A stretch of DNA of 57,436 nt, taken from Desulforadius tongensis (lineage in GTDB: Bacteria > Bacillota > Desulfotomaculia > Desulfotomaculales > Desulfohalotomaculaceae). Shown piece by piece: positions 1 through 57,436 of the stretch. Within the stretch, counting starts at the first letter, position 1. Every line of letters begins with the position of its first letter. The stretch lies in assembly GCF_016907915.1 (NCBI RefSeq), contig NZ_JAFBCW010000017.1:1-57436 (forward strand), written 5' to 3'. Both the position numbers and the translations under genes were made by a program. The notes below the pieces were generated by a model. The model did not search any database, was not told the origin of the DNA, and saw nothing but the letters and a program-made list of their open reading frames with translations.

Positions 1-92
1 TGAACTTCGTTCCACAACATGAACCGCCGTATACCGAACGGTACGTACGGTGGTGTGAGAGGACGGGAGTTAATCACTCCCTCCTACTCGAT
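1..92 (+). mobile_element. Group II intron, 3' end (domains V and VI)
   Basis: The first 92 bases look like the 3' terminus of a bacterial group II intron. Positions 22-54 fold as domain V: a lower stem with a CGC catalytic triad near its 5' side, a two-base bulge, and a small upper hairpin TACC-GAAC-GGTA. Positions 58-91 fold as domain VI, with GGGAGT pairing to ACTCCC and an unpaired A in CCTACTCG that would be the branch point. The element would end at about 92 (CGAT). The reverse transcriptase and the rest of the intron lie outside the window. The element sits just upstream of the cell-division promoter and is read in the same direction. Confidence 0.75.
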
Positions 93-107
93 TTTATTAA
101 TTCGTTT

Positions 108-137
108 TGGACAAGCCGGCGTGTATTCAGGTATAAT
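108..137 (+). promoter_or_regulatory. Sigma-A-type promoter before ftsQ
   Basis: TGGACA (108-113) and TATAAT (132-137) are separated by 18 bp, giving a start near 144. It lies immediately downstream of the intron end, so the division genes could be transcribed independently of anything upstream. The assignment rests on motif match only. Confidence 0.45.
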
Positions 138-187
138 TATTTACAACACGGGAGTTAATTTAATTGACAGCATTGTAGGTGATAAAT

Positions 188-919
188 TTGACCGGAGTTA
201 GACCGCTGGAAAAAAGATCAAAACCCAACTTTTTGCAAGGTGTTTTTTTTATCCTATTGGTTTGTTTAACCGTTTATGTATTACTGCAATCACCGATATT
301 TAATATACGTAAAATAGAAATTGTGGGCAGGAATCAAATTTCCAGGGAAAAATTGGTTAAACTGTCCGGGGTTGTACTGGGCAGTAACATTTTTAAAGTG
401 GATTTACACAGCGGGGAAGAAAAGATATCTTTGCTTCCCGCAGTGAAAGAGGTAAAAATCAAGCGTCGTTTTCCCTCTACGGTGGTTATTTCCATCACCG
501 AGAGAGAGCCAATGGCGTTATTAGCTGCCCCGGGCGGTTTTATAGAACTGGATAAGGAAGGAATTTATCTGCGGCAGGGAGAATTTAACAAATTATTTTT
601 ACCCGTTATTACCGGGTGCCGGGTGAAAGAAATTGAGCCCGGTGAAAAAGTGACGGAGAAAACGGTCATTACCGCCTTGGAAGTAATTGATAAACTTCCG
701 CCGGAATTAACCAACCAGTTATCGGAGGTACATGTTGACAATAACAAGGTAACAATATACACAATCGATGGTGTACAAGGGCGTTTAGGGTTACCTGAAA
801 ATATATATCGAAAGGGAGATGTTTTCTTACAGGTACTTAATCAAATGCATGACGGCAAAAAAATAGAGTATATTGATCTGACGTCATTTAAATCGCCGGT
901 AGTAAAGTATGCTTCGTAA
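188..919 (+). CDS. ftsQ: Cell division protein FtsQ/DivIB
   Basis: This is a bitopic membrane protein of the divisome that bridges late division proteins outside the membrane. From the TTG at 188 it has 243 residues. A single membrane segment lies at about residues 17-36. A POTRA domain follows, opening with FNIRKIEIVGRNQIS, then the beta domain. The TTG at 188 is preferred because AGGTGA sits 5-6 bases ahead of it; an in-frame GTG at 179 is possible but has no ribosome site. It opens a division cluster with two DUF881 genes, sbp, ftsA and ftsZ, which is the usual order in this group. The family assignment is firm; only the start is uncertain. Confidence 0.9.
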   Translation: MTGVRPLEKRSKPNFLQGVFFILLVCLTVYVLLQSPIFNIRKIEIVGRNQISREKLVKLSGVVLGSNIFKVDLHSGEEKISLLPAVKEVKIKRRFPSTVVISITEREPMALLAAPGGFIELDKEGIYLRQGEFNKLFLPVITGCRVKEIEPGEKVTEKTVITALEVIDKLPPELTNQLSEVHVDNNKVTIYTIDGVQGRLGLPENIYRKGDVFLQVLNQMHDGKKIEYIDLTSFKSPVVKYAS

Positions 920-937
920 TCAGAGGAGGGTGACTTC

Positions 938-1645
938 ATGAAGATAAAAGGATACCACTGGGCTATCGGTTTAGTTGCCGTGCTGTTGGGGATAATGCTG
1001 GCCGTGCAGTTTCAAATGAACAGCAGCCTGCAGAAAAATCTTTCCAGTGAAAGAACAGAAAAACTTACCCAACAAATTGAACAGAAGAAAATGGCGCTGG
1101 AAAAACTGCAGGCCAGGGTTGAAGAAATGAGACAAAAATTAGATGAAGCAACGGCAAGGCCGGAATTGGGAAGATTGAAAGTACAGCTGGATAAAGTGGG
1201 GATTATGGCGGGCACCGTTCCTGTGGTGGGGCCGGGCATAGAAGTTACCCTTAACGATAGTAATGTGGCATTGCAGCCGGGACAAAACCCCAACCTGTAT
1301 GTTTTGCATGATGAAGATGTTTTAAAGGTATTAAATGAGTTAAAGGCTGCCGGTGCCGAGGCACTGGCCATTAATGACCAGCGTTTGATAGCTACCAGTG
1401 AAATACGCTGCATCGGACCGACAATTTTAACTAACGGAAATAAGCGGCTGGCGGCTCCCTTTGTTATAACTGCCATTGGCAACCCGGATACACTTTATAA
1501 TGCCTTATTTATGAAGGGTGGGGTTGCTGAGCAGCTGAAAGATTGGGGAATTCAAGTATCAGCCAGTAAAATGAATGAGGTCATCATCTCTGCCTACAGC
1601 GGTGCTATTAGTTATGAATACGGCAATGGGGGAGACAAGGCATGA
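938..1645 (+). CDS. DUF881 family membrane-anchored protein (first copy)
   Basis: The 235-residue product has an N-terminal membrane anchor (about residues 7-24), a coiled-coil stretch rich in E, K and Q (about 30-75), and then the DUF881 domain with typical phrases such as VVGPGIEVTLNDS, VLNELKAAGAEALAINDQR and TSEIRCIGPTI. DUF881 proteins have no settled function. They occur beside division genes in many Gram-positives, so a divisome or envelope role is inference. GAGGAGGGTGA precedes the ATG. The 3' end overlaps the next DUF881 gene by four bases, which suggests translational coupling and an old tandem duplication. Confidence 0.88.
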   Translation: MKIKGYHWAIGLVAVLLGIMLAVQFQMNSSLQKNLSSERTEKLTQQIEQKKMALEKLQARVEEMRQKLDEATARPELGRLKVQLDKVGIMAGTVPVVGPGIEVTLNDSNVALQPGQNPNLYVLHDEDVLKVLNELKAAGAEALAINDQRLIATSEIRCIGPTILTNGNKRLAAPFVITAIGNPDTLYNALFMKGGVAEQLKDWGIQVSASKMNEVIISAYSGAISYEYGNGGDKA

Positions 1646-2349
1646 AAAAGACAATGTACATTTCCCTGTTACTGGCCGGGTGTGTTCTGGGTATAATGCT
1701 GGCTTTGCAGTTCCGCAGCAGCACCAGCAGTGTTCCCCATGACAGGCCCCAGGAGTTAACCCAGGAATTAAAACAGCTGGAACAGGATTATCAGATACTG
1801 CAGGCGGAAGCGGCGGATTTGGAAAACAGTTTAAAACAATTGGAACAGGGAAGCAGCCAAACCTATGAAGTGCTGCAGAATGAACTGCAAAAACTGCGCT
1901 TTGCCGCCGGCTTGGAAGAGGTTACCGGGCCGGGGGTAGAGGTGGTAATGGATAACATGCCGGAAAAAGAGCGTTCGGGATATGACCCCAGCGTATTTTC
2001 CATTACCTATGAAGATATTCTCAGGCTGGTTAATGAGCTCAGGGCGGCGGGAGCAAAAGCTATATCTATTAACGGCCAGCGCCTGGTGGCCACCAGTGAG
2101 ATACGTAATGCCGGTAAATTTATTGATGTCAATTTAACCAGGCTGACCACTCCGTATACCATCAAGGCTATCGGTGATCCGGAAAAACTGGCCAGCAGTT
2201 TGAATATTAAAGGCGGTATAGTAGATACCCTTAAAGAATGGTCTATATCGGTTACAGTTACGCCAAAGGAAGAAATTACTGTGCCGGCTTATACCAATCC
2301 GTTGGATTTTTATTATGCTAAGCCTTTAAAAGAAGGGGAAGATGAATAA
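1642..2349 (+). CDS. DUF881 family membrane-anchored protein (second copy)
   Basis: This is a paralogue of the gene before it and has the same length of 235 residues. The layout is identical: membrane anchor at about 6-22, coiled coil at about 38-75, DUF881 domain afterwards (VTGPGVEVVMDN, LVNELRAAGAKAISINGQR, TSEIRNAGKFI). It overlaps its upstream neighbour by ATGA and its stop codon overlaps the ATG of sbp (TAATG), so the three genes form one coupled unit. Divergence between the two copies in the anchor and coiled coil but not the core suggests distinct partners. Function is unknown. Confidence 0.88.
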   Translation: MKKTMYISLLLAGCVLGIMLALQFRSSTSSVPHDRPQELTQELKQLEQDYQILQAEAADLENSLKQLEQGSSQTYEVLQNELQKLRFAAGLEEVTGPGVEVVMDNMPEKERSGYDPSVFSITYEDILRLVNELRAAGAKAISINGQRLVATSEIRNAGKFIDVNLTRLTTPYTIKAIGDPEKLASSLNIKGGIVDTLKEWSISVTVTPKEEITVPAYTNPLDFYYAKPLKEGEDE

Positions 2350-2690
2350 TGTGGTTTGGTACAATTTTAGCTGCGGTGGGTTTGTTTTTGGGGCTGTTTA
2401 TCGGTTTAAAAGTACCAATAGTTCTGCCTGAAAGCTACGCACCTTACCTGGGGTTAGCAGTACTGGCGGCTTTGGATTCGGTTTTTGGCGGCATTAGGGC
2501 GGGGATGGAAGATCATTTTGACAATACGGTTTTTTTATCGGGATTTTTTGCTAATGCTTTATTTGCCGCCGGTTTGGCTTATATAGGTGAACGCCTTGGT
2601 GTACCGCTGTCCACCGCTGCGGTGGTGGCCTTTGGAGTGCGCTTATTTCAAAATCTGGCCATCATCAGAAGGCATTTGTTAAAAAAATAG
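2349..2690 (+). CDS. sbp: Small basic protein Sbp (DUF1290)
   Basis: The 113-residue integral membrane protein has about three or four hydrophobic segments and a central loop with LAALDSVFGGIRAGMEDHFD, which is the recognisable core of the Sbp family. The C-terminus is basic (IIRRHLLKK). In Gram-positive bacteria sbp lies between ftsQ/DUF881 genes and ftsA-ftsZ, as here. Its biochemical role is not established. The start codon overlaps the preceding stop. No terminator follows, but a sigma-H-like promoter lies between it and ftsA. Confidence 0.85.
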   Translation: MWFGTILAAVGLFLGLFIGLKVPIVLPESYAPYLGLAVLAALDSVFGGIRAGMEDHFDNTVFLSGFFANALFAAGLAYIGERLGVPLSTAAVVAFGVRLFQNLAIIRRHLLKK

Positions 2691-2708
2691 TTTTTTGTAA
2701 ATTGCTAA

Positions 2709-2736
2709 AAGGGAATTTTGCTTTGATGTTGAATTT
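2709..2736 (+). promoter_or_regulatory. Sigma-H-like promoter before ftsA
   Basis: AAGGGAATT (2709-2717) resembles the sigma-H -35 box RNAGGAWWW with one mismatch. GTTGAATTT (2728-2736) fits the -10 box RNNGAATWW exactly. The 10-bp spacer is one shorter than in the better matches elsewhere in this window. Bacillus ftsAZ also has a sigma-H promoter, which makes the call more plausible. Confidence 0.45.
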
Positions 2737-2764
2737 ACAAATAAAGTAAGAAACAGGGGGATAC

Positions 2765-3961
2765 TTGGCTGTGAGCAGCAGTACTTTAGCCGTCCTGGAT
2801 ATGGGCACAAGCAGTATTACTGCCTTAATCGGCAGTAAAAATACCCAGGGGTTAAATATAATTGGTTATGGTGAATCCCCCTCCATTGGATTTAAAAAGG
2901 ATGTGGTTTTTGATATTGACGCCTGTGCAAAATCTATTAGGACAGCGCTGAACCAGGCCGAAAAAGAAGCCGGGATTGAAGTGCAGCATGTGTATGTGGG
3001 ATTTTCCGGCTGTGATATAGTAAGTACCAATGTTATTTCCGGTATTGATATTCCAAAATCAAAAAAAGAAATCAGCGCCAGGAATCTGCAGCTGCTTTTT
3101 GAAACCTGCCGGGCAAAGGCCCGTAATGATGGGCTGAAGTTGGTGCATTTGATACCCCGGGAGTATGCCGTAGATGGAAATTGGGGTATAGATGACCCCA
3201 TCGGCAGAGTGGGGCAGCATTTAAAAATTGAAGCTCATTTGATACAGGGACGAGCAGCGGCACTGCAGAATTTGTATCAAGCCCTGGAGCACGCCGGGGT
3301 AAAGGTGAAAGGAATTTTTTTTACTCCTTTGGTACTGGCACACCGGCTGCTGCAGCCGGTGGAAAAAGAAGTAGGAACCATGCTGGTGGATATAGGAGGA
3401 AATACCACCGGTCTCTGCTGGTACCGCAGGGGCGGGCCTTGGTTAACTATATCTTTGCCTGTGGGTAGTGAACATGTGACCGGTGACCTGGCCATCGGGT
3501 TAAGATTGTCCCTTTCAGCGGCGTCAAAATTAAAGGTGAAGTACGGGTTAAAGAAATTGCCCGCCGGTGCCGAGGAAGTGGAATTAGAGGGGCAGGCACG
3601 TAAGGTACCCGGCCGGTTAATCAGCGAAATAATTGAGGCCCGGGTGCTTGAACTGGTAGACCTGATAAAAATGTCAATTAAAGAGTACGGTCAAGGCACC
3701 CGGCCATTGGGGTTGGTAATTACCGGTGGAGGTGCACAGCTGAGCGGTTTGCCGGAACTGCTGGCCGAAGCCATTGACCTGCCGGTAAGGGTAGCTGATT
3801 TTAAGAACGAAGATGCCGGTATACCTCCCAATGGAGGAAGTGCCGCGGCAGTTATGGAATATGCCGTTGATACCATGGTGAAGGATTGTGAGCACAAAAA
3901 TAAACTTCTGACAAAATTAAAGAGTGGGTTCAGAAGCGTTATACATAGATTCAGGGGTTAG
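2765..3961 (+). CDS. ftsA: Cell division protein FtsA (actin-like)
   Basis: FtsA is the actin-fold ATPase that ties FtsZ filaments to the membrane. The 398-residue product shows the phosphate-1 loop DMGTSSITA near residue 12, the SHS2/1C insertion, the phosphate-2 loop DIGGNTTGL near residue 210 and the adenosine motif TGGGAQLSG near residue 320. The C-terminus ([15 protein letters not shown]) is a basic amphipathic helix suited to membrane attachment. The TTG at 2765 is only four bases from AGGGGG; a GTG at 2771 would be better spaced. The protein is fairly divergent from enterobacterial FtsA, but position next to ftsZ supports the call. Confidence 0.88.
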
Positions 3962-4007
3962 AATTATAGTTTGTTGTACCGCAGAAAAGATAGAGGAGGA
4001 TTACTGC

Positions 4008-5063
4008 ATGTTGGATTTCGAACTGGACCTCGATCAATATGCCAATATTAAGGTAATTGGTGTAGGGGGCGGAGGCAATAATGCTGTTAACCGCATGATT
4101 GAAGCGAGCTTAAAGGGTGTGGAATTTATTGCGGTAAATACAGATGCCCAGGCCCTGCACTTGTCTCAAAGTACACATAAAATTCAAATCGGTGCCAAGC
4201 TGACCAAAGGATTGGGAGCAGGGGCCAACCCGGAAATTGGTAAAAAGGCTGCTGAAGAAAGCAGGGAAGAAATTCAAGAAGCCTTAAAGGGTGCCGACAT
4301 GGTATTTGTAACTGCCGGTATGGGCGGTGGTACCGGTACCGGTGCAGCACCGGTGGTGGCCCAAGTGGCCAAGGAAATAGGAGCCCTTACCGTGGGGGTT
4401 GTTACTAAACCCTTCACCTTTGAAGGACGTAAACGTTTAACCCAGGCGGACGCCGGTATTCAAGAATTAAAGAGTAAAGTGGATACATTGATTACCATAC
4501 CCAACGACAGGCTGCTGCAGGTAATTGATAAGCACACTTCTATCGTGGAGGCGTTTCGCATCGCGGATGACGTGCTGCGTCAAGGTGTTCAAGGTATCTC
4601 CGATTTGATTGCCGTACCCGGTTTAATTAATTTGGACTTTGCTGACGTTAAAACCATCATGAAGGACACCGGTTCAGCGTTAATGGGCATTGGTACTTCA
4701 AGCGGTGAAAACAGGGCCTCTGAAGCAGCCAAGGCAGCCATATCCAGTCCTCTGTTGGAGACATCCATTGAAGGGGCCAGGGGCGTACTGTTGAACATTA
4801 CCGGGGGTTCATCCTTGGGGTTATTTGAGGTGAACGAAGCGGCGGAAATTATTGCCCAGGCAGCGGACCCCGAGGCTAACATCATTTTTGGCGCGGTAAT
4901 AGATGAAGCAATGAATGAAGATGTTAGAGTAACGGTGATAGCCACCGGTTTTGATTACCGGGGCGGAGATAAAAGGGATCGTTTTAAGTCCGACATGGAT
5001 ATCAAACCCTTTGCCAATCACGATGAGCTTGATATTCCGGCGTTCCTGCGTCGAAAAAGTTAG
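4008..5063 (+). CDS. ftsZ: Cell division GTPase FtsZ
   Basis: The tubulin homologue that forms the cytokinetic ring has 351 residues here, a normal length. The N-terminal nucleotide site [13 protein letters not shown] is at about residues 18-30, the tubulin signature [10 protein letters not shown] at about 104-113, and the catalytic T7 loop [11 protein letters not shown] near 205. The C-terminal tail ends in DIPAFLRR, the conserved peptide that binds FtsA and SepF, and both partners are encoded in this window. The ATG at 4008 follows GAGGAGGA by seven bases. A hairpin terminator follows. Confidence 0.97.
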
Positions 5064-5094
5064 TAAATAAAAATAATTATTATAATTTTTTTCG

Positions 5095-5116
5095 GGGGCT
5101 TGATAAATCAAGCCCC
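5095..5116 (+). terminator. Hairpin terminator after ftsZ
   Basis: GGGGCTTGA (5095-5103) pairs with TCAAGCCCC (5108-5116) across a TAAA loop. The following T tract is weak (TGTTT); a stronger T run precedes the stem, so it would also work on the opposite strand. Confidence 0.65.
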
Positions 5117-5192
5117 TGTTTAACGCGTAAAATAATGTTAGTTTGCGTTTAAGCCGGTTGGCCGGACTTCGCTGTAGGGGTGAAAGACACTG

Positions 5193-5858
5193 ATGAAATT
5201 GGTAGAAGATTTTAAGCTTGGTAATTATTTAACCTTTGCACTGCTGGCAGAAATAACGTTTGTATTTATTGTAGTAATCCTTAATGCATTCAGCAGCAGA
5301 GTTTTTGAGATCTATCCTTTCTTAAACCAGTTTACAAGAGAAGTGATGGAAGGTCTGGCCGGCAAGGTAAAAGATGCGGAACAGTCCGGCATGGCTTTAA
5401 AGATATTCGTTAACAACCTGCTGGTAACCATTGCCCCGTTAACCGTTTTTTCACTGCAGATGCTGCCTGTTAAAGGAATAAAAGCGGCAGCAGTGGTGCT
5501 GGCGGCAGTAATAGGTGTATTTTTATACCTGATAAACGGGTTAGTGGTGGGGCTGGTTATTGGAGTGCTGGCGGCAAACATGAATGTAAGTTATATAATT
5601 CTGCTGTTTATTACCATGATACACGGTGTTTTAGAACTTTTCGCCATGTCTGCCGGTACGCTGTTTAGCGGTTATTACTTGTATAACACCATAAATCAGG
5701 GAAGAAGGGATAACACCGGCTGCTTTTTTCAATATCTCCCCGTGGCACAAAAACTTTTGTTTAAGCTGCTGCCGGTGCTGGTGGCGGCACTGGCAGCGGC
5801 GGCGGTAATCGAAACCTATATATCGGCACCGCTGGCAGAAAAAATTATTGGGGTTTAA
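5193..5858 (+). CDS. SpoIIM/DUF95-like membrane protein
   Basis: The 221-residue protein is almost entirely hydrophobic with about five or six membrane segments. The middle matches the SpoIIM (DUF95) pattern: NNLLVTIAPLTVF, then NGLVVGLVIGVLA, then IHGVLELFAMSAGTL, where the HGxxEL motif is typical. In Bacillus SpoIIM belongs to the DMP machine that degrades septal peptidoglycan during engulfment. Its place between ftsZ and spoIIGA is consistent with sporulation or envelope work. The N-terminus is diverged from SpoIIM proper, so it may be a paralogue. AGGGGTG precedes the ATG and a terminator follows. Confidence 0.7.
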   Translation: MKLVEDFKLGNYLTFALLAEITFVFIVVILNAFSSRVFEIYPFLNQFTREVMEGLAGKVKDAEQSGMALKIFVNNLLVTIAPLTVFSLQMLPVKGIKAAAVVLAAVIGVFLYLINGLVVGLVIGVLAANMNVSYIILLFITMIHGVLELFAMSAGTLFSGYYLYNTINQGRRDNTGCFFQYLPVAQKLLFKLLPVLVAALAAAAVIETYISAPLAEKIIGV

Positions 5859-5940
5859 TTTTTTTTAAAATTTCTTCTTAATCCGAAAAAATAGGTAAAA
5901 AAATTCCCCGACTTAATAACCAGAAAATGACAAATATAAC

Positions 5941-5976
5941 AAACCCTGGAATGTATAATATAGCCAGGGTTTTTTA
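5941..5976 (+). terminator. Rho-independent terminator
   Basis: AAACCCTGG (5941-5949) pairs with CCAGGGTTT (5964-5972) and runs into a T tract. It separates the SpoIIM-like gene from spoIIGA. Confidence 0.85.
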
Positions 5977-6102
5977 TATTGTCCTATTTTATATGACCGG
6001 GAAATGGTGGCAGCAATGTAATAATTAGTTTTATTGGGCCATATACTGGTAGTGCGGAATGATGCTTTCTACCGCTGGCCGCTCATATTTGGAGGGCTTA
6101 AA

Positions 6103-7017
6103 ATGACCACTGTTGTTTACCTTGATGTGGTATTGGCCGGGAATATAGTAATGAATTATGCCATTTTATGGGCCACCGCAAAATTTGCCCGCTTAAACCC
6201 CAGTGGCTGGAGGATGTTATTTGGTGCAGCGTTGGGGTCAATTTATGCGGTGGCTGTGTTTATACCCCAGTGGCAGTGGCTTTTGATGTGGGGTTGTAAA
6301 TTTATTATATCCGTTTTGATGGTGTTGTCGGTCTTTGCTCCCATTCCATGGCGTCGTTTTTTTATTTGCCTGGGGTATTTCTACGTGGCTTCCTTTGCCA
6401 TGGGTGGGGCAGTTATGGGAACAATATATTTTATACATTCTCAAAATAATAATGCCTATTTTTTTAATTTAATGAAACTGGTTCAGAAACATTTTTGGGT
6501 GGGTGCTGCTTCAGCGCTGTTGATAACTTGGGTTTTGGGCCGCTGGGGAACGGCAGCTTTTCGCCGCAGGGTATACCAGAGGAATTTTAAAACGCCGGTG
6601 GTTATTGAAATATTAAATCAGCAGGTGCGGGTAGACGCGCTGTTGGATACAGGCAATTCATTAACCGATCCTGTTACCGGGCTGCCGGTGATGGTGGTGG
6701 AGTACGGTGTTATAAAAAATCTTTTGCCGGGATGTATAAAAAGGCTTTATGAAGATGCCGGCAGCATTGATTATTTGAAATTACAGCAAATACTTAAGAA
6801 CAGTCCCTGGGCTTCCCGGTTTTATATTATACCTTACCGGTCACTGGGTGAAAAAAATGGAATACTGTTGGGTGTTAAACCGGATAAACTGGCCATTGGC
6901 CATGATAAACAACTAATTGTTAAAAAAGAGGCACTGGTTGCTATTCACAATGGGACAATTGCTGCAGATAGCGGATACCGGGCGCTGCTGCACCCGGAAT
7001 TGATGGATGCGGCATAA
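6103..7017 (+). CDS. spoIIGA: Sporulation sigma-E factor processing peptidase SpoIIGA
   Basis: SpoIIGA is a membrane aspartic protease that cleaves pro-sigma-E in the mother cell after a signal from the forespore. The 304-residue product has five hydrophobic segments in its first half and a cytoplasmic protease domain with the catalytic motif ALLDTGNSLTDP at about residue 182, followed by a single-domain aspartic protease fold (IPYRSLGEKNGILLG). The ATG at 6103 is seven bases after GGAGGG; the upstream in-frame extension is not needed. Its substrate gene sigE follows directly, as in Bacillus. I found no convincing Spo0A box upstream. Confidence 0.94.
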   Translation: MTTVVYLDVVLAGNIVMNYAILWATAKFARLNPSGWRMLFGAALGSIYAVAVFIPQWQWLLMWGCKFIISVLMVLSVFAPIPWRRFFICLGYFYVASFAMGGAVMGTIYFIHSQNNNAYFFNLMKLVQKHFWVGAASALLITWVLGRWGTAAFRRRVYQRNFKTPVVIEILNQQVRVDALLDTGNSLTDPVTGLPVMVVEYGVIKNLLPGCIKRLYEDAGSIDYLKLQQILKNSPWASRFYIIPYRSLGEKNGILLGVKPDKLAIGHDKQLIVKKEALVAIHNGTIAADSGYRALLHPELMDAA

Positions 7018-7047
7018 CTAAAAGTGTCTCAGGAAGGAGTTGGCATT

Positions 7048-7773
7048 TTGAGGAACCTTAACTATCTGAAGTTGGTAATGAAATTAACGATCTCACGGTT
7101 CCTGCAATGGTTAGGCCATGAGCCTGAGGTGCACTATGTTGGCAGCAGTGAGGCGCTGCCGCCTCCACTTACTGCCGATGAAGAAACAAATTTAATACAG
7201 CAGTTGGAGCTGGGGGACGGGTCTGTTAAAAGTGTGCTGATAGAGCGAAATTTGCGTTTGGTTGTTTACATAGCAAGAAAATTTGAAAATACCGGTGTGG
7301 GCATTGAAGATTTAGTATCCATCGGTACCATTGGTTTAATAAAGGCCGTTAATACGTTTGATCCCAATAAAAAAATTAAGCTGGCCACCTATGCTTCCCG
7401 CTGCATAGAAAATGAAATACTGATGCATTTAAGGCGAAATAACAAGACAAAATCTGAAGTATCCTTTGATGAACCGTTAAATATTGATTGGGACGGTAAT
7501 GAATTATTGCTGTCGGACGTTTTGGGAACGGAAAATGACGTTATATATAAATATATTGAGGAAGAAGTGGATAAAAAACTGCTGCATTTAGCACTGCAAA
7601 AATTGAACGGGCGGGAAAGACGAATAATGGAGCTGCGTTTTGGTTTAAATAATTGTGAAGAAAAAACTCAAAAGGAAGTGGCTGATTTATTAGGTATTTC
7701 CCAGTCGTATATTTCCAGGCTGGAGAAGCGAATCATCAGCAGGTTAAAGAAGGAGATTCACCGGATGGAGTAA
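7048..7773 (+). CDS. sigE: Pro-sigma-E, mother-cell sporulation sigma factor
   Basis: The 241-residue sigma-70 family protein matches SigE closely. It starts with a hydrophobic, amphipathic pro-sequence and then [11 protein letters not shown], the region where SpoIIGA cleaves in Bacillus. Region 2 ([27 protein letters not shown]) and the region 4 helix-turn-helix ([20 protein letters not shown]) are intact. The TTG at 7048 is chosen because AGGAAGGAG lies eight bases ahead; an in-frame GTG at 7024 would place that ribosome site inside the gene. It is coupled to spoIIGA with 30 bases between them. Confidence 0.96.
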
Positions 7774-7791
7774 GATACAATTTTTGTTTAT

Positions 7792-7820
7792 GTATATTTA
7801 AAAAGTACCAAGGTAATAAT
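7792..7820 (+). promoter_or_regulatory. Sigma-F-type promoter before sigG
   Basis: GTATA (7792-7796) and GGTAATAAT (7812-7820) match the sigma-F boxes GYWTA and GGNNANANT, with 15 bp between them. In Bacillus sigG (spoIIIG) is transcribed by sigma-F in the forespore, so the site fits the expected control. Confidence 0.6.
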
Positions 7821-7868
7821 TGAATTAAGCAAGTGAATAAAGCTGATAAAGAGGTGGAGACCTAAAAA

Positions 7869-8642
7869 ATGCTGGTCAACAAAGTAGAAATCTGCGGCGT
7901 TAACACTTCCAAACTTCCTGTTTTATCAAGCAGTCAGATGCGTGCTTTGTTCGAGGCCATGCACAATGGTGATCCTGAAGCCCGAAACCGGCTTATTAAC
8001 GGTAACTTGAGACTGGTTTTAAGTGTTATCCAGCGTTTTACCAATCGCGGGGAATGTGTAGATGACCTGTTTCAAGTAGGATGTATCGGATTAATGAAGG
8101 CCATTGACAACTTTGATTTAAGTCAAAATGTAAAGTTCTCCACCTATGCTGTACCAATGATTATTGGCGAGATAAGGCGCTACTTGAGAGATAATAATCC
8201 CATCCGGGTGAGCAGATCTTTAAGAGATGTGGCTTATAAAGCTCTTCAGGTAAGGGATTCGCTGGTAAACAGGCATTCCCGGGAACCATCCATTAACGAG
8301 ATTGCCGGTGCGTTAAACATACCAAGAGAAGAGATCGTTTTTGCCTTAGATGCCATTCAAGAACCCATTTCGCTGTTTGAACCAATTTATAATGACGGCG
8401 GAGACCCCATTTTTGTAATGGATCAAGTTAGTGACGAAAAAAATTTAGATCTCAGCTGGCTGGAGGGCATAGCCATAAGGGATGCCTTAAGCAGGCTCAG
8501 TGACCGGGAAAAGCACATACTGACACTGCGTTTTTTTGAGGGGAAAACTCAAATGGAAGTGGCAGAAGAAATTGGTATTTCCCAAGCTCAGGTGTCACGG
8601 TTGGAAAAGGCTGCTTTAAGCCACATGAAAAAGCATGTTTAA
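7869..8642 (+). CDS. sigG: Late forespore sigma factor SigG
   Basis: The 257-residue sigma factor directs late forespore genes such as those for small acid-soluble spore proteins, one of which is encoded at 28319-28537. The N-terminus LVNKVEICGVNTSKLPVL is the characteristic SigG leader. Region 2 (VDDLFQVGCIGLMKAIDNF), region 3 (VSRSLRDVAYKAL) and region 4 (TQMEVAEEIGISQAQVSRLE) are complete. GAGGTGGAG precedes the ATG. It follows sigE by 95 bases, with a sigma-F-type promoter in the gap, so it can be expressed separately from spoIIGA-sigE. Confidence 0.96.
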   Translation: MLVNKVEICGVNTSKLPVLSSSQMRALFEAMHNGDPEARNRLINGNLRLVLSVIQRFTNRGECVDDLFQVGCIGLMKAIDNFDLSQNVKFSTYAVPMIIGEIRRYLRDNNPIRVSRSLRDVAYKALQVRDSLVNRHSREPSINEIAGALNIPREEIVFALDAIQEPISLFEPIYNDGGDPIFVMDQVSDEKNLDLSWLEGIAIRDALSRLSDREKHILTLRFFEGKTQMEVAEEIGISQAQVSRLEKAALSHMKKHV

Positions 8643-8659
8643 ACGGGGGAATGATTAAA

Positions 8660-8899
8660 ATGCGTAAAGTGATTGCCCTGACAGTGATGTTTTTGGTGAT
8701 GACGGCAATTACTGTGATAAGTATACCTTTCCCCCAAAATAACGGGGTGGTGAAGGCTTATAACGCTCAAAATTTATACAAATTGCACACCGTTACCGGT
8801 TTTGAGGACGAAACCAAGGAGGTTACAGCACCTGCAGGTGTAAAGAATTGGCAGTTGAACGCCGGCCGGACAGAGAGAAATTTAGAGTGGGAAATTTAA
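8660..8899 (+). CDS. Small exported or membrane-anchored protein, unknown
   Basis: I do not recognise this 79-residue protein. It starts with two basic residues and a hydrophobic segment (VIALTVMFLVMTAITVI) that could be a signal peptide or anchor. A short polar region without clear motifs follows (TGFEDETKEVTAPAGVKNW). The ATG at 8660 is better spaced from ACGGGGGA than the one at 8651. It lies 17 bases after sigG and ahead of a terminator, so it is probably cotranscribed with sigG and might be made in the forespore; that is inference from position. Confidence 0.6.
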   Translation: MRKVIALTVMFLVMTAITVISIPFPQNNGVVKAYNAQNLYKLHTVTGFEDETKEVTAPAGVKNWQLNAGRTERNLEWEI

Positions 8900-8905
8900 C
8901 AGTTT

Positions 8906-8935
8906 AAGGCTTGATTTTGTTATCGAGCCTTTTTT
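8906..8935 (+). terminator. Rho-independent terminator after the sigG unit
   Basis: AAGGCTTGA (8906-8914) pairs with TCGAGCCTT (8923-8931), one wobble pair, followed by a T run to 8935. Confidence 0.85.
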
Positions 8936-8988
8936 AAATGCAAAAAACCGTCTTTTAAACATATACATACTATGGGGAGGTGCAAATC

Positions 8989-9255
8989 ATGGTGAAAGTA
9001 TCAGAGCTGCGAACCAGGGAAATCGTTAACGTTGTTGATGGTCGCAGGTTAGGGGTTATAAAAGATATAGATATAGATATGGAGCAGGGTAAAATCAGTG
9101 CCTTGATTTTACCGGCTCCCGGAAGAGTGTTGGGTTTTTTGGGCCGGGAGGAAGAGTTTGTGGTGCCGTGGGACAAAATAGTAAAAATCGGGATGGATGT
9201 TATTCTGGTGGAAGTTAATGCTGTGGCAGGGAACCGAAGGGACTTAATTAGATAA
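8989..9255 (+). CDS. ylmC: YlmC/YmxH family PRC-barrel sporulation protein
   Basis: The 88-residue protein is a single PRC-barrel domain of the YlmC/YmxH family (SELRTREIVNVVDGRRLG, IDIDMEQGKISALILPAPG, VPWDKIVKIGMDVILVE). Members are small and found in spore formers next to sigG, exactly as here; the molecular role is not known. The ATG at 8989 follows GGGGAGG by eight bases; an upstream GTG at 8980 overlaps that ribosome site and is less likely. A CATACTA sequence at 8966 resembles a sigma-G -10 box, but I see no matching -35 box. Confidence 0.85.
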   Translation: MVKVSELRTREIVNVVDGRRLGVIKDIDIDMEQGKISALILPAPGRVLGFLGREEEFVVPWDKIVKIGMDVILVEVNAVAGNRRDLIR

Positions 9256-9344
9256 TTAATTATAATTAATTTAGGCGAACCTTTTAGTTTAACGATAAAT
9301 CTTGTATAATAATCCTGGGCAGTGATTGTAATTATACTATATTT

Positions 9345-9380
9345 AAAGTTGGCCTTAATTTAGGCCGGCTTTAACTTTTT
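9345..9380 (+). terminator. Rho-independent terminator after ylmC
   Basis: AAAGTTGGCCT (9345-9355) pairs along 11 bases with AGGCCGGCTTT (9362-9372), two wobbles, followed by AACTTTTT. Confidence 0.8.
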
Positions 9381-9427
9381 ACCCGGTTGTTAGCGTGGGG
9401 TAATGTGGAAAAGTTAGTAATAAAATA

Positions 9428-9480
9428 TTGACTAACTAGATATTGTATATTAAAATTAACTCACCTTCTATATATTGGGT
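9428..9480 (+). promoter_or_regulatory. nrdR promoter with tandem NrdR boxes
   Basis: A sigma-A promoter TTGACT (9428-9433), 17 bp, TAAAAT (9451-9456) carries two NrdR box cores: CTAGATATTG (9436-9445) inside the spacer and CTATATATTG (9468-9477) just after the likely start near 9463. The NrdR core is CWATATATWG; the second box is perfect and the first has one mismatch. The cores are 32 bp apart, about three helical turns, the usual spacing for paired NrdR sites. Confidence 0.8.
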
Positions 9481-9505
9481 GCATAGAGCGTGTAGAGGGT
9501 GAGTT
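9458..9505 (+). other. 13-bp hairpin in the nrdR leader
   Basis: AACTCACCTTCTA (9458-9470) pairs over its full length, one wobble, with TAGAGGGTGAGTT (9493-9505). The second NrdR box runs from the end of the 5' arm into the 22-base loop. ATTTT follows, which is weak for a terminator. Confidence 0.6.
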
Positions 9506-9524
9506 ATTTTGATGAGGTGAGCTT

Positions 9525-9977
9525 ATGCGTTGTCCATTTTGTGGTAACCTTGACAGCCGGGTGCTGGACTCCAGGCCCGCTGATGCAGGACAAGCTATTC
9601 GCCGGCGTCGGGAGTGCGGTGAATGCGGTAAGCGTTTTACTACCTATGAGCGCGTGGATGAAGTACCGCTGGTGGTGGTAAAGAAAGACGGGCGCAGGGA
9701 GGTATTTGACCGCAACAAATTATTGAGCGGTTTGATTAAGGCCTGTGAGAAAAGGCCGGTTTCTGTTGAAAGACTGGAAAGGTTTGTGGCTGAGATTGAG
9801 AAAGAACTTCGTAACCGGATGGAGCCGGAAGTTAACAGTGCCATAATCGGGGAGCTGGCCATGGACTGGCTGCGCGAGGAAGATGAGGTGGCCTACGTGC
9901 GTTTTGCATCGGTTTACCGGGAGTTCCAGGATGTACAAAATTTCATGCAGGAACTGGAGAAATTTTTAAAGCGCTGA
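9525..9977 (+). CDS. nrdR: Transcriptional repressor NrdR
   Basis: NrdR is the ATP/dATP-sensing repressor of ribonucleotide reductase genes. The 150-residue product has the N-terminal zinc ribbon with CPFC at residues 3-6 and CGEC at 31-34, the RRRREC stretch, and a C-terminal ATP-cone ([15 protein letters not shown] onwards). GAGGTGA precedes the ATG. It is followed by its expected target genes nrdD and nrdG, and two NrdR boxes sit on its own promoter, so the whole unit is probably autoregulated. The 3' end overlaps a copy of a dispersed 28-base repeat. Confidence 0.97.
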
Positions 9978-10001
9978 GTTTGGCCGGCAAAGGAATTTGG
10001 G
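9972..10001 (+). repeat. Dispersed repeat D, copy 1
   Basis: CGCTGAGTTTGGCCGGC followed by AAAGGAATTTGG spans the nrdR stop codon. A near-identical copy lies at 21459-21486 and a partial one at 56630-56650. Confidence 0.6.
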
Positions 10002-10079
10002 TAAAGGTTATAAAAGATGACGTTATAAGGTAACGAAAAGTTTATTTTTTAATGATATAAAGTTAGGAGGCCATTTTTT

Positions 10080-12095
10080 ATGTTCAAAACCATTAAAAAA
10101 AGGGATGGGCGTGAAGTTCCCTTTGATGAATCAAAAATAACCGAAGCCATTTTCAAAGCGGCCCGGGCGGTGGGCGGTGAAGACCGTGCTTTGGCGATGG
10201 AATTGACATTGGAAGTGCTTAAAATGTTAAAAGCAAAGTATAATGGCAGTATTTTCAGTGTAGAAGATGTACAGGATGTTGTGGAGAAAGTGCTGATTGA
10301 AAACGGCCATGCCCGCACAGCAAAGGCCTACATTCTATACCGGGATAAGCGTACCCGCATGCGCGAGGCCAAGGGTGAATTAATGGATGCGGTGGAGGAA
10401 ATTCTGGAAGAAACCAGTAAAGAAAATGCCAATATCAGCAATTCACCTTCGGCTAAAATGCTGCAAATAGCCAGTGCCGCCAGTAAAAAATATTATTTGA
10501 GCAGGTTAATTCCTGAGGAGATGGCCAATGCCCATATTAACGGTGATATGCATATCCACGACCTGGATTTTTACGGTAAAACACTGACATGTATTCAAAT
10601 TCCCCTGGGCAGGCTGCTAAAAGAAGGGTTTAACACCGGGCACGGGTATATTCGCCCGCCCAAACGCCCTACTTCGGCCACAGCCCTTGCGGCCATTATT
10701 CTGCAGAGCTCGCAGAACGATATGCATGGCGGTCAATCCTTTGCATTTTTTGACCGGGATATGGCAGAATTTGTAAAGAATGCCGATGATTTTGAAACAT
10801 ACCAGGCTATGGAAGCATTAATATATAATTTGAACTCCATGCACAGCCGGGCCGGTGCCCAGGTGCCTTTTTCTTCCATTAATCTGGGTACCGAAACTTC
10901 AGAAGCGGGCCGTCGTGTAACCAAAAACCTGCTGCTGGCCTATGAGGCCGGTTTGGGCCGGGGTGAGAATCCCATCTTCCCCAATATTATTTTCCGGGTT
11001 AAAAAGGGAATTAACTTTAATCCCGGTGATCCCAACTATGATTTGTTTAAGCTGGCACTGCGGGTGGCCGCTAAGAGATTGAACCCCACTTTCAGCTTTA
11101 TGGATAGTTCTTTTAACAATGAATACGGGAACCAGGTTAGCTATATGGGCTGCCGTACCAGGGTAATGGCCAACCGCAGGGGGCCCGCCGTTACCGACGG
11201 GCGGGGCAACCTGTCATTTACCACCATTAACCTGCCCAGGCTGGCCATTAAGGCTGACCGGGACATAAAGAAATTTTACCGCTTGTTAAATGATATGATG
11301 GAATTGGCCAAACGCCAGCTGTATCACCGCTACCAGGTACAGGCAAATTTAAAAGTGAAGGATATGCCCTTTGTGATGGGGCAGAGCTTGTACATGGGTT
11401 CAGAAAAGTTAGGACCCGATGATTCCATTGAAGAAGCCATTAAGCATGGTACTTTATCCATTGGCTTTATTGGCTTGGCAGAGACACTGACTGCCCTTAC
11501 CGGTAAACATCATGGCCAGAGTGAAGATGCCCAGGCGCTGGGAGAAGAAATTGTTTCCTTTATGCGTAAAAAGGTGGATGAAGCCTGCGAGGAGTTCAAC
11601 CTGAACTATACTCTCCTGGCTACGCCGGCAGAGGGGTTATCCGGCCGGTTTGTTAAAATGGACCGCAGGGAATATGGAGTTATTCCCGGTGTAACCAATA
11701 AAGAATATTACACCAATTCATTCCATGTGCCGGTGGATTATTCTATTAACGCCTATGAAAAGATAGCCCTTGAAGGGCCTTATCATAAATACTGCAACGC
11801 CGGTCATATCAGTTATGTAGAGCTGCCCAGTGCCCCGATCCATAACCTTGAGGCTATGGAATCCATTGTAAGATTTATGGGTGAATCCGATATGGGTTAT
11901 TCAGCCATTAACTTCCCGGTGGATTTTTGTACCGGCTGCGGTCTGCTGGGAGTAATAGAGGATGAGACATGTCCCTGCTGCGGTTCTGCATTCATACGCA
12001 GGGTAAGGCGCATCACCGGTTATCTCAGCACCACCGACCGTTTTAATGACAGTAAACTGGCTGAACTAAACGACCGGATTAAACACGGCCTGTAA
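10080..12095 (+). CDS. nrdD: Anaerobic ribonucleoside-triphosphate reductase (class III)
   Basis: The 671-residue glycyl radical enzyme makes deoxyribonucleotides without oxygen. It begins with an ATP-cone regulatory domain (residues about 1-95). The catalytic barrel holds SSQNDMHGGQS and the characteristic NRRGPAVTDGRGNLSFTT stretches. Near the C-terminus are the zinc site with CTGCG and CPCCG, and then RRITGYLSTTDRFN, where the glycine near residue 647 would carry the radical. AGGAGG precedes the ATG. It shares an operon with its activase nrdG and with nrdR. The presence of class III reductase supports an anaerobic host; no class I or II gene is in the window. Confidence 0.96.
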   Translation: MFKTIKKRDGREVPFDESKITEAIFKAARAVGGEDRALAMELTLEVLKMLKAKYNGSIFSVEDVQDVVEKVLIENGHARTAKAYILYRDKRTRMREAKGELMDAVEEILEETSKENANISNSPSAKMLQIASAASKKYYLSRLIPEEMANAHINGDMHIHDLDFYGKTLTCIQIPLGRLLKEGFNTGHGYIRPPKRPTSATALAAIILQSSQNDMHGGQSFAFFDRDMAEFVKNADDFETYQAMEALIYNLNSMHSRAGAQVPFSSINLGTETSEAGRRVTKNLLLAYEAGLGRGENPIFPNIIFRVKKGINFNPGDPNYDLFKLALRVAAKRLNPTFSFMDSSFNNEYGNQVSYMGCRTRVMANRRGPAVTDGRGNLSFTTINLPRLAIKADRDIKKFYRLLNDMMELAKRQLYHRYQVQANLKVKDMPFVMGQSLYMGSEKLGPDDSIEEAIKHGTLSIGFIGLAETLTALTGKHHGQSEDAQALGEEIVSFMRKKVDEACEEFNLNYTLLATPAEGLSGRFVKMDRREYGVIPGVTNKEYYTNSFHVPVDYSINAYEKIALEGPYHKYCNAGHISYVELPSAPIHNLEAMESIVRFMGESDMGYSAINFPVDFCTGCGLLGVIEDETCPCCGSAFIRRVRRITGYLSTTDRFNDSKLAELNDRIKHGL

Positions 12096-12108
12096 ATTGG
12101 AGGGTGAT

Positions 12109-12612
12109 ATGAAAAAAGTTCGTATAGCCGGTTTAACCAAGGGCAGTGTGGTGGATGGTTTGGGTGTGCGTACCGTGGTGTTTTTCCAGGGCTGTCCCAG
12201 GCACTGCCCGGGCTGCCACAACCCGGATACCATCCCCTTTACCGGTGGCCGGGAAATGACGGTGCCTGAACTGGTGCAGGAAATTATCAATTCTATTACC
12301 CCGCTGACAAAGGGGATAACATTCAGCGGGGGAGAACCGCTGGCCCAGGCCGAGGGTCTGATGGAAATCATTAAACTGTTAAAACAGCATAATTCATCCT
12401 TGGATATCTGGACTTACACCGGATACACCTTTGAAGAAATAAAGCACCTGCCGGTGTTGAAAATGATAGACGTGCTGGTGGACGGGCCTTTTATTCAAGA
12501 GCAGAAAGATTTATCCCTGGCCTTTAGAGGTTCGGCCAACCAGCGGCTGATTGATGTGCCCAAAACACTGGCCCGGGGTGAAGTGGTTGAACTGCGGCTG
12601 GAAACGGAATAA
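12109..12612 (+). CDS. nrdG: Anaerobic ribonucleotide reductase activase
   Basis: NrdG is a radical SAM protein that installs the glycyl radical on NrdD. The 167-residue product carries the iron-sulfur motif with C29, C33 and C36 (GCPRHCPGCHNPDT) and the SAM-binding stretch TFSGGEPL. Length is normal. The ATG at 12109 follows GGAGGG by five bases; an in-frame TTG at 12097 would include the ribosome site. It starts 13 bases after nrdD. A bidirectional terminator separates it from the convergent fmdB-type gene. Confidence 0.95.
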   Translation: MKKVRIAGLTKGSVVDGLGVRTVVFFQGCPRHCPGCHNPDTIPFTGGREMTVPELVQEIINSITPLTKGITFSGGEPLAQAEGLMEIIKLLKQHNSSLDIWTYTGYTFEEIKHLPVLKMIDVLVDGPFIQEQKDLSLAFRGSANQRLIDVPKTLARGEVVELRLETE

Positions 12613-12615
12613 ACC

Positions 12616-12675
12616 TCCATGCCGCATGGGGCTGTCGGCAGGGGATGAAAAAGCAGGTGAGCGTTTATGAATGAG
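12616..12675 (+). repeat. Mosaic dispersed repeat fragment after nrdG
   Basis: Two short blocks are shared with other intergenic copies: CAGGGGATGAAAA (also at about 23976) and GGTGAGCGTTTATG (also at about 21317 and 36058). This copy is not directly in front of a + strand gene. Confidence 0.5.
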
Positions 12676-12676
12676 T

Positions 12677-12704
12677 AAAACCCGGGAATATATCCCGGGT
12701 TTTT
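12677..12704 (+). terminator. Bidirectional terminator between nrdG and fmdB
   Basis: AAAACCCGGG and CCCGGGTTTTT flank a seven-base loop (AATATAT), giving a symmetric hairpin that serves both converging genes. Confidence 0.88.
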
Positions 12705-12924
12705 ACCTGCAGGCAGAACAGTTTCTGGAAGTGCAGGTGGTGCAGCTGTCGCCCCTGCTGCCCCGCAGGGAATCTGCACTGTCTGCTCTAAAGGAAGACA
12801 TTATTTTATTAGGCTTTGGTGCCCCGCACCGGGGGCATTTCAAATTTTCCCCGGTTTCTCCCAACTGGCATAACTTTTCAAATTTATGCCGGCAGGAACT
12901 GCAGCGGAATTCATATATCGGCAT
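12703..12924 (-). CDS. FmdB-type zinc ribbon protein
   Basis: The 73-residue protein has the FmdB/CxxC_CxxC_SSSS domain at its N-terminus: MPIYEFRCSSC with C8 and C11, then KCPRCG with a second CxxC near residue 30. The C-terminal third is rich in Ser, Arg and Cys (CTTCTSRNCSAC) and may bind another metal. The family is widespread and of unclear function. It is transcribed against its neighbours, has GGGGAGG upstream of its ATG, and shares a terminator with nrdG. Confidence 0.85.
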   Translation of the reverse strand: MPIYEFRCSSCRHKFEKLCQLGETGENLKCPRCGAPKPNKIMSSFRADSADSLRGSRGDSCTTCTSRNCSACR

Positions 12925-13114
12925 AATCCATTCCTCCCCTTTTGATCTATATTACATACTTCTCATGAAGTTATTTTACACAACATAATTATAACATAAA
13001 TAATTTTGTAAAATATGTTGAACTAAATGCTTTTTTAATTTATTAGCAGGGAATTTGGTGGCGGGTATGGTATTTATACCGAAATTGCTTTTCTAGTCGA
13101 ATGGAGTGATTAAT

Positions 13115-14665
13115 TTGCGAATTAAATTTTTAGGTGCGGCGCAAGTAGTAACGGGATCCTGCTACCTGCTGGAAGTGGGGAGCAGCAAGATTTTAATTGA
13201 CTGCGGGCTGTTTCAAGGTTCAAAAGAACTTAAAGAGCGCAATTATCGCGATTTTCCCATACCGCCGGGCAGTATCGACTTTGTACTGCTGACCCACGCC
13301 CATATTGATCACAGCGGGCTGTTACCGAAACTGATAAAACACGGTTTTCGCGGCCGGGTAATTACCACCTCTGCCACTGCAGACCTGTGCGAAGTAATGC
13401 TTCCCGATGCAGGGCACATTCAAGAAATGGAGTGTGAACGTAAAAACCGTAAAAACCGCCGGGCAGGGCGCAAATTAATAGAACCCATTTACACAGCCGA
13501 AGACGGTTTAAAGGCCATGCAGTACTTCGAGCGGGTTGAATACGGCGATATCATTTCCATAACCCCGCAGGTAACGGTGCGATTTTTAGATGCCGGTCAT
13601 ATACTTGGTTCCTCGATGATTGAAATTTGGGTTAAAGAGGGCCAGCAGGAAACCAAGCTGGTATTTTCCGGGGACATAGGAAACTATGATCAACCGTTTA
13701 TTAATGATCCATCATTAATTTTCAATGCTGACTATGTGTTTATGGAATCAACTTACGGCAATAGACTGCACAAGCACAAAGACAACAAAGCGGAAATGCT
13801 GAAAAAGGCCATTAACGATACTTATAAAAAGGGCGGCAACCTGATTATTCCCGCCTTTGCTGTGGGCAGAACCCAGGATATTATTTATGAAATAGCGGAG
13901 CTGCAGAGAGAAGGAGCAATTCCTATTTTACCGGTATATATTGACAGTCCCATGGCGGTGAAGGCAACAGAAATCTTTAACCGCCATCCCAATGTATATG
14001 ATGAAGAAACAAGTCAGTTGATCAGCCAGGGTAAGCATCCGCTGAGGCTGGATAACCTGCATTTTTCCGTTACGGCGGAGGAATCGAAAGCTCTAAATAC
14101 CAAAACCGGCAGCCACATAATCATTTCTGCCAGCGGCATGTGCGACGCCGGCCGCATCAAGCACCATTTAAGACATAACTTGTGGCGCCCGGAAGCAACA
14201 ATACTTATTGTGGGCTACCAGGCCATGGGCACACTGGGACGGCGCTTAGTATCCGGGGAAAAACTGGTGCGTATCCATGGTGAAGAGGTGGCTGTACGGG
14301 CCGAAATAAGAAATATCGACGGCTACTCTGCCCATGCCGATCAGGCCGGCCTGCTGGACTGGTTGAGGCAGTTTAAAAAGCCCCCCCGCCGGGTATTTTT
14401 GGTTCATGGTGAGGCAGAAGGGGCGGAAGAATTGGCCGAAATTATAAGGCGGGAGCTGAACATTCCCACCACCGTGCCGGAACTGATGCAGGAAGTTGAA
14501 CTGACGGTGGGAGAAATTGCTTACCCGGATATGCTGCGTGAAACCTACAACAAGGTATCCCGGAAGCTGGAGCGTTATTTGCAGACCGATGTGGATTCCC
14601 AGGAATGTGCAGTACTGCTGCAGCAGTTGAGAGACTTGGAACGCTGGTTGGATTCAGTTATCTAG
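13115..14665 (+). CDS. MBL-fold beta-CASP ribonuclease-like hydrolase
   Basis: The 516-residue protein belongs to the metallo-beta-lactamase family with a beta-CASP insert and an RMMBL tail, the layout of RNA-processing nucleases. Visible metal and active-site motifs are THAHIDHSG near residue 58, SGDIGNY, AFAVGRTQDIIYE in the beta-CASP domain, SASGMCDAGRIKHH, and YSAHADQ in the RMMBL region. It lacks the C-terminal part of RNase J and is closer to the YsgA/CPSF-like exonuclease group, so RNA is the probable substrate but is not proven. The TTG at 13115 is six bases after GGAGTG; a GTG at 13106 overlaps that site. It appears to be a single-gene unit. Confidence 0.88.
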   Translation: MRIKFLGAAQVVTGSCYLLEVGSSKILIDCGLFQGSKELKERNYRDFPIPPGSIDFVLLTHAHIDHSGLLPKLIKHGFRGRVITTSATADLCEVMLPDAGHIQEMECERKNRKNRRAGRKLIEPIYTAEDGLKAMQYFERVEYGDIISITPQVTVRFLDAGHILGSSMIEIWVKEGQQETKLVFSGDIGNYDQPFINDPSLIFNADYVFMESTYGNRLHKHKDNKAEMLKKAINDTYKKGGNLIIPAFAVGRTQDIIYEIAELQREGAIPILPVYIDSPMAVKATEIFNRHPNVYDEETSQLISQGKHPLRLDNLHFSVTAEESKALNTKTGSHIIISASGMCDAGRIKHHLRHNLWRPEATILIVGYQAMGTLGRRLVSGEKLVRIHGEEVAVRAEIRNIDGYSAHADQAGLLDWLRQFKKPPRRVFLVHGEAEGAEELAEIIRRELNIPTTVPELMQEVELTVGEIAYPDMLRETYNKVSRKLERYLQTDVDSQECAVLLQQLRDLERWLDSVI

Positions 14666-14754
14666 AAATATATCTGTGGTTTGGGCATAATAATTAAGAA
14701 AAGAAACCTGTGGTATGCGGCGCCGAAGAACAATTACGGGAAGTGATAATTACA

Positions 14755-15597
14755 ATGCTCCTTACCAACGGTTTTGCAATCAATAAGTATGATCACCTGT
14801 GGTTTTATTCTATCCCGGCTTTTACCGCCACCGGTTTAGTTGTGCACGGATTTACCACCAGGATGGGCGGTGTCAGTACCGGCAGTTATGCATCTCTAAA
14901 CTTGGGCCTGCACGTGGGTGACGATGCGGCGGCGGTGCTGGAAAACCGCCGCCGGGTTTGCCGCGCCCTGGGCCTCAGCTTCCACCGCTTGGTGGCCGCA
15001 CAGCAGGTGCATGGCGGGGAAGTCTGCGTGGTAGCATCAAAACACCAGGGGATGGGCAGCGATTCCGTTGATCAGGCCATTGCCAATGTGGATGCGCTGA
15101 TTACCAATGTACCCGGTATCCCTTTATCCAGTTATTACGCCGACTGTGTACCGCTCTTTTTTCTTGACCCGGTAAACAAGGCGGTGGGTCTTGCCCACGC
15201 CGGGTGGAAGGGGACGGTGCAAAAAATTGGAGTAAACACACTGCAGCGCATGAGCAGTGAATTTGGTACCGATCCCGGGGATCTGCTGGTTGGCATCGGA
15301 CCATCCATCGGCCCCTGCTGTTATGTGGTAGACAGCAGAGTGATAAATAAACTTACCGCCGCCTTTAGCTGTTGGAATGAATTGGTTAAACCCTGCGGCC
15401 GGGAGAAATGGCTCTTAGATCTGTGGGAAACGAATAAACGGGCACTTTTGGAAGCAGGGGTTAAAGAAAAAAATATCACTGTGGCTAAAATGTGTACTTC
15501 CTGCCATAGTGATATGTTTTTTTCCCACCGGGCATCCGGAGGCTGCACCGGGCGCATGGCTTCGTTGATAATGTTAAAGGATGAACGGAATAATTAA
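14755..15597 (+). CDS. pgeF: Purine nucleoside phosphorylase / laccase-domain protein PgeF (YlmD)
   Basis: The 280-residue protein belongs to the DUF152 family, now known to include purine nucleoside phosphorylase/adenosine deaminase activity and an effect on peptidoglycan quality. The zinc ligands are in AAQQVHGGE, YYADCVPLF and LAHAGWKGT. Length fits the family. The ATG at 14755 follows GGGAAGTG; an in-frame ATG at 14710 would add 15 atypical residues. In Bacillus the homologue ylmD sits next to ylmE and sepF; here the phosphate genes phoPR-pstB-phoU lie between them. Confidence 0.88.
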   Translation: MLLTNGFAINKYDHLWFYSIPAFTATGLVVHGFTTRMGGVSTGSYASLNLGLHVGDDAAAVLENRRRVCRALGLSFHRLVAAQQVHGGEVCVVASKHQGMGSDSVDQAIANVDALITNVPGIPLSSYYADCVPLFFLDPVNKAVGLAHAGWKGTVQKIGVNTLQRMSSEFGTDPGDLLVGIGPSIGPCCYVVDSRVINKLTAAFSCWNELVKPCGREKWLLDLWETNKRALLEAGVKEKNITVAKMCTSCHSDMFFSHRASGGCTGRMASLIMLKDERNN

Positions 15598-15611
15598 TAA
15601 GGGGAGGAAAG

Positions 15612-16307
15612 ATGATGCCCAAAATACTGGTTGTAGATGATGAAGAAAACATTATCGAATTAGTAAAATTTAACCTGGAACGGGAAGGATACCAGGTAAT
15701 TAGTACCGGCAACGGGGATGAAGCTTTGAAACTGGTGCGCCGTGAATTACCGGATTTGGTGGTGCTGGATGTAATGCTGCCCGGTACAGATGGAATAACT
15801 GTCTGTCGGAATATAAACAGTGACCCCGAAACCAAAAATATACCAATTATCATGCTCAGTGCCAGGGGAGAAGAAGTGGATAAAATACTGGGCTTGGAAA
15901 TGGGTGCCGATGATTACATGACCAAACCCTTTTCGCCAAGGGAGCTGGTGGCGCGTATTAAAGCCCGGCTGCGCCGCCAGGTAGAAGAGGTTTCCTACTC
16001 CAAGCGGCTATCCGTTGGTGGTTTAATTATCGATGAAGACCGCTTTGCCGTTACTGTCAACGGGTCAAAATTAGAACTGACACCAAAGGAATTTGAACTG
16101 ATGCGCTTTCTGGCTAAGCATCCCGGCAAGGTTTTTACCAGGGATTTCCTGCTGGAAAAAATTTGGGGTTATGACTATACCGGTGACTCTCGTACAGTGG
16201 ACGTGCATATTCGCCATATCCGCCAAAAGCTGGAGCGGCTTGAGAATTCACCTCAATTAATTGAAACGGTGCGTGGGGTGGGGTATCGATTTAAGGAGGT
16301 AAAGTAA
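15612..16307 (+). CDS. phoP: PhoP-type response regulator
   Basis: The 231-residue OmpR/PhoB-family regulator has a receiver domain (residues about 1-120) with the acidic pocket DDEE near residue 10, the phosphorylated aspartate in VVLDVMLPG near 54 and lysine in TKPFSP near 105. A winged-helix DNA-binding domain follows (LTPKEFELMRFL, VWGYD-like WGYDYTGDSRTVDVHIRHIR). GGGGAGG precedes the ATG. It is next to a PhoR-type kinase and pstB-phoU, so phosphate is the likely signal. TTAACA-type repeats at 17681 and 53003 are plausible targets. Confidence 0.9.
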   Translation: MMPKILVVDDEENIIELVKFNLEREGYQVISTGNGDEALKLVRRELPDLVVLDVMLPGTDGITVCRNINSDPETKNIPIIMLSARGEEVDKILGLEMGADDYMTKPFSPRELVARIKARLRRQVEEVSYSKRLSVGGLIIDEDRFAVTVNGSKLELTPKEFELMRFLAKHPGKVFTRDFLLEKIWGYDYTGDSRTVDVHIRHIRQKLERLENSPQLIETVRGVGYRFKEVK

Positions 16308-16310
16308 GCG

Positions 16311-17684
16311 GTGAACCTGGGAATCAAAAGCCGCATCATAGCCAGTTATGTGGGTCTTTTAATTGTGTTTATAGCTGTAACGGTGCTTTTGGCAGAGGAT
16401 TTTATATCCGCTTATACTGCCATGGCCATAGCCGCTGTCAGTACCGTGATAATGTTTTATTTAATGTTAATTCGCCTGATAAAACCGTTGGAAGAAATTA
16501 CCCATACTGCTTACGAAATGGCTGGGGGTATTTTGGAAAGGGAGATTATGGTTCAGGCAGACGATGAAATTGATGAGCTGGCCACCAGCATTAATTTCAT
16601 GGCCCGGCAGCTGCGCCGGAATATGGTCATGATCGGTGAAGAACGCAACCGGGCCAAAGCTGTTTTAGACAGCATGGCTGACGGTGTTATTGCCCTGGAT
16701 TCTGAAAGCCGGGTGATAATGCTCAACCCCGCCCTGGAAAAAAAATTTAAAATTGACAGGGGCAGCAGTATAGGCAAAAAGCTAATAGAAGTGATTCGCA
16801 ATTACGAGCTGGATCAGCTTTTACGTCAGGTGCTGAAGAGTAAAGAACCGCAGTGCCGAGAAATTAAAGTATTAATGCCTAATCCCGCGGTGCTTAAAGT
16901 GCATGTCACCCCCCTCAAAGCCGGCGACAGCAATTCTTCAGGGGTAGTGGCACTGCTGCGGGATATTACCGAGCGGCGCCAGCTGGAAAAAATGCGTGCT
17001 GATTTTGTGGCCAATGTGTCCCATGAACTGCGCACTCCTCTAACTTCAATTAATGGCTTTTTAGAAACCCTTTTGGATGGGGCTATGGATGATAAAGAAA
17101 CAGCCAGGCGTTTCCTGGGTATTGTAAAAAAAGAAACGGACCGTTTAAGCAAACTGGTGGATGATTTGCTTAAACTGTCCAAGTTGGAAAACAACAAAAC
17201 CATATTGGAAAAACAGCCCGTTAATATGGCAAAAATTATCGGTCAGGTAACGGAAATGTTTACCGCCCAGGCGGAAGCCAAAGATATTGAAATTACTACC
17301 AAGGTACCGGAAAATGTACCTCCTGTGATGGGAGAAAAAGACTTATTAATACAAGTGCTGGTTAATTTGGTAGATAATGCCATTAAGTACACGCCGGAAA
17401 AAGGAAAAGTAACTATAACTGCCGAAGCGGAACAGCAGGCAGTAAAGGTATCGGTCCGGGACACCGGCACCGGTATCCCCCAAGAAAGCCTGCCCAGGGT
17501 ATTTGAGCGCTTTTACCGGGTTGATAAGGCCCGTTCCAGAGAGGTGGGAGGCACCGGGCTGGGGTTAGCCATTGTCAAGCATGTAATAGAGCTTCATGAT
17601 GGAGAAATCGAGGTTGAAAGTTCACCCGGGGGTACAGTATTTACTTTTAAACTGCCGCTGGGGCAGGGATGCTGTGCGTGTTAA
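16311..17684 (+). CDS. phoR: PhoR-type sensor histidine kinase
   Basis: The 457-residue kinase begins with two membrane segments (about residues 9-25 and 33-53) separated by only about eight residues, so there is almost no outside sensor domain. HAMP (LIRLIKPLEEITHTAYEMA), PAS (LDSMADGVIALDSESRVIML), HisKA with the phosphorylated histidine in VSHELRTPL, and HATPase with DNAIKYTPEKG and GTGLGLAI follow. This layout resembles enterobacterial PhoR, which senses through the Pst transporter and PhoU, and phoU lies just downstream. The start is a GTG four bases after phoP. The last bases overlap a TTAACA repeat. Confidence 0.9.
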   Translation: MNLGIKSRIIASYVGLLIVFIAVTVLLAEDFISAYTAMAIAAVSTVIMFYLMLIRLIKPLEEITHTAYEMAGGILEREIMVQADDEIDELATSINFMARQLRRNMVMIGEERNRAKAVLDSMADGVIALDSESRVIMLNPALEKKFKIDRGSSIGKKLIEVIRNYELDQLLRQVLKSKEPQCREIKVLMPNPAVLKVHVTPLKAGDSNSSGVVALLRDITERRQLEKMRADFVANVSHELRTPLTSINGFLETLLDGAMDDKETARRFLGIVKKETDRLSKLVDDLLKLSKLENNKTILEKQPVNMAKIIGQVTEMFTAQAEAKDIEITTKVPENVPPVMGEKDLLIQVLVNLVDNAIKYTPEKGKVTITAEAEQQAVKVSVRDTGTGIPQESLPRVFERFYRVDKARSREVGGTGLGLAIVKHVIELHDGEIEVESSPGGTVFTFKLPLGQGCCAC

Positions 17685-17718
17685 CATAAAGTTAACCTTA
17701 AATAAACGCAGGTATAAA
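17681..17718 (+). promoter_or_regulatory. Putative PhoP box and promoter before pstB
   Basis: TTAACA (17681) and TTAACC (17692) are direct repeats with 11-bp spacing; a weaker TAAACG lies in the same phase at 17703. TATAAA (17713-17718) could be the -10 box. The repeat type matches the Firmicute PhoP box (TTAACA, N5, repeated). Confidence 0.55.
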
Positions 17719-17767
17719 AAGGAGCTGTTAGAATTGCCATGACGGGTGTATTATTAGTATTTAAGTG

Positions 17768-17820
17768 TATGGTCAAGGGTATTTATAGCATTGTATGAGC
17801 CAGGGGTACTTTTGACCATA
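17768..17820 (+). other. 14-bp inverted repeat in the pstB leader
   Basis: TATGGTCAAGGGTA (17768-17781) pairs fully, two wobbles, with TACTTTTGACCATA (17807-17820) over a 25-base loop. No T run follows, so it is not an ordinary terminator. A 19-codon reading frame starts at an ATG at 17739 and ends inside the loop, but its ribosome site is poorly spaced. Confidence 0.5.
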
Positions 17821-17861
17821 TGCTTCTTAACTGTTTCCTAATGTTAAGGAGGACTGTTATT

Positions 17862-18620
17862 TTGACTAACAGCAAAATATCCGTGCAAAACTTGAATTTG
17901 TATTATAAAGACTTTCAAGCGTTAAAAAATGTAAGCCTGGATGTGCTGGAAAACCGCGTTACTGCTTTAATTGGCCCATCCGGTTGTGGTAAATCCACTT
18001 TTTTACGCACATTAAACCGGATGAATGATTTGATAGAGGGTGTGCGTGTAGAAGGTAAAGTGACGTTAGACGGTGTAGATATCTACCGGCCGGATGTTGA
18101 TGTAGTCAGCCTGCGTAAAAGAGTGGGTATGGTTTTTCAAAAACCCAATCCATTCCCGATGTCGGTTTATGACAACGTTGCTTACGGGCCCCGTATTCAC
18201 GGGATCAAGAATAAGCAGCAGCTGGACCAAATAGTTGAAAAAAGCCTGCGGGGTGCGGCTTTGTGGGATGAAGTTCAAGACCGGTTGTATAAATCTGCTT
18301 TGGGTTTATCCGGTGGCCAGCAGCAGCGCCTGTGTATTGCCAGGCTGCTGGCGGTGGAACCGGAGGTTTTGCTAATGGATGAGCCCACTTCAGCCCTTGA
18401 TCCGGTTTCCACGTTAAAAATTGAAGAATTAATTCGCGAATTAAAAAATAAATACACCATCATTATAGTAACCCACAACATGCAGCAGGCAGCCAGGGTT
18501 TCCGATACCACCGCATTTTTCCTCAATGGGGATTTAGTGGAATGCGGGGATACCGGTGCAATATTTACCATGCCCGAGGATAAACGGACAGAAGACTATA
18601 TTACCGGTAGATTTGGTTAG
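17862..18620 (+). CDS. pstB: Phosphate ABC transporter ATP-binding protein PstB
   Basis: PstB is the ATPase of the high-affinity phosphate transporter. The 252-residue product has Walker [11 protein letters not shown]-loop region [19 protein letters not shown] (a PstB hallmark), signature LSGGQQQRL, Walker [13 protein letters not shown] and the switch histidine in [10 protein letters not shown]. The TTG at 17862 is chosen because AAGGAGG lies nine bases upstream; an earlier ATG at 17820 overlaps the leader hairpin. The genes for PstS, PstC and PstA are not in the window, so this copy must work with subunits encoded elsewhere or serve mainly in signalling with PhoU and PhoR. Confidence 0.95.
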
Positions 18621-18647
18621 GTATAACTTTTGGGGGTATAAAAACAA

Positions 18648-19304
18648 ATGACAGTGAGAAGCAATTTTGACAAAGCGTTGATGGAAATACAGCAGGACAT
18701 CCTGCGTGTGGCCAGTTTGGTTGAAGAATCCATTTACAATTCCATGGAAGCTTTAAACAGTCAAGATGTTGTACTGGCGGCTAAAGTGATTGAAGGCGAC
18801 GACGTAATAGATGATCTGAAAGAAAAAATAGAGAATAAATGTATTACCCTGATTGCCACTCAGCAGCCCATAGCTAAAGACCTGCGGGTGGTGATAACGG
18901 GAATTAAGATTCTGGTCAGCCTGGAGCGTATTGGCGATCACTCGGTGGATATTGCCCGGACAACCATGTGCCTGGCAGAGCAAAAATTAATCAAACCGCT
19001 GGTGGATCTCACGCACATGGCCAAACTGGTGCAGGACATGGTTAGAGACGGCCTGGACGCTTATGTCCATGGAGATGTTGAGAAAGCTCGTGAAATGTGT
19101 GATAACGATGACGAAGTGGATGACCTGTACCACAAGATTTTTAGAGAATTGACTGTGTACATGAAAAAAGACCCTGAAACCATCGACCAGGCAGTTTATT
19201 TAATGTTTATAAGCAGGTTCTTAGAACGGATTGGTGACCATGCCACCAACATCGGTGAAAATGTTATTTATTTAGTTACAGGGGAAAAGGAAGAACTTAA
19301 TTAA
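18648..19304 (+). CDS. phoU: Phosphate signalling protein PhoU
   Basis: PhoU is a cytoplasmic helical-bundle protein that links the state of the Pst transporter to the PhoR kinase. The 218-residue product has the two repeated PhoU domains, each with a metal-binding E/D motif: LERIGDHSVDIA near residue 88 and LERIGDHATNIGE near 189. Length is typical. It begins 28 bases after pstB, with TGGGGGT upstream of the ATG, and ends in a strong terminator, closing the phosphate block. Confidence 0.96.
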   Translation: MTVRSNFDKALMEIQQDILRVASLVEESIYNSMEALNSQDVVLAAKVIEGDDVIDDLKEKIENKCITLIATQQPIAKDLRVVITGIKILVSLERIGDHSVDIARTTMCLAEQKLIKPLVDLTHMAKLVQDMVRDGLDAYVHGDVEKAREMCDNDDEVDDLYHKIFRELTVYMKKDPETIDQAVYLMFISRFLERIGDHATNIGENVIYLVTGEKEELN

Positions 19305-19321
19305 AAAGTAAATTTTTCACA

Positions 19322-19346
19322 GGACGCGATTATCGCGTCCTTTTTT
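19322..19346 (+). terminator. Rho-independent terminator after phoU
   Basis: GGACGCGA pairs with TCGCGTCC around a TTA loop and runs into TTTTTT. It sits immediately before a sigma-H promoter for the next operon. Confidence 0.9.
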
Positions 19347-19348
19347 AC

Positions 19349-19377
19349 GCAGGATTTAAGACACCATCGTCGAATTA
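19349..19377 (+). promoter_or_regulatory. Sigma-H promoter for the ylm/sepF cluster
   Basis: GCAGGATTT (19349-19357), an 11-bp spacer and GTCGAATTA (19369-19377) match the sigma-H consensus RNAGGAWWW / RNNGAATWW at every defined position. A start near 19384 is expected. The next genes are the HlyD-like gene, yggS and sepF. Confidence 0.75.
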
Positions 19378-19384
19378 ATTCTTA

Positions 19385-19448
19385 TAAACCGGTGAGCGAA
19401 CGTTACAAAAGCCACCGGCTCAGCAGGATGACATTTTTCATGGTAGGT
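19385..19448 (+). repeat. Dispersed repeat, copy B1 (with GAGCGAACGT arm)
   Basis: The element has a short stem CCGGTG/CACCGG and then the conserved tail GCTCAGCAGGATGAC plus ATTTTTCATGGTAG. It is followed about 70 bases later by a second copy of the tail. Confidence 0.65.
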
Positions 19449-19463
19449 ACTCATGCCATAAAT

Positions 19464-19519
19464 GGCACCTTCAGAGGACAACAAGCCACCGCTCAGCAGG
19501 ATAACATTTTTCATGGTAG
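19464..19519 (+). repeat. Dispersed repeat, copy B2, before the HlyD-like gene
   Basis: This copy begins with GGCACCTTCAGAGGACAA, which recurs exactly at 21277-21294, and ends with the tail GCTCAGCAGGATAAC plus ATTTTTCATGGTAG. The HlyD-like start codon is 20 bases further on. Confidence 0.65.
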
Positions 19520-19539
19520 ATTGGGAGTGGGAGAAAAGT

Positions 19540-20505
19540 GTGCGCAGAAATAAAATAAAACGTCGTAAAAAAAGACTTTTATTAAGTGCATGTATTATAC
19601 TATTATTATTATCAATAGTGGTTTGGACAGCCACCGGGTTAACCCGCCCGCTGGTACTGAGCCTTTTAATAGATGCAGACAGTGCTAGAAACAGCACGGT
19701 AACAGAAACAGTATTATCTTCAGGGTTATTAATAAAGGAAGAACTGCTGGTTAGGGCACCGGTAGGCGGTAAAATAACCCTGCTGGTAAAAGAAGGTGAT
19801 CGCATTCCGGCAGGAACGGTGGTGGCAAAAATCAGCAGCATAAATTTAAGTTCCCCCGGTGGTACTGCAGATACAGTTGTTTATGCCCCTAAAGCCGGGA
19901 CAGTATGTATGCATATTGACGGTTTAGAAGGCGTGCTGACCCCTGCAGCAGCTGATGAATTAGAATTATCCCAGATTGATACAATAAGAACAAATTTAAC
20001 CATCCACACGGAAAAACAAAGGGCAGTGGAAAAGAGCCAGCCGATAATTAAACTGGTGGACAACCTGGAACCAATTATCATATACTTGGAACTTAGTGGT
20101 CCTAAAATGCCGTACAAGCGGTTGAAAAAGGGAGAAAAAATTAAGTTGAAATATCAAGACAGCTGGTTCACGGCCCGGGTATTAAAATCCAAAATCCAAA
20201 AACAGCACCAGTGGATACTGGTTACTGCAAAAGACTATCCCAATGAAATTATTCACGTCAGAAATGCCAATTTTGAAATATTAAAAAAAGAGTTAAGCGG
20301 CCTGTTGATACCGCAAAGGGCTCTGGTGTATAAAGACAATAAACCTGGCTTGTATAAAATATACCAGCGTAAAATTGTGTGGGTGCCGGTGGAAATACAG
20401 GGAACCCTTAAAAACCAGGTTGCGGTAAAAAGTAAAGAACTGTCTACCGGTGTACGATATATATTAAACCCGCAGCTGGTAAGGGAAGGAGATTTAATCT
20501 TTTAG
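19540..20505 (+). CDS. HlyD-family membrane-anchored protein
   Basis: The 321-residue protein starts with a strongly basic segment (RRNKIKRRKKR), one membrane anchor (about residues 14-32), and then a lipoyl/barrel-sandwich domain (VRAPVGGKITLLVKEGDRIPA) of the HlyD/membrane-fusion type. It lacks the long coiled coil and the partner transporter of a true export system. Such genes are common next to yggS and sepF in this bacterial group, so a division or envelope role is possible but unproven. The GTG at 19540 is seven bases after GGGAGTGGGAGA. A sigma-H promoter and two repeat copies precede it. Confidence 0.75.
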   Translation: MRRNKIKRRKKRLLLSACIILLLLSIVVWTATGLTRPLVLSLLIDADSARNSTVTETVLSSGLLIKEELLVRAPVGGKITLLVKEGDRIPAGTVVAKISSINLSSPGGTADTVVYAPKAGTVCMHIDGLEGVLTPAAADELELSQIDTIRTNLTIHTEKQRAVEKSQPIIKLVDNLEPIIIYLELSGPKMPYKRLKKGEKIKLKYQDSWFTARVLKSKIQKQHQWILVTAKDYPNEIIHVRNANFEILKKELSGLLIPQRALVYKDNKPGLYKIYQRKIVWVPVEIQGTLKNQVAVKSKELSTGVRYILNPQLVREGDLIF

Positions 20506-20541
20506 GTTGTAGCTTTCGGCAGCCGTTTGCAGGGGAGAGCA

Positions 20542-20568
20542 CTTTTCAGATACTATTTTTCAGGATAG
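20542..20568 (+). repeat. Dispersed repeat, copy B7, before yggS
   Basis: The tail reads CTTTTCAGATACT then ATTTTTCAGGATAG and ends 27 bases before the yggS ATG. The 5' arm is degenerate here. Confidence 0.55.
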
Positions 20569-20594
20569 CCGATAAAAAGGAGAGGCTGATATAT

Positions 20595-21272
20595 ATGACT
20601 GAAGTTGATGTAGTGGCAAACTTGGAGTCAGTACAAAAACGGATCAGGGCGGCTGAACTGCGCGGCGGCAGGCAGCCGGGATCAGTTAAACTGGTGGCGG
20701 TAACCAAGAAAGTACCGGTTGAACAAATTACCAAAGTGCTGGAAGCCGGCATATCCGACCTGGGCGAAAACAGGGTTCAGGAACTGATGGCAAAACAAGA
20801 ACAGCTGCCCGGGGCAAACTGGCATTTAATTGGCCATTTACAAACGAATAAAGTTAAATATGTAATAAATAAAACAGTATTAATCCACTCTCTGGACCGG
20901 TGGAAATTGGCTGAAACCATCCACCGCCTTGCCGCAGCTAAAGGACTTACAGTGGATGTTCTGGTTCAGGTGAATATCTCCGGCGAAGAAACAAAGTACG
21001 GGTTATCTCCAAATGAAGTAGAGGATTTTATAACAGAAGCATCGCAGCTGTCAGCAATCAATATCAGAGGGTTAATGACCATGGCGCCTTATGTGGACAA
21101 CCCCGAAGAGGTACGGCCGATTTTTAAAGAATTGTACACCATGCGGCAGAAACTGGCCGAAAAATGGCCCCACATCCAGCTGACGTCCATGGGCATGACC
21201 AATGATTTTGAAGTGGCAGTGGAAGAAGGGGCCGACATTGTCAGGGTGGGCTCGGCCATTTTCCGTGCCTAG
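20595..21272 (+). CDS. yggS: PLP-binding protein YggS/YlmE
   Basis: The 225-residue protein is a fold-type III pyridoxal-phosphate binding protein of the PLPBP family, which maintains vitamin B6 and amino acid balance. The PLP lysine is in VKLVAVTKKVP near residue 36. ISDLGENRVQE, WHLIGHLQTNK and the phosphate-binding MGMTNDFEVAV are conserved. AAAAGGAGAGG precedes the ATG. It is the ylmE position of the ylm cluster, followed by sepF after an unusual 306-base gap that contains repeats and a structured element. Confidence 0.93.
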   Translation: MTEVDVVANLESVQKRIRAAELRGGRQPGSVKLVAVTKKVPVEQITKVLEAGISDLGENRVQELMAKQEQLPGANWHLIGHLQTNKVKYVINKTVLIHSLDRWKLAETIHRLAAAKGLTVDVLVQVNISGEETKYGLSPNEVEDFITEASQLSAINIRGLMTMAPYVDNPEEVRPIFKELYTMRQKLAEKWPHIQLTSMGMTNDFEVAVEEGADIVRVGSAIFRA

Positions 21273-21276
21273 TTTC

Positions 21277-21349
21277 GGCACCTTCAGAGGACAAAAAGCA
21301 GGCAGCCTTTTGTACAAGTGAGCGTTTATAGATGAGCCGCAGCCGAACT
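21277..21349 (+). repeat. Mosaic dispersed repeat between yggS and sepF
   Basis: It joins GGCACCTTCAGAGGACAA (identical to 19464-19481) to a block with CCTTTTGTACAAGTGAGCG and TTTATAGATGAGCCGC, which recurs almost unchanged at 36047-36083. Confidence 0.65.
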
Positions 21350-21355
21350 AAGTGA

Positions 21356-21455
21356 GGGGTGCCGGTGGAGGCAGGGTGACGCACAGGAAGTGCGGCACCG
21401 GCATCTGAGTCACGGACGACGAATATGCCGGGTACCCTGCCGTAACCGGCAGACC
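21356..21455 (+). ncRNA. Uncharacterised structured element with possible pseudoknot
   Basis: The first hairpin is closed by GCCGGTG/CACCGGC and contains CGCAC-AGGAA-GTGCG. The second is closed by TGCCGG/CCGGCA. GGCAGGGT inside the first element is perfectly complementary to ACCCTGCC in the loop of the second, which would form an 8-bp pseudoknot. I could not match it to a known riboswitch or RNA family. It may be a leader RNA for sepF or a relic of a mobile element. Confidence 0.45.
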
Positions 21456-21458
21456 GAA

Positions 21459-21486
21459 CGCTAAGTTTGGCCGGCGAAGGAATTTT
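21459..21486 (+). repeat. Dispersed repeat D, copy 2
   Basis: AACGCTAAGTTTGGCCGGC then GAAGGAATTT matches the copy at 9972-10001 with few differences. Confidence 0.6.
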
Positions 21487-21539
21487 AGCGAACGTTACAA
21501 AAGCTACCGGCTTAGAACCGCAGCATTTTTTAGGGTAGG
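21487..21539 (+). repeat. Dispersed repeat, copy B8, before sepF
   Basis: It shares GCGAACGTTACAAAAGC with copy B1 and ends with a degenerate tail CAGCATTTTTTAGGGTAG. The sepF ATG follows after 39 bases. Confidence 0.6.
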
Positions 21540-21578
21540 GGAGTATTTCCGGCTGTTGGCCCGGAAAGGAGGGGCTGT

Positions 21579-22019
21579 ATGGGTAAAAAATTTTTAGACA
21601 AAATGATGGGCATAATGGGCTTTGATGATGAAGAAGATATTTACGATGATGAAGAACAATTAGAGGAAAATTTTCAAGAAGATACTAAAGCAGCAAGACG
21701 CAAGGGCACAGTTGTCAGCCTGCACACCCAGCGGCAGGTACAGGTGGTGCTGGCGGAACCTTCTTCCTATGACGAAGTACAGGACATTGCCGACAACCTG
21801 AAAAACCACCGCCCGGTTATAGTAAACTTAGAAAATGCAGAAACAGATTTAGCCCGCCGGGTAATTGACTTTATGAGCGGCACCACTTATGCTTTAAATG
21901 GTAATATGCAAAAAGTAGGAAAAAATATTTTCCTGTTTGTACCCAATAATATTGACATAGCCAGTGAACTAAAGGAAAAAGTACGTGAAAAGGGCATTTT
22001 TTCAATTTTCCAGTCATAG
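21579..22019 (+). CDS. sepF: Cell division protein SepF
   Basis: SepF polymerises into rings that bind the FtsZ tail and the membrane. The 146-residue protein has the amphipathic membrane-targeting N-terminus MGKKFLDKMMGIMGF, an acidic linker, and the SepF core from about residue 50 (VVLAEPSSYDEVQDIADNL, RPVIVNLENAE, RVIDFMSGTTYALNG, IFLFVPNNIDI). AAAGGAGGGG precedes the ATG. It lies in the ylm cluster upstream of proC, yggT, ylmH and divIVA; the FtsZ it should bind is encoded at 4008-5063 and carries the matching C-terminal peptide. Confidence 0.96.
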   Translation: MGKKFLDKMMGIMGFDDEEDIYDDEEQLEENFQEDTKAARRKGTVVSLHTQRQVQVVLAEPSSYDEVQDIADNLKNHRPVIVNLENAETDLARRVIDFMSGTTYALNGNMQKVGKNIFLFVPNNIDIASELKEKVREKGIFSIFQS

Positions 22020-22042
22020 CTTGATTATAGGAGGAGATTTGT

Positions 22043-22864
22043 ATGCCTCTAAAGGGACAGTCGGTTGGTTTTATTGGCGGAGGTGTAATGGCTGAGGCGC
22101 TGATAAGCGGGTTGATTAAAAGTGAATTGATTACTGCCGAAAATATTTTTGTCAGTGATCCGGATACTGAACGCTTAATGCTGTTAAAAGAAAAAAATGG
22201 TGTTAATACTGTAGAAAATAATATAGAGCTGGTCAAGTCTGCCAGTATCTTAATTATGGCGGTGAAACCGCAGGTAATTGATGAGGTTTTGTCGGAAATC
22301 AAAGCACATATCAACAAGAATCACTGGGTTATAACCTTTGCGGCAGGAATAACCACCGGTCACATAGAAAATCACCTGGGTGAAATACCGGTGGTACGGG
22401 TGATGACCAATACCGCCTGTTTGGTATCTGCAGGTGCCAGCGCATTGGCCTGCGGTTCCTATGCCGCTGCGGAACATGCCGAAATTTGCCAGGAAATTTT
22501 TAAATCAGTAGGTAAAGTAGTGACTGTAAAGGAAGAACTTTTGGACGCTGTAACCGGTTTGTCCGGCAGCGGTCCTGCCTATATGTATGTTATTATGGAA
22601 GCGTTGATAGACGCCGGGGTAAGGGTGGGCTTACCTCGAAAAATAGCCACGGAATTAACCGTTCAAACCATGCTGGGTGCTGCCAGGATGGTGATGGAGA
22701 CCGGCAGGCATCCCGGGCGTCTAAAAGATATGGTTACAACCCCCGGTGGCACCACTGCAGCGGGAATGTATGAGCTGGAGGACGGGGGTTTAAGGGTAAC
22801 ACTGATGAATGCGGTGATGGCTGCCACAGAACAATCTAAACGAATATCAGAAAGGCTAAAATAA
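22043..22864 (+). CDS. proC: Pyrroline-5-carboxylate reductase
   Basis: ProC catalyses the last step of proline synthesis, reducing pyrroline-5-carboxylate with NAD(P)H. The 273-residue protein has the Rossmann motif GFIGGGVMAEALI near the N-terminus, MAVKPQVIDEV, and the signature VTGLSGSGPAYMY near residue 173 with TPGGTTAAG towards the end. GGAGGAG precedes the ATG. Its place inside the sepF-yggT-ylmH cluster is common in Gram-positives and does not imply a role in division. Confidence 0.95.
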   Translation: MPLKGQSVGFIGGGVMAEALISGLIKSELITAENIFVSDPDTERLMLLKEKNGVNTVENNIELVKSASILIMAVKPQVIDEVLSEIKAHINKNHWVITFAAGITTGHIENHLGEIPVVRVMTNTACLVSAGASALACGSYAAAEHAEICQEIFKSVGKVVTVKEELLDAVTGLSGSGPAYMYVIMEALIDAGVRVGLPRKIATELTVQTMLGAARMVMETGRHPGRLKDMVTTPGGTTAAGMYELEDGGLRVTLMNAVMAATEQSKRISERLK

Positions 22865-22879
22865 TAACGAGGTGAATTA

Positions 22880-23143
22880 ATGTTTATTATTTATCAAGCT
22901 GTTGACGTAGCCTTTGAGGTTTACAAGGTGATTATATTTGCCAGAATTATACTTTCCTTTGTAAAACATAACCCGTATAGTCCGCTGATAAGGTTTGTTT
23001 ATGATATGACAGAGCCTTATTTATCAATTTTCCGGCGGTTTATTCCCCCGGTGGGAATGGTTGATTTTTCACCAATTGCAGCGCTGTTTGCACTGAGCAT
23101 CATTAAATGGTTAGTAATGAGTTTGCTGAGGGCGATTTTCTAA
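22880..23143 (+). CDS. yggT: YggT family membrane protein
   Basis: The 87-residue protein has two hydrophobic segments and the YggT pattern IFARIILSFVKHNPYSPL and YDMTEPYLSIFRRFIPPVGMVDFSPI. The homologue ylmG is linked to division and to osmotic response, but the activity is unknown. It begins 16 bases after proC with GAGGTGA upstream, and its stop is immediately followed by the ylmH ATG, so the two are coupled. Confidence 0.9.
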   Translation: MFIIYQAVDVAFEVYKVIIFARIILSFVKHNPYSPLIRFVYDMTEPYLSIFRRFIPPVGMVDFSPIAALFALSIIKWLVMSLLRAIF

Positions 23144-23938
23144 ATGGTATTAATTGATCGTGAAAAATTATTAAACAGTTATGCCGGTACCGAAGAAAGG
23201 GCCTTACTGGCCAGGGCCATTGACCTGGCAGAGAAGGTGTTAAAAAATCACCGGCCGCTGGTAACTGATTTTTATGACCCGTACCATACGGGTCTAGTAT
23301 TTTCTTTACTGAACCCCATTTCCGATATTGAAATAACTGCCGATGGCGGTTACCCCGATGCCGAACGAACCAGGGTGATAATCTATCCCGATTACATGCT
23401 GCCGGAACAGCTGGATTCCCAATTGGCGTTTTTAGTTGTGGAAGGTAACTGTAAAATGGCCGGGGTAACCCACCGGGACTATTTGGGTTCACTGACCGGT
23501 TTGGGCCTGAAAAGGGACAGGCTGGGTGATATCATAGTGGGTGAAAAGGGGGCGCAGCTGGTGGTGGATGCCGGTGTAGCTCCCTACATTAGAGCAAACC
23601 TGACCAAAGTGGGCAGGGTGAAGGTTAACGTTAGAGAAATTACCAGGGAACAGCTGCAGCTGCCCGCACCGAAGATAAAAGTAATTAATGCCACCGTAGC
23701 CTCAATGCGATTGGATGCCGTAGCTGCTGCCGGCTATGGTACCTCCCGCAGTAAGCTGGTGAGAGAAATAAAGGCAGAAAGATTAAATATCAACTGGTGC
23801 CCATGCAGCAATCCTTCTGCCCCGGTTAAAGAGGGAGACATGCTGTCCCTCCGCGGCCGGGGGAGGGTAAAAGTGGCAGCGGTAAAGGGCAGCACCAAGA
23901 AAGGGCGCATTGCACTGGTGCTGCATAAATACTTGTAA
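23144..23938 (+). CDS. ylmH: S4-domain RNA-binding protein YlmH
   Basis: The 264-residue protein has an N-terminal domain of the YlmH type (SDIEITADGGYPDAERTRVIIYP, HRDYLGSLTGLGLKRDRLGDI) and a C-terminal S4 RNA-binding domain (SMRLDAVAAAGYGTSRSKLVREI onwards, ending GRGRVKV). YlmH is a ribosome-associated factor implicated in rescue of split 50S subunits. The ATG directly abuts the yggT stop. A dispersed repeat follows, before divIVA. Confidence 0.93.
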   Translation: MVLIDREKLLNSYAGTEERALLARAIDLAEKVLKNHRPLVTDFYDPYHTGLVFSLLNPISDIEITADGGYPDAERTRVIIYPDYMLPEQLDSQLAFLVVEGNCKMAGVTHRDYLGSLTGLGLKRDRLGDIIVGEKGAQLVVDAGVAPYIRANLTKVGRVKVNVREITREQLQLPAPKIKVINATVASMRLDAVAAAGYGTSRSKLVREIKAERLNINWCPCSNPSAPVKEGDMLSLRGRGRVKVAAVKGSTKKGRIALVLHKYL

Positions 23939-23952
23939 AGGCAGTGCAGCTC

Positions 23953-24023
23953 TTTATGCCGCGTACAGGCACATCAGGGGATGAAAAGCCGGCGGCTCAG
24001 CAGGATACCATTTTTCAGGATAG
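23953..24023 (+). repeat. Dispersed repeat, copy B3, before divIVA
   Basis: The 5' part shares ATGCCGC and CAGGGGATGAAAA with the copy after nrdG. The 3' part is the conserved tail GGCTCAGCAGGATACC plus ATTTTTCAGGATAG, ending two bases before the divIVA ribosome site GGAGG. Confidence 0.65.
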
Positions 24024-24038
24024 TGGAGGTGTACCTTA

Positions 24039-24563
24039 TTGTTAACTCCTCTTGATATTCGTCAAAAGGAATTTAAAAAAAGTTTCCGGGGATATGATGA
24101 GCGGCAGGTGGACAAGTTTTTAGAAGAAGCTGCTGATACAGTAGAAGATTTACTAAAGGAAAATGAGCGGCTTAAGAAAAACCTGGCTGAATGTGAAAGC
24201 CGCCACCAACAGTATCGCCAGTTGGAAGAAGCAATAAAAGAAACCATGGTAATGGCGCAAAAAAATGCCCAGGAACTAAAAGAAAATACCGATAAAGAAA
24301 TTAAAGTATTAATGCAGGATGCCTACCAGCGGTCAGAAAAAATTATTCAGGATGCTGAAGAAGAGGGGAAGAAAAAAATCGCCGCGGCCCAGGCCAAGGT
24401 ACAGGAAATAATGGAAGAATACCGGGAAATACAAAAACAGGCCCAGGTATTCCGGGCTCAGTTCCGCACTTTTTTGGAAACCCAGTTGGAACTGCTCGCG
24501 GCGGAAGACCAAAGACACCAGAAACTTCCAGAGGATCCACAGGAAGAAGAACAGGCGGGTTGA
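24039..24563 (+). CDS. divIVA: DivIVA family cell-pole/division protein
   Basis: DivIVA binds curved membrane at poles and septa and recruits division or sporulation partners. The 174-residue protein opens with the membrane-binding signature LTPLDIRQKEFKKSFRGYDE and then forms long coiled coils (about residues 30-75 and 80-150). The tail is acidic (PEDPQEEEQAG). The TTG at 24039 follows GTGGAGGTG by about eight bases. It is at its usual position between ylmH and ileS. A broken DUF167 gene follows within seven bases. Confidence 0.94.
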   Translation: MLTPLDIRQKEFKKSFRGYDERQVDKFLEEAADTVEDLLKENERLKKNLAECESRHQQYRQLEEAIKETMVMAQKNAQELKENTDKEIKVLMQDAYQRSEKIIQDAEEEGKKKIAAAQAKVQEIMEEYREIQKQAQVFRAQFRTFLETQLELLAAEDQRHQKLPEDPQEEEQAG

Positions 24564-24569
24564 TAAGCC

Positions 24570-24707
24570 GTGCTGTACATAAAAGAAGAAAACGGTACAG
24601 TGACATCCAGAGTGCGGGTACAGCCCAGGGCTTCTAAAAACCAGATTTCCGGGCTGCTGGATGATGCGGTGAAAATAAGATTAACTGTTCTCTTAAAATA
24701 TAATTAA
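24570..24707 (+). pseudogene. Truncated DUF167 (YggU) gene
   Basis: The reading frame of 45 codons from GTG at 24570 matches the first half of a DUF167 protein: VTSRVRVQPRASKNQISG, then DDAVKIRLT. The intact family continues with a conserved segment around APPVDGKANEA, but here the frame turns into VLLKYN and stops, in AT-rich sequence just before the T-box promoter. Intact yggU genes are common next to divIVA, so this is probably a decayed gene whose 3' half was lost. It may be translated as a fragment. An unusual short form cannot be excluded. Confidence 0.7.
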
Positions 24708-24720
24708 ATAATGTCAAAAG

Positions 24721-24749
24721 TTGACCGCTAATACATGTTCTTGTATAAT
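24721..24749 (+). promoter_or_regulatory. Sigma-A promoter of the ileS leader
   Basis: TTGACC (24721-24726), 17 bp and TATAAT (24744-24749) make a near-consensus promoter with a start near 24756, just upstream of the T-box. Confidence 0.85.
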
Positions 24750-24755
24750 ACAATA

Positions 24756-25030
24756 GGTAGTTTTATAATAATAAATCTTCTTAAAGCCTGTGAACGGAAC
24801 AGTAGATTGTGGTTAATGTTTCAGAGAGCCCGGGTGAGGTGGAAGCCGGGTACATGGCCGCTTTCGAAGATCCTCCGGGAGGTGCACGATCGAATGCGCA
24901 GTGGTGTTAGTAGGTTGTGCCGGACACACCGACGTTAACGGTGCAGAGTGATCAGGTGCCTGGCGCCTGTTCACAAGGGTGGTACCGCGGAAGATAATCC
25001 GTCCCTTGGGGGGGCGGATTTTTTGTTTTA
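24756..25030 (+). ncRNA. T-box leader (isoleucine) controlling ileS
   Basis: The leader binds uncharged tRNA-Ile to allow read-through. The T-box AGGGTGGTACCGCG is at 24976-24989. The stem I distal part runs from CAGAGAGCCCGGG to CCGGGTA. The most likely specifier codon is ATC at 24870-24872 (GAAGATCCTCC), which fits isoleucine. The terminator pairs AATCCGTCCC (24996-25005) with GGGGCGGATT (25011-25020) before TTTT. The leader sits directly upstream of ileS. Confidence 0.93.
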
Positions 25031-25065
25031 GATATTAAAAATTTTAAAAGAGGTGAAATTGCATT

Positions 25066-27861
25066 ATGGATTACGGCAAGACATTAAACCTGCCTAAAAC
25101 CGACTTTCCCATGCGGGGAAATTTGCCCCAGCGGGAACCGGAAATGTTAAAATGGTGGGAAGAAATTGACATCTACCGCCGGGTACAGCAGAAGAACAAA
25201 GGTAAAGAAAAATTTATTCTGCATGACGGGCCTCCCTATGCCAATGGCCACATTCACCTGGGTCATACATTAAACAAAGTATTAAAAGATATGGTGGTTA
25301 AATACCGCTCAATGGCCGGATATGATGCTCCCTATGTACCGGGTTGGGATACCCACGGCCTGCCCATTGAACAGCAGGTAATTAAAAAACTTAAAATCAA
25401 CCGCCACGAAATTGATCCGGTGGAATTTAGAAAACAATGTAAAGAATATGCTCTTAAATTTGTAGAAATTCAAAAAGAAGAATTTAAGCGGTTAGGGGTA
25501 CGCGGCGATTGGGACCACCCCTATTACACACTGCTGCCCAAATATGAAGCTAAACAAATTCGGGTTTTTGGAGAAATGGCCAAAGCCGGTTATATCTATA
25601 AAGGATTAAAACCGGTATACTGGTGTGCCGACTGCGAAACAGCGCTGGCAGAAGCGGAAGTGGAATACAGTGATAAAACATCACCATCCATCTATGTGAA
25701 ATTCCCGGTAAAAGACGGTAAGGAACTGCTGCCGGAGGAAAAAACATACGTGGTAATTTGGACCACCACCCCGTGGACGCTGCCGGCCAACGTGGCCATT
25801 GCTCTGCACCCGGAGCTGGATTACGTACTGGTACAGGTGGGAGATGATAAACACCTGCTGGCCAGGGAGCTGCTGGAAAAATACCTGCAAATTACCGAGC
25901 TTAAAGATACTAAAATCCTAAAAGAATTTAAAGGTGAACAGCTGGAAGGGGTGGTATGCAGGCATCCCTTTATGGACCGTGATTCGCTGGTTATTTTAGG
26001 TGATCACGTAACCACCGATACAGGTACCGGTTGTGTTCACACGGCCACCGGTCATGGTGAAGAAGACTTTATGGTGGGTAAAAAATATAACCTGCCGGTG
26101 ATTTCCCCGGTGAATAACAGCGGAGTTTTCACCGCAGAAGCGGGGAAATTCCAGGGAACAAAAATTTGGGAAGCCAATAAACTTATTATAGAAGAACTAA
26201 AAAATTTGGGTATGCTGGTGTATGTAGATAAAATCCAGCACTCCTACCCCCACTGCTGGCGCTGCAAACAGCCTGTTTTCTTCCGGGCCACAGAGCAGTG
26301 GTTTGCTTCAGTGGAAGGGTTCCGTCAAAAAGCATTGGAAGCCATTAGAAATAAAGTACAGTGGATTCCTTCCTGGGGTGAAGATCGTATCTACAACATG
26401 ATCGAAGGACGGGGTGACTGGTGCATTTCCCGCCAGCGTGTATGGGGTGTGCCCATTCCCATCTTCTACTGTAAGGAATGCGGCAGAGAATTAATAAACG
26501 AAGCCACCATTGCCCACCTGGAAAAAATATTTGCCGAACACGGTTCCGATGCTTGGTTCAGCAGGGAAGTTAAAGACTTAATGCCCGAGGGAACCAGCTG
26601 TCCCCACTGCGGTGCAGCTGAATTTAATAAAGAAACAGACACCATGGATGTTTGGTTTGATTCCGGTTCCAGTCACCTGGGTGTATTGGATCAGCCGGAA
26701 TTGTGGCCGGATTTGCGCTGGCCGGCAGATCTCTACCTGGAGGGCAGCGACCAGCACCGGGGATGGTTTAACTCTTCACTGTCCACAGCCATGGCGGTAA
26801 CCGGGGAACCGCCTTACAAAGCGGTGCTGACCCATGGTTTTGTGGTAGACGAAAATGGACGAAAAATGTCTAAATCACTGGGGAATGTTGTAGACCCGTT
26901 AAAAGTAATTAAACAAATGGGTGCCGATATTCTGCGCCTGTGGGTATCATCAGCTGACTACCGCGGTGACTTGGCAGTATCTAACAATATCTTAAAGCAG
27001 TTAACCGAAGCCTATCGCAAAATTCGCAATACCGCTCGTTTTCTGTTGGGTAACTTGAGAGATTTTGAACCGGATAAACACAGTTTGCCGTACCGGGAGC
27101 TGCAGGAATTAGACCGCTGGGCACTGCTGCGCCTGCACAGGCTGATAGACCGGGTGGTAAAGGCTTACGACAATTACGAGTTTCATGTGGTTTACCATGC
27201 GGTGCATAACTTCTGTGTAATAGATATGAGTGCCCGTTACCTGGATATTATTAAAGACCGGCTGTACACGTCGCTGCCGGAATCTAAAGAGCGCCGGGCG
27301 GCTCAAACAGTACTGTACCAGGTATTGGATGCACTGGTTAGGTTAATCACCCCGGTGCTGGCCTTTACCAGTGAAGAAATTTACAGGCACATGCCCAAGC
27401 CGGAAGGCAGCCCCATAAGCGTGCAGCTGCTGGATATGCCGGAAGTAAATGAAGAGTACCTGGACATTGATTTGGAACAAAAGTGGGATCGCTTGATGCA
27501 GGTGAGGGCAGAGGTACTGAAACACCTGGAAACTGCCCGAAAGGAAAAATTCATCGGCAATTCCCTGGAAGCAGCGGTACAGGTTTATGCAGCGGAAGAA
27601 TTATATAACTTCTTAAAGCCCATGGAAAAAGACCTGGCCGCATTGTTTATTACCTCCCAGGCTTACTTGAACAAAGGAATTCCTGCCGGTGCAGCTGCCA
27701 GCGAAACATTACCGGGTTTGGCAGTTAAAGTGGAAAGGGCTGTGGGAGAAAAATGCGAGCGCTGCTGGATGTACCATGAAGGGGTAGGCAGCAGCGATAA
27801 GCATCCTTCCCTTTGTCCCCGCTGTGCTTCGGTTGTACGACAAATGGAATCCCAGGATTAA
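25066..27861 (+). CDS. ileS: Isoleucyl-tRNA synthetase
   Basis: The 931-residue class I synthetase charges tRNA-Ile. The HIGH motif is in [14 protein letters not shown] near residue 58, the editing domain has [10 protein letters not shown], and the KMSKS motif is in [10 protein letters not shown] near residue 605. The C-terminal zinc-binding region has CERCW and CPRC. Length and layout are typical of the bacterial, mupirocin-sensitive type. AGAGGTGA precedes the ATG. Expression is controlled by the T-box upstream, and a terminator overlaps the stop codon. Confidence 0.98.
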
Positions 27862-27880
27862 CCCCTGGGATTTTATATTT
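27848..27880 (+). terminator. Rho-independent terminator after ileS
   Basis: AATCCCAGG (27848-27856) pairs with CCTGGGATT (27864-27872), followed by a broken T-rich run. The stem includes the last codons and stop of ileS. Confidence 0.8.
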
Positions 27881-28008
27881 TGTTCATATACCGGTATCAA
27901 ATACCAAGTTGTTTTCAGCATGAAATTTGTGGTAAAATTGATTCAGTCTTAAAAGTGTAAATATAAAAGCGTAAAGCTTTACTTTTAAACATTCGGAGGT
28001 GAAGTAAC

Positions 28009-28272
28009 GTGAGGTGCACCATCCATCCGGAAAAAATATCTGACCTGAGCAAAGAACAAATGGAAGAACTGTTGTTTTCAATACTGCAGCATGTAAACCG
28101 GGCCTTTGTTTACAACACCGGGCCGGTAGAGCTTAGCAACCGGATACTAACAGAACTGATTGAAAGCAATCTGCTTGATTTAAAAGGCGGGGGTTGTGGA
28201 AGGTGTAATTCCTGTGCTCCGCTCCCAAGACCGAAAAAAGAAGGTAAAATTATAAAATTTCCTAAGAAATGA
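28009..28272 (+). CDS. Small protein with C-terminal cysteine cluster, unknown
   Basis: I do not recognise this 87-residue protein. The N-terminal half is helical (SKEQMEELLFSILQHVNRAF, LSNRILTELIESNLLDL). It is followed by GGGCGRCNSCAPLPRP, where three cysteines in CxxCxxC spacing could bind a metal or cluster, and a basic tail KKEGKIIKFPKK. CGGAGGTGAAG precedes the GTG start by a good distance. It stands alone between ileS and the convergent spore protein gene. Confidence 0.65.
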   Translation: MRCTIHPEKISDLSKEQMEELLFSILQHVNRAFVYNTGPVELSNRILTELIESNLLDLKGGGCGRCNSCAPLPRPKKEGKIIKFPKK

Positions 28273-28318
28273 CATTTTAAGTCAGTGTTCGAAAAGAAGC
28301 ACGAGAGACACGAGAAGT

Positions 28319-28537
28319 TCAAGGCGGCGAAGGCTTTTTAGCTTTATAATTGGTAATAATGCCCTTTCTAATTCTTTGGGTGATAATACCGCCGATGCGT
28401 CCTGCTTCTTTGGCATTGAGGGCTCCCCATCCATGCTGGCGTATTTTATCACCCAGGCCCAGTTCTTCTGCTACTTCCATCCGCAGTAACTCTTCTTTAG
28501 TGGGTTTCTTTTTTCGGGGGGATTTTTTAGCCATCAT
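28319..28537 (-). CDS. Small acid-soluble spore protein, alpha/beta type-like
   Basis: The 72-residue basic protein resembles alpha/beta-type SASPs, which coat and protect spore DNA. Recognisable parts are LRMEVAEELGLGDKI, the GWGALNAKEAGRIGG block with the conserved GriGG-like turn, and a basic C-terminus. The N-terminus is unusually rich in lysine (AKKSPRKKKPTKEEL), as in the SspF-like subgroup. AAGGAGATGAT precedes the ATG. A sigma-G-like promoter lies upstream on the same strand, in keeping with forespore expression under the SigG encoded at 7869. Confidence 0.8.
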   Translation of the reverse strand: MMAKKSPRKKKPTKEELLRMEVAEELGLGDKIRQHGWGALNAKEAGRIGGIITQRIRKGIITNYKAKKPSPP

Positions 28538-28577
28538 ATCATCTCCTTGTTGTAGTTTGGGAAGAAGAAACCCTTCA

Positions 28578-28606
28578 TATTATGGCTGTTTATAAATAAA
28601 ATATTA
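28578..28606 (-). promoter_or_regulatory. Sigma-G-like promoter for the SASP gene
   Basis: On the minus strand TAATA (28606-28602), 17 bp and CATAATA (28584-28578) approximate the sigma-G boxes GMATR and CATNNTA. The -35 box has one mismatch. Confidence 0.45.
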
Positions 28607-28628
28607 GTAAATATAATTGACAATTTTA

Positions 28629-28657
28629 GCAGGATAATAAAAAAGGACGACGAATTT
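28629..28657 (+). promoter_or_regulatory. Sigma-H promoter upstream of the glycine riboswitch
   Basis: GCAGGATAA (28629-28637), an 11-bp spacer and GACGAATTT (28649-28657) match the sigma-H consensus fully. The predicted start near 28664 is about 30 bases before the first riboswitch aptamer, so the site is well placed to drive the gcv operon. Confidence 0.7.
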
Positions 28658-28694
28658 ATAAAATTTAAAATAATCAAATAATTGACCGGAGGAA

Positions 28695-28905
28695 GGCAGC
28701 AGGAGAGTTCTGGAAAAACCAGGCGCCGAAGGAGCAAGGTTATCACTGGCTGGGCGGTAACCGAAACTCTCAGGCAAAATGAACTGCTGCCGGACGGAAC
28801 TCTGGAGAGTCCCGCGGTGGACACCCAAGGGGAAACCCCGGCAGGGGTAATCTCTCAGGTAAACGGACAGAGAAAACAGCTGGTATGGCTTTCTCTGTCT
28901 TTTTT
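28695..28905 (+). ncRNA. Tandem glycine riboswitch with terminator
   Basis: Two glycine aptamers lie in series. The first is closed by GGCAGCAG (28695)/CTGCTGCC (28784) and has the family cores GCGCCGAAGGAGCAA and GAAACTCTCAGGCAAAA. The second is closed by CTCTG (28800)/CAGAG (28868) with ATCTCTCAGGTAAACGGACAGAG-like sequence at 28850-28872. A terminator pairs GACAGAGAAA (28866-28875) with TTTCTCTGTC (28890-28899) before TTTTTT. The second P1 stem and the terminator share bases, so glycine binding should disrupt the terminator and switch gcv on. Confidence 0.95.
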
Positions 28906-28987
28906 GTTTGCAGCGGAAAAGCACCACATGACTAAGTCTTTCCAGTGTCATAATAAAACAGTGGAACTGTGGCGGAGGTGTAATATA

Positions 28988-30082
28988 ATGGATAACCTGA
29001 AACGTACTCCCCTTTACGAGGTGCACCTGGAACTGAAAGCTAAAATGGTGCCCTTCGGCGGTTGGGAAATGCCGGTGCAGTATGGGGGAATTATTAAAGA
29101 ACACAAAGCGGTGCGTGAGAGGGCGGGCTTGTTTGATGTATCCCACATGGGAGAATTATTGTTGGAGGGGCCGGAAGCCTTAGCTGCACTGCAAAAACTG
29201 GTTACAAACGATGTATCTAAAATTGGCATCGGGCGGGCTATGTATACGCCGATGATTAATGAAGATGGCGGTACTGTTGATGACCTGTTGATATATAACC
29301 TGGGGCTAAATCGTTACCTGTTGGTGGTTAACGCCTCAAATAAGGACAAAGACCTGGCCTGGATAAAAGAACATTTAACCGGGGAAGTGGATGTGGTAGA
29401 TAAATCCCATGATTATGCCCTGCTGGCACTGCAGGGACCGTTATCCCAACAGGTGCTGCAAAGTCTTACTTCCTTGGATTTAAAAGAGATTAAATACTAT
29501 CATTTTGCCATGGGGGCGGTGGCTGAGGTGCCCTGTTTGGTTTCCCGTACCGGCTATACCGGGGAAGATGGTTTTGAGCTGTACTGCCACCCCGAAGAAG
29601 CAGAAAAACTGTGGCGGGCAATTTTAGACACCGGCCGGCGGCATGGGGTGGTGCCGGTGGGACTGGGTGCCAGGGATACCCTGCGCTTTGAAGCTTGTTT
29701 AGCCCTTTATGGACACGAACTAACCGAAGATATTAACCCGCTGATGGCGGGTCTGGGCTGGACAGTTAAGTTTGACAAGGGAGAATTTATCGGTAAGCAG
29801 GCTCTGTTAAGCATCAAAGAAAAAGGTGTCAGCCACAAACTGGTAGGCCTAAAAATGATCGAACGGGGTGTTCCCAGGGAAGGTTATGCAGTTGCAGTTG
29901 ATGGTCAGCAGGTGGGATGGGTCACCACCGGCAGTTATGCCCCCACATTAAATGCCAACCTGGCACTGGCTTATGTTAAACCTGAATATGCCGGCAATGA
30001 TACTGAGTTGGACATTATAATTCGCGGCAGGGAATTAAAGGCCCAGGTTGTTCCGAAACCTTTTTATAAAAGAAATAAATAA
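28988..30082 (+). CDS. gcvT: Glycine cleavage system T protein (aminomethyltransferase)
   Basis: GcvT moves the aminomethyl carbon from lipoyl-GcvH to tetrahydrofolate, releasing ammonia. The 364-residue protein shows [25 protein letters not shown], the DVSHMGE motif, [20 protein letters not shown] and [12 protein letters not shown], all typical of the family. The ATG at 28988 follows GGAGGTG by seven bases; longer in-frame extensions run into the riboswitch and are not credible. It is the first gene of gcvT-H-PA-PB. Confidence 0.96.
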
Positions 30083-30101
30083 ATTTAAGGAGGTCATAAT
30101 T

Positions 30102-30491
30102 ATGGCTAATATACCGGCAGAACTAAAGTACAGCAGGGAACATGAATGGATTAAATTGGATGGTGACAGGGCAACTATAGGGATTACTGATTATGCCCAG
30201 GATTCCCTGGGGGATATTGTTTTTGTAGAACTGCCCAGTGTGGGCGACACCTTTGAGGCAGAAGATACCCTGGGCGTGGTGGAATCTGTAAAAGCTGCTT
30301 CCGACATATATACGCCCCTTAGCGGCAGGGTGGTGGAAATTAACGAAGAACTGCTTGACGCCCCGGAAACGATCAACGAAGATCCTTACGGGAAGGGTTG
30401 GATGGTGGTGATGGAATTATCCGATCCCTCCCAGGTGGAAAACCTGCTTTCCAAAGCAGAATATGAAGCATATTTAGAGGAGAATGCCTAA
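30102..30491 (+). CDS. gcvH: Glycine cleavage system H protein
   Basis: GcvH is the lipoylated carrier that shuttles intermediates between the P, T and L proteins. The 129-residue product has [21 protein letters not shown], and the lipoylated lysine lies in [17 protein letters not shown] near residue 64. AAGGAGG precedes the ATG. The stop overlaps the gcvPA start (TAATG), so the two are translationally coupled. No L-protein (lpd) or lipoate ligase gene is in the window. Confidence 0.97.
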
Positions 30492-31834
30492 TGAAATTTA
30501 TTCCCCATACAGGTGAAGAACGGCAGCAGATGTTAAAAGAACTGGGCATTAATGATTTAGAGGAATTGTTTGCAGAAATACCGGAGGAAATAAGACTAAA
30601 AAGGGAATTAAATGTACCCGGGCCCCTCTCTGAGCTGGAGGTGGCCCGGAAGTTAAATTCCCTGGCCGGGAAAAATAAAACGGTTGATCAACTTGCAGCT
30701 TTCCTTGGTGCCGGGGTATACGACCACTACATACCCAGTGCTGTGCAGCACATAATATCCCGCTCCGAATTTTATACCGCTTACACCCCTTATCAACCGG
30801 AAATCAGCCAGGGAGTTTTACAATCAATTTTTGAATTTCAAACGATGATCTGCCAATTAACCGGCATGGATGTGGCCAATGCCTCGATGTATGACGGTGC
30901 CTCCGCCACAGCAGAGGCTGCTTTAATGGCCTGTGCGGCCACCAGGCGCAGCAAAGTGCTGGTATCTAAAACTGTTCATCCCCAGTACCGGGAGGTACTT
31001 CGCACCTATGCCAGCGGCCCGGAATTACAGGTGATAGAGGTAGACTTTACCCAAGGCTGTACCGATTTAGAAAAGTTAAAGCAATTTTTGGATAAAGATG
31101 TGGCGGCGGTAATTATCCAACAACCTAACTTTTTTGGTTCGCTGGAGGATTTAACAGCCGCGGCCAAAGCAGCCCATCAAGTTAAGGCCCTGCTGGTAAC
31201 CTGTGCCGACCCGGTTTCCCTTGGCTTGATAGCCTCCCCGGGTTCCTGTGGTGCTGACATTGTCACCGGGGAGGGACAGGGGCTGGGTATTCCCATGTCT
31301 TACGGCGGTCCCCACCTGGGTTATATGGCTTGTGCTGCAAAGTTAATGAGGCGCATGCCCGGCCGTATAGTGGGGGAAACCAAGGACAACCAGGGCCGCC
31401 GGGGTTATGTATTAACACTGCAGGCCCGGGAACAGCACATTCGCCGGGAAAAAGCCACCTCTAATATTTGCTCCAACCAGGCACTGTGTGCCCTGGCGGC
31501 CACAGTACATTTAAGTTTGCTGGGACGTAAAGGTCTGCGTTCGGTGGCGGAGCAGTGTTTGCAAAAAGCTTACTACGCCTACGAGCAGATCATTAAGCTG
31601 CCGGGTTATCAGCCTGCTTGGGCGGTGCCTTTCTTTAAAGAATTCGTAATTAAAACCCCACAGCCGCCGGAAGAAATTAACCGCAGGCTGCTGGATAACG
31701 GCATTATCGGGGGACTGGATTTGGAACGTTATTACCCGCAGCTGAAAAATCACATGCTGCTTTGTGTCACTGAAACCCGTACCAAAGAAGACATCCATCG
31801 CCTGGTGGCGCTGTTGGGAGGGGATGTAAAATGA
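30491..31834 (+). CDS. gcvPA: Glycine dehydrogenase (decarboxylating) subunit 1
   Basis: This is the alpha chain of the split, two-subunit P protein found in Firmicutes. The 447-residue product opens with [19 protein letters not shown] and contains [35 protein letters not shown] and [11 protein letters not shown], all characteristic. It forms the P-protein heterotetramer with gcvPB. It overlaps gcvH by one base and gcvPB by four bases, which suggests balanced production. A lower GAGG site lies within the end of gcvH. Confidence 0.97.
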
Positions 31835-33276
31835 GCGAACCGTTAATTTTTGAACTTTCCCGACCGGGGCGCCGGGGAATACTACCGCCGGAAAATGATG
31901 TGCCCTGCAAAGAGGTAGAGCAATTAATACCGGCCGGCATGCTGCGCCAAGATGAACCGCAGCTGCCCGAAGTAAGTGAGTTGGATGTGGTGCGCCACTA
32001 TACAAGGCTTTCCAGAATGAACTATGGTGTAGATGTGGGCTTTTACCCGTTGGGTTCATGCACCATGAAATACAACCCCAAAATATGTGAAGATGCCGCC
32101 AATCTACCCGGGTTCACCCGCCTGCACCCCTACCAACCGGAGGAAACAGTGCAGGGAGCGCTGGAACTTATGTACCACACCCAAAACTACCTGGCGGAAA
32201 TAACCGGTATGGATGCTGTAACCCTGCAGCCGGCGGCGGGGGCCCACGGCGAGCTCACCGGTTTGTTAATAATAAAGGCTTATTTAAAGCACCGGGGAGA
32301 AAAGCGCACTAAAGTAATTGTGCCCGATTCTGCCCACGGAACCAACCCGGCTACAGCCACGCTGGCCGGATTTAAAGTGGTGCAGGTAAAATCAGATTTA
32401 AGGGGCAACGTGGATATTGAAGCACTGCGGGAAGTGGTGGATGAAGATACCGCGGCACTGATGCTGACCAACCCCAGCACGCTGGGATTGTTTGAAGAAA
32501 ACATTGTGCAAATTGCGGAAATTGTGCACAATGCCGGTGGGCTGCTGTATTATGACGGGGCCAATATGAATGCCATTATGGGTATTACGTCTCCCGGGCG
32601 TATGGGTTTTGATGTGGTGCACCTAAACCTGCATAAAACCTTTGCCACTCCCCACGGCGGCGGCGGCCCGGGAAGCGGCCCGGTGGGGGTTAAAGCAGAG
32701 TTGGAACCGTTTTTGCCAAAGCCGGTAGTGGTAAAAGAAAATGATACCTACCGGTTGGATTACAACCGCCCTCTCTCCATTGGCAGGGTGCGCGGTTTTT
32801 ATGCCAGTTTTGGAGTGGTGGTAAAGGCATATACCTATCTTATATCCCAGGGGGGCAGCGGCTTAAAATCCATCAGTGAACACGCGGTGCTTAATGCCAA
32901 CTACCTAATGCACCGGTTGGCCGGGCACCTGAATATACCCTTTGATCGCCGGTGCATGCATGAATTTGTATGCCGCCCCAGGGGACTTAAGGGAAAAGGG
33001 GTACGCACGCTGGATCTGGCCAAGCGGATGCTGGATTACGGCTATCATCCCCCCACCATATACTTTCCGTTGATTGTGGAAGAAGTGATGATGATGGAAC
33101 CCACCGAAACAGAAAGCAAGGAAACGCTGGATGACTTTGCCCGCAGTGTAATCAAGATACTGCAGGAAGCTGCGGAAGACCCGGAACAAGTTAAAACTGC
33201 TCCTCACAGCACACCGGTGGGGCGGTTGGATGAAGTGACAGCAGCTAGGAAACCGGTGCTTAGATATAACGGGTAA
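31831..33276 (+). CDS. gcvPB: Glycine dehydrogenase (decarboxylating) subunit 2
   Basis: This is the beta chain of the P protein and carries the pyridoxal phosphate site. In the 481-residue product the PLP lysine is in [20 protein letters not shown] near residue 272. [26 protein letters not shown] and [11 protein letters not shown] are further family blocks. Together with the preceding genes it decarboxylates glycine and passes the remaining aminomethyl group to GcvH. A strong terminator closes the operon. Confidence 0.97.
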
Positions 33277-33287
33277 TTGTAAATTTG

Positions 33288-33329
33288 GGATGCGTGTTTC
33301 GCCAAGTGCGATTACACGCGTCCTTTTTT
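33288..33329 (+). terminator. Rho-independent terminator of the gcv operon
   Basis: GGATGCGTGT (33288-33297) pairs with ACACGCGTCC (33314-33323), one wobble, followed by six T. Confidence 0.88.
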
Positions 33330-33365
33330 AAAGGGAGGTTATTTTATACTTGTTTTTGGCAAATA

Positions 33366-33382
33366 ACATTATGTTATAATGT
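33366..33382. promoter_or_regulatory. Palindrome over the CDF promoter
   Basis: ACATTAT-GTT-ATAATGT is a perfect 7-bp inverted repeat that covers a TATAAT -10 box (33375-33380). The -35 region is weak (TTGTTT at 33350, 19 bp). It could be an operator for a metal-responsive repressor; no such regulator is encoded nearby. Confidence 0.4.
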
Positions 33383-33420
33383 ATAGGTTATAATAATAAA
33401 ATTATTGGGGGGGTGTAGCG

Positions 33421-34347
33421 GTGGACCCCAAGATAAAGGTTGCACGATTATCAATTATATCTAATACTCTGCTTACTGCCGGGAAACTTGCGGTGGGGTT
33501 GTTAATGGGTTCGGTCAGTGTGCTGTCAGAGGCTATTCATTCCGGCCTGGATTTGCTGGCAGCGATAATTGCCTTCCTTTCGGTACGCCAATCGGGAAAA
33601 CCGGCGGATGAACTGCACAGGTACGGGCACGGAAAATTTGAAAACCTGGCGGCGATAATAGAAGCCCTTTTAATTGTGGGGGCGGCAGTGGGAATACTTT
33701 GGCATGCCGTTCCTAAACTGTTCCATGGCCAGGGAGAAATCGAGGCCCTGGGTTTGGGTATGGCAGTGATGGGTATTTCCGGGGCGGTTAACTGGTTTGT
33801 ATCAAATAAACTGATGAAGGTGGCCAAAGAGACCGGCTCCCCGGCGCTGGAGGCTGATGCCTGGCACCTGCGAACCGATGTATACACTTCTCTGGGAGTA
33901 CTGGCAGGCATTGCGTTAATTAAATTAACGGGGAAAACCATTATAGACCCCCTCATTGGTATTGGCGTAACTTTGTTAATATTAAAAGCGGCCTACGACT
34001 TACTGCATGACTCAATGAGCAGTATTTTAGATGCCAAGCTGCCCCAGGAAGAGGAAGAAACAATTCATAAAGTTTTAACCCGGTATCAAAATCGATTTGT
34101 TAACTATCATAAACTGCGCACCAGAAAGGCAGGGCCCCAGCGGCATGTGGACTTACACATTGTAGTACCCCGCTGCAACACTATCCTTGAAGCTCACCGG
34201 CTGTGTGATGATGTAGAAAATGACCTCAAAGAAGCACTGCCCCGCAGCAACGTGCTCATTCACAGCGAGCCCTGTGAACCGCCTGAGCATTGCGAAAACT
34301 GCCGGGCCGGCTGCGATTGCAAAAGCAGCGGCCCAAAAGAGAAATAG
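33421..34347 (+). CDS. Cation diffusion facilitator family transporter
   Basis: The 308-residue CDF protein exports divalent metal ions by proton exchange. Six membrane segments occupy about residues 10-205, with the metal-site motifs HSGLDLLAAI in helix II and EADAWHLRTDVYTSLG in helix V. A cytoplasmic ferredoxin-like domain follows. The C-terminus has an unusual cysteine- and histidine-containing tail (CEPPEHCENCRAGCDC) that may bind metal and tune specificity. The GTG start follows GGGGGGTG. The metal cannot be assigned from sequence alone; zinc, iron and manganese are all possible. Confidence 0.92.
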   Translation: MDPKIKVARLSIISNTLLTAGKLAVGLLMGSVSVLSEAIHSGLDLLAAIIAFLSVRQSGKPADELHRYGHGKFENLAAIIEALLIVGAAVGILWHAVPKLFHGQGEIEALGLGMAVMGISGAVNWFVSNKLMKVAKETGSPALEADAWHLRTDVYTSLGVLAGIALIKLTGKTIIDPLIGIGVTLLILKAAYDLLHDSMSSILDAKLPQEEEETIHKVLTRYQNRFVNYHKLRTRKAGPQRHVDLHIVVPRCNTILEAHRLCDDVENDLKEALPRSNVLIHSEPCEPPEHCENCRAGCDCKSSGPKEK

Positions 34348-34360
34348 AGGAATATTAGAG

Positions 34361-34393
34361 AAGCTGTGCATTTATAACCATGCACAGCTTTTT
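34361..34393. terminator. Bidirectional terminator between the CDF gene and trmL
   Basis: AAGCTGTGCAT (34361-34371) pairs with ATGCACAGCTT (34380-34390), with T-rich sequence on the + strand side. Confidence 0.8.
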
Positions 34394-34850
34394 ATTTCAT
34401 ATTTTTAAATCCCTGCTGGCGCAGTGCTTCATATAATACTATTGCCACTGCGTTGGACAGGTTTAGCGAACGTATATCTGAAAGCATGGGGATGCGAATG
34501 CATCTTTCCCCATTGGCTTCCAGCAATTCACTGGGTAAACCGGCGGTTTCTTTGCCGAAAACTAGAAAGTCACCGGGTTGGTATTCCACCTCGGTGTACC
34601 ATTTTGCAGCCTTGGTGGTCAAATACCAGAAACCACCATGGGGATACTTTTGCTGTAGTTCTGAAAAGCTGTCGTGATAATGCAGGTCTAATTTGTGCCA
34701 ATAGTCCAAACCGGCCCTTTTCAGGTGCTTATCATCGGTAGAAAAACCCAGCGGTTTTACCAGGTGCAGGCTGGAACCGGTTACCGCACAGGTGCGGGAT
34801 ATGTTGCCGGTGTTGGCCGGTATTTCTGGTTCTACCAAAACAATGTGCAT
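34392..34850 (-). CDS. trmL: tRNA (cytidine/uridine-2'-O-)-methyltransferase TrmL
   Basis: The 152-residue SPOUT methyltransferase modifies the wobble ribose (position 34) of certain leucine tRNAs. It begins HIVLVEPEIPANTGNISRTCA, then FGKETAGLP and IPMLSDIRSLNLSNAVAIVLYE, where the knotted SAM site forms. The length is normal for TrmL. It is the last gene of a minus-strand trio with nth and a CoA-binding protein; its ATG directly abuts the nth stop. Confidence 0.95.
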   Translation of the reverse strand: MHIVLVEPEIPANTGNISRTCAVTGSSLHLVKPLGFSTDDKHLKRAGLDYWHKLDLHYHDSFSELQQKYPHGGFWYLTTKAAKWYTEVEYQPGDFLVFGKETAGLPSELLEANGERCIRIPMLSDIRSLNLSNAVAIVLYEALRQQGFKNMK

Positions 34851-35492
34851 CTATCTCTCCCCTCCCGGCCCCTGTGGGCACAATGCCATTACCGGGCAGT
34901 GATTGCATTTTGGACGGCGGGCGCTGCATGTTTCCCTGCCGTGGGCGATAAACAAGTGGTGAGCTGGCTGCCACAGATCTTTGGGTATACAGCTCATTAG
35001 TTCCCGTTCAGTGGTTTCGGGATTTTTCCCGCTGGCCAGCCCCAGGCGGTGGGCTACCCGGTGCACGTGGGTGTCCACCGGCAGGGCTGCCTGTCCAAAA
35101 CCGACCCCTAACACCACCCCGGCAGTTTTACGCCCCACCCCCGGCAGTGCCTCCAGCGCCTTTCTTTGCTGGGGCACCTCTCCCCGGTGGTTATTCATCA
35201 ATATGCGGCAGGTTTCCACAATGGCCCTGCTTTTGTTGTGGTGCAGGCCGCAGCCTTTAATTTCTTCTGCCAGCTGCTCCGGGGTCAACCGGGCAAAATC
35301 AGCAGGGGTACGGTATTTTGAAAACAATTTTTCGGTAATTATGTTTACCCTTTTGTCAGTACACTGGGCGCTTAAAATTGTAGCTATCAGCAGTTCAAAA
35401 GGGCTGCGGTGATTCAGACCGCACCGGGCATGGGGGTAAGCCCTTTTAAGCCTTTCAATTATCTCAAGAACCCGGCTGTTTTCTTTAGACAT
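34851..35492 (-). CDS. nth: Endonuclease III
   Basis: The 213-residue DNA repair glycosylase/AP lyase removes oxidised pyrimidines. LSAQCTDKRVN, the helix-hairpin-helix with catalytic lysine LPGVGRKTAGVVLG near residue 120, VDTHVHRVAHRLGL with the catalytic aspartate, and the iron-sulfur cluster cysteines in CSARRPKCNHCPVMALC are all present. The ATG at 35492 overlaps the stop of the upstream gene (TAATG on the minus strand); a longer frame into that gene is rejected for that reason. Confidence 0.96.
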   Translation of the reverse strand: MSKENSRVLEIIERLKRAYPHARCGLNHRSPFELLIATILSAQCTDKRVNIITEKLFSKYRTPADFARLTPEQLAEEIKGCGLHHNKSRAIVETCRILMNNHRGEVPQQRKALEALPGVGRKTAGVVLGVGFGQAALPVDTHVHRVAHRLGLASGKNPETTERELMSCIPKDLWQPAHHLFIAHGRETCSARRPKCNHCPVMALCPQGPGGER

Positions 35493-35911
35493 TACTGGTT
35501 TCCCAGCAGCCTGGCATGTTCTATTTTTATGCATCTGTCCATAATCATGGTGATGCTGTTATTTTGAGCAATTCTGGCGGCATCATCATTTTTAATGCCC
35601 AACTGCAGCCATATGGCCCGGGGATTTTTAGTGACCGCATCTTCAACCACCGGAGGGGTATCAATGCTGCGGCGGAAAACATTTACAATATCCACCGGTT
35701 CCGGGATTTCGCTCACCTTGTTATACGCTTTTTCTCCCAGTATGGAATTGTACTTGGGGTTAACGGGTATAATTTTGTAACCCTGTTCCTGCAGATACTT
35801 TGCCACCATGTGACTGTCGCGTTCCGGCTTATCCGACAGCCCCACCACAGCTATGGTGCGTGCATCCTTTAGCAGTTCTTTGATTTGCTCGTCAGTGGGA
35901 TTTTGGAACAT
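35492..35911 (-). CDS. CoA-binding domain protein (YccU-like)
   Basis: The 139-residue protein is a single Rossmann-type CoA-binding domain of the YccU group: DARTIAVVGLSDKPERDSHMV near residue 15, GYKIIPVNP and DIVNVFRR. These stand-alone proteins bind CoA; their physiological role is not settled. GGAGGGTTTT precedes the ATG. It is translationally coupled to nth and heads the minus-strand operon that ends with trmL. Confidence 0.9.
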   Translation of the reverse strand: MFQNPTDEQIKELLKDARTIAVVGLSDKPERDSHMVAKYLQEQGYKIIPVNPKYNSILGEKAYNKVSEIPEPVDIVNVFRRSIDTPPVVEDAVTKNPRAIWLQLGIKNDDAARIAQNNSITMIMDRCIKIEHARLLGNQ

Positions 35912-36038
35912 AGTAAAACCCTCCTGTAAATTATTACATCTAATAATATACCAAAAAAACGGCCTTTTTAGTGAATAAATAATAAATTGTTGCTGTATAT
36001 AAAGTGGATATGATAAATTGTTAGGAGTATGAAAAAAA

Positions 36039-36118
36039 AGCAGGGGCCTTTTGTACAGGTGAGCGTTTATGGATGAGCCGCTGCCGCCGAATTAGCAGGA
36101 TGACTTTTTCAGGGTAGG
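36039..36118 (+). repeat. Dispersed repeat, copy B4, before lysO
   Basis: The 5' block CCTTTTGTACAGGTGAGCG plus TTTATGGATGAGCCGC nearly duplicates 21307-21340. The tail AATTAGCAGGATGACT plus TTTTCAGGGTAG ends 11 bases before the GTG start. Confidence 0.65.
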
Positions 36119-36129
36119 TGGTGTTGTAA

Positions 36130-36447
36130 GTGACATTAATTATAGCGTCTATGGTAGTGGGATTTATTATTGGCCATTTTAAACTATTACCCAAAGAAAA
36201 TAAAATCACCCAACGGGTAGTGCTGTTTGGCCTGATATTTCTGCTGGTGGTGATGGGAGCCCAGCTGGGGGCCAATAAAGAATTGCTGGCTGATTTTGGA
36301 CGGATGGGAGTACAAGCATCGGCACTGGCTGCCGGTGGCATATTTTTTAGTATACTGCTGGTGAGGATGGTGGAAGGATATATACGCCGGGGGCTGACCG
36401 AAAATAAACAGCTAAACCGGCAGAAGAAAGCGGGGGAAAGAAATTGA
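36130..36447 (+). CDS. lysO: LysO-type exporter, N-terminal half as a separate protein
   Basis: The 105-residue protein has three hydrophobic segments and matches the first part of LysO (DUF340, YbjE), the lysine exporter. IGHFKLLPKENKITQRVVLFGL and LVVMGAQLGANKELL are typical, and a basic, polar tail ends it. In Escherichia coli LysO is one chain of about 300 residues; here the same content is split over two genes that overlap by four bases (TTGA). The pair is coupled, so both halves are probably made together and assemble. Start is GTG at 36130 after GGTAGGTGG. Confidence 0.8.
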   Translation: MTLIIASMVVGFIIGHFKLLPKENKITQRVVLFGLIFLLVVMGAQLGANKELLADFGRMGVQASALAAGGIFFSILLVRMVEGYIRRGLTENKQLNRQKKAGERN

Positions 36448-37040
36448 CCTGGTTAATATTAGGAGCTGTGACGGTGGGAGCGGCCCTGGGCTACTGGGTC
36501 ATTCCCCGGGATTTAGTGGGCTACCTGGATACCCTTACCACAGCGGCCCTGTGCGTGCTGCTTTTAGGGGTGGGTATTGACCTGGGACAGCAGAAGGAAG
36601 TATGGAGGCGGCTGTGGAAAATGGGTTGGCGTGTTATCCTAGTGCCCCTTATGGTTGCCCTGGGCAGTATAATTGGGTCGGTGGTGGTTGGCTTGGCCAT
36701 GGGCATGCCCGTTAATGAATCATCCGCCGTTGGGGCGGGTTTTGGTTGGTACAGCCTGTCCGGTGTAATGCTGGCCCAAATATACAGCGTAGAACTGGGG
36801 GCGCTGGCCCTTATAACCAACGTAGTCCGGGAACTGATGGCCTTCCTGTTAATACCCTTCATTGCTAAATACATAGGCAAATTAAGCGCGGTGGCTCCCG
36901 GGGGAGCCACCACCATGGATACCACTTTACCGCTCATTTCCAGGTCCACCGATACAGACACCGCGGTGGTGGCCTTTATTAACGGTTCGATACTGTCGGC
37001 AATGGTGCCGCTGCTGGTACCGCTGCTTATAAAATTGTAA
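36444..37040 (+). CDS. lysO: LysO-type exporter, C-terminal part
   Basis: The 198-residue protein carries the rest of the LysO family: LLLGVGIDLGQQKEVWRRL, the conserved AGFGWYSLSGVMLAQIY segment near residue 92, ELMAFLLIPFIAKYIGKL, and the VAPGGATTMDTTLPLI stretch near residue 152 that is diagnostic. About five or six membrane segments are visible. The start TTG overlaps the stop of the first half, so re-initiation is expected. Lysine (or a related cation) is the likely substrate by family only. Confidence 0.83.
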   Translation: MTWLILGAVTVGAALGYWVIPRDLVGYLDTLTTAALCVLLLGVGIDLGQQKEVWRRLWKMGWRVILVPLMVALGSIIGSVVVGLAMGMPVNESSAVGAGFGWYSLSGVMLAQIYSVELGALALITNVVRELMAFLLIPFIAKYIGKLSAVAPGGATTMDTTLPLISRSTDTDTAVVAFINGSILSAMVPLLVPLLIKL

Positions 37041-37048
37041 CCGGTGGG

Positions 37049-37084
37049 AAAATGAGCCCCCGGCTCCGGCCGGGGGCTCATTTT
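37049..37084. terminator. Bidirectional terminator after lysO
   Basis: A 15-bp stem (37049-37063 with 37070-37084; core GAGCCCCCGG/CCGGGGGCTC) has A and T runs at its ends and can serve both strands. Confidence 0.88.
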
Positions 37085-37229
37085 AAATTTTATTGATATA
37101 TATCAGTGCAGGTACAATAATTGTCGCTGCTGTAATTAACCACAAAAAACTTTCCTTTTCGTTTTCCGCCACAGTGTGTTCATGATACTGGTAACTTTGC
37201 AGGTGCTGTTCATATTCCCGGTCTAACAC
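37083..37229 (-). CDS. 48-residue tail-anchored small membrane protein, unknown
   Basis: A short frame runs on the minus strand from GTG at 37229 (an alternative GTG is at 37235) to a TAA inside the lysO terminator. The first half is charged (LDREYEQHLQSYQYHEHTV, ENEKES) and the second is one hydrophobic segment (FLWLITAATIIVPALIYI) followed by NKI, so the protein would be held by its C-terminus. GGGAGG lies eight bases ahead of the chosen start. I do not know a family for it. Codon use and the clean ribosome site make it credible. Confidence 0.55.
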   Translation of the reverse strand: MLDREYEQHLQSYQYHEHTVAENEKESFLWLITAATIIVPALIYINKI

Positions 37230-37474
37230 AGGCACCGCCTCCCTGTCTTTAAATGATATTTTAGTTATTTTGTAGGTTCATTTTATCACAAGCCCTTATT
37301 AAGTAAAGCTGAAGAGACGGTGGTTAAGAACAGTATTGGCTTGTGGGCCAACATGCACTATATTTCTGGACATTAACTCATTTGGTTGATACTTTTTTTA
37401 ACATTTTACGATGGTGTCTATTACCTCAACAGTTGTACCCATTGTCAGTGTCAAATTGTTTGCCACTTTTGTAC

Positions 37475-38155
37475 TTAACTCAAATACACCAGTATTAACC
37501 GGGTGGTATTTATAATACTGTGGGCGATAATTCCGGGAATCAGAGAACCGGTTTGGTAGTAAAGCAGTGCCAAACCAGCCCCTACCAGGGCTATTTCCCA
37601 AAACCATACCGTACTTAAATGTACGGCGGCAAAAAACAAGCCGGAAACAATTACTCCTATTACCGGTCCCCAGCGTTTTACAAAGGCAGGAAAGGCAAAA
37701 CCCCGGTAATATATTTCTTCAGCAATTGGTGCCATTACCCCGGCAGCAAAAACCGGTCCTGCCAACTGCCTGGGATTGCCGGCCTGGGCAGCCATTTTAA
37801 CCAGTGGGTGGGTGCTGACATCGGCTGCCAGCACTGCTGTAAAAAAATGACGGGCACCGGCGGCCAGGATAAATAAAGCCCCACCGGCAGCGATGCCGAG
37901 GATTATATTTTTTCCCCAGTGCTGTTTTTGCAGTCCTAAATCTTCTAAATCCCCTATTCGTAAAACAAAGATCAACGTCAGCAGAATTAAAATTACTCTG
38001 TCTGCTATGTTTAACACCTGTTGGTTTATGCCCGGGAACAGCGGCAGAAGAAAACGACCCAAAACAAATACCACTATAATTCTTAAAGCCAGTATCCAAA
38101 TGACTTCACTAACACCCCATCGGATGCTTTGAAAATGTTTAGCCACAATTTTCAT
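37475..38155 (-). CDS. CPBP (CAAX/Abi) family intramembrane metalloprotease
   Basis: The 226-residue protein has six or seven hydrophobic segments and the three CPBP motifs: APIAEEIYYRGFAF with the EExxxR signature near residue 141, FFAAVHL near 172, and GIIAHSIIN near 209. Bacterial members are linked to peptide maturation, bacteriocin immunity or membrane protein processing; the substrate here is unknown. GGGGAGATGAAAATT precedes the ATG. It is a single minus-strand gene. Confidence 0.9.
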   Translation of the reverse strand: MKIVAKHFQSIRWGVSEVIWILALRIIVVFVLGRFLLPLFPGINQQVLNIADRVILILLTLIFVLRIGDLEDLGLQKQHWGKNIILGIAAGGALFILAAGARHFFTAVLAADVSTHPLVKMAAQAGNPRQLAGPVFAAGVMAPIAEEIYYRGFAFPAFVKRWGPVIGVIVSGLFFAAVHLSTVWFWEIALVGAGLALLYYQTGSLIPGIIAHSIINTTRLILVYLS

Positions 38156-38354
38156 CTCCCCGGCGGTATTAAAATTTGAAAACCAAAATAAAACAGCACT
38201 CTTAATATTAATGTCTTTTTATAGGGAAAAAATTCAGTAAATAAACAGTATTTACGCTGGCAATAATACAATTTGAGTTAATTACCCTGCGATTATGTAT
38301 CCTTAAATTCGGGTTTTAACATATTTAAATAAATTTATCAAAGGAGGGAGAATC

Positions 38355-39080
38355 ATGGAAGCCCTGATACCGTGGGTGATAGGTATTTTAATCATGGCAG
38401 CGGTTATATGGCTGGGCTGGTATGCTTGGTCTGCCAATCACTACCGGGCGCAGAAAAAAATTGATCCGCCGCCGGTACCTGTTGTAGAAGGGAAAAATAA
38501 CTTTGATACCGAATTGGCCGAAGAAATTGCTGCCTTTCCTATCTGGGAAAAAGAATCCCCACCTCCGGCCCCTGAATTACCTCACCTGTACAATAAAGAT
38601 TGTTTGGTATTGATGGCCAGGGATCCTTACTGGTTATATGCCTACTGGGAAATTTCCACCGCTAGACAAGAGGAACTAAAAAATAATTTTGGTGAACAAT
38701 TTTGGCATCATTACCCGCCGGTAATCAGAGTGTATGACATTACCGGGGTGGACAACTTCGACGGTACCAACGCCAATTTGTATGTTGATATATATATTAA
38801 TAACCATTGTATGGATTGGTATATAGAAATTGGATCACCGGACAGGACCTATTGTGTGGATTTAGGACGGATGCTGCCCAACGGTCAATTTATTACCATA
38901 TTAAGGTCGAACGCTGCCAGCACACCCAGGGCATGGCTGTCTGACCGTTTCGATGAAGAATGGATGTGGATAGATGGTATTTACCGGATGATGGGCAAAG
39001 TTCAATATGGTATTAGTACGGCACTGATGTATGAAGAAAACATTCCCAGTTCACCGGAGTTTAATAAACCCTATAATTAA
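38355..39080 (+). CDS. DUF4912 protein with N-terminal membrane anchor
   Basis: The 241-residue protein has one membrane segment (about residues 5-24), a proline-rich linker, and a DUF4912 domain (VLMARDPYWLYAYWEIS near residue 94, YVDIYINNHCMDWYIEIG, YCVDLGRML). Members are found next to GH57 enzymes, as here. The fold resembles carbohydrate-binding or immunoglobulin-like modules, so a role in polysaccharide handling is plausible but unproven. AAAGGAGGGAG precedes the ATG. The next gene starts 44 bases later, after a dispersed repeat tail. Confidence 0.85.
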   Translation: MEALIPWVIGILIMAAVIWLGWYAWSANHYRAQKKIDPPPVPVVEGKNNFDTELAEEIAAFPIWEKESPPPAPELPHLYNKDCLVLMARDPYWLYAYWEISTARQEELKNNFGEQFWHHYPPVIRVYDITGVDNFDGTNANLYVDIYINNHCMDWYIEIGSPDRTYCVDLGRMLPNGQFITILRSNAASTPRAWLSDRFDEEWMWIDGIYRMMGKVQYGISTALMYEENIPSSPEFNKPYN

Positions 39081-39085
39081 AAAAA

Positions 39086-39109
39086 TTCAGATAACATTTT
39101 TCAGGATAG
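39086..39109 (+). repeat. Dispersed repeat, copy B5 (tail only), before the GH57 gene
   Basis: TTCAGATAACATTTTTCAG then GATAG matches the conserved tail. The ribosome site AAAGGAG begins at once after it. The 5' arm is absent because the upstream gene ends here. Confidence 0.6.
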
Positions 39110-39123
39110 AAAGGAGTTTCTTA

Positions 39124-40731
39124 ATGGCTAAGGGTTATTTGGCACTTGTATTACATGCCCATTTACCTTTTGTACGGCACCCGGAGGACGAATTCTTTTT
39201 GGAAGAGCGCTGGCTGTATGAAGCAATAACCGAAACATATATCCCATTGATACGAGCTTTTGAACGTTTAACGGAAGACGGCATTCCCTTTAGATTAACC
39301 CTTTCCGTGTCACCGCCGCTGGTGTGCATGTTAAATGACCATCTTTTACAGCAGCGTTACGTAAAACACCTGCAGAAAATGATCGAACTGGCGGAGAAAG
39401 AAATCCAGCGCACAAAAAATACACCCTATTATGCCACCGCCCGGATGTACCAGCAGCGGCTGTTTGAAAGCTATGATACCTTTTGTCATCGCTACCACTG
39501 CAATTTAAATAGTGCTTTTAAAAAGTTTCAAGACTTAGGCCGGTTGGAACTGATTACCTGTGGGGCAACCCATGGTTATATGCCCTTGATGAACCAAAAA
39601 GAATCAATTTATGCCCAAATTGAAACGGCAGTAAATATACACCGGAAAAACTTTGGTCAAAACCCTAACGGTATTTGGATACCGGAATGTGCATATAAAA
39701 AAGGCGTGGATGAAGTGCTGAAAGAATTCGGCATTAAATTCTTCTTTACTGACACCCACGGTGTGCTGTATGCTTCCCGCCGGCCCCGGTACGGGGTATA
39801 TGCTCCCATTTTTTGTCCCACGGGAGTGGCCGCCTTTGCCCGGGATATGGAGTCGTCAAAGCAGGTCTGGAGTGCCAGTGAAGGCTACCCCGGTGACGTG
39901 GACTACCGGGAGTATTACCGGGATATTGGCTACGATATGGATGAAGAATATATCTGGGAATACATTCATCCCGACGGCATCCGGCATAATACCGGTTTTA
40001 AATATTACCGCATAACCGGCGATGTGGATTTGGCGGACAAAGCACCCTATGTACCGGAATGGGCCGAATATAAAGTACATCAGCATGCTGGCAATTTCAT
40101 GTTCAACCGGGAAAGACAAATTGAATATCTTTGTTCTGTTATGGATAGGCGGCCGATAATAGTGGCGCCCTATGACGCCGAGCTGTTTGGTCACTGGTGG
40201 TATGAAGGACCAAGGTGGCTGGATGTGTTAATTAGAAAAATTAACCAAAGTGCCAGAATAGTGGAATTGATAAGCCCGGGGGATTACCTCCACCGGTACC
40301 CGTGCAACCAGGTGGCGGTGCCATGTGAATCCAGCTGGGGTAACAACGGTTATCACCATGTGTGGCTGTGTAAGGAAAATCACTGGATTTACCGGCATCT
40401 GCATGAAGCTGCCCGGCGGATGATAGAACTGGCCAACAGCTATCCCCGTGCCTGCGGCCTGCTGAAAAGGGCGTTAAACCAAGCCGCCAGGGAATTAATG
40501 CTGGCCCAGGCCAGCGATTGGGCATTTATTATGTATACAGGGACAACGGTGGAGTATGCGGTGCGCCGCACAAAAGCGCATTTACACAATTTTTTGCGCC
40601 TTTATGATATGGTAAAGGAAAATAAATTTGACGAAGATTGGTTAACCTGCTTGGAAAGTACAAACAATATTTTTCCGGAGATCAATTACCGAACCTTCCG
40701 CTCCAGGGAAGCCCCGGGAGCTGCCGTATAG
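39124..40731 (+). CDS. GH57 family glucanotransferase/branching enzyme-like (DUF1957)
   Basis: The 535-residue protein is a glycoside hydrolase family 57 enzyme of the branching-enzyme group, with a DUF1957 C-terminal helical region. The first GH57 motif LHAHLPFVRHPE is at the N-terminus. The likely nucleophile glutamate is in GIWIPECAYKKG near residue 188, and the acid/base aspartate is in APYDAELFGHWW near residue 350. It probably acts on glycogen or another alpha-glucan; branching versus other transfer cannot be decided here. AAAGGAG precedes the ATG at 39124. Confidence 0.9.
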   Translation: MAKGYLALVLHAHLPFVRHPEDEFFLEERWLYEAITETYIPLIRAFERLTEDGIPFRLTLSVSPPLVCMLNDHLLQQRYVKHLQKMIELAEKEIQRTKNTPYYATARMYQQRLFESYDTFCHRYHCNLNSAFKKFQDLGRLELITCGATHGYMPLMNQKESIYAQIETAVNIHRKNFGQNPNGIWIPECAYKKGVDEVLKEFGIKFFFTDTHGVLYASRRPRYGVYAPIFCPTGVAAFARDMESSKQVWSASEGYPGDVDYREYYRDIGYDMDEEYIWEYIHPDGIRHNTGFKYYRITGDVDLADKAPYVPEWAEYKVHQHAGNFMFNRERQIEYLCSVMDRRPIIVAPYDAELFGHWWYEGPRWLDVLIRKINQSARIVELISPGDYLHRYPCNQVAVPCESSWGNNGYHHVWLCKENHWIYRHLHEAARRMIELANSYPRACGLLKRALNQAARELMLAQASDWAFIMYTGTTVEYAVRRTKAHLHNFLRLYDMVKENKFDEDWLTCLESTNNIFPEINYRTFRSREAPGAAV

Positions 40732-40743
40732 CGGATAGTTATA

Positions 40744-40774
40744 GGGCCCGGTTTGCCGGGCCCTTAATATTTTT
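40744..40774 (+). terminator. Rho-independent terminator after the GH57 gene
   Basis: GGGCCCGG (40744-40751) pairs with CCGGGCCC (40756-40763), followed by TTAATATTTTT. Confidence 0.8.
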
Positions 40775-40805
40775 GCCTCCGGTATGTATAGTTAGTTAAT
40801 TTTTA

Positions 40806-40835
40806 GCAGGAAATAACCTACCAGAAGTCGAATTA
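40806..40835 (+). promoter_or_regulatory. Sigma-H promoter before the Ig-repeat lipoprotein
   Basis: GCAGGAAAT (40806-40814), a 12-bp spacer and GTCGAATTA (40827-40835) fit the sigma-H consensus. The start would fall near 40842, giving a very short leader before the ATG at 40860. Confidence 0.7.
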
Positions 40836-40859
40836 CATCGTAACATGAGGGTGATAAAC

Positions 40860-41927
40860 ATGAAACATGGTCAAAAGCATTTGCTGTTAATTTTAATAAT
40901 TACGTTGGCAGCGGTAATAATGGTGGGCTGCAGTGTTCCTGACAATATTGCAGGTAAAATTCCCTTTTTAGGTGCCGGCGATAAAGAGGTAGATTCAAAA
41001 CAGGTACAGGATACTGACCAGAAAGACAAACAGCTGGCTGACCAAAAAAATAAAGCAAAAGAAACAAATAGTGAAGAAAAGGGCAAATCCGGCGGTGAAG
41101 ATAGCGCTGAAAAAAAGGGCGGGGAAAAAACAGCGGCTGAAACCGGTATAAAAAAAGAACCCGCTTCCGGGGAGAACAAAGGGCCCAAGTTAATCATTAA
41201 TTTACCGGAACAAATGACCACTGCACACAACAAACTTAAAATATCCGGTGTCACTGCCGGTGGGTGCACCGTGTATGTTAACGGGGAAGCGCTGAGGGTT
41301 AGAAGTGACGGCAGCTTTAATACCGAGGTAACTTTAAAACCCGGTGACAATGAAGTGCAGGTGGTATCAATAGATAAAAACGGTAACAGTACCCTTGTCA
41401 ACCGGAGGATTAATTTTAAAGTCCGGCAGCCTTCGCTGAAAGTGTTTGCCCCCCAAGAAAGTACGTCAGCCAGTGTTGAAGTCAGCGGGCACACCGATCC
41501 CGGCTGTACTGTGTACTTAAATAATACCAAAGTTAAGGCCGATTCCAAGGGCAGTTTTTCCGGTTCGGTGGAACTGATGCATAAAGGCGACAATATAATT
41601 AATGTGGTATCGGTTAATGATTACGGTGTTTCCACCAGGGCAAGTAAGGTCATCCGGGGTATACCGCCCCGGTTGGAGGTGGCGGCGCCGGAAATGGTAA
41701 CCGATGATAAAGTTACCATCAGCGGGGTTACCGATACCAACAGTTCGGTGGTTGTGCTGGTGGGCAGCGATGAGGTGCAGGTGAACAATAATAACGGTAC
41801 CTTTAGTGTACAATTGGATTTGGAACCGGGAATAAATGATTTTACGGTGATGGCCATCAATATTTTTGGTACCACTGAGAAACCGGTTACGGTATTGTAT
41901 GATGACTATAACGATTATTTGAAGTAG
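40860..41927 (+). CDS. Lipoprotein with three Ig-like (glucodextranase-B-type) repeats
   Basis: The 355-residue protein has a lipoprotein signal (hydrophobic LILIITLAAVIMVGCS, with the lipidated cysteine near residue 25). A long low-complexity linker rich in K, E, D and Q follows (residues about 40-115), then three tandem beta-sandwich repeats of about 80 residues. Each repeat starts with a phrase such as LKISGVTAGGCTVYVNGE, VEVSGHTDPGCTVYLNN or VTISGVTDTNSSVVVLV. Such repeats are binding or spacer modules on the cell surface. The ATG at 40860 follows GAGGGTGA; an ATG at 40845 overlaps that site. The sigma-H promoter suggests transition-phase or sporulation expression. Confidence 0.82.
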   Translation: MKHGQKHLLLILIITLAAVIMVGCSVPDNIAGKIPFLGAGDKEVDSKQVQDTDQKDKQLADQKNKAKETNSEEKGKSGGEDSAEKKGGEKTAAETGIKKEPASGENKGPKLIINLPEQMTTAHNKLKISGVTAGGCTVYVNGEALRVRSDGSFNTEVTLKPGDNEVQVVSIDKNGNSTLVNRRINFKVRQPSLKVFAPQESTSASVEVSGHTDPGCTVYLNNTKVKADSKGSFSGSVELMHKGDNIINVVSVNDYGVSTRASKVIRGIPPRLEVAAPEMVTDDKVTISGVTDTNSSVVVLVGSDEVQVNNNNGTFSVQLDLEPGINDFTVMAINIFGTTEKPVTVLYDDYNDYLK

Positions 41928-41933
41928 CGGGAT

Positions 41934-41980
41934 AAACACACTTGTTTTGCTGTTGTGCAAAACAAGTGTGTTTTTATTTT
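41934..41980 (+). terminator. Strong terminator after the lipoprotein gene
   Basis: A 17-bp perfect stem (41934-41950 with 41957-41973, loop TGTTGT) runs into TTTTTATTTT. Confidence 0.9.
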
Positions 41981-42230
41981 AGGAAGTACCCCCAAGGCCC
42001 GGGCCTGTTTACATACTATAATAATATGGATTTTTATTTAAAATCCCCATTCCCACCCTCACTGTTTGAAATCCAGTACGTGGTTGTAATTTGTTACAAT
42101 AATTTATAAAGTTGTTATGTGTTCTGGGCATAAATTGTACAAATTAGGATTCGAACCTGATGCGCGCCCCACGCGACACCAATTGAAAAATAATGATGTA
42201 CTCGCTATTTCAAACAGCTACCGCGTTAAT
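41981..42230. other. Intergenic AT-rich stretch with a tRNA T-arm-like fragment
   Basis: I see no gene here. At 42146-42156 the sequence GGATTCGAACC is the complement of a tRNA T-loop core (GGTTCGAATCC on the minus strand), but the rest of a tRNA is missing. It lies just downstream, in the minus direction, of the DIP1984-family gene and could be a leftover attachment site. Confidence 0.35.
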
Positions 42231-42686
42231 TTATTTAAGTTCTGTTAACCAGTTTGCCTGCTGAACCCGTGTATCTACCTCTCTATATTCTTTTGATAAT
42301 GCATCAATTTCCTTTTGAAGCTCACGAACGCTTACAGTAGCTATGCTCTTAATTTCAGAATGGCTATAGCGGTCTTCAATCATTGAAGCTTCTTCTACTA
42401 AAGATTCCAGCAAACTTCTTTTATGCATAATCATTTCCCGGCGTGTAAGAGCATCTGCGATAGTTCCGTATGGTTCTAGAGATACCGCTGCATTTGTATG
42501 ATTAATGCGTTTTACAAGAGATTCAAGAGATGTAACAATCCTATTCATTTCTTGCAGCAATTCTTTAGGATCCTCTGGTGGTTCTTCCCCTTCTTGGACA
42601 ACTGCTGAACGACTCAACCGTTTACGCATTTGAGCCAATCGCTTCTGGAGATCAGCTCTTTCTAATAGAGCTTCAGCTAATTTCAT
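42231..42686 (-). CDS. DIP1984 family (septicolysin-like) protein
   Basis: The 151-residue protein is almost wholly helical. It begins MKLAEALLERADLQKRLAQM, which is the DIP1984/septicolysin-type signature, followed by coiled coils (ELLQEMNRIVTSLESLVKRI, SVRELQKEIDALSKEYREVD). The family is scattered across bacteria, often as isolated or mobile genes, and its function is not established. The ATG at 42686 is five bases after GGGGTGA; an ATG at 42704 overlaps that site. Codon use is more AT-rich than in the neighbours, and the gene is inverted, so horizontal acquisition is likely. Confidence 0.75.
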   Translation of the reverse strand: MKLAEALLERADLQKRLAQMRKRLSRSAVVQEGEEPPEDPKELLQEMNRIVTSLESLVKRINHTNAAVSLEPYGTIADALTRREMIMHKRSLLESLVEEASMIEDRYSHSEIKSIATVSVRELQKEIDALSKEYREVDTRVQQANWLTELK

Positions 42687-42704
42687 TAAGTTCACCCCAT
42701 TCAA

Positions 42705-43052
42705 ATTCAGGAAATAATTGTAATACAGAATCTATTATTCCGTGCTGTTTTATCTGTTTTCTTTCTTGAAAAGATTTTATAATCCTTTTTTAATATATAT
42801 TTTTATGTTTATGTATTTTTTGTTTGATTTAACTAAATTTATTTCCGAATCAAGATAAGTAATAGTATCATCAGTATTTTTTTTACTGATCAGGCGATGT
42901 TCTGCAGCGGGATGTCGGCAAAATGACAAAAAACAAGTAAGATATACGACTAAATAATTAATTGAAATTTGTTATTATTTATGCAAAGGGGTTTGTGCAA
43001 TATAGTGCAAACTGTAACAATTAAAATATCAAAATCATAAGGAGGAACCAAA
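42705..43052. other. AT-rich intergenic region with direct repeats before the DUF169 gene
   Basis: No gene is visible. A small hairpin ATCAGTA/TACTGAT lies at 42870-42890. At 42995-43010 GTGCAA is repeated with a 10-bp period (GTGCAATATAGTGCAA), 42 bases before the DUF169 start, and may be a regulator site. Confidence 0.4.
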
Positions 43053-43865
43053 ATGCTGCTGGTGAATGTTGAAGAATTGGCTAAGAAAGATAAATTGAGT
43101 TATGAAGACATGCATAAAGCCTTTGCCGCGCTGTATAAGCTGGAATACAACCCTGTAGCGGTTAAATTTTTCTTTGACCAGGAAGAGTACGATAATTTCG
43201 TGCCGGAAAAAGTTCCCGGGCCGAAAATGACCTTTTGCCAAATTGCACTGACCTCTCGTATGGACGATTACATAATAAAAGCCGGTGAAGATAAACTGCT
43301 GTGCGGCAATGCGCGCACTGTTTTTGGTTTCCGGCAGCCCAGTGATGAAGAAGTTGAAGGACATGTAAAATACACCAACGACTGGGATTTGGCCAAAGAA
43401 TGTTTAATGAGCAAGCCCAGACTGCCCCACGGTGAACTTAAAGGATTTATGACCGCTCCTCTGTATAAAACCCCTGTGGACCCGGATGTAGTCTTCTTCG
43501 TTGTCAATCCTTTCCAAGCATATCATATTTTAAATGATTATATTGGGGGATGTAAGGTAAGTGAGGTTAATTCCACCCATACCATTAATTCCGCTGTTTG
43601 CGGGGGAAGCGTACGCTGTTATGACCAGCAGACAGCCGGTATGAATACCATGTGTGCCGGCAGTTTTACTTCCGGTAAAACCGAAAAGGGTGAAGTAAAT
43701 GTTTTCATTCCGGGCACTCAAATTGAAAAGGTAGCTCGGCAGCTGGTAAGCAGGAGCTTGCGGTATGGTGCCGCTTCAATGCTGGGCCCCGGTGGCCAGG
43801 AATATCCCGGCGTTGATGTATGCAAAAAATGTCCCATGATTCGTTTTAAGGATTATGAAAAATAG
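43053..43865 (+). CDS. DUF169 family protein
   Basis: The 270-residue protein belongs to DUF169, an uncharacterised family of anaerobic bacteria and archaea. Typical parts are LYNPVAVKFFFD-like YKLEYNPVAVKFFFDQEEY, KMTFCQIALTSR, CGNARTVFGF, and the C-terminal SLRYGAASMLGPGG and CKKCPMIRFKDY. Several cysteines (TFC, LLCGN, GCKV, VCGGSVRC, CKKC) suggest a metal or cofactor site. AAGGAGG precedes the ATG. It is a single-gene unit ended by a 20-bp stem that includes its stop codon. Confidence 0.85.
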   Translation: MLLVNVEELAKKDKLSYEDMHKAFAALYKLEYNPVAVKFFFDQEEYDNFVPEKVPGPKMTFCQIALTSRMDDYIIKAGEDKLLCGNARTVFGFRQPSDEEVEGHVKYTNDWDLAKECLMSKPRLPHGELKGFMTAPLYKTPVDPDVVFFVVNPFQAYHILNDYIGGCKVSEVNSTHTINSAVCGGSVRCYDQQTAGMNTMCAGSFTSGKTEKGEVNVFIPGTQIEKVARQLVSRSLRYGAASMLGPGGQEYPGVDVCKKCPMIRFKDYEK

Positions 43866-43917
43866 AAATCAAAAGGGCGCAATCAATAGATGGCGCCCTT
43901 TTGATTTCTATTATAAT
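43861..43917 (+). terminator. 20-bp hairpin after the DUF169 gene
   Basis: Bases 43861-43880 are perfectly complementary to 43893-43912 (core AAAAGGGCGC/GCGCCCTTTT) with a 12-base loop. A T-rich stretch follows. The stem is unusually long and includes the stop codon. Confidence 0.82.
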
Positions 43918-43977
43918 TTTACATTTTTTTTGTGTATAATTATTATATTAGTTTTTCCTGTAAGGGTGTGGGGATTA

Positions 43978-46900
43978 GTGAAAAACAACCGGTTTGTTCA
44001 TCTGCACTTGCACAGTGAATACAGTTTACTGGACGGGGCGGCGCGTATTAATCATGTGGTCAGGGCAGCTGCAGATAAAGGCATGCCGGCACTGGCCATC
44101 ACTGATCACGGGGCGATGTTTGGAGTGGTGGAATTTTATAAAAAGTGCCGTGAGGAAGGTATTAAACCCATTTTGGGCTGCGAGGTATATGTGGCCCCCA
44201 GGACTATGAAACACCGTACTCCCAAGGTGGACGACCGGCTTTACCACCTGGTACTGCTGGCGGAAAACCAAGAGGGCTATCAAAATTTAATCAAACTGGT
44301 GTCCAAGGGTTATACCGATGGATTTTACTATAAGCCGCGGGTTGACAAAGAAGCGCTTTTTGAGCATGCCAAGGGAATAATAGCGTTAAGCGGTTGTGTG
44401 GCCGGGGAAGTTGCCGCTCACGCTGTAGCCCAAAGGCCGGAAAAAGCCAGGCAGGCGGCAGCGGAATACCGCGATATTTTCGGTGCCGGCAGCTTTTTCC
44501 TGGAGCTGCAGGATCATGGTTTCCCCGAACAAAAAGTGGCCAACCGGGAGTTGATCAGCATCAGCAGAGAAATGGGGCTGCCGCTGGTGGCAACCAACGA
44601 TGTGCACTATACAGAGCAGTCCCATGCGGAAATTCAAGATGTGCTGATGTGTATACAAACCGGTAAAACGGTGGATCAGGCGGACAGGATGAAGTTTCAG
44701 TCCGATCAATTATATTTAAAAAGTGCGGAAGAAATGGCCCGCCTGTTTGCTGAAGAGCAGGAAGCTTTAACAAACACGTTAAAGATAGCTGAACGCTGTA
44801 ATGTTAAAATTGATTTCGGTCAGATGCACCTGCCCTATTACGACGTTCCCCGGGGATATACCGCTGAAAGTTATTTAGAATTTCTGTGCTATCAAGGGGC
44901 GCAGAAAAGATATGGCCAGCTGTCCCCGGAGGTAGAGCACAGGTTGAAGCATGAATTAAACATTATTCAAAAGATGGGTTTTTCTGCCTATTTCTTAATT
45001 GTAAGAGATTTTGTCCATTATGCGAAAAAAAATAATATTCCGGTGGGGCCGGGTAGAGGCAGTGCTGCCGGCAGCATTGTGGCCTATTCACTTGGTATTA
45101 CCAATATCGATCCCCTGAGATACGGCCTGCTGTTTGAACGTTTTTTAAATCCCGAACGGGTTTCCATGCCGGATATTGATATCGACATCTGCCAGGAGCG
45201 GCGGGGGGAAGTAATTGATTATGTGGTACAAAAGTACGGTGCCGATAAAGTGGCCCAGATTATTACCTTTGGTACCATGGCGGCCCGGGCGGCCATTCGG
45301 GATGTGGGCCGGGCATTAAACCTGCCCTATGCTTATGTAGACAAAGTGGCTAAAATGGTGCCGGCGGAGTTAAATATGACCATTGAAAAGGCGTTAAAAC
45401 ACTCCCCGGAACTGAAGCAGCTGTACCAGTCTGACGCGGAAGCCAAAAAACTCATTGACACTGCCGGTGTTTTGGAAGGAATGCCCCGGCACGCTTCCAC
45501 CCATGCAGCGGGGATAGTGATTTCCCGGGAGCAGCTGACTAATTATTTACCGCTGCACCGTACCTCTGATGGTTCCATTACCACCCAGTTTCCCATGGGT
45601 ACGGTGGAAGAGCTGGGACTGTTAAAAATGGATCTGCTGGGTCTGCGCAACCTCACTGTTATCCAGCAGACGGTGGACATGCTGCTGCAGAACGGCGTTC
45701 AGCTGGACATCGAAAATATCCCGCTGGATGATGAAAAAACATATCAAATGCTGGCCCGGGGAAACAGTGCCGGTGTTTTTCAGCTGGAATCCAGCGGTAT
45801 GCGGGCAATATTAAAGGAATTAAAACCCACCGTCTTTGAAGATTTGATAGCGCTGGTGGCGCTGTATCGTCCCGGTCCGCTGGGCAGCGGTATGGTGGAA
45901 GATTTTATAAAGAATAAGCATGGTTTGCGGCAGGTGGACTACCTGCACCCGGACTTGGAACCGGTATTAAAAGAAACCTACGGGGTAATACTGTACCAGG
46001 AGCAGGTAATGAAAATTGCTCAAATTATGGCCGGCTACAGCCTGGGACAGGCTGATTCATTAAGAAAGGCCATGGGCAAAAAAATACCGGCTATTATGAA
46101 GATGCACCGGGAATGGTTTATTCACGGTGCCACCTGTGATGAAAAGGGCCGGCCGCTGTCCAGCCCCATTCCCGGGGCGCTGGCCAAGGGATATTCTCGC
46201 CAGCTGTCGGAAAAAATCTTTGATTTAATGGAATACTTTGCCGGGTACGGATTTAATAAAAGTCACTCTGCTGCCTATGCACTGGTGGCCTACCAAACCG
46301 CTTACTTAAAAGCAAATTACCCGGCCTACTATATGGCGGCCCTGCTGTCATCGGTGCGGGACAATACAGACAAGGTTTCCGCCTATATAGATGAGTGCCG
46401 GCGCATGGGTATTGAAGTGCTGCCTCCCGATGTCAACGAAAGCCAGGAAAGCTTTGCGGTGGTGGGAGGAAAAATACGCTTCGGCTTAACTGCAGTTAAA
46501 AACGTTGGCGTGGGTGCGGTGCGGCAGATAATTGCCAGCAGGCAGGCAGAAGGTTATTTTAAAAATTACAGTGATTTTTGCCGGCGTATTGATCCCCGCT
46601 CGGTGAATAAACGGGTGCTGGAAAGTTTGGTAAAAGCGGGTTCCTTCGACTCCCTGGGATATGGCCGGGCACAGCTGCTGGCGGTAGTGGAAAAGGGGCT
46701 GGAATTGGCTCAACAGGCCCAGCGGGATCGTGAAAGCGGCCAAATCAGCCTATTAGATATTTGGGGAGAAGAAAATCCCCAGATACAGGAAATTGAAATA
46801 CCCGATGTGCCGGAATATTCACCGGCAGATTTGCTGGCCATGGAAAAAGAAGCGTTGGGTTTGTACATCAGCGGTCACCCGCTGGAAGAATATCAAAATG

Positions 46901-47565
46901 TGTTTCGAGATGTGGCCAGTCACCGGTTGTCGGAATTGGGCGAGCTGGAAGAACAGCAGACGGTGGCGGTGGGGGGGATGATTTCCACCGCCCGCACCAT
47001 TACCACTTCCAAAGGTGAAATGATGGCCTTCGCTGCCTTGGAAGACATAACCGGGGGCTGTGAACTGGTTGTTTTTCCCAGCGTGTACCGCAGGTGCAGC
47101 GGTGCACTGCAAAATGATCAGCCGGTAATTGTCGTTGGCCAGGTGCAGAACAGCGAAGGGGAAATAAAAGTGCTGGCCAAAGAAATAGTTCCGCTGGATA
47201 AGTTGAATCGCGTGCTGTACCTGCGCTTGAAAGAACCGGATCAGCAGCTGCAGCGGCAGATATTGGAGATTATAAAAAATTACCCGGGGGAGCAGAGGGT
47301 TAATATTTATTACAGCGGCAGCAAAAAAGTAAATAAATTGTCTGCCGGTTACTCGGTGAAAGCACCGGGACCGGTGGTGTACCGGCTGCAGCAGCTGCTG
47401 GGTAAAGATAACGTGGTGGTTAAATGGAAGGCGGTAAAGTACAAAGAATTTACCACCGCCCTTTCAAGCAGGCGGGTAAATAAACAAACTTACCGGGAAC
47501 AGTCTGCCGCTGTGGAAGAAGTACATGGGTACGATGGCGGCTTCCGCTCCCTGCTGGATTTTTAA
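43978..47565 (+). CDS. dnaE: DNA polymerase III subunit alpha
   Basis: The 1195-residue DnaE-type replicative polymerase has an N-terminal PHP domain (HLHLHSEYSLLDGAARI, HGAMFGVVEFYKKC), the palm catalytic aspartates in MPDIDIDICQ near residue 400, GPGRGSAAGSIVAYSLGI just before it, the tandem helix-hairpin-helix, and a C-terminal OB fold (VAVGGMISTARTI). It lacks the built-in exonuclease of PolC. The GTG at 43978 is placed by the conserved start NRFVHLHLHSEYS; the longer frame enters the upstream terminator and is rejected. It begins the dnaE-accDA-pfkA-pyk neighbourhood common in Firmicutes. Confidence 0.96.
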   Translation: MKNNRFVHLHLHSEYSLLDGAARINHVVRAAADKGMPALAITDHGAMFGVVEFYKKCREEGIKPILGCEVYVAPRTMKHRTPKVDDRLYHLVLLAENQEGYQNLIKLVSKGYTDGFYYKPRVDKEALFEHAKGIIALSGCVAGEVAAHAVAQRPEKARQAAAEYRDIFGAGSFFLELQDHGFPEQKVANRELISISREMGLPLVATNDVHYTEQSHAEIQDVLMCIQTGKTVDQADRMKFQSDQLYLKSAEEMARLFAEEQEALTNTLKIAERCNVKIDFGQMHLPYYDVPRGYTAESYLEFLCYQGAQKRYGQLSPEVEHRLKHELNIIQKMGFSAYFLIVRDFVHYAKKNNIPVGPGRGSAAGSIVAYSLGITNIDPLRYGLLFERFLNPERVSMPDIDIDICQERRGEVIDYVVQKYGADKVAQIITFGTMAARAAIRDVGRALNLPYAYVDKVAKMVPAELNMTIEKALKHSPELKQLYQSDAEAKKLIDTAGVLEGMPRHASTHAAGIVISREQLTNYLPLHRTSDGSITTQFPMGTVEELGLLKMDLLGLRNLTVIQQTVDMLLQNGVQLDIENIPLDDEKTYQMLARGNSAGVFQLESSGMRAILKELKPTVFEDLIALVALYRPGPLGSGMVEDFIKNKHGLRQVDYLHPDLEPVLKETYGVILYQEQVMKIAQIMAGYSLGQADSLRKAMGKKIPAIMKMHREWFIHGATCDEKGRPLSSPIPGALAKGYSRQLSEKIFDLMEYFAGYGFNKSHSAAYALVAYQTAYLKANYPAYYMAALLSSVRDNTDKVSAYIDECRRMGIEVLPPDVNESQESFAVVGGKIRFGLTAVKNVGVGAVRQIIASRQAEGYFKNYSDFCRRIDPRSVNKRVLESLVKAGSFDSLGYGRAQLLAVVEKGLELAQQAQRDRESGQISLLDIWGEENPQIQEIEIPDVPEYSPADLLAMEKEALGLYISGHPLEEYQNVFRDVASHRLSELGELEEQQTVAVGGMISTARTITTSKGEMMAFAALEDITGGCELVVFPSVYRRCSGALQNDQPVIVVGQVQNSEGEIKVLAKEIVPLDKLNRVLYLRLKEPDQQLQRQILEIIKNYPGEQRVNIYYSGSKKVNKLSAGYSVKAPGPVVYRLQQLLGKDNVVVKWKAVKYKEFTTALSSRRVNKQTYREQSAAVEEVHGYDGGFRSLLDF

Positions 47566-47600
47566 AAATGAACATGTGTATTATGAATACAAACTGTTTC

Positions 47601-47629
47601 TTGTCAGTAGGTCAATAATATGATAATAT
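47601..47629 (+). promoter_or_regulatory. Sigma-A promoter before mtrB
   Basis: TTGTCA (47601-47606), 17 bp and TAATAT (47624-47629) give a start near 47636, 25 bases before the ATG. Confidence 0.65.
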
Positions 47630-47660
47630 ATGTTAAATATAGGAAAAAAGGGTGATATGC

Positions 47661-47891
47661 ATGAATGATGCACTGGCCATTGCCGGAGAATATGTGGTTG
47701 TTAAGGCCCTGGATAACGGGGTTACAATAATCGGTCTGACGCGGGGTAAGGATACTAAATTTCACCATACAGAAAAGTTAGATAAAGGGGAAGTAATGAT
47801 TGCCCAGTTTACCGAACACACATCGGCGATAAAAATACGTGGGCGGGCTGAAATAATGACCAAGCACGGTATCATTACCAGCGGTGAGTAA
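47661..47891 (+). CDS. mtrB: Tryptophan RNA-binding attenuation protein (TRAP)
   Basis: TRAP forms an 11-subunit ring that, when loaded with tryptophan, wraps (G/U)AG-repeat RNA and terminates or blocks expression of trp genes. The 76-residue product aligns closely with the Bacillus protein: [42 protein letters not shown], where the RNA-contacting K/K/R residues and tryptophan-pocket threonines are kept. The ATG at 47661 is six bases after GGGTGA. No trp gene, anti-TRAP gene or mtrA is in the window, so its targets lie elsewhere. Confidence 0.95.
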
Positions 47892-47915
47892 TCATTTTTG
47901 CATACACAGGGCATT

Positions 47916-47945
47916 AGTATCCAGAGTAAAGACTCTGGATATACT
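47916..47945 (+). terminator. Hairpin after mtrB
   Basis: ATCCAGAGT (47919-47927) pairs with ACTCTGGAT (47932-47940) over an AAAG loop. No T run follows, so termination strength is doubtful. Confidence 0.5.
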
Positions 47946-48049
47946 TATGTTAATTAGATGCAGACAAAAAATTGTGAACAAAAAAAGGATTGTACGGCCC
48001 TTTGTAGAAAAATGAATTGACGTTTTAGCAAAATTGGGGGGGCGTCAAT

Positions 48050-48241
48050 GTGTGGACTGTAGTATATATTGCGCAAAATAAACTTGAGGCTGAAAGGTTA
48101 CAAGAAAAATTAACTGCAGAAGGTTTACTGGTGAAGACAAAACCCATTGGAGGCAGTAAGGATGCTGAAAACAGTGCTTATGAAATATTAGTTCCTGCTT
48201 CAGAAGTTGATGAAGCCATGGAAGTGATGAATTCCTTTTAA
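48050..48241 (+). CDS. DUF2007-like small signal-transducing domain protein
   Basis: The 63-residue protein (WTVVYIAQNKLEAERLQEKL, LLVKTKPIG, YEILVPASEVDEAMEVM) has a single alpha/beta domain like the putative signal-transducing DUF2007 group, with the usual pattern of an address helix followed by a VPxxxxxEA motif. Its role is unknown. The GTG start at 48050 follows a G run (TTGGGGGGG); the overlapping ATG is immediately out of frame. It is 33 bases upstream of accD and probably cotranscribed with it. Confidence 0.7.
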   Translation: MWTVVYIAQNKLEAERLQEKLTAEGLLVKTKPIGGSKDAENSAYEILVPASEVDEAMEVMNSF

Positions 48242-48274
48242 CGTCCTTGCATATAAGGGAGAGGTGTAAGAGTT

Positions 48275-49123
48275 TTGGTTTTAGATTTTTTCCGTAAACA
48301 AAAGTACGTTACGGTAAAAGCAGATACTGAGAAAAAAGATATACCCGAAGGGTTATGGGTAAAATGTACTAACTGTAACGAAATAATATACACCAAGGAA
48401 TTAGAAAAAAATTATAAAATTTGTCATAAATGTAATTTTCACTTTAGAGTAGGTGCCAGGGAACGAATTGACATGGTGCTGGACCCGGGCAGCTTTATAG
48501 AATATGATAGTCAATTAGTATCCGGCAATCCTTTAAACTTTGCCGGCTATGAGGAAAAGCTGTTAAAAGCTCAAGAAATAACCGGCCTGAGGGAAGCGGT
48601 GCTCACCGGTGAAGGTACTATCGACGGTCACCGTGTGGTGCTGGCGGTGATGGATTCCCGGTTCATTATGGCCAGTATGGGCTCGGTGGTGGGAGAAAAG
48701 ATCACCAGGGCAATTGAAGCAGCACTGGAAAAGAAATACCCGTTAATTATTTTTGCCACCTCCGGGGGAGCGAGAATGCAGGAGGGTATATTGTCACTGA
48801 TGCAGATGGCCAAAACATCTGCAGCGCTGGCCAAGCTGGACCAGGCCGGAATTTTATACATTTCAGTGCTCACCGACCCCACCACCGGGGGGGTAACAGC
48901 CAGTTTTGCTTCCCTGGGGGATATTATCATTGCTGAACCGGGTGCACTGATTGCTTTTACCGGTCCCAGGGTTATTGAGCAGACCATTAAACAAAAATTG
49001 CCGGAAGGATTTCAAAGAGCCGAGTTTATGCGTCAGCACGGGTTTGTGGATATGATTGTAACCCGTGACAAAATGAAAAAAACGCTGGCAAACATTCTTG
49101 CGCTGCATACTGAGGAGGAATAG
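48275..49123 (+). CDS. accD: Acetyl-CoA carboxylase carboxyltransferase subunit beta
   Basis: AccD with AccA forms the carboxyltransferase that makes malonyl-CoA for fatty acid synthesis. The 282-residue product has the N-terminal zinc ribbon with CTNC near residue 29 and CHKC near 48, and the crotonase-type core ([41 protein letters not shown]). GGAGAGGTG precedes the TTG start. The stop is two bases from the accA start. accB and accC are not in the window. Confidence 0.95.
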
Positions 49124-49125
49124 AT

Positions 49126-50076
49126 ATGGCCAGCTTACTGGACTTCGAAAGACCAATAACAGAACTGGAAGCTAAAATTGAAGAGCTGAAGAAATTTGCC
49201 GAAGAAAAAGAGATAGACCTGGATGCGGAAATCAAGAAATTAGAGCAAAGGGCGGAAGAACTGAAGAAATCAACATATAACAACCTGATACCATGGCAAA
49301 AGGTGTTAATCGCCCGGCACGGGGAAAGGCCCAATACGCTGGATTACATTAAATTATTAATCACTGATTTCATGGAACTGCACGGTGATCGTCTTTACGG
49401 AGATGACCCGGCGGTGGTTGGCGGCATCGGCCGCTTTGAGGGCAGGCCGGTTACAGTTATCGGCCATGTTAAAGGAAAGGACACCAAGCAGAACGTAGCC
49501 CGCAATTTCGGCATGGCTCACCCGGAAGGCTATCGCAAAGCACTAAGATTAATGAAGCAGGCGGAGAAATTCAACCGGCCTGTGCTTTGTTTTGTAGATA
49601 CACCGGGGGCATACTGCGGCATGGGAGCGGAGGAAAGGGGCCAGGGCGAAGCCATCGCCAGGGACTTAATGGTAATGTCAGCGCTGAAAGTTCCTTTAAT
49701 TACAGTTGTTATTGGGGAAGGCGGCAGCGGTGGTGCGCTGGCTTTCAGTGTAGCCGACCGGATACTGATGCAGGAACACTCCATCTTTTCGGTAAGTTCC
49801 CCGGAAGCCTGTGCCAGCATACTGTGGAAAGATGGAAGTAAAGCCCGGGAAGCGGCAGAGGCACTGCGGCTGACAGCCCAAGATTTAATGGAACTCGGGG
49901 TGATTGATGGTATAATAAAAGAACCGCTGGGCGGAGCCCATAGAGATTATAAACTGGCAGCAGAATTCATCTCCCGGGAAATCAGCAAACACCTAAACGA
50001 ACTGCTGCAGTACCCCGTAGATACACTGCTGGAAAAAAGATATGAGAAGTTTAGAGCAGTGGGACAGATCGGCTAG
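49126..50076 (+). CDS. accA: Acetyl-CoA carboxylase carboxyltransferase subunit alpha
   Basis: The 316-residue partner of AccD has the N-terminal helical region (LEAKIEELKKFAEEKEIDL), and the core with DRLYGDDPAVVGGIGRFEGR, DTPGAYCGMGAEERGQGEAI and IGEGGSGGALAFSVADRI, where the oxyanion-hole glycines lie. GAGGAGG precedes the ATG within the end of accD, so the two subunits are coupled, as expected for a fixed-ratio complex. A long hairpin follows the stop. Confidence 0.96.
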   Translation: MASLLDFERPITELEAKIEELKKFAEEKEIDLDAEIKKLEQRAEELKKSTYNNLIPWQKVLIARHGERPNTLDYIKLLITDFMELHGDRLYGDDPAVVGGIGRFEGRPVTVIGHVKGKDTKQNVARNFGMAHPEGYRKALRLMKQAEKFNRPVLCFVDTPGAYCGMGAEERGQGEAIARDLMVMSALKVPLITVVIGEGGSGGALAFSVADRILMQEHSIFSVSSPEACASILWKDGSKAREAAEALRLTAQDLMELGVIDGIIKEPLGGAHRDYKLAAEFISREISKHLNELLQYPVDTLLEKRYEKFRAVGQIG

Positions 50077-50120
50077 AATAATACAGGACAATTAAAAATT
50101 TAGAATGAAAATGAAGAATT

Positions 50121-50144
50121 AGTTTGGGCTTGACGGCCCAAACT
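50121..50144 (+). terminator. Hairpin after accA
   Basis: AGTTTGGGC (50121-50129) pairs with GCCCAAACT (50136-50144); flanking GAAGAATTA and TAATTCTTC can extend the stem. No clear T run follows. Confidence 0.6.
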
Positions 50145-50177
50145 ATATTATAATTCTTCTGTTTGAAGAAATCATTA

Positions 50178-50233
50178 AAGGACACCGGCTTAGTAAATAT
50201 TTAATAAAAAAATAAAAAGCAGGTGTCTTTTTG
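50178..50233 (+). other. Inverted repeat with T run before pfkA
   Basis: GACACC (50181-50186) pairs with GGTGTC (50222-50227) followed by TTTTTG, over an A-rich 35-base loop. It may be a weak terminator or attenuator. Short pieces (ACCGGCTTAG) recall the dispersed repeats. Confidence 0.35.
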
Positions 50234-50236
50234 TAA

Positions 50237-51214
<978 letters not shown>

Positions 51215-51241
51215 AACGTACTAAAAACGGGGGGGAAACCT

Positions 51242-52993
51242 TTGAGACGTACTAAAATTGTTTGCACCATCGGTCCGGCCAGCGAAGATGTGGAAATATT
51301 AAAAAAAATGATCAGGGCCGGTATGAATGTAGCCCGGATGAACTTTTCCCACGGCACCCATGAAGACCACGCCCGCAGAATATCTTTAGTTCGCCAGGCA
51401 GCTGCAGAAGTGGGGAAAAATATTGCCATAATGCTGGACACCAAAGGCCCGGAAATAAGGCTCGGTGTTTTTGCTGAAGAACCGATACTGCTCAGAGCAG
51501 GAGATGAATTTATCCTCACCACGGAAGAAATTCAGGGTGACAACAGCAGGGTTTCTGTAACTTATAAAGACCTGCCCAGGGATGTTACCAGGGGTGGGAA
51601 AATACTGGTGGCCGATGGCTTGATTGAGTTAGAGGTCATAGAAATAAACGATACCGAAGTACGCTGTAAGGTGGTTAACGGGGGGGAATTGAAGAGCCGT
51701 AAAGGAGTCAACCTTCCCGGGGTGCAGGTAAACCTGCCCGCTCTCACCGAAAAAGATATAGAAGATATTTTATTTGGTATTGAGCACCAGGTGGACTTTA
51801 TTGCCGCTTCTTTTATTAGAAATGCGGACAACGTATTAACCATAAGAAAGATTCTGGAAGAAAACAATGCTGATATCGACATTATCTCCAAAATTGAAAA
51901 TCGTGAGGCTGTAGATAAATTTGATGAAATACTGAAGGTATCCAATGGCATTATGGTTGCCCGGGGTGATTTGGGGGTAGAGATACCCGCCGAAGACGTA
52001 CCCATGATTCAAAAAACATTAATAGCCAAGTGCAACCTGGCCGGCAAACCGGTTATTACCGCCACCCAGATGCTGGAGTCCATGACCCACAATCCCAGGC
52101 CCACCAGGGCTGAGGCATCGGATGTGGCCAATGCCATTCTTGATGGTACCGACGCCATTATGCTGTCCGGTGAGAGTGCCGCCGGTAAATACCCTGTGGA
52201 AGCAGTAGAAACAATGAACCGTATTGCCGTTAGAGTTGAAAAATCATTCCCTTATGGCAAACACTTTAAAAAATTTAGTAACGGTAAAGCCAAAACGGTT
52301 ACAGACGGCATCAGCAGCGCGGTGTGCAGCGTTTCCGCCGATTTGGAAGCAGCGGCCATTTTATCAGCCACCGCTTCCGGTCATACCGCGAGAATGATAT
52401 CTAAATACCGGCCCCGGTGTCCCATTGTGGCGGTAACTCCAAACCCAAAAGTACTGCGTAAAATGGCGCTGGTTTGGGGAGTGGAACCGCTTTTAGTAAG
52501 AAAGATTACAGGAACTGATGAAATGATTGCAGAGACAGTAGAGGTGGCCCTGGCCTCAGGGATAATTAAAGCCGGGGACCTGGTGGTTATTACAGCGGGT
52601 GTGCCTGTGGGTATACACGGGACAACTAATTTACTTAAAGTACATACCGTGGGTAATATTTTAGCCCGCGGCACCGGTATCGGCAGCAGAGCTGTTACAG
52701 GTCAGGTTAAAGTTTGTCGTACAGTAAAGGATGCCCGGGAAAAGATTAAAGATGGAGACATTATGGTGACCGTTGGCACCGATAAAGATTTTGTTCCCTA
52801 TATGGAGAAATGTTCTGCCGTAGTTACCGAAGAAGCGGGGTTAACCTCCCATGCTGCCATTGTGGGACTGAATATAGGTATTCCGGTGGTGGTGGGAGTG
52901 GACGGCGCCACCGGTATTATTCCCGACGGGGAAATGATTACAGTTGACGGGCCAAGGGGATTAATTTACATTGGCACGGCGCGGGTAATGTAA
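51242..52993 (+). CDS. pyk: Pyruvate kinase with C-terminal PEP-utiliser domain
   Basis: The 583-residue enzyme makes ATP and pyruvate from phosphoenolpyruvate. The barrel has RTKIVCTIGPAS, MNFSHGTHEDH, MLDTKGPEIRLG, the active-site KIENREAVD and VARGDLGVEIP, and TQMLESMTHNPRPTRAE. The extra C-terminal domain (VVTEEAGLTSHAAIVGLNIGI, residues about 480-583) is the one found in Bacillus-type enzymes and resembles the phosphohistidine domain of PEP synthase. TTG at 51242 follows a G run. A PhoP-type repeat array begins ten bases after the stop. Confidence 0.96.
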   Translation: MRRTKIVCTIGPASEDVEILKKMIRAGMNVARMNFSHGTHEDHARRISLVRQAAAEVGKNIAIMLDTKGPEIRLGVFAEEPILLRAGDEFILTTEEIQGDNSRVSVTYKDLPRDVTRGGKILVADGLIELEVIEINDTEVRCKVVNGGELKSRKGVNLPGVQVNLPALTEKDIEDILFGIEHQVDFIAASFIRNADNVLTIRKILEENNADIDIISKIENREAVDKFDEILKVSNGIMVARGDLGVEIPAEDVPMIQKTLIAKCNLAGKPVITATQMLESMTHNPRPTRAEASDVANAILDGTDAIMLSGESAAGKYPVEAVETMNRIAVRVEKSFPYGKHFKKFSNGKAKTVTDGISSAVCSVSADLEAAAILSATASGHTARMISKYRPRCPIVAVTPNPKVLRKMALVWGVEPLLVRKITGTDEMIAETVEVALASGIIKAGDLVVITAGVPVGIHGTTNLLKVHTVGNILARGTGIGSRAVTGQVKVCRTVKDAREKIKDGDIMVTVGTDKDFVPYMEKCSAVVTEEAGLTSHAAIVGLNIGIPVVVGVDGATGIIPDGEMITVDGPRGLIYIGTARVM

Positions 52994-53002
52994 TAAATAA
53001 TC

Positions 53003-53056
53003 TTAACATAAATTTAACATTTTTTTGATTTTTAATTAACATGTCCATCCTATAAT
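53003..53056 (+). promoter_or_regulatory. PhoP-type box array and promoter
   Basis: Four units in exact 11-bp phase read TTAACATAAAT (53003), TTAACATTTTT (53014), TTGATTTTTAA (53025) and TTAACATGTCC (53036); three of the four start with TTAACA. TATAAT (53051-53056) follows, and there is no good -35 box. This is the layout of an activator-dependent Firmicute Pho promoter, with a start near 53063. Confidence 0.72.
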
Positions 53057-53062
53057 TAGTTT

Positions 53063-53160
53063 CAGTGTTGCAGGCGGGGATAAGAACTGCATAAGATGCG
53101 GTTCCGATCCTTGCCATAAAAGTATAAATAAAAACCCACTGCCCGGCAGTGGGTTTTTTT
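53063..53160 (+). ncRNA. Putative small RNA under PhoP control
   Basis: Between the PhoP-type promoter and a strong terminator lies a compact structure of about 98 bases with no reading frame. An outer stem GGCGGGGAT/ATCCTTGCC (53073-53081 with 53107-53115), an AA/CG internal loop and an inner stem GAACTGCAT/ATGCGGTTC (53084-53092 with 53096-53104) form one long hairpin. The terminator pairs CCCACTG with CAGTGGG (53135-53153) and ends in seven T. It could be a free regulatory RNA or an attenuated leader of dedA. I recognise no known family. Confidence 0.55.
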
Positions 53161-53214
53161 GTAGGTGCCGGCGGAAAGACAGCTTGTGGAACGGTGTTTC
53201 CCCTCTTTTTTGTC

Positions 53215-53242
53215 TTGTTAAGTTATGTAAGCAGGACATAAT
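53215..53242 (+). promoter_or_regulatory. Possible sigma-A promoter before dedA
   Basis: TTGTTA (53215-53220), 16 bp and CATAAT (53237-53242) would give a start 15-20 bases before the dedA TTG. Confidence 0.45.
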
Positions 53243-53263
53243 AACGTTGAGGGGGAATTAAGA

Positions 53264-53884
53264 TTGGAGCAGTTAACAGGGGCAGTTTTTCAATATTTAA
53301 GTCAGCTTGGCGGCATAGGCTTGTTTGTGGCGGTATTTATTGATGCACTGGGCATACCTTTTCCCGGTGGTTTAATGATTGTTATGTCCGGCTTTTTAAT
53401 TCAAAGAGGTGATTTGGGAGTAGTAGAGGCTGTTTTGGCCGTTGTGACAGGATACCTGTCCGGAGCTGTTGCAGCTTACTTTGTTGGTAAACATGTGGGT
53501 TACCCGACCATAAAAAAATACGGCAGGTACCTAAAAATTACTCCCGAAGGTTTTAAAAAGGGACAGCAATCCTTAAAGCATTCAGCTGCCGCTTATTTAA
53601 TTATAGGACGTTTTATACCTGCGGTGGGCAACATTGCACCCTACATGGCCGGAATCAGCGGACTAAAAATAATCTGGTTTGTATTATACAGTTCTGTCTT
53701 TGCCCTGCTGTGGGGAACTTTTAACTTATCTGTGGGCTATATTTTTGGGCGCAGTTGGCATAAAGCCGGCGAATTAATAGGTACGAACTCCTGGCTTGCG
53801 GCGGGGAGTTTGATACTTCTGTATTTTGGTTACAAGTATTACCAGCATAAAAAATTAAATAAAAATTTTATTGGGGGAGAATGA
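53264..53884 (+). CDS. DedA family membrane protein
   Basis: The 206-residue integral membrane protein belongs to the DedA/VTT family; characterised members move lipids such as undecaprenyl phosphate or phosphatidylethanolamine across the membrane. IDALGIPFPGGLMIVMSGFL near residue 25, YFVGKHVGYPTIKKYGRYL near 70, and RFIPAVGNIAPYMAGIS near 115 with the conserved arginine and proline are seen. GAGGGGGAA precedes the TTG start. It overlaps slightly with the reading frame of the SGNH hydrolase, so the two are likely cotranscribed. Confidence 0.92.
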   Translation: MEQLTGAVFQYLSQLGGIGLFVAVFIDALGIPFPGGLMIVMSGFLIQRGDLGVVEAVLAVVTGYLSGAVAAYFVGKHVGYPTIKKYGRYLKITPEGFKKGQQSLKHSAAAYLIIGRFIPAVGNIAPYMAGISGLKIIWFVLYSSVFALLWGTFNLSVGYIFGRSWHKAGELIGTNSWLAAGSLILLYFGYKYYQHKKLNKNFIGGE

Positions 53885-53885
53885 A

Positions 53886-54467
53886 TTGACTGTTGTATGC
53901 CTGGGTGACAGTATTACCGCGGGTTACCCGTACGAAAAAGAAGCATCCTGGGTACAATTGTGTGCAGAAGATTTAAATTTGAATTTAATAAATGCCGGAA
54001 TTAATAACCATACCACCGGTGATATGCTGGCCAGGTTTAACAGGGATGTTACTCCCCACCGGCCAAAGGCGGTGATAATACTGGGGGGGACCAATGATGC
54101 CTGGCAGGGGGTGCCCATGGAAAAAACAAAAGAAAACTTTAAACGAATGATAGATATGGTTTACGCAATTAATGCCCAATCTATTCTTGGTTTGATACCC
54201 CCGATTATTAAAGATAAAGTACAGGCCTGTTTCCAGTTAAAAGATGTGGAACAGTTTAACAACCGGCTTATAAAAATAAGAGACTGGTTAAAGGTGTTTT
54301 CCGGGGATAAGAAAATACTATTGCTGGATTTTTACACTCCCCTTTGTAAAAATGGTACCGGCCGGGGAGATCCAGCACTTTTTGTAGATGGCGGTCATCC
54401 CAATCGTCGGGGTTATCGTCTTTTAGCGGAAAGTATTAAAGCTGATTTGCAAAATATAGAAAAATAA
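53886..54467 (+). CDS. SGNH/GDSL-family hydrolase
   Basis: The 193-residue protein is an esterase or lipase of the SGNH family. The four blocks are visible: nucleophile serine in VVCLGDSITAGYP near residue 8, glycine in NAGINNHTTGDM, asparagine in ILGGTNDAWQG near residue 68, and the Asp/His pair in FVDGGHPNRRG near residue 168. There is no signal peptide, so it is probably cytoplasmic. The TTG at 53886 is six bases after GGGGGAG. The substrate is unknown; its neighbour DedA hints at lipid or envelope metabolism. Confidence 0.88.
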   Translation: MTVVCLGDSITAGYPYEKEASWVQLCAEDLNLNLINAGINNHTTGDMLARFNRDVTPHRPKAVIILGGTNDAWQGVPMEKTKENFKRMIDMVYAINAQSILGLIPPIIKDKVQACFQLKDVEQFNNRLIKIRDWLKVFSGDKKILLLDFYTPLCKNGTGRGDPALFVDGGHPNRRGYRLLAESIKADLQNIEK

Positions 54468-54511
54468 CAGCTATTGTAAAATGTGCATTTTATAGTATAA
54501 TAATCTAAAAA

Positions 54512-54545
54512 ATGGCCTCCAAGATTTCTTGGGGGCTATTTTTAA
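54512..54545 (+). terminator. Rho-independent terminator after the SGNH hydrolase gene
   Basis: ATGGCCTCCAA (54512-54522) pairs with TTGGGGGCTAT (54529-54539), two wobbles, before TTTTT. A promoter-like TTGTAA-16-TATAAT lies just upstream at 54474-54501. Confidence 0.82.
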
Positions 54546-54612
54546 TTTTTTAACAGGTCCCCATAAAAATACTTCCCCCATCGTATCATTAATTAAAGCC
54601 GCCCTGCCATAC

Positions 54613-54672
54613 GAAACCGGTGAGCGGCGTACAAATGGTGCCGGGCTCAGCAGGGCAGCTTTTTCAGGGTAG
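54613..54672 (+). repeat. Dispersed repeat, copy B6, before sigI
   Basis: AAACCGGTGAGCGGCGTAC then AAATGGTGCCGG and the tail GGCTCAGCAGGGCAGC plus TTTTTCAGGGTAG mirror copy B1 over its full 60 bases. It ends 46 bases before the chosen sigI start. Confidence 0.65.
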
Positions 54673-54718
54673 AATGCCGGAAAAGGGAGGAAGGGGAGAC
54701 AGAAGGAGTGAAGATATT

Positions 54719-55462
54719 TTGACTGCGCTGGAACGGGTACTGGAAGAGAAACTGCATAGTGCTCAAAACGGGGATGCGGATGCGCGGGAACAGGTACTAA
54801 ATGCCGGTAAGCCGTTTGTGCTGCGTGTGGTAAGTACATTTTGCCAGCGAAAATTGGAATGGGGGCGTGATGATGAACTTTCCATCGGGTTAATAGCTAT
54901 GAATGAAGCAATTAATCGCTACTCCCATCACAAACAAATCCCTTTTTTAGCTTTTGCCAGAATAGTGATAAAAAGTCGTTTGAAAGATTTTTTTCGCCGG
55001 GAATCAAAGCACAACGCCATTTCTTTAGAAAACAAGACAGTGGAAGGCAGTGAGTATCTGTACAGCGGTGCCGAGAATACCCAGGCTTGGGATAAGCATA
55101 TAAAAGAACTGGTGGACAGGGAAAGGAAAGAAGAGATTTTGGAGTTTGGAAAACTGCTGAAGCAATTTGATCTCAGTTATGAAGAACTGGTAAACGTATC
55201 ACCCAAACACCGGGACTCCAGGGAAAATTTAATCCGGACAGCATGGCAGCTGGCAAACAACCAGGATTTGATGAGTTACCTGCTGGACAAAAAGCGCCTG
55301 CCCATTGCGGAGCTGAGTTTGCTCACCGGTGTTAAAAGGAAGACTTTAGAGCGCGGCAGAAGGTATATTGTTGCCCTGGCCCTTTTATTTTACCACCGGG
55401 AGAATTTTATTTACATGTACTCTTATCTTAAGCTGACTAACTGGGGAAAGGGAGGAGCCTAA
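54719..55462 (+). CDS. sigI: RNA polymerase sigma factor SigI
   Basis: The 247-residue sigma-70 protein matches SigI: EEKLHSAQNGDADAREQVL, then region 2 with DELSIGLIAMNEAINRY and IPFLAFARIVIKSRLKDFFRRE, and the SigI-specific C-terminal domain ending LPIAELSLLTGVKRKTLERGRRYIVALALL. In Bacillus SigI serves heat and wall stress; in cellulolytic clostridia it serves polysaccharide sensing. The TTG at 54719 is eight bases after AGGAGTGA; an ATG at 54674 is an alternative. Its anti-sigma factor gene follows one base later. Confidence 0.92.
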   Translation: MTALERVLEEKLHSAQNGDADAREQVLNAGKPFVLRVVSTFCQRKLEWGRDDELSIGLIAMNEAINRYSHHKQIPFLAFARIVIKSRLKDFFRRESKHNAISLENKTVEGSEYLYSGAENTQAWDKHIKELVDRERKEEILEFGKLLKQFDLSYEELVNVSPKHRDSRENLIRTAWQLANNQDLMSYLLDKKRLPIAELSLLTGVKRKTLERGRRYIVALALLFYHRENFIYMYSYLKLTNWGKGGA

Positions 55463-55463
55463 A

Positions 55464-56624
55464 ATGGCTGTGGTTAAGGGTATGTTAGTGCAGAAGGATG
55501 GAAAAAAAGGCATTTTAATGACACCGGACGGCAATTTTGTAAAAGTAGTGCTGCCGGATAAACCGGTGCAGCTGGGCGAAGAGATTGAAGCCAGGATAGC
55601 ACCGGTAAAAAGACCGGTAAAAACCATGTTCTTAGCAGTGGCAGTTTTGGTACTGGTACTGTTAATACCCGGGTATCATTATATTTTTTCAGCCCAGGCC
55701 ATGGCCTACGTAACCATGGACATCAACCCCAGTATAGAGTTGGCCGTAGATGAAAGGATGAACGTGATAAAAGCCCGGGGGATTAATTTGGACGGCAAAA
55801 AAATTATTTCAGAAATAAATATAACCGGTATGCAATTATACCGGGCGCTGCCCCTGCTGGTGGAGCAGGCCATTAAAGAGGGCTATATAAAAAGCGGCCA
55901 AAACAATGTGATACTTTCTACCGTTACAATTGCCGGTAAAGAGAAAAGTCCGGCACTGATAGAAGAAACAAAAGTTCAACAGGCCATTAACAAGCCGCTG
56001 GAAGATAAAAAAATCAACGCCCGGGTTTTGGTAAAACAAGCGGGGGAAAAAATTCGCCGGGAAGCTGAAAAGTGCGGCCTGTCAGCAGGTAAGTATCTAA
56101 TATACCAGCAGGCCCAAAAACAGGGTATAAAAATATCTGTTGAGGAACTGAGCAGCCAAGGAATCAGTCAGCTGGAGCAGAATAAAAAAATCCAGTTAGA
56201 AAAACTGCTTCAAGACCCTGCACCACCGGGACAATTGAAAAAATTAAAAAAACACCTGGATGAAAAAAATACCCAGCGGGTGCCTTTAAAAGCAAACAAT
56301 CAATTGCCGCATTTCCCCCAAAACAGTAATGACACACCGGAAGTACAGGAGAAACGGGTTCTGCCGGAGAAAGTGAAAGAAATAAAAGAAAAAAATAAGG
56401 GATCGTTACCGCCAGGGATGGATAAGAAACTTAACAATTCCCGGAACGATGATCAAAATGATGATCAAAAGCAGGAAAAACGAGAGGAGCAGCGGATGCC
56501 GCCGGGGCAGATGAAAAAAACGGAGCGGCAGTTACAAGGTAAACAAAAAGAGATTAAAGACAACCCACAGCCGCCTGCTTTAAAAAAATGCAAAACAAAA
56601 GCGGAGAAAAATAATAAAAAGTGA
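55464..56624 (+). CDS. rsgI: Anti-sigma-I factor RsgI
   Basis: RsgI holds SigI inactive at the membrane. The 386-residue product has a cytoplasmic RsgI_N domain (residues about 1-45, VVKGMLVQKDGKKGILMTPDG), one membrane segment (about 53-73, FLAVAVLVLVLLIPG), and an outside conserved domain beginning AYVTMDINPSIELAVDE near residue 88. From about residue 230 the chain is very polar and repetitive (K, E, Q, N, P), with DDQNDDQKQEKREEQR-like stretches. There is no recognisable carbohydrate-binding module, so the signal is unclear. GGAGG precedes the ATG within the end of sigI. Confidence 0.92.
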   Translation: MAVVKGMLVQKDGKKGILMTPDGNFVKVVLPDKPVQLGEEIEARIAPVKRPVKTMFLAVAVLVLVLLIPGYHYIFSAQAMAYVTMDINPSIELAVDERMNVIKARGINLDGKKIISEINITGMQLYRALPLLVEQAIKEGYIKSGQNNVILSTVTIAGKEKSPALIEETKVQQAINKPLEDKKINARVLVKQAGEKIRREAEKCGLSAGKYLIYQQAQKQGIKISVEELSSQGISQLEQNKKIQLEKLLQDPAPPGQLKKLKKHLDEKNTQRVPLKANNQLPHFPQNSNDTPEVQEKRVLPEKVKEIKEKNKGSLPPGMDKKLNNSRNDDQNDDQKQEKREEQRMPPGQMKKTERQLQGKQKEIKDNPQPPALKKCKTKAEKNNKK

Positions 56625-56705
56625 CACCTTTGGCCGGGGAAGTTTTTTATAAATTTTTGCATTAAGGACTAATTTTAAGTAAAGTTGGGCAGTATAAAAA
56701 AAGGG
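56625..56705 (+). repeat. Partial dispersed repeat D after rsgI
   Basis: CTTTGGCCGGGGAAGTTTTT (from about 56630) resembles the repeats at 9972 and 21459. The rest of the stretch is AT-rich and shows no gene. Confidence 0.4.
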
Positions 56706-57107
56706 TTTGCAATGGCTGAGCCCAGACTGCCGCAGGGTTTACTATGTTAGGCTCTGTGCGTGGTCGGCCAAAGGTCGATTTTGGGTCCGGGGGGCTCAAT
56801 GTTGGCCGGAGGGAAGACCGGCAGGTGTAATGGCAGGCTCTGCAGCGGTCTGAAGGATCGTTTTAGGGTCACAAATTATATTTGCTGGTCGAGCTGAGAT
56901 TATCATGGGTTCCGAATAGTTTGGTGCTGGTGCCGAACTATGCTGGGGTCTGCCCTGGTCGAGAGATCACGGTGGGCTTCTCAGGGATCCATGATAGTCG
57001 AGCAAAGGTCATTATGGGTTTCGTAATGGTTCTTGGCAGCCGAAAGGTTGCCCGGGGCTGTGTAGGGATCTATAATGGCTGTAGCGAAGGTCATTGCAGG
57101 CTTTAGT
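56706..57107 (+). repeat. G-rich degenerate repeat tract
   Basis: About 400 bases are built from loosely repeated phrases of the form GGTC...AAGGTCATTATGGGTTT. Examples are GGTCATTATGGGTTTCG (57007), GATCTATAATGGCTGTAG (57067) and GGTCATTGCAGGCTTTAG (57089), with spacing of roughly 40-50 bases earlier in the tract. The + strand is strongly enriched in G over C. A 74-codon open frame crosses it but has no credible ribosome site or family. Confidence 0.5.
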
Positions 57108-57145
57108 CAAGGCTCTTCCTCAACAGAAGGGCCTTGATGCTTTTT
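57108..57145 (+). terminator. Hairpin terminator before the rRNA leader
   Basis: CAAGGCTCTTC (57108-57118) pairs with GAAGGGCCTTG (57126-57136), one wobble, followed by ATGCTTTTT. Confidence 0.7.
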
Positions 57146-57275
57146 ACCACTGCCCGGATAAAAAATATGCCGGACAAAACAAATTTCTTTCCAAAACACT
57201 TGAAAAGAAACATAAATAGTGGTAATATGATAAATGTCGCCGGTGAACGGCGGCAAAAAAAATTAAAAATACCAG

Positions 57276-57304
57276 TTGACATCAAGGGACAAAGATGTTA
57301 AACT
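57276..57304 (+). promoter_or_regulatory. rRNA-operon-type promoter
   Basis: TTGACA (57276-57281), 17 bp and TAAACT (57299-57304) lie after an A-rich UP-like stretch (AAAAAAAATTAAAAATACC). The -10 box is imperfect. Confidence 0.65.
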
Positions 57305-57436
57305 AAATCTTGCCGCTGAACCAGGCGGCCCAAAAACTGGTAGCGATCCTTGAAAACTAAACAGTGAGAGATGGATGTCAAGGGCGATAAAGCCAATGGA
57401 TATTTTATATTGAACAGGAGAGCTGGAAGAGCTTAT
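57305..57436 (+). other. Probable 16S rRNA leader (gene outside the window)
   Basis: The leader contains a small hairpin GCCGC/GCGGC and CCTTGAAAACTAAACAG, a phrase typical of Firmicute rrn leaders and spacers, and ends in GGAGAGCTGGAAGAGCTTAT. The conserved 16S start (GAGTTTGATCCTGGCTCAG) is not reached, so the rRNA gene itself cannot be confirmed here. Confidence 0.6.

Follow-up and report, generated by a model that had tools for sequence, protein, structure and literature searches.

A predicted PhoP-controlled small RNA gene between pyk and dedA in Desulforadius tongensis and relatives of its family

Small RNAs from two other bacteria offer a comparison for the locus described here. SgrS of E. 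coli is listed under PhoB/SgrR (PMC4415409, Table 1). It resembles the present RNA in being a small RNA connected with a phosphate regulator, although the two are unrelated in sequence and in organism. SgrS has known targets and also a coding part. In Sinorhizobium meliloti, some intergenic small RNA candidates have predicted PhoB sites and some are induced by phosphate starvation, the phosphate-induced candidates having no evident PhoB site (PMC2573895). The present RNA is likewise predicted to be intergenic and to be preceded by a Pho-type site, but it comes from another phylum than those candidates (PMC2573895), and its predicted site is conserved across genera. At the level of the promoter, PHO boxes are direct repeat units of 11 nt, similar features being described for B. 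subtilis (PMC4415409); PhoP boxes take the form TT(T/A/C)ACA (PMC6327384). The promoter considered here shares the hexamer, the 11-bp period and the placement of tandem units directly 5' of the -10 with the Bacillus-type Pho promoters controlled by PhoP (PMC4415409, PMC6327384), but differs from them in that the downstream gene is a predicted non-coding RNA and in having a TTGA-type third unit in each of the five genomes that carry it.

The window, by which is meant the whole stretch of DNA analysed, comprises 57,436 nt of contig NZ_JAFBCW010000017.1. The initial annotation had placed a small RNA gene between pyk and dedA; that location was confirmed, and it is the same in five genomes. The features of the locus are as follows.

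51242..52993, + strand: pyk, encoding pyruvate kinase with a PEP-utilizers mobile domain; upstream neighbour
53003..53041, + strand: predicted PhoP-type box (TTAACA, TTAACA, TTGATT, TTAACA), identified from sequence, chance tests, conservation in five genomes and the pstS register
53003-53008, + strand: box unit 1, TTAACA
53014-53019, + strand: box unit 2, TTAACA
53025-53030, + strand: box unit 3, TTGATT
53036-53041, + strand: box unit 4, TTAACA
53051..53056, + strand: -10 hexamer TATAAT, N9 after box unit 4; identical in five of five genomes
53063..53160, + strand: predicted small RNA, 98 nt (93-109 nt in relatives), with a start site near 53063 predicted from the position of the -10
53073..53115, + strand: conserved two-part hairpin, GGCGGGGAU-AA-GAACUGC...GCGGUUC-CG-AUCCUUGCC, with arms 98% and 91% identical
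53130..53160, + strand: intrinsic terminator, constant in presence but varying in sequence between genomes
53264..53884, + strand: dedA, encoding a VTT domain protein whose best NCBIfam match, UptA, is below cut-off; downstream neighbour

The promoter had been described as four TTAACA-like units in exact 11-bp phase ahead of a TATAAT that lacks a good -35 box, and both parts of this description were confirmed. The four units, each 11 bp from the next, can be read directly at 53003-53041, in an array that starts 9 bases 3' of the pyk stop codon (which ends at 52993), whereas no consensus -35 hexamer was found 16-18 nt 5' of the TATAAT, the -35 position (17 nt 5' of the -10) being occupied by ATTTTT. 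Since the local 70 nt around the box have an A+T content of 83%, a chance test of the array was needed. At 21 of 24 letters, the match of the array to the pattern was never equalled when the local 70 nt were dinucleotide-shuffled 20,000 times, indicating that the array lies beyond chance. Box and -10 together match 27 of 30 letters, which makes this the top-scoring place when both strands of the window are scanned; the second best, at 17681-17734, scores 24/30 and the remaining places score 20 or less. The four-unit pattern itself was matched once in the window as opposed to not at all in 100 shuffled windows. Across the organism's own genome it has three matches, namely the RNA gene, pstS and one weak place, with the RNA promoter being the best-matching Pho promoter found in that genome.

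The assignment of the box to PhoP, which began as a guess, is strongly supported by comparison with other predicted promoters, since the same architecture recurs at pstS, at pstB-phoU and, in the wider order, ahead of pst genes and response-regulator genes. The presence of PhoP, PhoR, PstB and PhoU in the same window was borne out by profile matches, the regulator alone falling below its curated cut-off. The relevant features are listed below.

15612..16307, + strand: PhoP/PhoB-type response regulator with Response_reg and Trans_reg_C domains, the candidate activator; best NCBIfam match PhoB at 280.6 bits, under the cut-off of 296.2
16311..17684, + strand: PhoR/PnpS-type sensor kinase; NCBIfam PnpS 457 (cut-off 400) and PhoR 353.9 (cut-off 334.2)
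17681..17734, + strand: second PhoP-type promoter, between phoR and pstB-phoU, with units TTAACA, TTAACC, ATAAAC and TATAAA in 11-bp phase, then N9 and TAGAAT
17820..18620, + strand: pstB, passing the curated cut-off
18648..19304, + strand: phoU, passing the curated cut-off

The pstS promoters of the same and sister genomes contain equal units in the same 11-bp register as the RNA box. An alignment of pst arrays from six genomes (the pstS promoters of five, plus a sixth array whose contig ends before the gene) showed units at 0, 11, 22, 33, (44) and 55, mostly followed by N9 and then the -10. The successive columns read TTAACA; TTAACA (TTTATA in the organism's own genome); TTAAC; TTTACC, TTTACT or TTAACA; a degenerate fifth; and TTAACA. 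These six-unit pst promoters of the family are loci L039, L031, L032, L036, L029 and L028. Judged by its letters and spacing, the predicted RNA promoter is a pst-type array that has four units where the pst promoters have six. In the order as a whole, a stricter pattern of four units, N9 and TANNNT was matched in 55 of 113 genomes, compared with three matches in total for the reversed pattern used as control, and the genes 3' of the matches include those for PstS-type binding proteins, a transport permease, an ABC ATPase and an OmpR-type response regulator. Taken with the six-unit pst arrays, the order-wide box defines a PhoP recognition rule for the order, of which a limited literature search found no published description. 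Unusually numerous and long TTAACA arrays with the 11-bp period were observed in three genomes (G080, G081 and G083), which may reflect either growth of the Pho regulon or expansion of the repeats.

A different OmpR-type regulator, such as WalR/YycF, could conceivably read the repeats, in which case the RNA would answer to the state of the cell wall as opposed to phosphate. The WalR box is resembled by TGTTAA, and TTAACA is TGTTAA on the opposite strand; moreover, the regulator at 15612..16307 scores 276 bits against YycF compared with 281 against PhoB. However, the same motif, with orientation and spacing unchanged, occurs at sister pstS genes, at pst genes elsewhere in the order and at pstB-phoU in the window, and reading by WalR/YycF is considered highly improbable. 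Binding of PhoP to the RNA promoter, and with it the existence of the transcript, is what we infer from these sequences.

Promoter, hairpin and terminator were found together between pyk and dedA in five of the seven genomes of the family. The fold predicted for 53063-53165 has a free energy of -47.7 kcal/mol (z -7.2), with none of 200 shuffles being equally stable, and comprises a hairpin of 9+9 bp interrupted by a 2x2 internal loop, followed by a terminator whose stem has about 13 bp and which ends in a U-run. The initial annotation's hairpin of two 9-bp parts and its strong terminator are thus both predicted in this genome, although conservation among the five genomes is limited to 9 pairs in the lower part of the hairpin and 7 in the upper, the loop-adjacent pairs being variable. 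In each of the five, the predicted RNA is 93-109 nt long, with a hairpin and a terminator that fold independently. The claim that no protein is encoded was upheld: the hairpin loops are 7, 6, 6, 7 and 5 nt long in the five genomes, and as these differences shift the reading frame from one genome to the next, a peptide is unlikely and this reading was ruled out. A tRNA-like reading, suggested by GGUUC...UCC in the 3' arm, which recalls a T-arm, was also rejected, given that ARAGORN found no tRNA in the window and that the stem lengths do not fit.

The RNA had not been recognised as a member of any family, and indeed Rfam 15 contains none that matches the RNA locus at or above its gathering score. 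The best sub-threshold matches were Thr_leader (RF00506) at 28.9 bits and Phe_leader (RF01859) at 26.4 bits, the gathering score being 55 for both. The likeness resides in a hairpin followed by a terminator, as in the present RNA; the latter, however, has neither a leader peptide nor a downstream amino-acid gene.

Conservation across the five genomes is distributed unevenly. Pairwise identity is 100, 93, 80 and 100% for the hexamers of box units 1 to 4, 100% for the -10, and 98 and 91% for the two hairpin arms, compared with 50% for the spacer, 55% for the loop, 44% for the leader, 30% for the linker, 48% for the terminator and 23% for the stretch between pyk and the box. Since the neighbouring DedA proteins of the sister genomes are only 50-73% identical to that of the window, the near-identity of the hairpin arms indicates selection rather than recent ancestry.

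The covariance-model check envisaged for relatives gave a divided outcome, in that homologues were found in five of seven family genomes whereas compensatory change is nearly absent. Fifteen of the 16 conserved pairs are invariant, so that there is scarcely any variation from which covariation could arise, and the invariant pairs include three G-U wobbles, any of which a single change on either side could turn into a Watson-Crick pair. The sixteenth pair shows one compensatory change, from C-G to U-A, but a figure of one in 16 pairs changing on both sides was reached by 105 of 500 shuffles and is not significant with five sequences only. The fold was kept in 100% of cells, as opposed to at most 60% with slid partners (five sequences). 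With so few sequences, covariation neither proves nor refutes the fold.

The RNA is not a general feature of Desulfotomaculum-type genomes, since searches of the order and phylum placed it in one family. The sample comprised seven genomes of the family and 106 others of the order (113 in total), together with 398 genomes of the phylum. The covariance model detected no homologue in the 106 other genomes of the order and none in other families among the 398 genomes of the phylum; a run at looser threshold added to the known sites nothing but weak matches (E >=0.018), which were judged to be chance. A pattern scan of 84,980 species recovered the RNA in Desulfotomaculum sp. GB_MAG20_002 (JACDOL010000002) and Bacillota MES5 (VENI01000009), both already among the five carriers. 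Scattered matches from the same scan in unrelated phyla and Clostridia are regarded as probable chance matches. As far as was searched, then, the predicted RNA is restricted to one family of the order. Two smaller genomes of that family (G004 and G005) have Pho-type boxes yet are without the RNA: G005 has another stretch between pyk and dedA, which reads like a putative nuclease gene, and in G004 no dedA match was found.

The position of the RNA on the dedA strand, about 100 nt upstream of the gene, raises the main rival explanation, namely that it is a leader or attenuator, in which dedA and a GDSL hydrolase gene would be transcribed from the PhoP promoter while the hairpin and terminator decide read-through in cis. 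Both genes follow the RNA in all five genomes that carry it. DedA-type proteins recycle undecaprenyl phosphate, which provides a plausible link to phosphate. However, the hairpin and terminator fold separately in all five genomes, and because the terminators differ in sequence from one genome to another no antiterminator pairing common to the five can be seen. Furthermore, in other families of the order pyk adjoins dedA, usually at a short distance, and the intervening stretches that were read contained neither the box nor the hairpin; dedA thus keeps its place 3' of pyk across the order without a box, and has its own conserved -10-like element beside its ribosome-binding site. A role as dedA leader is accordingly regarded as unlikely. 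A separate element was observed at 53229-53255 and in the dedA leaders of many genomes of the order (L054-L083), where the ribosome-binding site seems to lie in the 3' arm of a hairpin whose loop contains a -10-like [CT]ATNNTAA, with complementary stems that differ in sequence between families; the element may be cis-regulatory, or else a promoter that lies within a hairpin.

The upstream neighbour suggests another origin, in which the hairpin and terminator form the 3' end of the pyk mRNA and the small RNA arises mainly by processing, or is absent. No other terminator-like site was reported on the + strand between 52993 and 53130, and pyk transcripts should consequently also end at the terminator at 53130-53160. 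Against this stand the dedicated and strongly conserved promoter between pyk and the hairpin, and the other families of the order, which have pyk without the RNA's hairpin. As an account of the RNA this reading is very improbable; it is probably true in part, as read-through, but leaves the promoter unexplained, and the two routes could coexist.

Two marks of an independent small RNA gene are present at the locus, in that its own promoter and its own terminator are conserved jointly and that there is no conserved reading frame. Among 30 motif loci that were read, a terminator lies close 3' of the promoter at all five RNA sites, with no gene common to all five between the two; a terminator-like site was also seen at a weak box (L177) and in a pstS leader (L182). 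The joint conservation of promoter, hairpin and terminator in five genomes, with no match in Rfam, supports the original small RNA interpretation, and the locus is taken to be a conserved candidate gene for a small RNA that represents a new family and is very probably controlled by PhoP. That the RNA belongs to the Pho regulon as a PhoP-activated, intrinsically terminated molecule acting in trans via its invariant hairpin seems likely. Under phosphate limitation, phosphorylated PhoP would bind the four direct repeats and recruit RNA polymerase to the -10 hexamer, there being no -35 box, and about 98 nt would be transcribed, ending at the intrinsic terminator. The product would then serve as a trans-acting post-transcriptional effector in the phosphate-starvation response, with the invariant hairpin as its working part. 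If this is correct, Desulfotomaculum-type Firmicutes possess a new small RNA family under PhoP control, and the phosphate-starvation response of the lineage includes an RNA regulator.

How such an RNA might act was considered with reference to its targets. Complements of either hairpin arm were sought in the sister genomes, and the sole shared site was the RNA gene itself, although short or wobble-rich sites would escape such searches. Similarly, a search for GGCAAGGAT, an anti-Shine-Dalgarno pattern, 5' of start codons revealed no convincing translation start common to the sister genomes, and the few matches of the target searches in orthologous genes lay inside coding sequence or at differing places. 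No conserved arm complement was thus found in the sister genomes that would provide a target for the proposed action in trans. Pairing small RNAs usually keep their seed in single-stranded parts. In the present RNA the predicted single-stranded parts are the least conserved. Because these parts drift while both arms and the three wobbles are frozen, we lean slightly towards a folded hairpin that would be bound by a partner, of which a protein is the simplest case, rather than ordinary seed pairing by the loop. It is about equally possible that a hairpin arm opens to pair with mRNAs, for example through AUCCUU with an AAGGAU ribosome-binding site. The more specific proposal that the invariant hairpin acts in its folded form, for instance as a decoy for an RNA-binding protein, and not by ordinary seed pairing, is offered tentatively, being possible rather than probable; were it to hold, phosphate limitation would gain a direct RNA arm in Desulfotomaculum-type bacteria.

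Elsewhere in the window, a group II intron match was seen at its edge (22-92), a T-box leader at 24781-25009, 5' of a 931-aa ORF at 25066, and a glycine riboswitch at 28690-28796.
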